Of a DNA stretch of 38,303 bases, positions 1 through 38,303 are shown one piece after another (position 1 is the stretch's first letter; each line of letters opens with the position of its first letter). A program made the position numbers and the translations under genes. This DNA comes from a virus: positions 1 through 38,303 of IMG/VR virus record IMGVR_UViG_3300047546_000146; one strand, written 5' to 3'. The notes beneath the pieces are model-generated. The model saw nothing but the letters and a program-made list of their open reading frames with translations, searched no databases and was not told the origin of the DNA.

Positions 1-38
1 TAAAATTATATACACCTTACAGTCCTGCCTTCCGGCAG
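1..38. repeat. Terminal direct repeat, left copy
   Basis: Bases 1-38 are identical to bases 38266-38303. An exact repeat at both contig ends means either that the assembly closed on itself (a circular or circularly permuted genome) or, less likely, that the virion DNA has a very short terminal redundancy. T7-group terminal repeats are normally longer than 100 bp, so an assembly overlap is the simpler reading. Removing one copy leaves 38,265 bp. Confidence 0.95.
25..38. other. Short GC hairpin at the edge of the terminal repeat
   Basis: CTGCC and GGCAG pair perfectly around the four-base loop TTCC. The hairpin ends exactly at the last base of the terminal repeat and is duplicated at 38290-38303. 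It lies in the predicted 5' leader of the terminase mRNA, 21 bases before the small-terminase ATG. It could stabilise that leader. There is no U tract, so it is not a classical terminator. Confidence 0.5.
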
Positions 39-59
39 AGAAACTATATAGAGGTAGTG

Positions 60-554
60 ATGTCCGAAATTAAAACTGAAGTTATATCTGATCTTTGTTC
101 GCTACCTTCATCGGTCAGCCAGGATGTTGTGGCAGTCAATGAAGAAAAGAAAGTGCCTGCGAAAAAAAGAAAAAGAGGAAGACCTAAGAAGGAAGAAGTA
201 CAGAAGTACATTAAGAGACCTAAAAGAGGTAGGCCTCCTGGTGAAGCAGCAAGGATTAAAGAACTAACAGCTTCACTGTTGCTGACACACTCACAGGCTA
301 TCATCAGAAAGATAGTGCATAAGGCTCTTAATGATGAAGATAAGGATCAGATGGCAGCGCTGAAGCTGTGTGTTGATAGGATGTTGCCAGTAAGTTACTT
401 TGAGGATAAAGGTGCTGGTGGAGGCTCTAGAGCCATTACCATCAACATCACTGGAGTAAATGATACCCCAGTAGAGATGATTGAACATGAACCTGTTGAA
501 GTAGAAACTACCTTGATAGACTACGAAGAAGAAGACGATGGATCTACAAGTTAA
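60..554 (+). CDS. Terminase small subunit (candidate), with two AT-hooks
   Basis: This is the probable DNA-recognition subunit of the packaging motor. It sits directly upstream of the large terminase and overlaps it by 17 bases. Two basic AT-hook-like segments, KRKRGRPKK and KRPKRGRPPG, lie near residues 37-60. A helical middle follows, then the phrase DRMLPVSYFEDK, which I recall from small terminases of related podoviruses, and a very acidic C-terminus. ATG at 60 is preferred to GTG at 57 because AGAGG at 50-54 is five bases upstream of it. The role rests on position and the remembered motif; I cannot see a classical HTH. Its promoter is probably the one at 38142-38171, reached across the junction, which leaves a leader of roughly 150 bases. 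Confidence 0.75.
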   Translation: MSEIKTEVISDLCSLPSSVSQDVVAVNEEKKVPAKKRKRGRPKKEEVQKYIKRPKRGRPPGEAARIKELTASLLLTHSQAIIRKIVHKALNDEDKDQMAALKLCVDRMLPVSYFEDKGAGGGSRAITINITGVNDTPVEMIEHEPVEVETTLIDYEEEDDGSTS

Positions 555-1791
555 GTTACTACCGTGGCAGCAAGAGGTCTTCAAAGACCCTGTAAGGTTT
601 AAGATCATCGCTGCTGGTAGACGTACAGGTAAGTCAAGGTTAGCAGCTTGGACACTGATCATAGAGGCTCTACAGTCAGATAAAGGTCATATCTGGTATG
701 TAGCACCAACGCAGGGACAAGCTAGAGATATTATGTGGACTACGCTGTTAGAGCTAGGCCATACAGTCATCAAAGGTAGTCATGTAAATAACATGCAGAT
801 TACGTTGGTGAATGGAGCAATGATATCGCTAAAAGGTGCTGATAGACCAGAGACAATGCGTGGTGTTAGTCTTAAATACTTAGTGATGGATGAGTATGCA
901 GACATGAAACCACAGGTGTTCGAACAAATCCTTAGACCTGCTTTAGCGGATCAGAAGGGTAGAGCAATGTTCATAGGAACACCAATGGGTAGAAATCATT
1001 TCTATGAACTGTATAAACTAGGTGATAGTGGTAAGGATCAACATTACAAGGCATGGCACTTCACTAGCTTTGATAATCCATTGTTAGACCCTGAAGAGAT
1101 TGAAGCTGCTAGAGGATCAATGTCTAGCTTTGCTTTCAGACAAGAGTTCATGGCATCGTTTGAGGCTGCACAGTCGGAGATCTTCAAAGATGAATGGATT
1201 AAAATTACTGACGAAGAACCTGAAGATGGTAACTACTTCATTGCGGTGGATCTTTGTGGTTTTACGGATTCATCTCAGGCGAATAAGACGAAAAACTCTA
1301 AGTTGGATGAAACAGCGATAGCCATTGTTAAGGTTAACACTAAAGGTTGGTGGGTAGCTGACATACAGTATGGTAGATGGGATGTCCGAGAAACAGCAGT
1401 GAGGATATTAAAGGCTGCTAAGGACTACAGAGTCAATGCTGTAGGGATTGAGAAAGGTGCGCTGAAGAATGCAGTGATGCCTTACATGAATGATCTGATG
1501 AGGAGATTGAACTACTATCCTCGTATTGAAGAGTTAACACACGGTAATAAGAAGAAGACAGATAGGATTGTTTGGTCACTACAAGGACGATTTGAACACG
1601 GTAGGATTGTACTGAAAGAAGCTGATTGGAATAACAAGTTTATAGACCAACTGATGCAGTTTCCTGATAGCAAGACTCATGATGACTTAATAGATGCTGT
1701 TAGTTACATTGATCAAATACAGGTAGCAGATTGGAATCAGAACTTGAATGAAGAAGAGTACGAAGTCCTAGACACAACAATAGGTTGGTGA
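538..1791 (+). CDS. terL: Terminase large subunit (packaging ATPase-nuclease)
   Basis: This is the ATP-driven DNA translocase and headful/end nuclease acting at the portal. The ATPase half shows a Walker A-type segment, AAGRRTGKSR (residues 25-34), Walker B LVMDE (115-119, catalytic E119) and coupling motif FIGTP (145-149). The nuclease half has the RNase H-like acidic residue D238 in FIAVD and a C-terminal acidic cluster HDDLID (381-386). At 417 residues it is slightly short for the family but contains every expected motif. Its start lies inside the small terminase gene and its stop overlaps the region just before the portal ATG, so the three are probably translationally coupled. Confidence 0.95.
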   Translation: MDLQVKLLPWQQEVFKDPVRFKIIAAGRRTGKSRLAAWTLIIEALQSDKGHIWYVAPTQGQARDIMWTTLLELGHTVIKGSHVNNMQITLVNGAMISLKGADRPETMRGVSLKYLVMDEYADMKPQVFEQILRPALADQKGRAMFIGTPMGRNHFYELYKLGDSGKDQHYKAWHFTSFDNPLLDPEEIEAARGSMSSFAFRQEFMASFEAAQSEIFKDEWIKITDEEPEDGNYFIAVDLCGFTDSSQANKTKNSKLDETAIAIVKVNTKGWWVADIQYGRWDVRETAVRILKAAKDYRVNAVGIEKGALKNAVMPYMNDLMRRLNYYPRIEELTHGNKKKTDRIVWSLQGRFEHGRIVLKEADWNNKFIDQLMQFPDSKTHDDLIDAVSYIDQIQVADWNQNLNEEEYEVLDTTIGW

Positions 1792-1793
1792 CA

Positions 1794-3770
1794 ATGAAAT
1801 TTGAATCTGAAATCACACCTCAGAATGCCTTAGTAGCCTTCGTCATGGATCGCTGTAACGATTGGCGTAACTACAGGGATGAGAACTACATGGATCGCTG
1901 GGATGAGTATGAGCGTCTCTGGCGAGGTCTTTATGCTGATGAAGATAAAACAAGGGATTCTGAGCGTTCAAGGCTTATTAGCCCTGCCCTACAGCAAGCA
2001 GTAGATAATAAACAAGCTGATCTTGAAGAAGCTGTGTTCGCTAAAGGTGTATTCTTTGACATCAGTGATGACATCAGTGATCAGGATAAGACTGATGTTG
2101 AGAAGATGAAGTCTTTGTTGTCCGAAGATTTCAAGAAAGATAAAGTACGTAAGAACATTGGTCAGATTATGACCTTAGCAGAGATCTACGGTACTGGTAT
2201 CGGTGAGGTCATTGTCAAACAAAAGAAGAGTCTAACACCAGCAACACAACCTACAGCACAGCCTGGATTGGCTATGATTGGTGTTAACACTAACTATAGA
2301 GTATCGGTAGACTTAAAACCTATCAATCCACGTAACTTCCTTGTTGATCCTAACGCAACCACCATTGATGATGCAATGGGATGTGCTATCGAAGAGTATG
2401 TAGGTAGACATGCAGTCATCAAAGGCATGGAAGATGGTGTTTATAAAAAGGTTGCTATCGGTGAAGCATCCTTAGACACTGATCTAGAGCCTAATCAAGA
2501 CTTAACTTACTATCAATCAGATAAGGTATTACTACTTCGTTACTATGGTTTAGTACCTAAGAAGTTGTTAGATAACCCTGATGACTTATCTTTTGAAGAT
2601 GATGAGTTGTATTCAGAGATGGTAGAGGCTTTGATCGTTATTGCTAACGGAGAAGATCTACTCAAAGCTGAAGAAAACCCCTTTATGATGCAGGACAGAC
2701 CTGTTGTTGCCTACCAAGCTGATAGCGTTCCTGGTCGTTTCTGGGGTCGTGGAACGGCTGAGAAGGCATACAACATGCAAAAGGCTGTTGATGCACAGAT
2801 TCGTAGCCACGTAGACTCTTTAGGGCTTACAGCAGCTCCTATGATGGCTATAGATGCCTCTAGATTACCTCGAGGACAGAAGTTTGAGATCAAACCAGGG
2901 AAGAATATCCTTGTCAATGGTAACCCATCAGAGATCCTACAACCCTTTAAGTTTGGTGTTACGGACAAATCCAACATCGAAACAGCTCAAATCTTTGAAA
3001 GAATGATGCTACAGGCTACAGGTACGTTAGATACAGCTAACTTACCTGCTCAAGTCAGTGGTGGTGATGCAGCAGCGGCTGGTTTAGCGATGGCTGTTAG
3101 CGGTATCATCAAAAAGAACAAGCGTTCTTTGGTGAATTTCCAAGAAGATTTCCTTATTCCGTTCGTACAGAAGGCTGCATGGCGTTATATGCAGTTTGCT
3201 CCTGACCGTTATCCTGTAAAAGACTTTGAATTTATCCCAACAGGTACGCTAGGGATGGTTGCTAGAGAGTTTGAACAGGCTCAGATGATGGCAATGATGT
3301 CTACGCTAGGTCCAAACAGTCCTATCGTACCGTTATTACTGCAAGGTATCGTTGAATACTCATCATTACCTAACCGTGAGAGCTTACTACAGCAACTTCA
3401 GCAACTAACACAGCCAAATCCTGAGCAACAACAGGCTCAACAGCAAGCTACACAGCTTCAATTGGCTGATGCACAGGCTACCGTACAGGAAAAGCAAGCC
3501 AGAGCACAGAAAGCAGCAGCAGAGGCTCAGAAAGCGTCTATAGAGGCTCAGTTAATGCCTGAAGAGGTAAGAGCTAAGATCGTTAATGCAGCCACTCAGA
3601 ACCTTCCTAACAACGATGACTCAGCAGAGCGTGAATTCCAACGTAGAATCAAGATTGCTGAGTTAATGTTGAAGGAAGAAGATATCAAAAGCAATGAAAA
3701 CATAGCCAAGATGCAAATGGAGACTAAAAAGCAGGTAGATAAGCAGTTTACCGATGCTCTTGGTGAGTAA
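1794..3770 (+). CDS. Portal protein (head-tail connector)
   Basis: This is probably the dodecameric portal through which DNA enters and leaves the capsid. Evidence is its position right after the large terminase, its length of 658 residues, and features typical of T7/P22-like podoviral portals: an N-terminal 'RNYRDENYMDRWDEYERLWRG' style segment, a GRGTAEKAYNMQKAVD stretch and a long Gln/Ala-rich helical C-terminus (about residues 530-640) that would form a barrel-like coiled coil. TTG (1785) and GTG (1788) lie in frame upstream, but ATG at 1794 is preferred. The gene starts three bases after the terminase stop. Confidence 0.88.
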   Translation: MKFESEITPQNALVAFVMDRCNDWRNYRDENYMDRWDEYERLWRGLYADEDKTRDSERSRLISPALQQAVDNKQADLEEAVFAKGVFFDISDDISDQDKTDVEKMKSLLSEDFKKDKVRKNIGQIMTLAEIYGTGIGEVIVKQKKSLTPATQPTAQPGLAMIGVNTNYRVSVDLKPINPRNFLVDPNATTIDDAMGCAIEEYVGRHAVIKGMEDGVYKKVAIGEASLDTDLEPNQDLTYYQSDKVLLLRYYGLVPKKLLDNPDDLSFEDDELYSEMVEALIVIANGEDLLKAEENPFMMQDRPVVAYQADSVPGRFWGRGTAEKAYNMQKAVDAQIRSHVDSLGLTAAPMMAIDASRLPRGQKFEIKPGKNILVNGNPSEILQPFKFGVTDKSNIETAQIFERMMLQATGTLDTANLPAQVSGGDAAAAGLAMAVSGIIKKNKRSLVNFQEDFLIPFVQKAAWRYMQFAPDRYPVKDFEFIPTGTLGMVAREFEQAQMMAMMSTLGPNSPIVPLLLQGIVEYSSLPNRESLLQQLQQLTQPNPEQQQAQQQATQLQLADAQATVQEKQARAQKAAAEAQKASIEAQLMPEEVRAKIVNAATQNLPNNDDSAEREFQRRIKIAELMLKEEDIKSNENIAKMQMETKKQVDKQFTDALGE

Positions 3771-3772
3771 TC

Positions 3773-4333
3773 ATGGATGAGGAAAAACTACTACAGCTAG
3801 CTGCTGTTGTTGGTAAATTAAAGAAAAAAGTAAGTGAGCTAGACTCTAAAGCAGATACCATCAGTAAACTAGAAGGACCACAAGGTAAACAAGGTCCAAA
3901 AGGTGATAAAGGTAACCCTGGTAAAGATGGATTACCAGGAAAAGATGGTAGAGATGGTGTTGATGGTAAAGATGGTATAGACGGTAAACCAGGAAAAGAT
4001 GGTGTATCAGTTGTTGATGCTTACATTGACATTGACAACTCACTGGTACTTAAGTTGTCTAATGGTATTGAAGTCAGTGCTGGTGAGTTACCACAGACTT
4101 CTAAGTCCAAAGACAACATATACATTCAGAATACACAGCAGTTTGGACTAGATGGTTTACCTGATGCTACGGAAGACCCTGTACCAGAATACTTTCTTGT
4201 TAGACAAGACGGACAATGGAAGAAAGCTTCGTTTACTTACTTACTTGGTTGGCTTAGTGTTGCGAACATCCTGGCTACTGAAAACGGTGATTTCCTCACC
4301 ACAGAAGCTGGTGACTACATTATCATGGAGTAG
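3773..4333 (+). CDS. Collagen-like trimeric fibre protein
   Basis: The N-terminus (about residues 6-33) is a heptad-like helix that could trimerise. It is followed by 14 uninterrupted Gly-X-Y triplets (about residues 35-76, e.g. [13 protein letters not shown]) and a compact C-terminal domain of about 110 residues. Collagen-like repeats in phages usually form stiff trimeric shafts of fibres or head decorations. The gene starts two bases after the portal stop and leads directly into fibre genes, so a tail- or head-fibre shaft is the likely role. The receptor or partner cannot be told from sequence. Confidence 0.75.
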
Positions 4334-4335
4334 AC

Positions 4336-4872
4336 ATGGCTGACGTAAAGATATCAGCACTATCAAATGCATCAGCATTGGCTGGTACTGAAGTTGTACC
4401 TATCGTACAAGGCGGTAACACTGTAAAGACAACACTCAGCAACATCGCTGCTTTGTCTGGAAACGGTACAGTAACTTCAGTAGCTATGACAGTGCCTACG
4501 GGGTTAACTGTAACAGGATCACCAGTAACATCAGCAGGTACGTTAGCAGTATCGTACACGGCTGGTTATGCGATCCCTACCACATCAAAGCAAACTGATT
4601 GGGATACTGCTTATGGATGGGGTAATCACGCTACGGCTGGTTATGCGGTAGGAGTAACAACGATTACTGCTGGTACTGGTTTATCTGGTGGTGGTGATTT
4701 GTCCGCTAACAGAACCATTAACTTAGCGAATACAGCAGTTACAGCAGGCTCTTACACCAACGCTAACATCACTGTTGATGCACAAGGTCGTATCACATCA
4801 GCAGCTAACGGTACAGGTGGTGGAGGCGGTGGTGGATCAGGTTCAAACAATTACGCTTGGTTTATATCTTAA
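4336..4872 (+). CDS. Tail-fibre-like repeat protein
   Basis: A 178-residue protein rich in Thr, Ala, Gly and Val, ending in a glycine run ([10 protein letters not shown], about residues 160-170). The segment [19 protein letters not shown] and the phrase [13 protein letters not shown] are recurrent in phage fibre shafts and predict beta structure. It starts two bases after the collagen-like gene. It probably extends or caps the fibre; exact function unknown. No catalytic motif is visible. Confidence 0.65.
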
Positions 4873-4881
4873 GGATAAGAT

Positions 4882-5772
4882 ATGGCAACATTAGTATTAG
4901 ACGGTACAACCAAAACAATACAGGCAGTGATGTCTGGTGCTGCTGCGACAAGCAACCCAGACTTTACTGTTGCTTATGCTGATAGCACTTCTTCATCCTT
5001 AACTGAAGGATCTAATGATGGTGCTCTAAATGGTACAACAGCAGTGACTTTAGTTTCTGCTCCATCAGCATCAACACGTAGAGTTGTTAAGTGGTTAACC
5101 ATTCAAAACAAAGATACAGCAGCAGTGACTGTTACTGTTACCTTTAACAATTCAACAGGACCAACAACAAGACAGATCGCTAAAGTTACACTACAGCCTA
5201 ACGATACCTGGACTACAGATGGTACGTTTGACAGTAATGGTAACATGAAGACTGTTGCTGGAACTGTTAATCTTGCTACACAGGTAACAGGAACTCTACC
5301 AGTTGCTAATGGTGGTACTGGTGTAACAACCTCTACAGGATCAGGTTCAGTGGTGTTATCAACATCACCAACCTTAACAACACCTGTACTTGGTACACCT
5401 ACTTCAGGAACACTCAGTAACTGTACAGTAGACGGTACTAACTCTGTAGGCTTTATTAACTCTCCTCAGAATAGTCAATCAGGTTCTACTTATACGTTAG
5501 TGCTTGGTGATGCTGGTAAAAACGTATATTTCACTGGTGGCTCTACAGCAACACTTACAGTACCAACCAACGCTTCTGTAGCATTTTCTACAGGAACTAC
5601 AATCCTAGTACTTAACAACAACAGCGGTAACTTAACGATCTCTGGTGCTGGTGTAACGTTTCAGTTAGCTAATGGTGCTACTGGAAACCGTACTGTAGCT
5701 ACTAAGGGTATGGCATCGTTGTTAAAAGTTGCTACAGATACTTGGTGGGTTACTGGACCAGGAGTGACCTGA
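4882..5772 (+). CDS. Tail-fibre protein with 'NGGTG' module
   Basis: A 296-residue beta-rich protein with almost no charged residues in its second half. It carries the module TGTLPVANGGTGVTT (about residues 136-150) followed by LGTPTSG repeats. The same module is used in the distant fibre gene at 11354-12760, with a 22-bp stretch of identical DNA (5301-5322 versus 11599-11620). The C-terminal part (about 195-296) resembles a small beta-sandwich found at the end of marine phage fibres. It probably builds part of the host-recognition fibre. Confidence 0.65.
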   Translation: MATLVLDGTTKTIQAVMSGAAATSNPDFTVAYADSTSSSLTEGSNDGALNGTTAVTLVSAPSASTRRVVKWLTIQNKDTAAVTVTVTFNNSTGPTTRQIAKVTLQPNDTWTTDGTFDSNGNMKTVAGTVNLATQVTGTLPVANGGTGVTTSTGSGSVVLSTSPTLTTPVLGTPTSGTLSNCTVDGTNSVGFINSPQNSQSGSTYTLVLGDAGKNVYFTGGSTATLTVPTNASVAFSTGTTILVLNNNSGNLTISGAGVTFQLANGATGNRTVATKGMASLLKVATDTWWVTGPGVT

Positions 5773-5773
5773 T

Positions 5774-7858
5774 ATGGCTGGTAACTTAACAGCAATGATT
5801 GCGTCCATCTTTTCAGGTGGGGTAACCACAGACCCTTATTATCCTTACACCACGCTACTTCTTCCTGGCAACGGTACGAATGGCGCACAGAACAATACGT
5901 TCTTAGACGGTTCTACCAATAACTTCACCATCACCCGCAACGGAAACACGACACAGGGTACGTTTAGCCCGTTCTCACAGACTGGGTGGGGGAATTATTT
6001 TAATGGTAGTAACGCTTATTTAAGCCTTACGGCCACATCTGCTGTGCAACTTTCAAATTCAACTGCGTTTGCAATTGAGTTTTGGGTTTATCCGGCAAGC
6101 ATCCCATCAACTGGGGGTTCAGCGTTTGTTCTCAGAGCCTACAACATAAGCTCGCCGTATCAAGGTTATGGGATTGCTTTTGGAGGAAATGCACTAAACA
6201 CAAACCTTCAAATTTGGAATGGAACTGCTTGGGCTGACATAGGGGCTGTATCTGCAAATACATGGACTCATGTTGCAGTGACTTATGAAGGCAGCGGAAC
6301 AACACTTCGGTACTTTATAAATGGTACGCAGCAAGGCTCCGCAACAACAGTACCGTCAAGTATTAACTACACAGGAACGCCATTTATTATCGGCGCTAGA
6401 AGTAGCGATTTCTACTTAAACGGTTATCTAAGCAATTTAAGGATTGTAAAAGGTTCTGCGGTTTACACTAGCAACTTCACACCATCAACGACCCCATTAA
6501 CAGCAATAACCAACACGTCACTACTGACTTGTCAGTCAAATCGTTTCCTAGACAATAGCAGCAGTCCGTATACCATCACCCCTAACGGCTCCCCAACCGT
6601 AGTCGCCTTCTCCCCATTCAACCCCACTGCAAGCTGGAGTGCTGCGACTTATGGTGGGAGTGGGTATTTTGATGGTAGTGGGGATTATTTGAGCCTTTCA
6701 AATAATGTTGCGTTTCAATTTGGAACAGGTGATTTTACAATTGAGTTTTGGCATTATTCAAATAGTTCTGGGACTCAAGTTTTATTATATGACTCTAGAC
6801 CTGCAACAACAAACGGACTCTACCCAACAATTTACAAAAGCTCTGGTAATGTACTTGTGTTTTATACAAACAGCGCTGACAGGATAACAGGTACAACTTC
6901 TTTATTAGCAAGCACTTGGTATCACGTTGCGCTTAGCAGATCTGGAACAGCAACTAAATTATTTTTGAACGGCATACAAGAAGGTTCAACGTATACAGAC
7001 TCAAATAATTATACAAACGGTACATCAAGACCTTTAATTGGTGGAGACGGGTATAACGCAAGTAGTGTGCTAAACGGATACTTGTCAGGTGTGCGTATTG
7101 TTAAAGGCACTGCGGTCTACACAGGAAACTTCACTCCTCCATCATTGCTCCCCATAACAAACGATGGTTCAACATCAGCAGCGGCTTACCCAAGCACAAC
7201 CAACGTCAACACCAGCTTTGCATCTTCTGCCACATCCTTACTACTCAACTTCACCAACGCCGGTATCTACGATGCTACAAGTAAGAATGACTTGGAGACG
7301 GTGGGGAATGCTCAGATAAGTACGACACAGAGTAAGTTTGGTGGAAGTAGTATGTCGTTTGATGGGAATGGGGATTGGTTGGCAGCTCCAACGTCTATCC
7401 TTCCTCAATTTGGCACTGGTGACTTTACTATTGAGTTTTGGTGGTATCCAAATTCTTTAGCAACGGCTCAACAAATAATTTCAAACACAAACGATTCAGG
7501 GGTTACAGGTTCTGGCGAGTTTGTTATTACGTACAATACTTCGCTTGGATTAAGATTTTATATCAATGCAGGAGCGGCAGATATACAACAAGGTTCAACA
7601 ACAGGCTGGACAACAGGCCAATGGTATTACGTTGCTGCTGTTAGAAGCGGTAATACACTTACGTTATACAGAAACGGTAGTTCTATTGCTTCGGGAAGTG
7701 TTACAGGCCTAACAATAGGGGCAAATGTTCCATTTTATATTGGCGGCGAGCCAACGCAACCAACATCAATAAACGGTTATTTACAAGATGTGCGAATAAC
7801 TAAAGGCTACGCCAGAACGGTGACGACAAGCCCAACAGCAGCCTTTCCAACCCTATAG
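5774..7858 (+). CDS. Tail fibre/adhesin with three LamG-like domains
   Basis: This 694-residue protein contains three successive concanavalin/LamG-type beta-sandwich units, at about residues 75-235, 295-455 and 520-690. Each has the hallmark IEFW near its start (AIEFWVYP, TIEFWHYS, TIEFWWYP) and ends with NGYLSxxRIVKG or a variant. Linkers have the form RFLDNSSSPYTITPNG. LamG-like domains bind glycans, so this is the best candidate for a surface-carbohydrate receptor binder. Base usage differs from the genes around it (more C-rich, different Asn and Pro codons), which suggests modular exchange. It begins one base after the preceding stop. Confidence 0.8.
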   Translation: MAGNLTAMIASIFSGGVTTDPYYPYTTLLLPGNGTNGAQNNTFLDGSTNNFTITRNGNTTQGTFSPFSQTGWGNYFNGSNAYLSLTATSAVQLSNSTAFAIEFWVYPASIPSTGGSAFVLRAYNISSPYQGYGIAFGGNALNTNLQIWNGTAWADIGAVSANTWTHVAVTYEGSGTTLRYFINGTQQGSATTVPSSINYTGTPFIIGARSSDFYLNGYLSNLRIVKGSAVYTSNFTPSTTPLTAITNTSLLTCQSNRFLDNSSSPYTITPNGSPTVVAFSPFNPTASWSAATYGGSGYFDGSGDYLSLSNNVAFQFGTGDFTIEFWHYSNSSGTQVLLYDSRPATTNGLYPTIYKSSGNVLVFYTNSADRITGTTSLLASTWYHVALSRSGTATKLFLNGIQEGSTYTDSNNYTNGTSRPLIGGDGYNASSVLNGYLSGVRIVKGTAVYTGNFTPPSLLPITNDGSTSAAAYPSTTNVNTSFASSATSLLLNFTNAGIYDATSKNDLETVGNAQISTTQSKFGGSSMSFDGNGDWLAAPTSILPQFGTGDFTIEFWWYPNSLATAQQIISNTNDSGVTGSGEFVITYNTSLGLRFYINAGAADIQQGSTTGWTTGQWYYVAAVRSGNTLTLYRNGSSIASGSVTGLTIGANVPFYIGGEPTQPTSINGYLQDVRITKGYARTVTTSPTAAFPTL

Positions 7859-7867
7859 GACTAGACC

Positions 7868-8185
7868 ATGCAATACTGGACAAAGAACGGGTCTATCCCA
7901 AGCACTGAAACAGACGGTACTGAAGGCTGGCAACAAGCTCCTTCGCCTCCAACAGACATCCCTGATGGCAAAGAGTTGGTATGGCTAAACTGGGAATGGA
8001 TCATCAGAGACCCTAAGCCAGCAGACAGGGCAGGATGGCAGTGGAACTGGAACCATGCAGACATGGCCTGGGTTGAAAGTGCCTGGGGTACTGTAGAGGC
8101 TATAGAGCCAATAGAGACTATAGATCTACCTACACTACTGACTACAGATCAGGTAACTATGTTTACTACATCACAGATCGCATAA
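7868..8185 (+). CDS. Trp-rich small fibre-associated protein
   Basis: A 105-residue acidic protein with about ten tryptophans in its first 80 residues (e.g. WLNWEWIIRDP, GWQWNWNHADMAWV). Proteins of this kind often follow fibre genes in marine and freshwater phages and may be a fibre tip or fibre chaperone, but I do not recognise a named family. Its 3' end overlaps the 3' end of the antisense endonuclease gene by 20 bases. Confidence 0.55.
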   Translation: MQYWTKNGSIPSTETDGTEGWQQAPSPPTDIPDGKELVWLNWEWIIRDPKPADRAGWQWNWNHADMAWVESAWGTVEAIEPIETIDLPTLLTTDQVTMFTTSQIA

Positions 8186-8744
8186 AGTCTGCTATCTTTT
8201 GATGTTCTTCAGCAGTACCATCATTCTTAATACGGTTAGCTCTCCAAGATAAGATAACTACGTTTCCTTTGACGTATCCTTTAGAGGAATCAATCCTATC
8301 AAAGCTTGGAGAGTTGTCTGAACGGAAACTAGCTAGGTAGTCTAACTCAATACCTAATATCGGACAATGAGTAGGGAATGTTAGGTCATTGAACTCTATA
8401 TCCCAATCATGTTTGTAGTTAGATGCTTTCTTACGTCTGAACTTCTCTCTAATAATCTGGTAGAACTCATCAGCACGAAAATAAGATTCTTCAGGGAAAT
8501 GTCCCCACTTCTGTTTGTAACTAGATCGTCTCTTCAGTAACGTAGCTTGTCTAGGTAATTGTTCATACGTAAGTCTACCTAAAGACACTAACTTGTTAAA
8601 CAACTGATGTACTCGTTGACGACTGACATTACCTAGATCAACCCTGATTTCATCAGTTTGTTTACCTAGAAGAACTAAACGACAAACAAGATCTAGTCTT
8701 TCTTCTGGTGTTAGCTTACTTTTAGCAAAGTGCATTGATTTCAT
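8166..8744 (-). CDS. HNH-like homing endonuclease, antisense insertion
   Basis: A 192-residue protein with an N-terminal HTH-like segment (about residues 10-55, including VSRQRVHQLFNKLV) and a C-terminal nuclease-like region. There CPILGIELDY is followed by PSFDRIDSSKGYVKGNVV and ILSWRANRIKNDGT. This 'P-SxDRID...GYVxGNV..S..AN..K' pattern is the one I know from small HNH/endonuclease VII-related phage nucleases. It probably nicks or cuts DNA site-specifically and may be mobile. It is the only leftward gene inside the rightward arm. GGGAG at 8754-8750 is five bases before its ATG, and it has its own promoter (8764-8792), so it looks like an independent cassette. Confidence 0.75.
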   Translation of the reverse strand: MKSMHFAKSKLTPEERLDLVCRLVLLGKQTDEIRVDLGNVSRQRVHQLFNKLVSLGRLTYEQLPRQATLLKRRSSYKQKWGHFPEESYFRADEFYQIIREKFRRKKASNYKHDWDIEFNDLTFPTHCPILGIELDYLASFRSDNSPSFDRIDSSKGYVKGNVVILSWRANRIKNDGTAEEHQKIADFMRSVM

Positions 8745-8763
8745 AGAGTCTCCCGAAAGGGTT

Positions 8764-8792
8764 ATTGTAACACGTTTTACTTACGTAGTCAA
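8764..8792 (-). promoter_or_regulatory. Sigma70-like promoter for the antisense endonuclease
   Basis: On the minus strand, TTGACT (8792-8787) and TACAAT (8769-8764) are separated by 17 bases, each with five of six consensus bases. Predicted transcription starts near 8757, just before the GGGAG ribosome binding site. Its -35 box lies five bases from the -35 box of the rightward promoter at 8798-8827, so RNA polymerase could not occupy both at once. Confidence 0.7.
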
Positions 8793-8797
8793 GGCTC

Positions 8798-8827
8798 TTT
8801 ACAACAATATTTTCACTGTGGTAAAAT
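8798..8827 (+). promoter_or_regulatory. Sigma70-like promoter for the capsid block
   Basis: TTTACA (8798-8803), 18 bases, TAAAAT (8822-8827). The segment GTCAAG..C.CTTTACAACAATA around the -35 box is nearly identical to the promoter at 38142-38171, which shares the 18-base spacer. The expected start, about seven bases after the -10, falls at or next to the ATG at 8835, so the first gene would have little or no leader. It should supply scaffold and capsid transcripts. Confidence 0.7.
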
Positions 8828-8834
8828 AACAACA

Positions 8835-9080
8835 ATGGATACTACTAAGTTACTAAAGTACTACGAAGAGCGCTTCGACCTTATGAGTCATCCAGGATGG
8901 AAAACTCTGTTGGAAGATGCTAAAGAGTACAGAGACGCAGTAGCGGACATAACCACTATCTCTAGTGGCGAAGAACTACAAGAACGTAAAGGTCAACTAA
9001 AAGCTTTAGATTGGCTCCTAACGATGCATGAAGTTTGGGAAAAAGCCTATGAGGATTTAGTCAATGAGGATACTAAATGA
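8835..9080 (+). CDS. Conserved-looking phage protein, unknown function
   Basis: An 81-residue, mostly helical, acidic protein (LLKYYEERFDLMSHPGWKTLL at its start, then further amphipathic helices). I recall similar proteins between portal and scaffold in podoviruses but no assigned function. It has no ribosome binding site: the -10 box of the promoter ends eight bases before the ATG, so the message is predicted to be nearly leaderless. It overlaps the next gene by 17 bases. Confidence 0.65.
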   Translation: MDTTKLLKYYEERFDLMSHPGWKTLLEDAKEYRDAVADITTISSGEELQERKGQLKALDWLLTMHEVWEKAYEDLVNEDTK

Positions 9081-9303
9081 TTTTGAGTGTGCTAACGGAC
9101 ATGTTACTGAAAGATACACAGATCACTATGTTAAAGAAATACAGTGCCCACACTGTGACTTGTTAGCACAAAGACAGTTAGCATCTCCTAGAAGCAAACT
9201 AGAAGGCATCACTGGTGCTTTTCCAACAGCTTCTGATAGATGGGCAACGATGCATGAACAAGCAGTAAACGTAGCAAAGTCTAAGTCCTATTATGAGGGA
9301 TAA
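9064..9303 (+). CDS. Small FmdB-like zinc-ribbon protein
   Basis: A 79-residue protein whose first half resembles an FmdB-type zinc ribbon. ECANGH supplies C9 and H13 as the first knuckle, and QCPHC supplies C28 and C31 as the second. The middle, RQLASPRSKLEGITGAFP, continues as in FmdB-like phage proteins I recall. It may be a DNA- or RNA-binding regulator or virion component. It overlaps the preceding gene and lies 55 bases before the scaffold. Confidence 0.65.
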   Translation: MRILNDFECANGHVTERYTDHYVKEIQCPHCDLLAQRQLASPRSKLEGITGAFPTASDRWATMHEQAVNVAKSKSYYEG

Positions 9304-9358
9304 CTTAGATTCCTTTTTAATTCCTAACAATTGGGTTATACCCGACTAGGAGAAGCAG

Positions 9359-10141
9359 ATGGCTGAATTTGTAGAATCTCTAGATGATGAAGTAGGTAAC
9401 GATGAATTTCAGGCTGTAGAGGCTAAGGCTGAAGCAGCACCAACTCAGGAAGAACCTACGATCCCTGAGAAGTATAAGGGTAAATCGTTAGATGACATCA
9501 TAAGGATGCACCAGGAGGCTGAAAAGCTAATTGGTCGTCAAGCACAAGAAGTTGGAGAAGTTCGTAAGTTAGCTGATGAACTCATCAAAAGGCAAATCAC
9601 ACCGCAGGATCAACCTGCTAAAGCTATCGAAGATGATACTGACTTTTTTGCCGATCCTGTTAAGGCAGTTAACAAAGCAGTTGAATCCCATCCAGCAGTT
9701 GTTCAGGCTCAACAGGCTGCAACACAGATGGCTAGGATGCAAACAGCAAACAGGCTAGCTCAATCACACCCTGATTATACTCAAGTCATTGCTGATCCTG
9801 AGTTTGCTTCATGGGTAAATGAGTCACCTGTACGTCAACGATTGTACGTAGCAGCAGACAAACAGTTTGATTTCGATTCCGCTAATGAGTTGTTGTCTAA
9901 CTTCAAAGCATTGAAGAAAGCTAAACAGGACACTGTTCAGCAAGCAGCACAACAGCTTCAGGAACAACGTAATCAAACACTCAAAGCAGCTACTGTAGCA
10001 GTTGATGGTGCTACTGGTGAGACGAGCAAGAAAATTTATCGTCGAGCAGATCTTATTCGACTTCAAATGACTGACCCTGAACGTTATATGGCACTACAAG
10101 ATGACATCATGTCAGCCTATAGCGATGGTAGGGTCCGATAA
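9359..10141 (+). CDS. Capsid scaffolding protein
   Basis: This is probably the internal scaffold that directs procapsid assembly and then leaves. It is 260 residues, highly charged and mostly helical, with an acidic N-terminus (residues 1-40), the typical EKYKGKSLDDIIRMHQEAE segment (about 38-56), a Gln/Ala-rich coiled-coil centre and a basic C-terminus (KIYRRADLIRLQ). It lies immediately upstream of the major capsid gene. AGGAG is about six bases before its ATG. Confidence 0.85.
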   Translation: MAEFVESLDDEVGNDEFQAVEAKAEAAPTQEEPTIPEKYKGKSLDDIIRMHQEAEKLIGRQAQEVGEVRKLADELIKRQITPQDQPAKAIEDDTDFFADPVKAVNKAVESHPAVVQAQQAATQMARMQTANRLAQSHPDYTQVIADPEFASWVNESPVRQRLYVAADKQFDFDSANELLSNFKALKKAKQDTVQQAAQQLQEQRNQTLKAATVAVDGATGETSKKIYRRADLIRLQMTDPERYMALQDDIMSAYSDGRVR

Positions 10142-10162
10142 CCTAACTTTAAGGACATTAAA

Positions 10163-11137
10163 ATGGCTACAGCAACTTATCCTGGAGGTAGTACCTCCAT
10201 CGTAAACAAGACCAACGCAGATAAATTTGTACCTGAGATTTGGTCTGATGAAATCATCGCTTCTTACAAGAAATCACTTGTTATGGCGAACCTCGTCAAC
10301 AAGATGACAATGCGTGGTAAGAAAGGTGATACGCTTCATATTCCTAGCCCCACTCGTGGTGCAGCATTCGCTAAAGCAGCTAACACTGCTGTTACAATTC
10401 AGGCGAACGTTGAGTCTGAAGTGCAAGTTACCATTAACAAGCACTACGAATACTCACGTTTGATTGAGGACATCGTCGAAGTTCAAGCTCTTGCTTCGCT
10501 TCGTCGTTTCTACACTGAAGATGCTGGTTATGCATTGGCTACGCAGGTTGACTCTGATCTAATCCAGATCGGTCGTCTCTTCAACGGCTCTCATGCCGCT
10601 GGTGCTACTGGTGACTACAGTGTATCCGGTACAACCACTGCCTACATCGGTGGTGATGGTACTACAGCCTTTGTTGGTGGTGCTGGTGCTGGTAACGCAA
10701 CTGCACTAACTGATGCTGCTATTCGTCGTACGATTCAGCGTCTTGATGATGCTAACGTGCCTCAAGATGGTCGTTACTTGGTTATTCCTCCTGTTGCTCG
10801 TAACACCCTCATGGGTCTTGCTCGTTTCACCGAACAAGCTTTTGTTGGTGAGCAAGGTGGTAACAACACCATCCGTAACGGTCAGATCGGTGATGTGTAC
10901 GGTGTTAAAGTGTTTGTTAGCAGCAACGCTGACACTGCTTATGCTTCGTCCGGTACTGCTCCTCGTGCTTGCTTGATGTTCCATAAGGATGCAATGGTTC
11001 TTGCAGAGCAAATGGCTGTTCGCTCACAGGCTCAGTACAAGCAAGAGTACCTTGCTACGCTGTATACTGCTGACACGCTGTACGGTGTTGCAGAGCTTCG
11101 TAACGATGCTGGTATTGCTTTGATCATCCCTAGCTAA
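10163..11137 (+). CDS. Major capsid protein
   Basis: Product of 324 residues that should form the icosahedral shell (HK97-type fold expected). Supporting features are its place right after the scaffold, family-like phrases such as FVPEIWSDEIIASYKKSL near residues 23-40, KGDTLHIPSP near 55-64, and the C-terminal pattern of alternating beta segments ending in AELRNDAGIALIIP. Codons look more biased toward C-ending Asn and Arg CGT than in neighbours, as expected for the most expressed gene. A hairpin follows it. Confidence 0.92.
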   Translation: MATATYPGGSTSIVNKTNADKFVPEIWSDEIIASYKKSLVMANLVNKMTMRGKKGDTLHIPSPTRGAAFAKAANTAVTIQANVESEVQVTINKHYEYSRLIEDIVEVQALASLRRFYTEDAGYALATQVDSDLIQIGRLFNGSHAAGATGDYSVSGTTTAYIGGDGTTAFVGGAGAGNATALTDAAIRRTIQRLDDANVPQDGRYLVIPPVARNTLMGLARFTEQAFVGEQGGNNTIRNGQIGDVYGVKVFVSSNADTAYASSGTAPRACLMFHKDAMVLAEQMAVRSQAQYKQEYLATLYTADTLYGVAELRNDAGIALIIPS

Positions 11138-11145
11138 TAAAAGCT

Positions 11146-11173
11146 AAAGAGGGGCTGCTTCGGCAGCCTCTTT
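11146..11173 (+). terminator. Hairpin after the capsid gene; probable partial terminator
   Basis: AAAGAGG..CTGC pairs with GCAGCCTCTTT around a TTCG tetraloop closed by C-G. The 5' arm has two extra G residues that must bulge. Only three T residues follow the last pair at most, so termination is probably incomplete. A leaky stop would keep capsid mRNA high while letting some transcription reach the tail genes; the stem could also protect the 3' end. Confidence 0.7.
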
Positions 11174-11189
11174 CATATAAGAGGTTACT

Positions 11190-11351
11190 ATGGTCACTTT
11201 TAGATGCAAATGGTCAAACAACTTAATGAATGTTGAATACGAATACGACATTGAGCAGATGCGTAGGCATCCAGACTATGAAGAAGTAAAAGAAGAAGAT
11301 AAAAAACAAGAAAGTAAAGTTAAGGTCACAAAGTCAACTAAAGAGGATTGA
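11190..11351 (+). CDS. Small charged protein, unknown
   Basis: A 53-residue ORF with a good ribosome binding site (AAGAGG about six bases before the ATG). The N-terminus (FRCKWSNNLMNVEYEYDIEQM) is neutral and could fold; the C-terminal half is a Lys/Glu-rich tail. It fills the space between the capsid hairpin and the next fibre gene and ends three bases before the GTG of that gene. I do not recognise it. Confidence 0.6.
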   Translation: MVTFRCKWSNNLMNVEYEYDIEQMRRHPDYEEVKEEDKKQESKVKVTKSTKED

Positions 11352-11353
11352 TT

Positions 11354-12760
11354 GTGTCTAACTATACCAAAAGCACTAACTTTGCTGCTAAAGACTCCTT
11401 ACCAAGCGGTAATGCGAATAAGGTTGTAAAAGGCACTGAGATCAACACAGAGTTTGATAACATAGCTACGGCTATTGCTACTAAAGCAGATCTAAACTCT
11501 CCTACACTGGTTACACCTAACTTAGGTACACCATCAGCAGCAGTGTTGACTAATGCGACTGGATTACCATTAACGACAGGTGTTACAGGTACGCTTCTAG
11601 TTGCTAATGGTGGTACTGGTACTAATACCTTTAGTGCGGGTGCTTTGTTGAAAGGTGCTGGTACGTCCGCAATCACTACAGCAACTGCTGGTACTGATTA
11701 TGCACCAGCAACATCTGGTACAACAATCCTAAAAGGAAACGGTACAGGAGGCTTTAGCAATGCCGCTGCTGGAACAGACTATGCCGCTGCTACAACAGGT
11801 ACTTCAGCACAGTTATTAGCTAACAATGGTAGTGGTGGTTTCAGTAACGTAACTGTTGGTAGTGGTCTATCTTTGTCCGCCGGTACGCTTTCAACGTCTG
11901 GTGGAGCATCAATCTCTGCTGGTGATTCCAATGTCACTGTTAGCGATACAGGATCAAACGGAACCGTTACTGTTCAGACTGATGGCTCTGAGCGGTTGCG
12001 TATTGACTCCGCAGGCAACGTAGGGATTGGGACGAGTTCGCCTCTCGCTCGTCTGACTGTTTCTGACAGCACTGCTACCAACGGAACAATGACGCTTGGA
12101 AACAATGCGTCTTACAACGGAACTTTGCAATATATTTTCAGCACTGGCGAACTGCGTATCTCGCAGGTGGGCGGAGCTTCTCTCGGCACGACCTTTTACA
12201 CAGCCAGCACCGAGCGGATGCGTATCGACTCCGGTGGTAACTTACTAGTTGGTACAACCACCAACAATGCTTCTGGGGGGGTCATACAAGTATCCAACGG
12301 CATCACCTTCCCCGCCACGCAATCTGCATCCTCAGACGCTAATACGCTGGATGATTATGAGGAGGGGACTTGGACACCAACATTAACGTCGGCTGGCGGT
12401 GCTTTTTCGGGTTTAGGTTATGCGGGGCAAACGGGTAAATATACAAAAGTAGGTAACTTGGTGTGGGTTTATGGAGTGCTCTATACAACATCAAGTTTTA
12501 CTGGTGGGTCTGGGTTAGTATCTTTTGCAGGACTTCCTTTTACTGTGGGGACTTCTGGAATAGGTGTTTTATATGTACTAGACGCTGCTGGCACATATGT
12601 ACAACCATCTGCCTTACCAACTAAAGTAGTTGGGAGTGGTACAACCGCTGGTATTTATAAAGATGGTTCAACAGCAAACCCAAGTTTTACAACCACAAAT
12701 TTAGTAAATCAGAACAGCAACGGAAACTATTTTCAGTTTTCATTAAGCTACACAGTTTAA
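11354..12760 (+). CDS. Second tail-fibre protein, mosaic
   Basis: A 468-residue fibre protein. The N-terminus (about residues 20-90) uses LGTPSAAVLTNATGLPL and LLVANGGTGTNTF, modules shared with the fibre gene at 4882. A middle section (about 205-300) carries the fibre motifs SERLRIDSAGNVGIGTSSP and ERMRIDSGGNLLVGTTT. The C-terminal 120 residues begin NTLDDYEEGTWTPTL, which I know from fibre tips of aquatic phages. GTG at 11354 is chosen because AAGAGG (11341-11346) is seven bases upstream; TTG at 11348 would be too close. The stretch near 11980-12330 is visibly richer in G and C, suggesting imported DNA. Confidence 0.75.
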   Translation: MSNYTKSTNFAAKDSLPSGNANKVVKGTEINTEFDNIATAIATKADLNSPTLVTPNLGTPSAAVLTNATGLPLTTGVTGTLLVANGGTGTNTFSAGALLKGAGTSAITTATAGTDYAPATSGTTILKGNGTGGFSNAAAGTDYAAATTGTSAQLLANNGSGGFSNVTVGSGLSLSAGTLSTSGGASISAGDSNVTVSDTGSNGTVTVQTDGSERLRIDSAGNVGIGTSSPLARLTVSDSTATNGTMTLGNNASYNGTLQYIFSTGELRISQVGGASLGTTFYTASTERMRIDSGGNLLVGTTTNNASGGVIQVSNGITFPATQSASSDANTLDDYEEGTWTPTLTSAGGAFSGLGYAGQTGKYTKVGNLVWVYGVLYTTSSFTGGSGLVSFAGLPFTVGTSGIGVLYVLDAAGTYVQPSALPTKVVGSGTTAGIYKDGSTANPSFTTTNLVNQNSNGNYFQFSLSYTV

Positions 12761-12789
12761 GTGGATTCTTAAACCGGAAAGGAACTTAA

Positions 12790-13053
12790 ATGATTACCAA
12801 AGAAACCGTAGTAGACCAGATCACTGTCGTTGAAAACGGTACAGTGCTTTACCGTGAAGCCACCCGTATCATTGAGGACGGTAAAGTCTTAACCCAGACC
12901 TATCACCGAACATCCCTAACACCAGGACAAGACCTCACAGACCAACCAGAGAAGGTGGTAGCGATTGCTCAAGCAGCGTGGACACCAGAGGTTGTAGCAG
13001 CCTATGAAGCAGCGCAGTTGGCATCGCAGTTGGTAGTACAACCAAATCCTTAA
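12790..13053 (+). CDS. Small protein following the fibre, unknown
   Basis: An 87-residue protein with an N-terminal beta-like half (ITVVENGTVLYREATRIIEDG) and a helical, alanine-rich C-terminus. AAAGGAAC lies a few bases upstream of the ATG. Its place after a fibre gene suggests a fibre-associated or virion component; no family recognised. Confidence 0.6.
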   Translation: MITKETVVDQITVVENGTVLYREATRIIEDGKVLTQTYHRTSLTPGQDLTDQPEKVVAIAQAAWTPEVVAAYEAAQLASQLVVQPNP

Positions 13054-13076
13054 CATGAGACCTAAGGACAACAAAC

Positions 13077-13283
13077 ATGGCTCTCCAAGCTGATGAACAT
13101 GTCAAACAAGTTGGAGATGCTATCTCAATCCTCACTGTGGTGGGGACTTTGGCTGAACTGCTACCAGCAATAGCTGCAATCTTAACGATTATGTGGACTG
13201 CTATTCGTATATGGGAAACAGATACCGTTCAATGTATGTTTAGACGTAACAAGGGGAATAAAAATGCCGATGGTAGCGAATAA
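13077..13283 (+). CDS. Small membrane protein, holin candidate
   Basis: A 68-residue protein with an amphipathic N-terminus, one hydrophobic helix (about residues 18-45, LTVVGTLAELLPAIAAILTI and following residues) and a basic, charged C-terminal tail (RRNKGNK). This arrangement and size fit small class II holins such as the T7 gp17.5 type. A second possible holin lies beside the endolysin at 23175, so which one sets lysis timing is open. It overlaps the next tiny gene by 20 bases. Confidence 0.6.
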   Translation: MALQADEHVKQVGDAISILTVVGTLAELLPAIAAILTIMWTAIRIWETDTVQCMFRRNKGNKNADGSE

Positions 13284-13416
13284 GAAGTTTCCTTACACAG
13301 CTAAAGGTAAAAAAGCTGCTGAAGAGTATGCATCAAAGAAAGCAAAGAAGATGCATGAGAAGAAAGAGTCTAAGGCTATGAAGGCTAAAGAGAAGAAGAT
13401 GGGTTATCCAACATGA
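13264..13416 (+). CDS. Tiny lysine-rich protein
   Basis: A 50-residue, extremely basic protein (KKFPYTAKGKKAAEEYASK, then alternating Lys/Glu/Met helix). It begins inside the holin-like gene and its stop TGA overlaps the next ATG (ATGA). Its charge suggests nucleic-acid binding or internal virion packing, but no function is established. Confidence 0.65.
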   Translation: MPMVANKKFPYTAKGKKAAEEYASKKAKKMHEKKESKAMKAKEKKMGYPT

Positions 13417-13571
13417 AACAGAAACCAGCTAAAGTACGTAAAGTTATGAGAGAGTACAAAGAAGGTACTCTACACAGTGGCAAAGGTGGTCCTGTGGTTA
13501 AGTCTCGTAAGCAAGCAGTTGCTATTGCTTTGTCTGAAGCTGGTATGTCTAAACCAAAGAAAAAGAAATGA
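13413..13571 (+). CDS. DUF6496-like small basic protein
   Basis: A 52-residue protein containing REYKEGTLHSGKGGPVV followed by SRKQAVAIALSEAG. I recognise this as the pattern of a small family (DUF6496) common in phages and bacteria, with no known function. ATGA overlaps at both ends place it in a translationally coupled chain. Confidence 0.7.
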   Translation: MKQKPAKVRKVMREYKEGTLHSGKGGPVVKSRKQAVAIALSEAGMSKPKKKK

Positions 13572-13714
13572 AAGAAGGACTATACGCTAACATCCAAGCC
13601 AAGCGTAAGCGTATCGCTGAAGGCTCTGGTGAGAAGATGAGAAAACCTGGCACTAAAGGTGCTCCTACAGCAAAAGCATTTAAGGAGGCAGCAAAAACTG
13701 CTAAGAAGAAATGA
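13568..13714 (+). CDS. Tiny basic phage protein
   Basis: A 48-residue basic protein (LYANIQAKRKRIAEGSGEKM then KPGTKGAPTAKAFKEAA). Similar 'GLYANI.AKRKRI..GS.EKMRK.G..GAPT' proteins recur in podoviruses next to the previous gene, so the pair is probably conserved together. It has ATGA overlaps with both neighbours. Function unknown. Confidence 0.68.
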   Translation: MKEGLYANIQAKRKRIAEGSGEKMRKPGTKGAPTAKAFKEAAKTAKKK

Positions 13715-13971
13715 AAAAGGATTCTAGGCTGGAAAGAGCAGGAGTGTCTGGATATAATCGCCCTAAAAAAACCCCAACACATCCTACTAAATCTCACATT
13801 GTTGTAGCAAAGGACGGTGATCAAGTTAAGACGATTCGGTTCGGTCAACAAGGTGTTTCAGGTTCTCCAGAAGGTTCTGCTAGAAATAAATCATTCAAGG
13901 CTCGCCACGCTAAGAACATTGCTAAAGGTAAGATGTCTGCTGCGTACTGGGCTGATAAGGTGAAATGGTAA
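13711..13971 (+). CDS. Basic phage protein, unknown
   Basis: An 86-residue basic protein with KTPTHPTKSHIVVAKDG, then VKTIRFGQQGVSGS, and the C-terminal stretch SFKARHAKNIAKGKMSAAYW. I recall this C-terminus from many aquatic podoviruses. The pattern suggests a small folded nucleic-acid-binding or virion-associated protein, but no role is assigned. It is the last of four genes chained by ATGA overlaps. Confidence 0.7.
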   Translation: MKKDSRLERAGVSGYNRPKKTPTHPTKSHIVVAKDGDQVKTIRFGQQGVSGSPEGSARNKSFKARHAKNIAKGKMSAAYWADKVKW

Positions 13972-14624
13972 TGGCTACATTCTTAGACTGCATCAATGGT
14001 GTTCTACGCCGTATACGAGAGACAGAGGCTATCACGCCAACTGATACAGCCTATGTTAAGTTAATTGGTGATTTTGTTAATGAAGCTAAGAGAGAAGTTG
14101 AAGATGCTTGGAACTGGTCTGTGCTTCGTACAACAAAAACAATCACCACCGCTAACGGTACACAGAACTACGAAATACCTACTACTAATCCAAGAGCAAG
14201 GTTGTTAGTGGTTTACATACCATCGCTGAAGAGAGATCTTCAACAAGCTACACAGAATCAAATGCATGAATGGAATAATCTTCAAGGTTCAGTGAATGGA
14301 GATCCTTTTTATTTTTCTATTGGTAACAGCACATCATCTACTGGTGTTATTACTCTTGATCTATGGCCTATCCCATCGTCAGTGCTAACGGTAAAGGTAG
14401 ACTGTGTTATACCACAGGCTGATTTGTCCGCTGGTACTGATGTTGTTTATGTCCCTTCAGAGTTAGTTATTCAAGGTGCTTATCTTCGTGCTATCAATGA
14501 ACGTGGTGAAGATGGTGGACGTTTAAGCGAACAACAAGCTGATCTATACCGTAAAGCAGTGGCTTCTTATATCTCTATTGAGGCAGAGCGTTACGGTGAT
14601 GAAACAACCTGGGAGTGGTCATAA
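13971..14624 (+). CDS. Head-tail adaptor / tail tube protein A-like
   Basis: A 217-residue protein fitting the adaptor (T7 gp11-like) that joins portal and tail nozzle. It has a helical N-terminus (FLDCINGVLRRIRETEAITP, about residues 4-23), then VEDAWNWSVLRTTKTI and beta-rich segments, and a helical C-terminus. It directly precedes the nozzle-like protein, as in other podoviruses. ATG at 13971 overlaps the previous stop (TAATG); ATG at 13965 is an alternative start. Confidence 0.75.
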   Translation: MATFLDCINGVLRRIRETEAITPTDTAYVKLIGDFVNEAKREVEDAWNWSVLRTTKTITTANGTQNYEIPTTNPRARLLVVYIPSLKRDLQQATQNQMHEWNNLQGSVNGDPFYFSIGNSTSSTGVITLDLWPIPSSVLTVKVDCVIPQADLSAGTDVVYVPSELVIQGAYLRAINERGEDGGRLSEQQADLYRKAVASYISIEAERYGDETTWEWS

Positions 14625-16150
14625 TGGCTGCTGAGCTACAATCAGTAAGTATTGTTGCCCCAGGCTTTGCTGGTCTCAATACTCAAGACTCTTCTGTAGC
14701 TTTACCTAAAGAGTTTGCACTTCGTGCTGAGAATGCTGTTATTGATCAGTATGGTCGTATTGCAGCTAGAAAAGGTTGGGATAACGTTAACACTACGTTA
14801 GGTTTTAACGGTGAAGAACCATCATTGATCTTTGAGATTGTTAAGTCTGATGGTACTACAGTTATCGGTTCTATCGGTGATAAGAAGATCTTCACTGGTA
14901 CAACAACACTTACTCAGGTTTACTCTGATGCTACCTGGACAGCACAGAACTGGAAAGCAGTAAACTTTAATAGTCATACTTACTTTTTTCAACGTGGTCA
15001 TGATCCACTGTTGTATGATCATGCTGGTAACACATGGCAGAAGATGTCAGCACATGCTTCTTATTCAGGTACTGTGCCATTAGCCAATGAAGTGTTAGCA
15101 GCTTACGGTCGTCTATGGGTTGCTGACACCACTACAGATAAGAAGACAGTTACTTGGTCAGATTCATTGATTGGTTATAAATGGAATGGTGGTACTCATG
15201 GTTCTATCAGCATTGAATCTGTCTTAACTAATGGCTCTGACAGCATCACAGCCTTAGCAGCCTTTAACGGCTTGTTGATCATATTCTGTAAGAAAAGCAC
15301 TATCATCTATTCTGGTGCTGAAGGCGATCCTACAACAAACCTTCAGTTAGTAGAGGTTATTGATGGTGTAGGATGTATTGCTAGAGATTCTGTACAAGAT
15401 GTAGGTAGTGATATCTTCTTCTTGTCTGATACAGGTGTACGTAGTCTAGGTAGAACTATTCAAGAGAAATCAGGACCATTGTTCGATGTATCAAGGAATG
15501 TCCGTGATGACTTGATTGTTGATGTGATCACTAACGCAACTACTGATGACATCAAATCTGTGTTCGATGAACGTAACGGATTTTATCTACTTAGTTTACC
15601 GTCAAGGATCTACACCTATTGCTTTGATCTTAAACAACGACTACAAGATGGTAGCTGTAAAGCAACTACCTGGACTATAGCTCCTAAGTCGTTATTGTCC
15701 ACCAGAGACAGGAAACTATACATTAGCCGTGTAGGTTATATCGGTGAATATGGTGCTCTGTACTCTGACAATGGCAGTTCATTCAGGTTTGCTTATTACA
15801 CATCACACATTGATGCTGGTAATGCCTCTATCATAAAGATCTTAAAGAAGTTTGCCATGCTTGTTATTGGTGGCTCTAACACTGAGATCTTCTTAAACTG
15901 GGGTACAGACTATTCAGGTAACTACTCAGCAGCTCAGATAGCTTTACCATCAAGACAGCCAAGAGCAGAATACAACATATCTGAGTATAACATAGCTGAG
16001 TACAATTCAGGAACAATCATCAATCAACTAAGACAACAAGTAAGCGGTTCTGGTAGAGTGTTTCAGATTGGTATTGAAGCCAACATTAGTGCTGATGTAT
16101 TGTCTATTCAACAAATCGATGCCTTTTTCAAAACTGGTAGAATCGCCTAA
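14624..16150 (+). CDS. Tail nozzle / tail tube protein B-like
   Basis: A 508-residue beta-rich protein beginning SVSIVAPGFAGLNTQDSSV (about residues 6-24), then NAVIDQYGRIAARKGWDNV. This opening is characteristic of podoviral tail proteins that form the nozzle below the adaptor. The rest shows repeated blade-like beta segments (e.g. DIFFLSDTGVRSLGRT, LLIIFCKKSTIIYSGAEGDP). ATG at 14624 is chosen because GGGAG (14611-14615) lies eight bases upstream; the GTG at 14615 is in that site. It overlaps the adaptor gene by one base. Confidence 0.8.
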   Translation: MAAELQSVSIVAPGFAGLNTQDSSVALPKEFALRAENAVIDQYGRIAARKGWDNVNTTLGFNGEEPSLIFEIVKSDGTTVIGSIGDKKIFTGTTTLTQVYSDATWTAQNWKAVNFNSHTYFFQRGHDPLLYDHAGNTWQKMSAHASYSGTVPLANEVLAAYGRLWVADTTTDKKTVTWSDSLIGYKWNGGTHGSISIESVLTNGSDSITALAAFNGLLIIFCKKSTIIYSGAEGDPTTNLQLVEVIDGVGCIARDSVQDVGSDIFFLSDTGVRSLGRTIQEKSGPLFDVSRNVRDDLIVDVITNATTDDIKSVFDERNGFYLLSLPSRIYTYCFDLKQRLQDGSCKATTWTIAPKSLLSTRDRKLYISRVGYIGEYGALYSDNGSSFRFAYYTSHIDAGNASIIKILKKFAMLVIGGSNTEIFLNWGTDYSGNYSAAQIALPSRQPRAEYNISEYNIAEYNSGTIINQLRQQVSGSGRVFQIGIEANISADVLSIQQIDAFFKTGRIA

Positions 16151-16162
16151 GGACAACGAATA

Positions 16163-18229
16163 ATGTTTACAGAAGAGGAAATCAGGAACATACTTCCTGC
16201 TAACTGGGACAAATTAGGGGCAGATCAAAAAGCTCAATTCTTCAAAAATGCTGGAATAACAACCGATAACTTAGTTAACATCGGTGCTATTTCACCTTCT
16301 GATGCTTCGTGGTTTAATTCTAAAGGTGTTGAAACTAGTCGTCCTTTGTTGGTGTCGTCAACAGTTCCTAGTAATACATTAGAAAGCACTGTTGATAACT
16401 TAATCAACAATGTAACCACTAACGCACAAAGTATTGCTCAAACAGCAAAACAATATGGATTAACTGCTGATGATCTAGCTGCTGTTAGTGGCTTAACAAA
16501 AGCAGAAATCAATCAGTTCTTTTTAGATGGTGGTTTACCTTTAGGTACTATCTTAACTGGTGATGTTAAAAGAACCTTTGGTACTGAAGGCAACATACGT
16601 CAGATAGATAAAGGTGAGGATGTTACGGTTGAGAAAGTAATCGGTAAGCAAGGTGATAAACTTGTTGTTCAAGCTTATGATGCTTACGGACAACCAACCA
16701 CAACAAGACTTACCAGTCCTAATACTTCTGAGGGTGCTGGGTGGCTACAAGCATTAGGTATTGTTGGTGGTGCTATTGGCTTAAGTAGCCTACCTGAAGT
16801 AAGTTCTTTGTTTAGTGGTGCTGGAGCTGGTGCAGCAGAACTTGGTGGCTTAGGTGCTCTTGGAGAAGGCGCTGGTGCTGCTGGAGCCGCTGCAGGTGCT
16901 GCCACAGGTGCAGCAGCCACAGCAGCCGCTACAGGTGCAGCAACAGGCGCTGCCAGTACATTGTTTAACCCTGCATCATTGTTTAACCCTGCATCATTGT
17001 TTACCACAGTAGCTAACACCTTACTACAAGGATTAACGAACACTAACGCACAGAATGTTCTAGGTGGTTTGATTAGTTCTGGTGCTAACTTAGCGATGAT
17101 CCAGGATGCTGCTAACAAGTTACGTCAGCAAGGACAACTAACTCAAACAGAATACACTAACTTAGCTAATCAGTTAGGTAGTCAATATTCCTTAGCAGGT
17201 GAAGGGGCTAGGTTAGGTCAAACACAGATTGCTCAAGGTATTCTTCCTTACACACAAGCATTAGGAAGTACAGCACAACAAGGTTTGATGAATGTAGGCC
17301 AAACTGCTGCTAACATGGTTGGTCAGTTTACGCCTTATGGTGTTACTGGTTCTTTGTTCGGAACTACCTATGATCCTAAGACAGGACAGGTTAACACTGC
17401 CTTGACAGAAGATGCAAGACAGATGTATAATCCATTTGCACAGGTAGCTCAACAGTCTGCTAATGCAGCGCTGATGACTAACGTAGACCAGCTTAGCCAG
17501 GATTACTACAACAAGTTAGCTGCATTGTCCGCACCTGAAGTAGAGCGTCAACGCCTTGCTACAGAGGCTAGGTTACGTGCTCAAGGAAGATTGGGTGTAA
17601 GTGGTTCAGCTTTTGGTGGATCTTCACCAGAACTGTTAGCACAGGAACAAGCCATTGCTAAACAGCGACTAGAGAGAGAACTACAGTCTAGACAGGCTGC
17701 TTTAGGAGAACGTGGTACGCTCATCAACCAAAGCACTGCTGCACTAGCACCTATACAACAGTTAACACAGCAAGAGATGGCACAGGCTCAGTTGTCTGGT
17801 CAGTTAGGTCAGCTAGCACAGCAAGGTAGGATCAGTGCAGCAGGATTGTTCGCTCAACCAGCAGCACAGGGTTACATGACACAGGCTCAGACAGGCTTAG
17901 CAGGTCAACAGTTAGCTGCTAATGCTCAACAGGCTGGTGTACAGCAACAGTTACTATCTCAGTTATCTGGTTTGGATACACAAGCTAAACTACGTAGTCT
18001 TGGTCTAGCAGGTAACTTACAAGCTCAACAAGAGGCTTTAGCAGGCTTGTTAAATTCTAGAAGGGATGTAGCTAATCAGATATTAGGTAACCAAGGTACT
18101 TTAGGAAGTGCTGCTGGAGGACTGTTAAGTAACATACTAAATCCTAATGCTGCTGGAAACATCAATAGCTTAGGTTTTGGTACTGGACTAGGATACGGTA
18201 ATCAAGACATTGGTCAGTTTCTAATGTAA
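16163..18229 (+). CDS. Internal virion / DNA-ejection protein 1
   Basis: A 688-residue protein with a small acidic N-terminal domain, a striking Ala/Gly-only stretch (about residues 218-266) of glycine-zipper type, a tandem FNPASLFNPASLF, and a long Gln-rich helical C-terminal half (e.g. APEVERQRLATEARLRAQGR, about 455-475). Ejection proteins leave the capsid and form a conduit across the cell envelope, and glycine-zipper helices fit that task. It is the first of five consecutive large virion genes. DNA carries an 18-bp perfect tandem duplication at 16961-16996. Confidence 0.7.
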   Translation: MFTEEEIRNILPANWDKLGADQKAQFFKNAGITTDNLVNIGAISPSDASWFNSKGVETSRPLLVSSTVPSNTLESTVDNLINNVTTNAQSIAQTAKQYGLTADDLAAVSGLTKAEINQFFLDGGLPLGTILTGDVKRTFGTEGNIRQIDKGEDVTVEKVIGKQGDKLVVQAYDAYGQPTTTRLTSPNTSEGAGWLQALGIVGGAIGLSSLPEVSSLFSGAGAGAAELGGLGALGEGAGAAGAAAGAATGAAATAAATGAATGAASTLFNPASLFNPASLFTTVANTLLQGLTNTNAQNVLGGLISSGANLAMIQDAANKLRQQGQLTQTEYTNLANQLGSQYSLAGEGARLGQTQIAQGILPYTQALGSTAQQGLMNVGQTAANMVGQFTPYGVTGSLFGTTYDPKTGQVNTALTEDARQMYNPFAQVAQQSANAALMTNVDQLSQDYYNKLAALSAPEVERQRLATEARLRAQGRLGVSGSAFGGSSPELLAQEQAIAKQRLERELQSRQAALGERGTLINQSTAALAPIQQLTQQEMAQAQLSGQLGQLAQQGRISAAGLFAQPAAQGYMTQAQTGLAGQQLAANAQQAGVQQQLLSQLSGLDTQAKLRSLGLAGNLQAQQEALAGLLNSRRDVANQILGNQGTLGSAAGGLLSNILNPNAAGNINSLGFGTGLGYGNQDIGQFLM

Positions 18230-18238
18230 GGAACAGTA

Positions 18239-19429
18239 ATGGCACAGCAACAAAGTCTATTTGGTCCAAGCATCTACGATGTACAACAACAACAGATGCA
18301 GCAGGACAGAGAAAACGCAATAGCTCAAGCTAAACTAACACCATATCAAAGCATTAGAGCTGGTATGAGTATGTCAGGTATACAGGCTGGTAGATCTATT
18401 GCAGGGTTGTTCGGTGTGGAAGACCCTAAGCTGAAGGAAGCATCAGCTAGACAGGAACTAAAGAATGCTATCTCAGCACAATGGGATGGACAAGACCCTG
18501 TAGAAGCTTACAAGATCATGGCTAAAGAAGCTGCTAGGCTTGGTCTAACACAGGAAGCTATCGCTGCTGCTGCACAGGTTAAGGCTGCTGAAGAGTCTAA
18601 GGCTAAGACTGAGCTTAGTAAAAAAGAAACTGAGGCCAGAATAGGTTTGACACAAGCTCAAACAGAGGCTTCTAAAGGTGCTGAAGGAAGGGCTGTTTCT
18701 AAGTTTACTTGGGAAGAACAGGATAGACCGCTGCAACAAGCTATAAAGAATCTTGAGTTTACTAAGAACGTACAAGACATTAATGTACGTAACGCTCAGT
18801 TGTCAGAAGCTCAAATTAAACTGGAAGCAGCACAAGCTGAGTGGGATGCGCTTACACCAGAAGAGAGGAAAAAACAAGCTAAGTCAAAAGCCAAGCTTTC
18901 AATGGATAAACTACAGCTTGAAGTTGACAAACTCAAGGCTGATATACGAGCTTCTGATGCTTTAGTAGCACAACGATCAAAAGAAACAAGCCAGTTAGCC
19001 CTTAATGTTGGTTATGAAAAAGATTTGGAAGGTAAAATTACAAAAGCTGTTGTTACCTTAAAAGACGGGTCTGTAAAAGAAATTCCTATCGGACAAGCAA
19101 AAGAATTGGAGAAGACTGGTGTTCCTGTAACAGATAAAAAACAAAAAGGAAATCTTTCAGAAGATGAGCAAAGAAATCTTGTTAGATCTTTATTAGGAGG
19201 CGGTAGTAACACGTCAACAACAACACAACCATCAGTCCCTTTGTCTGAAAGAGCACAAGCCACACAGGATCGGCAAACTGAAGCAGCTAATAATGATGTT
19301 ACAATACAAGGTCTTCTTCGTAAAAGAAGGGATGCTGAAAGAAGTGGTAATATTAGAGAAGCAAACCGTATATTAGAAAACGCTAACAAGTTAGCTTATC
19401 AAAGATATAATGTAAGGCCTTTTCAATGA
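18239..19429 (+). CDS. Internal virion protein 2, coiled coil
   Basis: A 396-residue, highly charged, almost entirely helical protein with long stretches of Lys/Glu/Ala/Gln (about residues 100-270) predicted as coiled coil. Its N-terminus (QSLFGPSIYDVQQQQMQQ) is the opening I recall from proteins downstream of the nozzle in related phages. It lies between ejection-protein candidates and its stop overlaps the next start (ATGA), so it is probably a core or ejection component. No enzymatic motif is seen. Confidence 0.68.
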   Translation: MAQQQSLFGPSIYDVQQQQMQQDRENAIAQAKLTPYQSIRAGMSMSGIQAGRSIAGLFGVEDPKLKEASARQELKNAISAQWDGQDPVEAYKIMAKEAARLGLTQEAIAAAAQVKAAEESKAKTELSKKETEARIGLTQAQTEASKGAEGRAVSKFTWEEQDRPLQQAIKNLEFTKNVQDINVRNAQLSEAQIKLEAAQAEWDALTPEERKKQAKSKAKLSMDKLQLEVDKLKADIRASDALVAQRSKETSQLALNVGYEKDLEGKITKAVVTLKDGSVKEIPIGQAKELEKTGVPVTDKKQKGNLSEDEQRNLVRSLLGGGSNTSTTTQPSVPLSERAQATQDRQTEAANNDVTIQGLLRKRRDAERSGNIREANRILENANKLAYQRYNVRPFQ

Positions 19430-20613
19430 TAAATATCCTATCGTTAAAGCGACAGGGTGTTTCAGATTCAATTATTGCAGAAGAACTAGCTAGTTCACGA
19501 GGTATTGATTACAAAGGTTTAAGGGGTCAGGGAGTAACAGACCAAGTAATCATAAGCGAACTAAACAAAGCTCAGGGCGGTCCTTTAGAAGCTTTTAAAG
19601 CTGGTTTTTCTCAAGAGGCTGGTTCTGAAATAACTGGTCTACGTCAGATATTAGGTAGAGAACCAACAGAAGAAGAGCTTATGGCAGAGACTCGTATGCA
19701 GTCTTTACGTGAGCAATCTCCTGTTGCTGGTTGGGCAGGTACATTAGCAGGTAGTATTGTTAACCCAAGTTCTCTTATACCAGGATCTTTACTTTTTAAA
19801 GGAGCTAAAGGTTTAATAACTGGAGGAGCTGCTGCGGGTGCTGTTGGAGGTGCTCTTCGTCCTTTGTATACCCCTGACGAATCTAGGATAGAATCAGCGG
19901 CTATTGGTGCTGGAGCAGGTGCTGTTCTCGGAGGAGCTTTAGCAGGAGCAAGCGATATTGTTGGTCGTTTGTTTAAAAAAGAAATAGATAACATAAACGT
20001 AGGTCGTCGAACTATAGACGATACTACACAGCAAACAGTAGATACAACTCAAACAACAACACCAGCAACCTTTGAATCTCCTGAAGTACAGCGCATCATT
20101 GAAGAAATGGGATCTACTGGTGCTGTACCTAGACAGGCTGCATTGTTATCAGAGCAACCACCTAGAATGGGGTTTGCTGAATTCATGCAGAGAGAACAGG
20201 CTAGAGTAGCCCCAGGAGAAGCTGTACAGCAAGAAGCTGCGTTATTACGTCCTATCACTGAAGAAGCTCCTACAGGCCCTACAGGGCTTGCTAGGGTTAT
20301 GCAAATGGAGCAGCAAAGGCTTGCTGATGAACAACCTAATGTAGGTGCTTTACTTACTAAAAGGTCTGATGATTACTTTACACAGACTGCTAGAGTAGCT
20401 GATGAAGGTATATCTACACCGAAGGTACAGCAATTAGCAAAAGATACTGGACAAGATATCCGCACTGTGTTAAAAGATGTTAAGGCTAGTGACGATGTAT
20501 TAAAAGCTTTAGATGAAGCTAATCTCACTCAGTTACCTAAGACATTTGATGAGGCGATAGACATACTAGAGAATACGCCTTCACTAAGGAGAATACTAGA
20601 TGCGTGTCTGTAA
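19426..20613 (+). CDS. Ejection protein 3, first part of a probable split gene
   Basis: A 395-residue protein. After a short helical repeat-like start (RQGVSDSIIAEELASSRG then RGQGVTDQVIISELNKAQG), ILGREPTEEELMAETRMQS and PVAGWAGTLAGSIVNPSSLI lead into a glycine-zipper hydrophobic region (about residues 125-185). The rest is acidic and helical. In relatives I remember, comparable sequence belongs to one very large internal protein that continues through what is here the next two genes. Its last 14 bases overlap the next gene. Confidence 0.68.
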   Translation: MINILSLKRQGVSDSIIAEELASSRGIDYKGLRGQGVTDQVIISELNKAQGGPLEAFKAGFSQEAGSEITGLRQILGREPTEEELMAETRMQSLREQSPVAGWAGTLAGSIVNPSSLIPGSLLFKGAKGLITGGAAAGAVGGALRPLYTPDESRIESAAIGAGAGAVLGGALAGASDIVGRLFKKEIDNINVGRRTIDDTTQQTVDTTQTTTPATFESPEVQRIIEEMGSTGAVPRQAALLSEQPPRMGFAEFMQREQARVAPGEAVQQEAALLRPITEEAPTGPTGLARVMQMEQQRLADEQPNVGALLTKRSDDYFTQTARVADEGISTPKVQQLAKDTGQDIRTVLKDVKASDDVLKALDEANLTQLPKTFDEAIDILENTPSLRRILDACL

Positions 20614-21202
20614 TGCAGAAGCTGTTGTTCGTGCTGTTGTGCCACGTTATAAGTGGCAAGATTTGTCTGAAGCACAGCGAGAGAAGATATTTAGGCTTGG
20701 GCCTGAAGCGTCTAAACATATCATGGAACGTGGAGATACATTAGATGGTCTAACCATGAGGGATGTTTATGACAGCATTGGTGAACAGTTCCAACAAAGG
20801 ATGACCGCAGCATCAAGAAATGTTGTACCGGACAAGAAAGTTATTGATAGTGTTGATAAGTTCTTATCGAACAAAGATGTTGGTTTTGCTGGTGAATGGG
20901 TTAAGACAGCGTGGTCTAAGGGTAAAGCTTTTAACGCTGAAGAACTAGAGGTAGCTGCTAGGGGTTTCTCTCATGCAGTGAATACTGCTAATGATTCTGC
21001 ATTACTGAAGCTAGTAGAGCAAGGTGATGAGGCTGCGTTAGCTACGTTAGTACAGGCTCAGAACGATATCGTAGCTCTTCGTGCGGCACTAGAAGGAGCT
21101 GGCTCTGAAGTTGGTAGAGCACTACGTTATATACAAAACATACAGAAAGCACAGCAAGAGAATAAACTTATCAACAGTGTCTTTGGAGTTGGTCCATGCT
21201 AA
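20600..21202 (+). CDS. Ejection protein 3, middle part
   Basis: A 200-residue helical protein in the +1 frame relative to the preceding gene. It opens with AEAVVRAVVPRYKWQDLSEA and contains a Lys/Glu/Ala-rich helical body. AAGGAG at 20586-20591, eight bases before the ATG, is a perfect ribosome binding site, and a TAG in frame precedes the ATG directly, so independent initiation is credible. Whether it is a true gene or the middle of a protein split by frame changes needs comparison with relatives. Confidence 0.65.
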   Translation: MRVCNAEAVVRAVVPRYKWQDLSEAQREKIFRLGPEASKHIMERGDTLDGLTMRDVYDSIGEQFQQRMTAASRNVVPDKKVIDSVDKFLSNKDVGFAGEWVKTAWSKGKAFNAEELEVAARGFSHAVNTANDSALLKLVEQGDEAALATLVQAQNDIVALRAALEGAGSEVGRALRYIQNIQKAQQENKLINSVFGVGPC

Positions 21203-23175
21203 AGGTCAGTGAGAATTGTAAGAAGTTCCTTCAAGACTTTGCTAGGATGCAGCTAGACGCTAAAGCATCAGGACTAACTAGTGAGGCTAATAAGCTATCT
21301 TCGGATGTAGTAAAGCTTGTGTCTTCTAATCCTACGTTAGCTAAAAAGATGCAAGAGTATTACGTCAATAGTCTAATCTCTGGTTTAGGCACACCAGTTG
21401 TTAACGTCTATTCAGCCTTCTTCAAAGGTGCTATTGCCCCTTGGGAACGAATGATTGAGTCTGTTGTTGAACGTGGTGCTGAAGGTAAGACTATCCGTGA
21501 AGGATTGTCAATGTTCCCTGCTCTAGTGACATCGTTCGCTGAAGCGTGGAGGTTTGCTGGTAGAGGTTTCCTTAACGGTGCGCCCTTAGATTTAACCTAT
21601 GCTGTAGGGTCTAAAGATGTTAATAAGTTTTTAGAAAACTTTCGGACTAAAGCAATCGGTACAGGTAAGATCACCACTAACGCTGATGGTACTGTTACTT
21701 ACATTGAACCGTCTAAACCTGCTGAAGCATTAGGAGAACTTGTTCGTTTACCAACTAGGGTATCTGTAGCGGTAGATGAATTCTCTAAAGCATTTTTCCG
21801 TAGAATGGAAATCAATGCATTGAAGTATCGTTATGCTTACGGTATGAGTGATGATCAATTTCGTAAGCTTAATATGAGAGATAATCTTGACGCAACCCCT
21901 GAAGAGATTGCTGCTGCTAGACAGGCATTAGTATCTAAGCTACAAGCTATAGATTTCCAGGATGAAAACTGGATGACTAAGATGCGTTTAGCTGGGCTTG
22001 AAAAAGAAGCATCGACTATTACTCAGTTTGCTAAAGAGAATACATTCCAAGCAGATCTAGGTAAGGTAGGTAATACACTAACAAAACTAAGGAACGACTA
22101 TCCTTTGTTGTCTTTTGTAATACCGTTTATTAAGACACCAATCAACATCACTAAAGATTTCTTTAGGTACACACCAGGAAGTGCTTTAGCTTATGCCGGT
22201 ACAGATAAGTTTTCTAATGTTGTAGCAAAGAACTTAATGGGATTAGCTACGATATCAAGCATTATTGGTCTGTATGAATCAGACATAATAACTGGTCATC
22301 ATAGTGATAAAGAAAGAGCTACTAAAGAAGCTGCTGGTATACCTGAGATGTCTATCAAGATAGGTAATCAATGGTATGACTACTCAAGAATTGAGCCTGT
22401 ATCATCAACACTTGGGTTTACACTTGATGTAATGTCACGATATAAAGATTTAGTTCGTGAAGGAAAAGACACTGAAGCGAACAAGTTGTTATCTGGTTTT
22501 ATGTCAGTGATGCGTGATAACTTAGTTGAGAAAACATTCTTAGCTGGTATAGCTAACTTTGTTATGGCTGCAACAGACGCAGAACGATATGGTCCACAGA
22601 TACTAAACAACACAGTTGGTTCCTTAGTACCTGCTGTTGTAGGCTCTGTAGCACGTCTACAAGACCCTGTAAACAAAGAAGTAGATAGTGCTGTTGCTTC
22701 ACTAATGAACCGTATACCAGGCTTAAGAGAAGAGTTACCAACGAAGTTTGACATACTTGGTCAGCCTAAGACTGTAGCGCCAGGACAAGTACTTGGTTTA
22801 GCTTCTAGAGAAGCTGAACAGACACCAGTGCAACAACTGCTTGATAATCCTTATGTGAATATCAGGCCAGTTACTAAGAGATTGTACGGTATGGAATTAG
22901 ATGCTGAACAGCTCAGCCGCTTACGTCAACTCACTGGTGAGGCTGTAGAGCGAACACTAGCGCCTAGAGTAGATGCTTTGAATCGTATCGAAGATCCTAG
23001 GGTTAGAGCTACCAGAATAGAGAAGATTGTAGAAAAAGCTAGAGAAGTTGGGCGTAAACAGTTTATGTCAGAGAATATTAGAAACCCTGAATTCAGAGAT
23101 GCTTTTATTAAGTATCGTCAAGAGCAACGAGGTGTCTTTAAAGAAGAACTACCCAGGTTTGATGTAGGGAGATAA
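21196..23175 (+). CDS. Ejection protein 3, large C-terminal part
   Basis: A 659-residue protein returning to the frame of the gene at 19426. GGAG (21185-21188) lies seven bases before its ATG. It contains SLISGLGTPVVNVYSAFFKG (about residues 54-73), hydrophobic helices near 295-325 and 350-385 (e.g. YPLLSFVIPFIKTPINI), and a basic C-terminus. I associate such sequence with the largest internal virion/ejection protein of aquatic podoviruses. Its stop overlaps the next start (TAATG). Confidence 0.7.
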   Translation: MLKVSENCKKFLQDFARMQLDAKASGLTSEANKLSSDVVKLVSSNPTLAKKMQEYYVNSLISGLGTPVVNVYSAFFKGAIAPWERMIESVVERGAEGKTIREGLSMFPALVTSFAEAWRFAGRGFLNGAPLDLTYAVGSKDVNKFLENFRTKAIGTGKITTNADGTVTYIEPSKPAEALGELVRLPTRVSVAVDEFSKAFFRRMEINALKYRYAYGMSDDQFRKLNMRDNLDATPEEIAAARQALVSKLQAIDFQDENWMTKMRLAGLEKEASTITQFAKENTFQADLGKVGNTLTKLRNDYPLLSFVIPFIKTPINITKDFFRYTPGSALAYAGTDKFSNVVAKNLMGLATISSIIGLYESDIITGHHSDKERATKEAAGIPEMSIKIGNQWYDYSRIEPVSSTLGFTLDVMSRYKDLVREGKDTEANKLLSGFMSVMRDNLVEKTFLAGIANFVMAATDAERYGPQILNNTVGSLVPAVVGSVARLQDPVNKEVDSAVASLMNRIPGLREELPTKFDILGQPKTVAPGQVLGLASREAEQTPVQQLLDNPYVNIRPVTKRLYGMELDAEQLSRLRQLTGEAVERTLAPRVDALNRIEDPRVRATRIEKIVEKAREVGRKQFMSENIRNPEFRDAFIKYRQEQRGVFKEELPRFDVGR

Positions 23176-23642
23176 TGATGTTTGAACTCATTGGTGCTCT
23201 GATCGGTGGTGTTTTTAGACTTGCTCCTGAAGTCCTAAAGATCTTAGATAGGAAGTTTGAAAGAGAGCATGAACTAAAGAAGTTAGATGTTGAAGTCTCT
23301 ATCGCTAAGATGCAAGCAGAGTTTGCTCTACAGCAGGGACATCAACGTCTACAAGAGCATGAATTAGATGCTATCGGTGAAGCATTCAAACAACAAGCAG
23401 AGTCTGACAGCAAGGCTTGGAAGTGGGTAGCATCACTATCTGCTTTGGTTAGACCAGCAGTGACGTACTGGTTTGTATTCTTTTATTCAGTTGTTAAAGC
23501 TGCTGGACTATATCTAGCTTTTCTTCAGGATGGTTCATGGACATCAGTGCTGTTATCAGGATGGACTGACTACGATGAAGGTATGCTATCATTAATTCTA
23601 ACTTTTTGGTTCGTTGGTAGGGTATGGGAATCAAAGAAGTAA
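23175..23642 (+). CDS. Membrane protein, 3TM-holin-like
   Basis: A 155-residue protein. A hydrophobic N-terminus (ELIGALIGGVFRLAPEVLKI) is followed by a charged coiled coil (about residues 27-80) and two hydrophobic segments (about 84-117 including VRPAVTYWFVFFYSVVKAAG, and 135-150). The order and the phrases 'GGVFRLAPEVLK' and 'RPAVTYWF' match what I recall of GTA-type 3TM holins. It overlaps the endolysin gene by 19 bases, which supports a lysis role, either as holin or as spanin-like helper. A second ATG follows at 23178. Confidence 0.7.
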   Translation: MMFELIGALIGGVFRLAPEVLKILDRKFEREHELKKLDVEVSIAKMQAEFALQQGHQRLQEHELDAIGEAFKQQAESDSKAWKWVASLSALVRPAVTYWFVFFYSVVKAAGLYLAFLQDGSWTSVLLSGWTDYDEGMLSLILTFWFVGRVWESKK

Positions 23643-24196
23643 TCGCCATCGCTGAACCACTAATCAAGAGATTCGAAGGCTGGAGAAGTAAACCCTATCT
23701 ATGCAGTGCTAACGTCCCCACCATAGGCTGGGGATCTACGATGTATGAGAATGGTGATAGGGTTACCTTAGATGATCCTGAGATATCAAAAGAAAGAGGA
23801 CAGGAATTGTTTGAACTTGATGCAGAGAGATTCCTACTTCAAGTCTACAAAGCCTGTCCAGTGTTGACGAAACACCCAAATAAAGCTGCTGCAATAGTTA
23901 GCTGGACTTACAACTTAGGGCCAGCTAGGCTCCGAGCATCCACGATGCGAACAAGAATAAACCAAGAAAGATGGGAGGAAGCTGTTCAAGAACTAAAGCG
24001 TTGGAATCTTGCAGCAGGAAAAGTAACCAGAGGTCTTGTTCTTCGTCGTGAAGCAGAGGCGACATTATTCCTCCTTAGCCCATCCAATAACAAAACTGAA
24101 CATAGCAATGTTGATGAAGACAAAGAACCCTTCCAAAAGAACCTCAGATCCGTCCTCGTCAGCTACGACAAAATCATCAGAGTAACAAATCCCTAA
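23624..24196 (+). CDS. Endolysin, GH24 lysozyme
   Basis: This is a peptidoglycan muramidase of the phage lysozyme family (GH24). The catalytic triad pattern is complete: E18 in RFEGW, C27 in LCSAN (Asp or Cys in the family) and T33 in PTIGWG, with the exact E-x8-C-x5-T spacing. The NLGPARLRASTM and RRWNLAAGK-type segments of the family follow. No signal peptide or signal-anchor is seen, so release should need a holin. The last 35 residues (after LFLLSPS) are an extra charged tail of unknown use. Final gene of the rightward arm. Confidence 0.93.
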   Translation: MGIKEVIAIAEPLIKRFEGWRSKPYLCSANVPTIGWGSTMYENGDRVTLDDPEISKERGQELFELDAERFLLQVYKACPVLTKHPNKAAAIVSWTYNLGPARLRASTMRTRINQERWEEAVQELKRWNLAAGKVTRGLVLRREAEATLFLLSPSNNKTEHSNVDEDKEPFQKNLRSVLVSYDKIIRVTNP

Positions 24197-24260
24197 CATA
24201 AACCCTGATAGAAAAGACCAACCCCATATATTCGGCATAGTTTTCCTTAGTGACCTTTAT

Positions 24261-24287
24261 AGACCCCTTTGCAGGGGTCTTTTTTTA
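24261..24287 (+). terminator. Rho-independent terminator ending the rightward arm
   Basis: AGACCCC pairs perfectly with GGGGTCT around TTTGCA and is followed by seven T residues. It lies between the convergent endolysin and ribonucleotide reductase genes. On the opposite strand the same stem lacks a U tract, so it should act mainly on rightward transcripts. Confidence 0.92.
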
Positions 24288-24288
24288 T

Positions 24289-26187
24289 CTAGATTTCACA
24301 CACACCGGCTACACAGGCAAGTTGCTGTGCACCCTCAACGTTATCATCATTCTCTTTAAGCATATCCCAGTTGATATTTACTGGCATCTTAGCTAACAAG
24401 GCTTCATAGTCTTCCTTACTGCATGTCTCATAAGGTGCCTGGCGATAAGTGCCCCCATCCATTGGTAAGAATGATACACCAGTACAGATATCAAAGTTGT
24501 CATACACCCAAGCCCCTACAGTAGGCCAATCATTCTCATTAACTGAGATAGTCACTGAAGGTTTATGTTCGCACCAATGAAGCTGATACACACGCCATAA
24601 GTTAAGGTGAGCTATAGCATCAACATCATCTCTGGTGATAGCACCTTCAGGAGCCTTCATAGGAAATGAGAACACTGTAGTGCTATCCGGTCTCATCACA
24701 CAAGGTTCACTAGGAATACCTTGTTCGATCATAAATGCCGTGAGAGGGTCTTTTTTATCTGATCGTACACGCCTAATGTAATACTGGGCATGTTGAGGAT
24801 GAATGCCAGAAGCAGTGCCACAAAGCTGAGACACAGTACCAGAAGGCTTGACGCAAGTGATAGCAGCAGAGACAGGGATATTAAGAGCATTTGCTGTAAC
24901 TTCGTTAGCAATGATTGCTTCATTTTTCAACATCTCCAATCTTGCTGGTAACGCTTTATCATCAGGATCATTCAGTAGCTTATGATCGTAGATACCTGTC
25001 AGCGATACACCCAATAGACGCTCTTCAGCGGTGTTCTTTTCCCAGATCTTACGTAGGTATGGGAAGGTAGTCATTGTGCTCTGCCAAGTGCCTAGAATCG
25101 CTGCTACACGTACTTTGTACATCAAGTCTTGAAGTGTGTCCGTATCACGAACAATGACCTCTGTGAGGTTACAGAACTGGTAAGGACGTAGGATAATCTC
25201 TGAACAAGGGTTCGTACCAAAATCATGATTAGGATCTCTACGGCCATTGATAGCTGCTTGCTTCTTCGATGCATCTCTGTTAAAGATACCACGTTCACCT
25301 GAATGGCTTTCATAGATCGAACACCATTCACGCATAAACTGTCCTACTGAAGGCTTTACATCATACACAGCAGAGTTGTTAGCAAGGCTACGCTGTCCTT
25401 GTTGTTCCCACCATGCTCCTGCTTTAGCGTGTGCCATACGATCATCACTGAGATCGCTTAAAGAGATCATCGCAGAACGCCGCACACCACCCACAACAAC
25501 AACCTCCCCGATCTTGCACAGAATATCATGGCATTCAAGGGACGACAGACGACGATTTTTGGCCGCTTGGAACTTCCTAATAACAAATTTGAATAGTTCA
25601 ACGAGGGGTTCTGGACCAGAAGCTCTGCCTCCAAAGGTCTTAAGTCTGGAGCCAGCAGGTCTAACTTTGGATACATCCCAGGTTGCAATTTCTCCAGCGT
25701 ATAGTAAAGCAATGAGTTGTCGTAATGCTTTAGCCCAGCCCTCTTTGCTGTCGGATACCACGATAGTAGTTTTACTATCAAATAACTGATCAGGGACTTC
25801 AGGTAGTTGATTAACATACTTAGCCTCTACTGAGAATCCAACGCCTGTACCGCATAAGAGGATGTACATTGCCTCATCAAAGGACTTAGGGTCGTCGATA
25901 GGCAGATAACTACAGTTATAACCAGCAATGTTCTGACGCTCAAGTGCCTCTCCAGCAGTCATCATACAACGCATCGAAGGCATTACATCCATGTTAAGGA
26001 TTGCTTTATGCACTGTCTTGTATATATGTTGTGGGATCTCATACTTGTGTTTGTCTAACAGTTGTTTCTTCATGAAACCCATGTAGCGTTCAACTGTTTC
26101 ACTCCAGTTCTCACGTCTGCCTTGTTCGTCAATGAAACGACTGTAGCGGCTTTTGTGGATAAAACTTGAGTAGTTATTTAACTTCAT
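24289..26187 (-). CDS. Adenosylcobalamin-dependent (class II) ribonucleotide reductase, monomeric
   Basis: Reduces ribonucleotides to deoxyribonucleotides with a B12-generated thiyl radical and works without oxygen control or an NrdB partner. Key residues match Lactobacillus RTPR by spacing: C92 and C339 as the reducing pair, C328 in NPCSE as the radical cysteine, E330, and N326. The C-terminal swivelling pair is C625 and C630 in CVAGVC. SGxHP-type phosphate-site sequence is seen as TASGIHPQHAQYY. At 632 residues it is about 100 shorter than RTPR. The host must supply cobalamin or the phage depends on uptake. Last gene of the leftward arm; starts within an ATGA overlap. Confidence 0.93.
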   Translation of the reverse strand: MKLNNYSSFIHKSRYSRFIDEQGRRENWSETVERYMGFMKKQLLDKHKYEIPQHIYKTVHKAILNMDVMPSMRCMMTAGEALERQNIAGYNCSYLPIDDPKSFDEAMYILLCGTGVGFSVEAKYVNQLPEVPDQLFDSKTTIVVSDSKEGWAKALRQLIALLYAGEIATWDVSKVRPAGSRLKTFGGRASGPEPLVELFKFVIRKFQAAKNRRLSSLECHDILCKIGEVVVVGGVRRSAMISLSDLSDDRMAHAKAGAWWEQQGQRSLANNSAVYDVKPSVGQFMREWCSIYESHSGERGIFNRDASKKQAAINGRRDPNHDFGTNPCSEIILRPYQFCNLTEVIVRDTDTLQDLMYKVRVAAILGTWQSTMTTFPYLRKIWEKNTAEERLLGVSLTGIYDHKLLNDPDDKALPARLEMLKNEAIIANEVTANALNIPVSAAITCVKPSGTVSQLCGTASGIHPQHAQYYIRRVRSDKKDPLTAFMIEQGIPSEPCVMRPDSTTVFSFPMKAPEGAITRDDVDAIAHLNLWRVYQLHWCEHKPSVTISVNENDWPTVGAWVYDNFDICTGVSFLPMDGGTYRQAPYETCSKEDYEALLAKMPVNINWDMLKENDDNVEGAQQLACVAGVCEI

Positions 26188-26360
26188 TCTTCGTCCTCTT
26201 CGGTGTCATCTATTTCGTCAACAAGTTGGTCAAACATGGCTTCGATTCTGTCCTCAAACCTGTCTACCAGTTCTTCCGCTGTTATGTTCAATATCTCAAG
26301 TAGAGATATTTCATCCAGTCTCTTAAGTTTTTCAAATAAGTCCAGAATCGTTAAAGCCAT
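26184..26360 (-). CDS. Small acidic protein, unknown
   Basis: A 58-residue helical protein with an amphipathic N-terminus (LDLFEKLKRLDEISLLEIL) and a strongly acidic end (DEIDDTEEDEE). AAGGAG (26371-26366) lies five bases before the ATG at 26360; the in-frame GTG at 26366 overlaps that site and is unlikely. Its stop overlaps the reductase start, so it may be made with the reductase. Its resemblance to DNA mimics (negative charge) is only suggestive. Confidence 0.65.
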   Translation of the reverse strand: MALTILDLFEKLKRLDEISLLEILNITAEELVDRFEDRIEAMFDQLVDEIDDTEEDEE

Positions 26361-26362
26361 AG

Positions 26363-26794
26363 TCACTCCTTATAATACTTACTTTTTACTAAATCATAGT
26401 TCTCAATCACATACTCCAGATAGTGTACTGCTTTAAGTAGATCTTCTCTACCATTCTTTCGTTGGTGTCTCTGTACATACTTAACAACATTAGCTAACCA
26501 AGGGTCTAACGACCATGCTGAGATAACATCCCAAGGTTGTAGTGTTGTCTGCTTGTAATGATCACCACCAACCTGTTTAGCTTGGTTTGAGTATTTCGGC
26601 AGCAATTGGTTCACTCCTTCTTTGTTGTTGCCACCCACCGCAGTCTTGGCATTGATAGCGTTGGTACTTTCCTGTAAGGGAGGTACTAAACCCTCTTCTC
26701 TGTAGATTGATACTAGCGCATCGTGTACAGCTTCGGTGGTCTTTGTTGACTGAGACGTTAGGGTGGGTTCGAATCCAGGGAAGAAATCGCTCAT
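26363..26794 (-). CDS. DUF3310 protein (SaV-like), long overlap with exonuclease
   Basis: The C-terminal 70 residues are DUF3310: QVGGDHYKQ..LQPWDVISAW, NVVKYVQRH and EDLLKAVHYLEYVIEN. The family is widespread in phages and often called nucleotide-kinase-like without proof. ATG at 26794 with GGAG seven bases upstream gives 143 residues, but the first 70 or so are encoded in another frame of the exonuclease gene. An alternative is TTG at 26605, preceded by AAGGAG (26619-26614) eight bases upstream, giving an 80-residue domain-only protein. I cannot decide between them; both could be made. Confidence 0.75.
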   Translation of the reverse strand: MSDFFPGFEPTLTSQSTKTTEAVHDALVSIYREEGLVPPLQESTNAINAKTAVGGNNKEGVNQLLPKYSNQAKQVGGDHYKQTTLQPWDVISAWSLDPWLANVVKYVQRHQRKNGREDLLKAVHYLEYVIENYDLVKSKYYKE

Positions 26795-27311
26795 AAACCT
26801 TCTCCAGCAATATGACATCCTGTTTGTTGTACTGTTCCATGACTTCCCATGCTGCTTTGTCTTTGTTCATACACTTGATCCAAAGTTCAAAGCCTTCATG
26901 CTTAGTCTTTTGTCCTAGTCCTAACGCCCTAGCTACATAGTCCAGCTTGTTACTAGGAAACCTAAATTCCTTTCTAGCAGTCTTTAACAGATCAATCTGA
27001 TGGTAAGGTGCTGGAGGAGACATACCAGCCTCGAGGAACTCTTTGTTAAGTGTTGGTATGTCAAACCTAGTTCCATTGTAATGTACTACAGCATCGCATT
27101 CATCTAAGAGACTATGGATCTTCTTTAACATAGTCTTCTTACCGTTTAGGATACTACTGAACATTAACTGATCACCTTGATACCACTTAGCGGACCAACA
27201 CAAAACACTACTGCTGTCTACGATCTGACTGATACTGATGTTCTGTTGGAACAAACCCCAGACATACGCAGTGTTAGGTGCTGATTCGATGTCAAGTAGT
27301 AGGATTCGCAT
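26577..27311 (-). CDS. DEDD (DnaQ/RNase H-like) 3'-5' exonuclease with zinc ribbon
   Basis: Predicted DNA-processing exonuclease. The catalytic acids appear as LLLDIES (D6, E8), the HYNGTRFDIPTL block (about residues 77-88) and QDVILLEKVY (about 163-172). The C-terminus adds a zinc-binding ribbon, SCTRC and YQCQDC (about residues 201-230), which should grip nucleic acid. It may trim recombination or degraded host DNA ends. The ribbon-coding DNA is shared, in another frame, with the N-terminal part of the DUF3310 ORF. Confidence 0.82.
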   Translation of the reverse strand: MRILLLDIESAPNTAYVWGLFQQNISISQIVDSSSVLCWSAKWYQGDQLMFSSILNGKKTMLKKIHSLLDECDAVVHYNGTRFDIPTLNKEFLEAGMSPPAPYHQIDLLKTARKEFRFPSNKLDYVARALGLGQKTKHEGFELWIKCMNKDKAAWEVMEQYNKQDVILLEKVYERFLPWIRTHPNVSVNKDHRSCTRCASINLQRRGFSTSLTGKYQRYQCQDCGGWQQQRRSEPIAAEILKPS

Positions 27312-27600
27312 CAGCGTCTGAGTCTGTTTCGTAGTTTACAGGATCTTCATGTCCGAAGATATTAACGATCTTTCCAAACTGTTCAACAAACACTTTATCT
27401 TTAACATCGTAACCGTAGTAAGCGCTGATAGCTTCACAGGCTTTCTCTAACAACTTAGGCCATGCAATACCACTATCGTAGGTAGCACGGATATCAACCA
27501 TATGACTTAGTGGGTGACCATAGTCAGCATTGAACTGCTGTTCTTCTTCGGTGTCTTCTGACATTATTGTCACATTAAAACTAATCCTACTATCGCTCAT
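27292..27600 (-). CDS. Hypothetical protein in nucleotide/DNA gene cluster
   Basis: A 102-residue acidic protein (ISFNVTIMSEDTEEEQQF at its start; YGYDVKDKVFVEQFGKIV further on). ATG at 27600 is chosen because GGAG (27610-27607) is six bases upstream; ATGs at 27612 and 27606 are alternatives. It overlaps both neighbours, so it belongs to a tight operon. No family recognised. Confidence 0.6.
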   Translation of the reverse strand: MSDSRISFNVTIMSEDTEEEQQFNADYGHPLSHMVDIRATYDSGIAWPKLLEKACEAISAYYGYDVKDKVFVEQFGKIVNIFGHEDPVNYETDSDADANPTT

Positions 27601-28297
27601 CTTCATCTCCATTCATTAGGGCATCCCAGGCATTAGGGAATACTTCAGAGCAGACTCGGCAGATGTTCTCTGCAACGATCCTTGTCTCTGCTTGGGCTCC
27701 CTTTGCTAACCGTAGTTGACATACTCTAGCAAAGGCGTAAAGGCTCCCACTCCAATACCATTCAGTCATCATGGATTGGGGGAGTATCATCCTAGCTTGC
27801 TCAGGGCAAATACCTTCCTTGAGCATTAGGTCGTACAATGTTACCATGTAAGCAGTGTACTTGTCAACTGTTGCGTTCCAGTCAGTGTGACTTTTTACAG
27901 GTTCTGATGAACTTCCTTGCTTGACATTTGGTGCTTTACGTCTGAAGTACGTAGGTTGATAGAACTCTGGTGAGCTGTCAACATAGCGTCTACTGACTTC
28001 ATTCCAGGCTAACCCTACTGTATGCTTCATCAACTGCCTAGCTACGAAGATAGGTGCTTTGATCCTAAACTGAATGAAACAATGACTGAATGGACTCCAA
28101 TGTTTGTGTTTAGCTAGATAGTTAATCAGCTTGATATCTTTAGGATCTAACACAGGTAAAGGAAAGTAATGGTTGCTTTGCTCTGTGTCATACCAATCAA
28201 TAGCCTCTGACTCTTTATCAAAGCTAACACGAGCAGCATTGACTACCGTTAAGTCATTGCCCATGTGTTCGATGTAGTCTACTTTAATGTTTGCCAT
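27590..28297 (-). CDS. thyX: Flavin-dependent thymidylate synthase ThyX
   Basis: Makes dTMP from dUMP using FAD, NADPH and methylenetetrahydrofolate, without needing a separate dihydrofolate reductase step. The sequence shows the ThyX body: ARVSFDKES (residues 22-30), HWSPFSHCFIQFRIKAP (66-82), and the signature region RQLMKHTVGLAWNEVSRRY (87-105). The signature is unusual: the usual RHR is K91-H92-T93, and eight residues separate it from S102. N99, E100, R104 and Y105 are kept. C-terminal RxxLPQ-type element appears as ARMILPQSMMTEWYWSGSL. It sits with the reductase, exonucleases and polymerase. Confidence 0.9.
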   Translation of the reverse strand: MANIKVDYIEHMGNDLTVVNAARVSFDKESEAIDWYDTEQSNHYFPLPVLDPKDIKLINYLAKHKHWSPFSHCFIQFRIKAPIFVARQLMKHTVGLAWNEVSRRYVDSSPEFYQPTYFRRKAPNVKQGSSSEPVKSHTDWNATVDKYTAYMVTLYDLMLKEGICPEQARMILPQSMMTEWYWSGSLYAFARVCQLRLAKGAQAETRIVAENICRVCSEVFPNAWDALMNGDEDER

Positions 28298-28709
28298 AAA
28301 CCTTTCTCATCCTGGTGGCTTGTTTGCTTTCCTCTACAGTCTTCTGCTTCTGATGTATTTCCCAAAGCTTTGCCTTCTCTACTATTGCTATGAAGTGATC
28401 AAGGCTAACCAGTGCTAAAGGATCAGATCTATTCTGCTTGATGACTAAGAGGGGTTCTTTGTCTTTGCCTTCACAGTGCCGTATTGCTTGTTCGTAGTCA
28501 GTGTAGACTGCAATTCTTGCTCTGTTCTTGCACTCAACGCCGTACCTAAATCGTTCCAGTGCATTCGTCGAGAGCCAGACATCCTCGCCCTGTGTACCCA
28601 TTGGTGTGCTTTTGCAATCATGTTCGCTTAGATTGAAAGTGTCTCTTAACTTTTGCACTACTAGCTTTTGCAGCAGTCTTCCTTTGTTTTTTGCGCTTGA
28701 AGGCTTCAA
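28284..28709 (-). CDS. PD-(D/E)XK endonuclease, resolvase-like
   Basis: Predicted metal-dependent nuclease, perhaps the functional counterpart of T7 gp3 (junction resolvase, host DNA breakdown). It shows KGRLLQKLVVQKL (about residues 8-20), STPMGTQGEDVWLS (about 34-47, with the active-site D) and the core VECKN (about 59-63). TTG at 28709 is preferred: GGAG (28720-28717) lies seven bases upstream, whereas TTG at 28715 is too close. The first 92 bases overlap the 3' end of the upstream gene, and its end overlaps thyX. Confidence 0.75.
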   Translation of the reverse strand: MKPSSAKNKGRLLQKLVVQKLRDTFNLSEHDCKSTPMGTQGEDVWLSTNALERFRYGVECKNRARIAVYTDYEQAIRHCEGKDKEPLLVIKQNRSDPLALVSLDHFIAIVEKAKLWEIHQKQKTVEESKQATRMRKVYGKH

Positions 28710-28935
28710 TATCAATCTCCGTCCAATTACTTATCCAGCTCTTAGGAATGATCATGACAGCATTACAATCATTCTCTCCTATCGCTGCTGCTAGGTGTAC
28801 CTCATCATCAGTCTCATGCGTCATAAAACCAACAGACTTACACCTTGCTACAGAGCCAGTACCCTTTAGTTGCCATCCTGAACTGGCTACAGCATCTACC
28901 CACTCTAGGTAGACGATGGTGTCGGTGGTTGCCAT
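28618..28935 (-). CDS. Small phage protein, unknown, with basic tail
   Basis: A 105-residue protein: TIVYLEWVDAVASSGW, then VARCKSVGFMTHETDDE and AVMIIPKSWIS. I recall this pattern from many phages (small cytosolic proteins of about 70-80 residues, unknown role). Here a very basic 28-residue tail (KRKKQRKTAAKASSAKVKRH) is added, encoded in DNA shared with the start of the nuclease gene. It lies in the replication operon between exonuclease and nuclease. Confidence 0.68.
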   Translation of the reverse strand: MATTDTIVYLEWVDAVASSGWQLKGTGSVARCKSVGFMTHETDDEVHLAAAIGENDCNAVMIIPKSWISNWTEIDIEAFKRKKQRKTAAKASSAKVKRHFQSKRT

Positions 28936-29600
28936 ATTTCATCCTTCCTACGTCTAATCCACAGTAGTTGTCCGTTCTCTAACACACGTTCAGCATCACC
29001 GTCATAAGCCTTCAGAACAGCCTCATACATGGCTAGGTCAGTATCAAAGTCACCGAGGATCTTGTCAGCCTTCTTAGGACCAATACCACGTAATCCTTGT
29101 ACATTGTCTACCTTGTCACCAGTAAGGATCTGACGATAGAAGTTCTTGATTGCTTCTTTGTCATTCACGTAGTAATGATCCTTCTTCACAGGATTGTAGT
29201 GATGACCAGGGATCATGTCTAAGTCTTTGTCAATGGATACGATGATTGAGTTATCCCTGGTTAGCGTGGCATGGATTCCAATAGCATCATCAGCCTCTTG
29301 TCCATCAGCCACTCTGAAGTCCCAAGCAGTAATAAGATACTCACGAAGGCTATGAAGATGTACGGGCCTGGGCGCATCCTTTCTGTTTCCTTTGTAGGGT
29401 TGTGTCTTAGCGATGTCATGCCTGTAGTTGTCCTTACCAGTTAAGTAACCGACATGGATGTTAGAGGAGAGTTCAATAAAGATCAGCTCCTCCAACATGT
29501 CTGCCATCGTTCTGATAGCAACCTTCTCTGTTTCCTCATTACAGGCAAAGCCTACACGGTAGCAGAGAATATCACCATCAATGATTGGCATTAGCTTCAT
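28905..29600 (-). CDS. 5'-3' exonuclease (T7 gp6 / flap endonuclease type)
   Basis: Removes RNA primers and degrades 5' ends in phage replication and recombination. The metal-site acids of the FEN superfamily are all seen: D8 and D10 in IIDGD, E102/D104/D105 in QEADDAIG, D124/D126/D128 in SIDKDLD, and D162/D165 in TGDKVDN. The helix-three-turn-helix element follows as GLRGIGPKKA (about residues 169-178). At 231 residues it is compact and lacks a polymerase domain. TAATG overlap couples it to the SSB gene upstream. Confidence 0.92.
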   Translation of the reverse strand: MKLMPIIDGDILCYRVGFACNEETEKVAIRTMADMLEELIFIELSSNIHVGYLTGKDNYRHDIAKTQPYKGNRKDAPRPVHLHSLREYLITAWDFRVADGQEADDAIGIHATLTRDNSIIVSIDKDLDMIPGHHYNPVKKDHYYVNDKEAIKNFYRQILTGDKVDNVQGLRGIGPKKADKILGDFDTDLAMYEAVLKAYDGDAERVLENGQLLWIRRRKDEIWQPPTPSST

Positions 29601-30004
29601 TACAGCACGTCTTCTGTTTCTTCTTCGTCTTGCTTAGGCTGTGCATTGTAAGTAACCAAGTCAGTGATCACTAGCTTCTTCAGTGAAGGCGATACACCTT
29701 TCTTGTTCTTAAAGGTCCATGAGTATGAACCCATAACACAGACAGCCTTTGTACCGTTACCGATATGTGCTAGCACTTGTTCACCATTTTTATCTAATGC
29801 TTTGATCTCATGGTTACTCTTAGCGGTAATGTAAAATCCTTTACCTTCTTTGTTGCGAACAGAGATACCCATATCTTCCAAAGCCTTAACAGCCTTGTCC
29901 GACAAGTTAGTCAGATCTACTTGATATTTGCCAGACATATCGTTAGGCTTATCAAGGAAAGGCCACATCAAGGTTGCTTCAATACGTACAGGTTTTTGTT
30001 CCAT
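29600..30004 (-). CDS. Single-stranded DNA-binding protein, gp2.5-like
   Basis: A 134-residue protein with the pattern YQVDLTNLSDKAVKALEDMG (about residues 27-46), which I recognise from phage SSBs of the T7 gp2.5-like group. A beta-rich OB-fold section (e.g. CVMGSYSWTFKNKKG) and an acidic tail ending DEEETEDVL follow. The acidic tail would contact the polymerase and primase-helicase. GAGG is about eight bases before the ATG. It ends in a one-base overlap with the exonuclease start. Confidence 0.82.
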   Translation of the reverse strand: MEQKPVRIEATLMWPFLDKPNDMSGKYQVDLTNLSDKAVKALEDMGISVRNKEGKGFYITAKSNHEIKALDKNGEQVLAHIGNGTKAVCVMGSYSWTFKNKKGVSPSLKKLVITDLVTYNAQPKQDEEETEDVL

Positions 30005-30039
30005 GTTAATTTCCTCAGTGAAAATACAATAACAGTATA

Positions 30040-30255
30040 TCAGTGCATCTTAAACTTGTCAAGCAATATTCTACTTTGTATCTCAGCCATCATTGATTCT
30101 GTAGCTGATTCAGCAATAGAATGTAGCAACGCTAACATCATACGGTTTGATACTAACTTATCACTCTCAACATCCATTGTTACATAACCAGCATCATCCT
30201 TTCCTATCTTGATAGTTACGACAAGAGAATCAATCTCATCAAAGTTGGTAATCAT
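30040..30255 (-). CDS. Hypothetical protein next to the polymerase
   Basis: A 71-residue protein: a beta-like N-terminal half (SLVVTIKIGKDDAGYVTMDV) and a helical C-terminal half (MLALLHSIAESATESMMAEI). It starts in a TGATG overlap with the polymerase stop, so its translation probably depends on polymerase translation. No family recognised. Confidence 0.65.
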   Translation of the reverse strand: MITNFDEIDSLVVTIKIGKDDAGYVTMDVESDKLVSNRMMLALLHSIAESATESMMAEIQSRILLDKFKMH

Positions 30256-31895
30256 CAGTGTGTTTCCTTCCAGTTGTTTCCTACTTTGTATTCACCCGTT
30301 AGAGGACAACGTAAACCCAAGGTAACACCAGCCTTCTCAATAGCTGCTACAGCGAGTTTACCAACATCATCAGCGTACTGCTTAGGACATTCTATCTGCC
30401 ATTCATCATGGACGTTAGCCACAAAGTGTGCAGGTATCTTATGTTTCTTCAGTGACTCATGTAGGTGGATCAGACCTTGCTTCATCGAGATCGCACCAGC
30501 TCCTTGAAGTAACGTGTTAAGTGCTGCGTGTTCCGACCGTACCCATAATCGACGACCGTCAAGGGCAGGTAAATACCCCTTCTCTGCATATTTGCTAACT
30601 TTATCTTTAAGTGTCTTGAGAGCTGGCGTATTCTTAAGGAAGCGGGCGATGAGTTTCTTTCCTTCCTCGGCGCTCCCTTGAGCAATTGATCCAATCTTAG
30701 CTGGCCCTGCTCCATAGAGAAAGGCGTAGATAAACGTCTTTGCTTGCGCCCTACTCTCAAGACCAGCAGCGAGTTGGTTTTTAGTGTGGACATCCCCATT
30801 GATCACCTCCTTAGTGTACTCATCATCTTTCATGTAGTGAGCTAACATACGCAGTTCTAAGCCTGAAGCATCACAACCAACCAAGACATTACCAGGATCT
30901 ACAGTCCATACTTGTCTACATGTTTCACCATAGTCAGCATTGACAGCAGGAACCTGTGCCATGTTAGGGCTATGGTGCGTCATACGCCCTGTGACAGCAC
31001 CGTTAGTGATAACCTTACCGTGTACCCTACCATCATCAGCAACGTGTTCTAGCCACGATGTAGACTGTGCTATACGCTTCTGTATAAGTAGATACTCAGC
31101 CATTGCCTTAGCCTCTGGATAGGTTAGCTTAGACAGGATCACTTCATCAACCATTGGCTTACCTGTCTCAGTGAACTTATCAGGCTCCCAGCCTAGAGAT
31201 ATAAGTCTACGTCCTATCTGATCTCTGGAGCCTGGGTTAAACACTTCAACATGATCCTTTAGCTTCTTTCCGGTTTTCTCGCTAACACGTTCCGTAATTA
31301 TCGGTGGGAATATAGTCTGTAGGTTCTCCTCAATGTCAGATAACTTTGTCTTAAGATCAGAGACAAATGAAGTACATAGTGGTATATCAAGTTTGAATCC
31401 ATGTCTTTCCTGCTGTGCAACAATGAACTGTACCGTATGTTCGATGTCAATGCTTTGTGGTGAAAAGTCTTTCAATTCTGCACATAGTTTGCGATGAAGT
31501 TCACCAGTAAGATTGACATCTTGTATACAGTAATCAATCATCTCTTGTGTCAGAGCAGTAAAGTCTTGGAACTCAATCTTGTGATTCCCTAATCTTTTCC
31601 CCCATGCTTCTAGACTGTGACCTCCTTCGATACTGGGATTCCATAGCCTCGACAGCACGAGCGTATCGGAGGCCTTCTTGAGTGGTATCGTAATGTTCCA
31701 CAATCTCCGAAGGTGGTAACCGTCGAAGCTGATTAGATTGTGTCCGATCACTGTGTCGCAATCCTCTATAAGAGGCTTTAGTGTACTTGGATGAGTATGA
31801 CATACCACCTCACTTGTTGTCAGATCCTTCGTGACTACGCAGAAGATAACAGTCTGCTTCATGTCTGTTTCGATGTCCAGCACTAAGCTCTTCAT
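30255..31895 (-). CDS. DNA polymerase, family A (T7-like)
   Basis: Replicative polymerase with proofreading. 3'-5' exonuclease acids: D7 and E9 (LDIET), D58 (GHNLISFDGY), D126 (DYCIQD). Polymerase motifs: A at 339-350 (VGCDASGLELRM, D342), B at 382-396 (RAQAKTFIYAFLYGA; R382, K386, Y390, Y394) and C at 495-499 (VHDEW). Y390 corresponds to position 762 of E. coli Pol I, where Tyr, as in T7, is usually associated with lytic phages. At 546 residues it is about 160 shorter than T7 gp5, partly because the thioredoxin-binding loop region between residues 195 and 220 is very short. Confidence 0.96.
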   Translation of the reverse strand: MKSLVLDIETDMKQTVIFCVVTKDLTTSEVVCHTHPSTLKPLIEDCDTVIGHNLISFDGYHLRRLWNITIPLKKASDTLVLSRLWNPSIEGGHSLEAWGKRLGNHKIEFQDFTALTQEMIDYCIQDVNLTGELHRKLCAELKDFSPQSIDIEHTVQFIVAQQERHGFKLDIPLCTSFVSDLKTKLSDIEENLQTIFPPIITERVSEKTGKKLKDHVEVFNPGSRDQIGRRLISLGWEPDKFTETGKPMVDEVILSKLTYPEAKAMAEYLLIQKRIAQSTSWLEHVADDGRVHGKVITNGAVTGRMTHHSPNMAQVPAVNADYGETCRQVWTVDPGNVLVGCDASGLELRMLAHYMKDDEYTKEVINGDVHTKNQLAAGLESRAQAKTFIYAFLYGAGPAKIGSIAQGSAEEGKKLIARFLKNTPALKTLKDKVSKYAEKGYLPALDGRRLWVRSEHAALNTLLQGAGAISMKQGLIHLHESLKKHKIPAHFVANVHDEWQIECPKQYADDVGKLAVAAIEKAGVTLGLRCPLTGEYKVGNNWKETH

Positions 31896-31989
31896 ATTTA
31901 TGTACCAGTTTCTGATAGTCTTCTAGCAGTGTATCATACTTCTTCTTTAGCTCTGCGTGGTCAGCTAACAGCCTATCCATTACCCACAT
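31810..31989 (-). CDS. Small coiled-coil protein overlapping the polymerase start
   Basis: A 59-residue ORF (LLADHAELKKKYDTLLEDYQ, then KLVHKYEELSAGHR) with heptad-spaced leucines, so probably a short coiled coil. ATG at 31989 overlaps the stop of the upstream gene (TAATG) and has GGAG seven bases upstream; ATG at 31980 is an alternative. It runs 86 bases into the polymerase gene in another frame, so translation through it may deliver ribosomes to the polymerase start, which lacks a clear binding site of its own. Confidence 0.6.
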   Translation of the reverse strand: MWVMDRLLADHAELKKKYDTLLEDYQKLVHKYEELSAGHRNRHEADCYLLRSHEGSDNK

Positions 31990-32180
31990 TAACCTTCTCC
32001 CCTTATGATGTCTGCTGCATCAGCGTAACCTCTTCTCTCTAAGGCTTCAATACAGCGATCTAACCTCTCTTCACTGGCTTGGAAGGCTACCATCTCAGCA
32101 AACTTCTCAAAGTCAAAGCGTTCGCAATCCATGCGGTTGTTCCAGCATTGGCTCATCATATCTCTAAGTGTTTGCTTCAT
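31989..32180 (-). CDS. Small helical protein, unknown
   Basis: A 63-residue protein (FDFEKFAEMVAFQASEERLD, then CIEALERRGYADAADIIRG). The C-terminal 'RGYADAADIIR' end suggests a short helical hairpin. It overlaps the gene upstream by 17 bases and the gene downstream by one base. No known function. Confidence 0.65.
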   Translation of the reverse strand: MKQTLRDMMSQCWNNRMDCERFDFEKFAEMVAFQASEERLDRCIEALERRGYADAADIIRGEG

Positions 32181-32340
32181 TGTTCAAACTCCAATCAAAG
32201 TTCTTTTCTTTATGAATAGCTAACTTAATTGCTTCTTTGATACCCCAACTGATAAGTATTTTAATCTCTTCGTCAGTTAGATCCAAGTGTAGTGTAGCTG
32301 TACCGTCATCATGCTCTTCAATGTTTTGTACCTCAGCCAT
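32164..32340 (-). CDS. Small acidic phage protein, unknown
   Basis: A 58-residue protein: an acidic N-terminal beta part (EEHDDGTATLHLDLTDEE) and a helix (IKILISWGIKEAIKLAI). Proteins with a 'DG.A.L..DLTDEE...L...G...AI' layout are common in phage replication operons. Its ATG overlaps the stop of the previous gene (TAATG). Confidence 0.65.
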   Translation of the reverse strand: MAEVQNIEEHDDGTATLHLDLTDEEIKILISWGIKEAIKLAIHKEKNFDWSLNNEANT

Positions 32341-32510
32341 TACGGTCTCCTGTTAGCATCTTGCATAGCCTCTACGTAGTCTGATGTTTTCCTGATCTCA
32401 TTGATAATCTCTTCAAACGAACAAACTACTTCACCCATTGTAGACCCTGTACGTATCTGCTGTAAAGCAAATCGTTTCGTATCTTCTTTCAAATCTTCAT
32501 AAGTCTTCAT
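32340..32510 (-). CDS. Small helical protein after the primase-helicase
   Basis: A 56-residue helical protein (TYEDLKEDTKRFALQQIRTG, then SFEEIINEIRKTSDYVEAM). The frame stays open far upstream, inside the primase-helicase gene, but ATG at 32510 fits best: GAGG lies about nine bases before it and it only overlaps the helicase end by 14 bases. Function unknown. Confidence 0.62.
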   Translation of the reverse strand: MKTYEDLKEDTKRFALQQIRTGSTMGEVVCSFEEIINEIRKTSDYVEAMQDANRRP

Positions 32511-34104
32511 CTTGTGTGACCTCTGATAACCTTCCTGTTGAGTGGCTGTAATAGACGTTACAGGCTGGACCTGTGACACCGCTGAAACGGTTCTTGAGTA
32601 CCCTAATCCTGGTGGTATTGCGTTCACGTTCATCATCATGCTGTGCATTCCTTTCCATACCGATCACCATATCAGACAACTGTGCAATGCTACCAGATCC
32701 TCTAAGCTGACCTAGTGAAGTAGCTGCTCCTTCTTCATGGCCTTTACCATCAGGTCTCTTAAGATGGCTGACAATCAACAGTGCTATACCTGTCTCCTGA
32801 ACAATCATCCTAAGCTTGGTCATGATCTCATCTAATGCTTTACGTTCATCGCCAACATCGCCAGAACTGACGACAATACTAATATGATCCAACACAACAA
32901 AGCTACATCCGAGTCCTTTAGCCATGAATCTGACTCTTGATAGTATGTTGTCAATTGATGTACTCCCAAAATGATCAAAAAGATAAACCCTATTAGTGCC
33001 AAGAGTGTGCTCGAAGGCATCTCTAAACTCCTCATCAGTGTACGCTGTGTCAGGTAGATGTAGTGGTTTGTTCGCATGGATAGACATGATACCTTTGGCA
33101 GTGCGAACAGTAGACTCCTCCAAGAACATTAATCCTATGTTGTCATCAGTCTTACATAAGATATGGTATACGATCTCCCTAAGCACCTGTGATTTACCCA
33201 GTCCAGAACCTGCTGTAAACGTCACCAGCTCACCTTTACGGATGCCGTAGGTCAAAGCATTAAGGCCTTGCCAGGGATAGTCACAAGAGGCTTTAATGGC
33301 TGGTGTGTTGATCTCTTCCCAAAGCTTTGATCCTTCGATGATCCCATCAGGTACATAGACTTCAGCAGCGAACCAGTCCTGGATGTACTCCTTGATCATC
33401 TCATCTTTGAGATAATCGTTAGCATCCTTGTGTGGTTGTCTGTGCTTTACTATCTTAGCCTTAGCACCGAACAGATCAGCTACCTTCGTAGCAGCTTGCT
33501 TACCAACTTCATCAGCATCAAAGCTGATAACAATGGTTTCAAAAGAGTCAAGATATTCATAGTTGTCCTTACAGTCCTTAATTGCTGATTGTGCTCCATT
33601 GCGTATGCTTACTACTGGATACCGCATACCATTCATTTGATAAACAGCAACAGCATCAAACTCACCTTCAGTGATGGTAATGCTCTTACCTCCTTTAGGG
33701 AATAAATGCTGTCCGAACAAAGTAGCCTTAGACCAATCACCTTTGATAGTGCAATCAGTCTTCATTGCATCATGTCTTACCTTGTATGCAGTGACCTTAC
33801 CATCAGCATCGCAGTAGGGAAAAGCTACACCACCCTCATCAGTGATCATCACACCAAAGGCTTTTAAGGCATCTCTGGATAAGTTTCTTAGCGGTATAGA
33901 CTGATACTTACCATCTAACATTGGAATCACCTTAGCAGACTTTGTATGCTTTTGTCTGAAGTTATCATCATGTTCAGACATTTTAGTGTTCGTACCACAA
34001 GCAAAACAATGTGACCAAGTCTCTCCTTTATCATTAACAGATACGGACAACGCATCACTAGATCCACAATCATCGCAGCCAACATGCGTGGCTAAATAGT
34101 TCAC
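32497..34104 (-). CDS. Primase-helicase, T7 gp4-like
   Basis: Bifunctional replication protein. The N-terminal zinc finger uses C10, C13, C33 and C36. The TOPRIM primase shows TITEGEFDAVAVYQ (E146) and ISFDADEVG (D196, D198). The RecA-like helicase has Walker A GSGLGKS (299-305), catalytic FLEES region near 328-332 and Walker B FVVLDH (402-407). The C-terminus is acidic (QDEDL), the type of tail that binds polymerase. The start is GTG, with AAGGAG eight bases upstream. Length 535 is near that of T7 gp4 (566). Confidence 0.95.
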   Translation of the reverse strand: MNYLATHVGCDDCGSSDALSVSVNDKGETWSHCFACGTNTKMSEHDDNFRQKHTKSAKVIPMLDGKYQSIPLRNLSRDALKAFGVMITDEGGVAFPYCDADGKVTAYKVRHDAMKTDCTIKGDWSKATLFGQHLFPKGGKSITITEGEFDAVAVYQMNGMRYPVVSIRNGAQSAIKDCKDNYEYLDSFETIVISFDADEVGKQAATKVADLFGAKAKIVKHRQPHKDANDYLKDEMIKEYIQDWFAAEVYVPDGIIEGSKLWEEINTPAIKASCDYPWQGLNALTYGIRKGELVTFTAGSGLGKSQVLREIVYHILCKTDDNIGLMFLEESTVRTAKGIMSIHANKPLHLPDTAYTDEEFRDAFEHTLGTNRVYLFDHFGSTSIDNILSRVRFMAKGLGCSFVVLDHISIVVSSGDVGDERKALDEIMTKLRMIVQETGIALLIVSHLKRPDGKGHEEGAATSLGQLRGSGSIAQLSDMVIGMERNAQHDDERERNTTRIRVLKNRFSGVTGPACNVYYSHSTGRLSEVTQDEDL

Positions 34105-34147
34105 TGATTCTTCTCCTTTAGCTTGAGTCGTAGTCCTACTACGATAT

Positions 34148-34387
34148 CTACCACTTGTTCTTCTCCCTTAATAGATCGTCGATTTCAGCAGCAAAAGCCC
34201 ATAGATCAAAATCTGGCGTTCTTGCTGCAAAATAACAATCATCAATATCTTTATCGGTTAGCCCAACCCACTGTTTCTCTGTTTCCAGTGCTTGGCGCAA
34301 TACCTCAACGGCTTTTGTTTTTGCCGCCCAATTGCCTAAATTAGCTTCCAACGCATCTAAAGCAATCTGCATAGCTTCTCTGCTCAT
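34148..34387 (-). CDS. Hypothetical protein, foreign-looking cassette
   Basis: A 79-residue helical protein (MQIALDALEANLGNWAAKTK, then VEVLRQALETEKQW and LREKNKW at the end). This layout is common in phages and prophages of beta-proteobacteria. With the next gene upstream it forms an ATGA-overlapping pair whose sequence looks richer in G and C than flanking genes. Function unknown. Confidence 0.65.
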   Translation of the reverse strand: MSREAMQIALDALEANLGNWAAKTKAVEVLRQALETEKQWVGLTDKDIDDCYFAARTPDFDLWAFAAEIDDLLREKNKW

Positions 34388-34593
34388 TTCTCCCTCTCCC
34401 TCAACATGGCGTCTGCAATCATGTAAGCCTGCCTCGCGGTTGCATCAAAATAATTCCCCTGCGCCAGTGCTTGCATCGCCTTCCCTGCAAAGTAATCACG
34501 CAGGGACATGCCTGATTGGATTAGGTACGAATGTGCAAGGGGGAACGCTGCCCCACCATCCGTTGGTGTCTTTGCGTTTTTGTTCTCAGTCAT
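34384..34593 (-). CDS. Small phage protein ('GMSLRDYFAGKAMQ' type)
   Basis: A 69-residue protein with TDGGAAFPLAHSYLIQ, GMSLRDYFAGKAMQAL and ATARQAYMIADAMLRERE. I know this signature from many phages and prophages of proteobacteria; no function is assigned. GAGG is five bases before the ATG. It resembles its downstream partner in having a higher G+C look than surrounding genes, so both may have arrived together. Confidence 0.72.
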   Translation of the reverse strand: MTENKNAKTPTDGGAAFPLAHSYLIQSGMSLRDYFAGKAMQALAQGNYFDATARQAYMIADAMLREREK

Positions 34594-34595
34594 GC

Positions 34596-34877
34596 TTACC
34601 TCAGATTAAAAGGGTTATGCCAACAGATACCAGTGTTGTCCCTGGTGTTGTATCCGCCTAGTGAGTACGATATCAAGTATTGATGATCATCCTTCCTAAT
34701 ATCCCTATCAACAGTGTAGTTATCAACTAACTTAGACATAGAGTCTCTGATCTGCTTAGAGGTCTTGTTAGGGAATGCCTCTAGGAGGTCTTCTAAGGTA
34801 GCATGGCGGCCATGATTCTCTAGGTAGGCTACGTAGGGGTTAACCTTACGCTTGCGTGGCTGTATACGCTTTCTCAT
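34596..34877 (-). CDS. Small protein, possible winged-helix DNA binder
   Basis: A 93-residue basic protein. RKRIQPRKRKVNPYVAYL is followed by HATLEDLLEAFPNKTSKQ and IRDSMSKLVDNYTVDRD, which reads like a helix-turn-helix with a following wing. It may bind DNA near the repeat element at 35.1 kb, but that is a guess from proximity. It starts in an ATGA overlap. Confidence 0.58.
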   Translation of the reverse strand: MRKRIQPRKRKVNPYVAYLENHGRHATLEDLLEAFPNKTSKQIRDSMSKLVDNYTVDRDIRKDDHQYLISYSLGGYNTRDNTGICWHNPFNLR

Positions 34878-35065
34878 ACGTTGAACCCTTTAGCGTTCAG
34901 AGCCTTAGTAAGTTGTCTCATCATAAAGTAAAACCCATACTCTTGACATAAGCGAACAAAACGATTTAACACATCATTGATGTTGTGATCTTCGTGCATA
35001 TCATCATACTCACCTTTAGTGTAATCAAAGGCTTCTTCAGGTAAAAATTCATCGTCAGGGTACAT
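34874..35065 (-). CDS. Small acidic protein, unknown
   Basis: A 63-residue protein: acidic N-terminus (PDDEFLPEEAFDYTKGEYDD) and a helical C-terminus (RFVRLCQEYGFYFMMRQLTK). ATG at 35065 is preferred over TTG at 35074 because AAGGA is nine bases upstream of it. It is the first gene below the inverted repeat and iteron element, so it would be the first product of any promoter there. Confidence 0.62.
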   Translation of the reverse strand: MYPDDEFLPEEAFDYTKGEYDDMHEDHNINDVLNRFVRLCQEYGFYFMMRQLTKALNAKGFNV

Positions 35066-35099
35066 TTCGAACAATCCTTATGTTAAGCCCTACTGTACA

Positions 35100-35196
35100 T
35101 AGGCTAAATAGGCTAAGTACTAAGTATATATTAAATATTATACATAGTATATACTTAGTACATAGCCTAAGTAGCCTAAGTAGCCTACATAGCCTA
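35100..35196. repeat. 9-bp iterons around a 14-bp inverted repeat: candidate origin or regulated promoter
   Basis: GTACTAAGTATATA (35117-35130) and its perfect reverse complement (35148-35161) flank a 17-base AT-only-like loop. Outside the stem, TAGGCTA occurs at 35100 and 35109, and the reverse complement TAGCCTA at 35163, 35172, 35181 and 35190, each step exactly 9 bp. The stem plus innermost repeats extend the match to about 23 bases per arm with few mismatches. A perfect TATAAT on the minus strand (35142-35137) sits in the loop, but no good -35 box is placed for it. No coding gene spans it. Confidence 0.85.
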
Positions 35197-35235
35197 TATA
35201 GATTTAGGGTATCAGAGAAAAACAAAGTTGTCAAG

Positions 35236-35433
35236 TCATTCTTCATCAATGTTACGTTTGCTTACAATGTCATCATCACCCTCATTGATCAATCGCACAT
35301 TGCCAACTGCAGCTATTTCATCACGGACATAACGAAAACAATCATTGCATAAGTCAATGTACTGGTGTGTCCGAACACTACGCCTAGAGGCTTCATAGTC
35401 ACTTAAGGCTTCATTGCATGATAAACATCTAAT
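35236..35433 (-). CDS. Zinc-ribbon protein with no standard start codon
   Basis: An open frame coding RCLSCNEALSDYEASRRSVR then YIDLCNDCFRYVRDEIAAVG and an acidic end. Two CxxC knuckles (about residues 3-6 and 29-32 from the proposed start) match a small zinc-ribbon family I know from T7-like phages. Between the upstream in-frame TAG (35445-35443) and the first cysteine there are only GGA, CGG, AAG, ATT, AGA. ATT at 35433 is the only plausible initiator, with GGG-type sequence about seven bases upstream. Otherwise a sequencing error or a dead gene must be assumed. Confidence 0.55.
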   Translation of the reverse strand: MRCLSCNEALSDYEASRRSVRTHQYIDLCNDCFRYVRDEIAAVGNVRLINEGDDDIVSKRNIDEE

Positions 35434-35450
35434 CTTCCGTCCCTACCTTT

Positions 35451-35624
35451 CTATTTAAGATCATCTTTCATAGAGTCAATCAACGAAACAAGTCTGTAAT
35501 ACTGAACATGCTCCCTTTCTGCTTCTTTGTCCGCAGCATCAGCATGACCTAACGCTAAGGCAAGATTAGCCTTGATTTGCAGTTCAATCAGGTACAGCAA
35601 TTCATCCAACATCTCTTTAGTCAT
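35451..35624 (-). CDS. Small helical protein, unknown
   Basis: A 57-residue helical protein (MLDELLYLIELQIKANLALA, then DKEAEREHVQYYRLVSLI). GAGGG lies about seven bases before the ATG. It ends 17 bases above the zinc-ribbon frame. Not recognised; probably a small cytosolic protein. Confidence 0.6.
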   Translation of the reverse strand: MTKEMLDELLYLIELQIKANLALALGHADAADKEAEREHVQYYRLVSLIDSMKDDLK

Positions 35625-35690
35625 AGAATACCCTCTAGAATCGATTAAAACGGGCCTAGAAGCGATTATCTAGGCTAGGGTGGCACCTAC

Positions 35691-35903
35691 CTACATAAGA
35701 GCATCTTCAACGCCTTGTAGAGCCTCTAATCGCTTAGCGTGTTTAGACTGCCTAAGCTTAGACAATACGCTGGGATTAACCCAAGTATAATTCGGAAAAG
35801 GCCAATTAGGATGGTCAGCAGCATATCGTATACAGACAGTACCGTCTGTAGAGTCCCTACTGACTATCTCGCAGGGTTTACCATTGAAGTATAGTTGAAT
35901 CAT
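35691..35903 (-). CDS. Hypothetical small protein
   Basis: A 70-residue protein: a beta-rich start (IQLYFNGKPCEIVSRDSTDG), an aromatic centre (HPNWPFPNYTWVNPS) and a basic helix (LRQSKHAKRLEALQG). The first half could be a small SH3-like barrel. No family recognised. Confidence 0.6.
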   Translation of the reverse strand: MIQLYFNGKPCEIVSRDSTDGTVCIRYAADHPNWPFPNYTWVNPSVLSKLRQSKHAKRLEALQGVEDALM

Positions 35904-35916
35904 GTTTTAGTCTTTC

Positions 35917-36192
35917 CTAAACGTTGTTTTCTACAATATCACCGCAAGCAATCCACAATAGGCGATCAAGGTTATCATCATGATCGGATAAGTCATTGTC
36001 ATCCCATGCGCCATAATCTTTTAAGACATGGACCACAACGTCAGGTTTAAGCTTATTCAATTGTCTTTTTATAGTAGGAACATCCCTAAGATCTTTAATG
36101 TCATTATCACATTGTCCTTGATGGTAGCCTATATGAGCTTGTTTTTTAGTGATGTTAAGCTCAATGAGTCCGTAAGAATCGCACCAATACAT
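35917..36192 (-). CDS. Conserved phage/prophage protein, unknown
   Basis: A 91-residue acidic protein with AHIGYHQGQCDNDIKDL, then VHVLKDYGAWDDNDLSDHDD and RLLWIACGDIVEN. I recall this pattern ('H.G.CD.DV......LREYGAWDD..L.D...N..R.LWIA.GD') in many proteobacterial phages and prophages. Function is not known. AGGGG lies six bases before the ATG. Confidence 0.7.
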   Translation of the reverse strand: MYWCDSYGLIELNITKKQAHIGYHQGQCDNDIKDLRDVPTIKRQLNKLKPDVVVHVLKDYGAWDDNDLSDHDDNLDRLLWIACGDIVENNV

Positions 36193-36193
36193 G

Positions 36194-36280
36194 TTAAACC
36201 CCTAAAAAGATAAGTACAGCGAACAATACACCAAAAACACCACCACCAAGATACAACACAAAGTCACTAGATTTGTTCAT
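36194..36280 (-). CDS. 28-residue single-helix membrane peptide
   Basis: MNKSSDFVLYLGGGVFGVLF then AVLIFLGV: nearly the whole peptide after residue 6 is one hydrophobic helix with a GGG bend. It starts in an ATGA overlap with the peptide gene upstream and lies two bases from the next gene. It has no binding site of its own, so translation is probably coupled. Likely inserted in the inner membrane. Confidence 0.5.
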   Translation of the reverse strand: MNKSSDFVLYLGGGVFGVLFAVLIFLGV

Positions 36281-36357
36281 GATGAAAGCTTTACAAGTAA
36301 GCATAAAACAAAAACGTTTACGGCAATGATTGATACAGCTATCAAGGCATCTTTCAT
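36277..36357 (-). CDS. 26-residue single-helix membrane peptide
   Basis: MKDALIAVSIIAVNVFVLCL then LVKLSS: one hydrophobic helix with charges at both ends (KD at the start, K near the end). The ATG directly follows the stop of the HTH-like gene and AGGGG lies about five bases upstream. A second, similar peptide follows with a four-base overlap. Confidence 0.52.
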   Translation of the reverse strand: MKDALIAVSIIAVNVFVLCLLVKLSS

Positions 36358-36678
36358 TTAATCCCCTGATAGGTCAACAATGGGGTTGATAACGTACTCT
36401 GCAAGCTCACTACGGTCTGCCCATTCTTCAGCATCGAATAGTGTATTGAACCTATCCATATGAGTTAAACCATCATAAAATAGTTTGTACGTTACCAGAT
36501 AACCGACAATCTTAAAGTTTTCCATTAGATTACCCATCAAAATTTTCTTAAGGAAAGGTATAGCTAAACCAGTTAAGTTTGAAAGCTCTTTTAACGTCAT
36601 GTTAGGGTTATTATCATATATACGCTTGATATCCTCAAAGGTTAAACCATTGATAGGCTTTTTAAGGGTATAGGCCAT
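36358..36678 (-). CDS. HTH-like protein, possible regulator
   Basis: A 106-residue protein. LTFEDIKRIYDNNPNMTLKE then LSNLTGLAIPFLKKILMG (about residues 12-50) has the shape of a helix-turn-helix, with a beta-rich C-terminal half (FKIVGYLVTYKLFYDG). ATG at 36678 is chosen because AAGGA is eight bases upstream and two bases separate it from the stop of the upstream gene; an in-frame extension upstream overlaps that gene and is unlikely. A transcription factor is suggested, not shown. Confidence 0.6.
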   Translation of the reverse strand: MAYTLKKPINGLTFEDIKRIYDNNPNMTLKELSNLTGLAIPFLKKILMGNLMENFKIVGYLVTYKLFYDGLTHMDRFNTLFDAEEWADRSELAEYVINPIVDLSGD

Positions 36679-36679
36679 G

Positions 36680-37348
36680 TTAATGTTCCTTGAATGCAAT
36701 GGGTTTGGTAGTGGACCAGCAAAGCGCACATGTCATGCAAGATTGTGTTTTGCCAGTTTGTTCAGGGCACTGGATGCCTTCGCCGTTAACGTTAGCAGAC
36801 ATGATACCGCCTTTGTCACTGAATCTAATCCATGCCCTGCTATTCTGTAAACCTGAGCGGATAACATCCATAATGTCTTGCTCGGACCTATGGGTATAAC
36901 CGAAGATTCTAAGTGCAGGGTATTCTAGCAATGCGTCAACCCAATACTGAGCATATGCTGCACTGAAGAAGTCGCCTAGAATGTGCAAGCGTACAACAAA
37001 GCCTTCAGGGTGTACAGTAGACAAGTGCAAAAGCTCATCGGACAATCTAAGCATGAGTAGCTCGGGATCATCCGGCTTGATACGATGCGCAAATGCCATG
37101 TTATTACCAAAGCAGTTAGCCCATTGCTGGCAAGTGCGCGAACATGTGGACCTTTCTTCGAGTGTAAGGGAATACACCGGAAAACCCTTCCATGCGCCTT
37201 TGGTAATGGTTTTGCTACCATTGCCAAGCTTATCATTGTAGGATACTGGCTTAAGTAACCTATGCTCATAGTCGGACACCATACGTACGGTTTTCTTGTG
37301 TATCGTAATGGCTTGAGACAATGCAGTATGATCCGCACGTAGTCGCAT
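36680..37348 (-). CDS. Gp88-like Cys-rich protein
   Basis: A 222-residue protein. An N-terminal KTITKGAWKGFPVYSLTL is followed by a cysteine set C-x3-C-x5-C (residues 69, 73, 79: TCSRTCQQWANCFG), the phrases VVRLHILGDFFSAAY and IFGYTHRS, and a C-terminal C-x9-C-x2-C-x2-C (QSCMTCALCWS). I associate this with the 'gene product 88' family of phages, of unknown function. The metal-ligand cysteines could hold zinc or an iron-sulphur cluster. ATG at 37348 is chosen: GGAGG lies five bases upstream. An 8-bp inverted repeat lies in its leader. Confidence 0.72.
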   Translation of the reverse strand: MRLRADHTALSQAITIHKKTVRMVSDYEHRLLKPVSYNDKLGNGSKTITKGAWKGFPVYSLTLEERSTCSRTCQQWANCFGNNMAFAHRIKPDDPELLMLRLSDELLHLSTVHPEGFVVRLHILGDFFSAAYAQYWVDALLEYPALRIFGYTHRSEQDIMDVIRSGLQNSRAWIRFSDKGGIMSANVNGEGIQCPEQTGKTQSCMTCALCWSTTKPIAFKEH

Positions 37349-37374
37349 GATAACCTCCATAAAGTTTACTTTGC

Positions 37375-37399
37375 ATAGTACCCTCGTTGAAGGTACTAT
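37375..37399. promoter_or_regulatory. 8-bp inverted repeat upstream of the gp88-like gene
   Basis: ATAGTACC (37375-37382) and GGTACTAT (37392-37399) are perfect inverted copies separated by nine bases. It lies 27 bases above the ATG at 37348 and between this gene and the one at 37412. It may be an operator or an RNA hairpin; no U tract follows on either strand. Confidence 0.5.
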
Positions 37400-37411
37400 A
37401 CACTGCATACT

Positions 37412-37633
37412 TTACTTGAAGCTGGTAACCCTGTCATGCCTGATAAATCCGATGTTAGTATTGTAGACTGTCACGTCGCCACGGTATGGCACCCTGATTA
37501 CGCTTTTGATGATCCCCCGCTTCATGATGATCCCGTTGATTCTGCCATGCCTGCTGTACGCTGTTACGAAGCGGGTTGATGTGGTTTTCTTGACCTTGTT
37601 TACGAGGATCAGTGATTTGATGAAGTCTAGCAT
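37412..37633 (-). CDS. First gene of the leftward arm: small basic protein
   Basis: A 73-residue basic protein (MLDFIKSLILVNKVKKTTST, then RFVTAYSRHGRINGI and IRVPYRGDVTVYNTNIGF). It looks like a small beta-rich fold with a helical start. ATG at 37633 has AGGGG seven bases upstream; an in-frame ATG at 37684 falls at the predicted transcription start and is rejected. As the first gene after the divergent region it is probably early. Not recognised. Confidence 0.6.
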   Translation of the reverse strand: MLDFIKSLILVNKVKKTTSTRFVTAYSRHGRINGIIMKRGIIKSVIRVPYRGDVTVYNTNIGFIRHDRVTSFK

Positions 37634-37684
37634 TTCGGTTCCCCTTGGTTTGTTTGACGTTGCGATTGCTTCGTCCATGTGCAC

Positions 37685-37712
37685 ATTATGCCTGAACTGC
37701 AGAGGATTGCAA
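37685..37712 (-). promoter_or_regulatory. Candidate leftward promoter
   Basis: On the minus strand TTGCAA (37712-37707, four of six consensus) is followed after 16 bases by CATAAT (37690-37685, five of six). It would start RNA near 37678 and give a leader of about 45 bases for the gene at 37412-37633. It is weaker than the rightward promoters; early genes may need a bound protein at the upstream repeats. Confidence 0.45.
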
Positions 37713-37755
37713 GCTCAGTAGTACCCTTTAGAGGCACCACCATAGTCTTCCCCAT

Positions 37756-37877
37756 CTGTCAAGTACCACTTGTCAGCTAGACTATGCCGTTCATCGGCTA
37801 GACTATGCCGTTCATCAGTGACATCGCTATAGATACTGAGCTGACAGACGGTAGTTTTACGCTGACAAACGGCATAG
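37756..37877. repeat. 21-bp-spaced repeats in the divergent region
   Basis: GCTAGACTATGCCGTTCATC occurs twice, at 37776 and 37797, exactly 21 bp apart. CTGACA.ACGG occurs twice, at 37841 and 37862, again 21 bp apart. The core CTATGCCGTT of the first pair reappears as its reverse complement at 37868-37877. TGTCA also occurs at 37757 and 37771. A spacing of two helical turns on one face of DNA suggests a row of protein-binding sites such as operators or an origin. Confidence 0.8.
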
Positions 37878-38070
37878 GGGGAGGGGTAACAATGTTGTTC
37901 TAGCGTAGTAGCACCACAATAGCCTCAAAAAAAGCTAAAAAGTAAGTTGTTAATGATAATCCATTACTATTAAGAAATCTCTTAAGAATCAATAGGTTAT
38001 CTATAAAGCCTCTGCGGAGCCTATGACACCATGTTAATGGAGTCCCGCTAAAGCCTTGATTGCTGTGTAG

Positions 38071-38111
38071 TCTGCACTGAATCTGCACTGGTTAAAGCAC
38101 AGTCTGCACTG
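38071..38111. repeat. Three TCTGCACTG repeats in helical phase
   Basis: TCTGCACTG starts at 38071, 38082 and 38103. The intervals of 11 and 21 bp are one and two helical turns, so all copies face the same side. They end 31 bases before the -35 box of the rightward promoter, the usual place for an activator or an origin-binding protein. Confidence 0.75.
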
Positions 38112-38141
38112 ACAATAACCCTACAGTAGTAGTCAAGACAC

Positions 38142-38171
38142 TTTACAACAATAGCATTTGTATGTTACAAT
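38142..38171 (+). promoter_or_regulatory. Sigma70-like promoter for the terminase operon
   Basis: TTTACA (38142-38147), 18 bases, TACAAT (38166-38171), each five of six consensus. The flank GTCAAGACACTTTACAACAA matches the promoter at 8798-8827 at nearly every position. Across the circular junction it points at the small terminase gene with a leader of about 150 bases containing the GC hairpin. Confidence 0.7.
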
Positions 38172-38265
38172 AAGTCCTTCTATGTAGGCTATGAACAAAA
38201 CATCGTATAAAAACTAAATAATAGTAGACATATAACTTATCGTCATACACTACATTGTAGATACA

Positions 38266-38303
38266 TAAAATTATATACACCTTACAGTCCTGCCTTCCGG
38301 CAG
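38266..38303. repeat. Terminal direct repeat, right copy
   Basis: Exact copy of bases 1-38, showing that the sequence closes on itself. One of the two copies should be removed if the genome is drawn as a circle. Confidence 0.95.

Follow-up and report, generated by a model that had tools for sequence, protein, structure and literature searches.

A conserved array of TAG-N-CTA heptamers in the replication-operon leader of an uncultured phage group, a putative operator

Short repeats at a fixed step close to the replication genes of a phage raise the question of whether they mark an origin of replication, a site for a regulatory protein or a structured part of a transcript. Such repeats lie at 35100-35196 of the window, i.e. 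the whole virus record of 38,303 bp analysed here, and the preliminary description of the locus had offered three functions for them: a replication origin, an autoregulated promoter of the replication genes, or the binding site of small HTH-like or basic proteins encoded nearby. The record has a 38-bp end repeat and thus corresponds to a circle of 38,265 bp, the first 24 kb of which carry rightward genes; those for replication and nucleotides begin at about 37.7 kb and point leftward. It belongs to a group of uncultured tailed phages that is found in many metagenomes and has no close cultured relative. Its DNA polymerase (30255-31895) shares less than 50% identity with polymerases of cultured Pelagibacter and Roseobacter phages, and searches for cultured-phage homologues of the array region, the 34596-34877 protein and the 36358-36678 protein returned none.

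Geometry and position of the array

On the strand as recorded, two copies of TAGGCTA (35100-35106 and 35109-35115) face four copies of TAGCCTA (35163-35169, 35172-35178, 35181-35187 and 35190-35196), with a step of exactly 9 bp inside each group and 54 bp from the start of the last TAGGCTA to that of the first TAGCCTA. Between the groups are the two arms of a perfect 14-bp inverted repeat, GTACTAAGTATATA (35117-35130, promoter-distal) and TATATACTTAGTAC (35148-35161, promoter-proximal), which enclose a 17-bp AT-rich spacer (35131-35147). In heptamer positions, 9-bp steps and perfect inverted repeat the preliminary description is borne out by the sequence, but its emphasis on opposed orientations was misplaced: as TAG-N-CTA is palindromic, the two "orientations" differ solely in the centre base. 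In transcript sense, i.e. leftward, the locus thus reads as a promoter-proximal array of four TAGGCTA units (35163-35196) and a promoter-distal array of two TAGCCTA units (35100-35115). The entire array can also be described as one imperfect inverted repeat (35096-35138 and 35140-35182, 84% complementary), and no other 48-bp stretch of the genome is as AT-rich as 35118-35165 (40/48).

The array is not a product of chance. When the window was shuffled 300 times with its dinucleotides kept, no 97-bp segment contained more than two TAG[G/C]CTA, as against the six observed, and a tandem TAGNCTA pair with a 9-bp step arose in a single one of the 300 shuffles. Moreover, CTANNTAGNCTANNTAG with up to two mismatches has 18 matches where 2.85 are expected. 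Genome-wide, TAGNCTA as such is not enriched (18 versus 14.7 expected).

Directly upstream of the array a sigma70-like promoter, TTGACA-17-TACCCT, points leftward (35234-35206), with its -35 element TTGACA at 35229-35234 and, across a 17-bp spacer, an extended -10 element TGATACCCT at 35206-35214. A promoter pattern scan misses it, since its -10 element fits only three of six consensus positions. The promoter is conserved in both lineages of relatives described below, in the form TTGACA-N17-TACCCT with an upstream TG, and is then followed by AAATCTATATAGGCTATG in nearly all of them. Transcription from it would start at about 35199 and the predicted leader up to the ATG at 35065 comprises 134 nt; given the location of the promoter, the array is predicted to lie within the transcribed leader of the primase-helicase/polymerase operon and not upstream of its promoter. 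The leftward genes that follow are operon gene 1 (34874-35065, ribosome site AAGGA at 35079-35075), which encodes a small acidic protein and adjoins the array in relatives whose contig extends that far, operon gene 2 (34596-34877), which encodes a 93-aa predicted winged-helix DNA-binding protein, and the DNA primase/helicase gene (32497-34104; PHROG 239, E 7e-178).

A TATAAT in the loop, to which the preliminary description had drawn attention, is indeed present, on the leftward strand within the spacer. It is, however, not a conserved promoter element, because the scan yielded no fitting -35 for it and some relatives have it the other way round; we therefore rejected it as a promoter. No intrinsic terminator, i.e. 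a G+C-rich stem followed by a U run, was called at 35100-35196. An intrinsic-terminator-like hairpin is located at 35654-35675 on the leftward strand, between the upstream leftward genes and the array promoter, and its sequence is kept in most relatives.

Relatives in two lineages and a second promoter

A pattern scan for three tandem units returned 52 contigs. In 48 of these, all of them viral contigs other than the window and none a cultured phage, the array stands at the matching place, beside the same leftward genes. The geometry, which the preliminary description had proposed to look for in close relatives with the same gene order, is thus present there. A scan for the promoter-proximal end gave 69 contigs and from these 46 distinct complete leaders, which fall into two types. 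Type I (34 distinct leaders) has three to seven proximal and two distal units, the proximal number being three in most relatives, four in the window and seven in L040, always at 9-bp steps. Type II (12 distinct leaders), from a sister lineage, has the outermost unit alone on each side, mostly 74-76 bp apart, and retains both the promoter and the long hairpin, the latter with a perfect 18-bp terminal stem. In distant relatives, the polymerases of which are 55-63% identical, both the neighbouring genes and the array are missing, and upstream of their primase no equivalent leader hairpin stood out.

Within the 34 distinct multi-unit leaders one of 30 TAG/CTA positions is polymorphic, as compared with four of five centres (Fisher p = 0.0005), and the centre base of the distal heptamers is A, T or C in relatives. 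Judged by these alignments, the outer six bases of the heptamer are held and its centre is free. On the evidence of sequence comparison we regard the array as a real and conserved control leader of the replication operon, the function of which we infer.

The element that would start the array transcript recurs at a second promoter of the window, a rightward TTTACA-18-TACAAT followed by CTATGTAGGCTATG (38142-38193, plus strand). CTAT[A/G]TAGGCTATG also begins the rightward transcript of the type I lineage, and no hairpin is evident there. Among 43 distinct readable type I loci, the rightward promoter has CTATGTAGGCTATG in 37, and TAGACTATG is found in one more; TAGGCTA is missing from six of the 43, five of which have AAACxATGA and one TAGACTA. 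The latter is L036, i.e. the heptamer centre can change at the rightward start, too. All 14 type II loci have CTATGTAGAAACGATG at this place, a count from which L024 and L054, which had been scored as type II and have the type I rightward element, were left out as their leaders are cut by the contig end. Since the association between array type and rightward element is partly a matter of lineage, it argues only weakly for a coupling of the two sites.

Two further features of the rightward region may be mentioned. The core of the promoter has two versions, TTTACA-18-TACAAT and TTGACA-17-TAGAAT, swapped before a common CTATGTAG start, and upstream of it, at 38013-38056 and in relatives, a block GCCTCTGCGGAGCCTATGACACCATGTTAATGGAGTCCCGC that has a CTCTGCGGAG palindrome is conserved where the adjoining sequence diverges.

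A putative operator and its candidate binder

Of the functions offered initially, an autoregulated promoter with a site for a small protein fits best, because the array lies between a sigma70-like promoter and gene 1 and the 34596-34877 protein is a predicted winged helix. We thus tentatively favour, with a confidence that stays somewhat below even, an operator array that serves autoregulation of the replication operon, with the winged-helix protein as its most likely binder. Host RNA polymerase would start at the sigma70-type promoter, near 35199; the tandem TAG-N-CTA operator would lie in the first few transcribed bases, with its 9-bp steps, and would continue beyond the AT-rich inverted repeat. 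The product of gene 2 is the most likely candidate for a phage DNA-binding protein that may then occupy the palindromic units side by side and, when abundant, repress its own promoter through a block of start or escape. The long hairpin would partly be a by-product of palindromic units standing in phase about a centre, with arms homogenised by template switching during replication, and may add effects at the RNA level.

Several observations are in line with an operator. As TAG/CTA is held and the centre is free, the unit appears to behave like a protein site; additionally, the position of the array, its varying copy number, the heptamer at the rightward promoter without an evident hairpin and the winged-helix neighbour point in the same direction. 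Against it, type II has the outermost pair alone in the leader and no heptamer at the rightward promoter, and the multi-unit array is therefore not essential. Furthermore, the six type I rightward promoters without TAGGCTA, the strong RNA hairpins formed by all leaders and the incomplete match between array types and winged-helix types (see below) do not favour an operator. Two outlying heptamers were rejected as further operators: the isolated TAGGCTA at 35671 belongs to the terminator-like stem at 35654-35675, and the copy at 34825 is part of a perfect TAGGCTA-containing 17-mer (34820-34836) inside the 34596 gene, where synonymous constraint is no greater than in the remainder of that gene, which also speaks against an operator.

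The AlphaFold2 model of the 34596-34877 protein has a helix-helix-helix-strand-strand topology (pLDDT 75), and its best Foldseek matches are winged helices, i.e. Stf76 of pSSVx, YodB and HxlR/MarR types, with a probability of about 1.00, but with E-values of 0.0075 or worse, all above 0.001. The modelled fold is thus likely to be a winged helix. The protein constantly accompanies the array in relatives, where type I array loci carry winged-helix type A in 48 cases, B in four and C in one, and type II loci carry B in 28 and A in four, i.e. array type and winged-helix sequence type match mostly, but not strictly. The second candidate named at the outset, the protein encoded at 36358-36678, fared less well: its HTH part is found at only seven of the 59 multi-unit loci and at six of 36 single-pair loci (some contigs stop short of the gene, and many that reach that far lack the HTH part), so that it is unlikely to be the general partner of the array. 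In the window this ORF is a fusion of a 49-aa HTH-like protein and a 55-aa protein (MENFKIVGYL...), which are separate genes in L038, L035 and L176.

The binder could also be encoded by the host, its site being carried by unrelated phages as well, and three TAGGCTA at 9-bp steps do occur in an unrelated group of contigs (L013, L030 and L041) and in L044. However, control heptamers of the same design gave 38 and four contigs in the same collection, and the four unrelated contigs thus represent background; matches in bacterial genomes are, moreover, scattered over many taxa. We consider a shared host factor extremely improbable and rejected it. The triplets in L013 (3598-3700), L030 (7646-7670) and L041 (1359-1383) have the form TAGGCTAT(G/T) at 9-bp steps in non-coding DNA of unrelated phages; their number is that of the background, yet the site is common to the three contigs.

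Known operators offer partial parallels. Those of the MetJ/omega type, which are bound by ribbon-helix-helix proteins, consist of 7-8 bp boxes at a fixed short step and in variable copy number. The array is alike in all these respects, but it differs in sequence, has a step of 9 bp and has a candidate binder that is modelled as a winged helix and not as a ribbon-helix-helix protein. Presumably, the array also resembles the Cox boxes of phage P2. For phage 186, one account describes Apl as binding direct repeats between pR and pL (PMC7498355). The array shares with sites of this kind the tandem short repeats, the location in an early phage promoter region and, as a candidate, a small phage-encoded DNA-binding protein, whereas the Apl sites are spaced by one helical turn and the unit described here is palindromic and lies downstream of its promoter. 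Helical-turn spacing (10-11 bp) is not found in the relatives either, the step being 9 bp in every array. If the 34596-34877 protein binds, both operator unit and geometry would be new. In any case, the array is a precise and conserved control site, open to experimental test, at the replication genes of these uncultured phages.

Leader hairpin, template switching and the origin question

Alternatively, the leader may act as RNA. A long 5' hairpin in which almost all bases are paired might stabilise the mRNA, serve as RNase III substrate or control translation of the first gene, and the heptamers would merely be stem sequence. A stable hairpin is indeed predicted downstream of the putative transcription start: strong folds are obtained for each of the 46 distinct leaders (-29 to -52 kcal/mol; z = -4.3 for the window leader), even the divergent type II leaders still make their terminal stem near the predicted start, and in the pairs of the type I consensus stem C-to-T changes that keep G-U account for 16 cells versus two that are mismatched. 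As in structured 5' leaders that stabilise mRNA or are processed by RNase III, the long stem is placed at the extreme 5' end of an operon transcript. Unlike these, it is built of TAG-N-CTA units, the opposite centre bases of which are often unpaired (G opposite A) and omitted as columns from the consensus structure, and it has no Rfam family at gathering score, a search of the region giving only sub-threshold microRNA-like hairpin scores. Moreover, the rightward start has the heptamer but no evident hairpin, two leaders (L012 and L034) have two to three uncompensated inner-stem changes, and stem changes are mostly one-sided, to G-U pairs. A role as RNA, alone or in addition to protein binding, is possible; as the main explanation we hold it to be doubtful.

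How the stem came to be paired bears on this point. Template switching between inverted repeats is documented to lead to arm homogenisation and spacer inversion (PMC8604942; PMC8794818), and it can maintain stem pairing without selection. Both outcomes are seen here: the spacer at 35131-35147 has the opposite orientation in three types of leader (L007/L061, L036/L043 and L170), and in L170 the 5' arm is a copy of the 3' arm. By analogy, we read the inverted spacers and homogenised arms as the signature of template switching. The likeness to the quasi-palindromes of PMC8604942 extends to complete spacer inversion between near-perfect arms, although those have short spacers and lie in yeast coding DNA, while the spacer here has 17 bp, the arms 14 bp and the setting is a phage control region. 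As template switching yields such products, long-term pairing alone is no proof of a selected hairpin, and we judged a covariation-based proof of RNA structure unsafe. In L040 (12533-12593) the proximal array has grown to seven TAGGCTA units, which fits slippage by 9 bp.

The same processes might even suffice, i.e. the AT-rich hairpin may be a neutral quasi-palindrome that grows, flips and homogenises via slippage and template switching, the promoter being the only functional part. The flipped spacers, the copied arm and the unit expansion are what such a neutral history would leave, by mechanisms that are in part documented (PMC8604942). It would, however, not account for the much stronger conservation of TAG/CTA positions as compared with the centres, nor for promoter and hairpin being retained in two diverged lineages, and we regard it as improbable. 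Whatever the function, the two lineages, copy-number variants, flipped spacers and homogenised hairpin constitute a natural series on how template switching reshapes a regulatory element.

Finally, the array may be an origin. The promoter transcript could prime leading-strand synthesis in the AT-rich stretch, as at a T7-type origin, with the heptamers as iterons bound by an initiator. The T7 primary origin is a promoter followed by an AT-rich region, and iteron origins in general are direct repeats beside an AT-rich stretch. Both anatomies are found here: a promoter is followed within about 35 bp by the 48-bp stretch of highest AT content in the genome, upstream of the primase-helicase gene as in T7, and direct repeats border this putative unwinding region. 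In contrast to the T7 origin, the promoter is of the sigma70-like host type and not one of a phage single-subunit RNA polymerase, which was also not noticed among the leftward-arm ORFs of the ORF list, and the inverted repeat and the heptamers are additions. Also against an origin, the leftward-arm proteins that were scanned include no recognisable Rep-like initiator, 34596-34877 being a lone winged helix beside the array, and the sister lineage has one heptamer per side. The GC-skew turn proposed as a check is absent at 35.1 kb; the cumulative skew has its extremes at the arm junctions (33, the minimum, and 24,059 of the circle), a result that is confounded by strand-biased coding. An origin at the array is thus possible by analogy, but clearly unlikely. 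Operator and origin might also be combined: the winged-helix protein could coat the 9-bp-pitch TAG-N-CTA units over a flippable inverted repeat and thereby couple shut-off of the operon to transcription-primed origin opening, which we deem very improbable and which, if true, would be a previously undescribed phage control element.

Two other elements were observed elsewhere in the window. A second strong hairpin at 37338-37448 on the leftward strand (about -41 kcal/mol, z about -6), with the arms GTACTAT/ATAGTACC, is located directly upstream of a GP88-like gene (36680-37360) and is possibly another leader element. Two 21-bp direct repeats of the CGGCTAGACTATGCCGTTCAT type at 37773-37818, which contain TAGACTA and have CGGCATAG-type pieces close by, may be a separate regulatory site.
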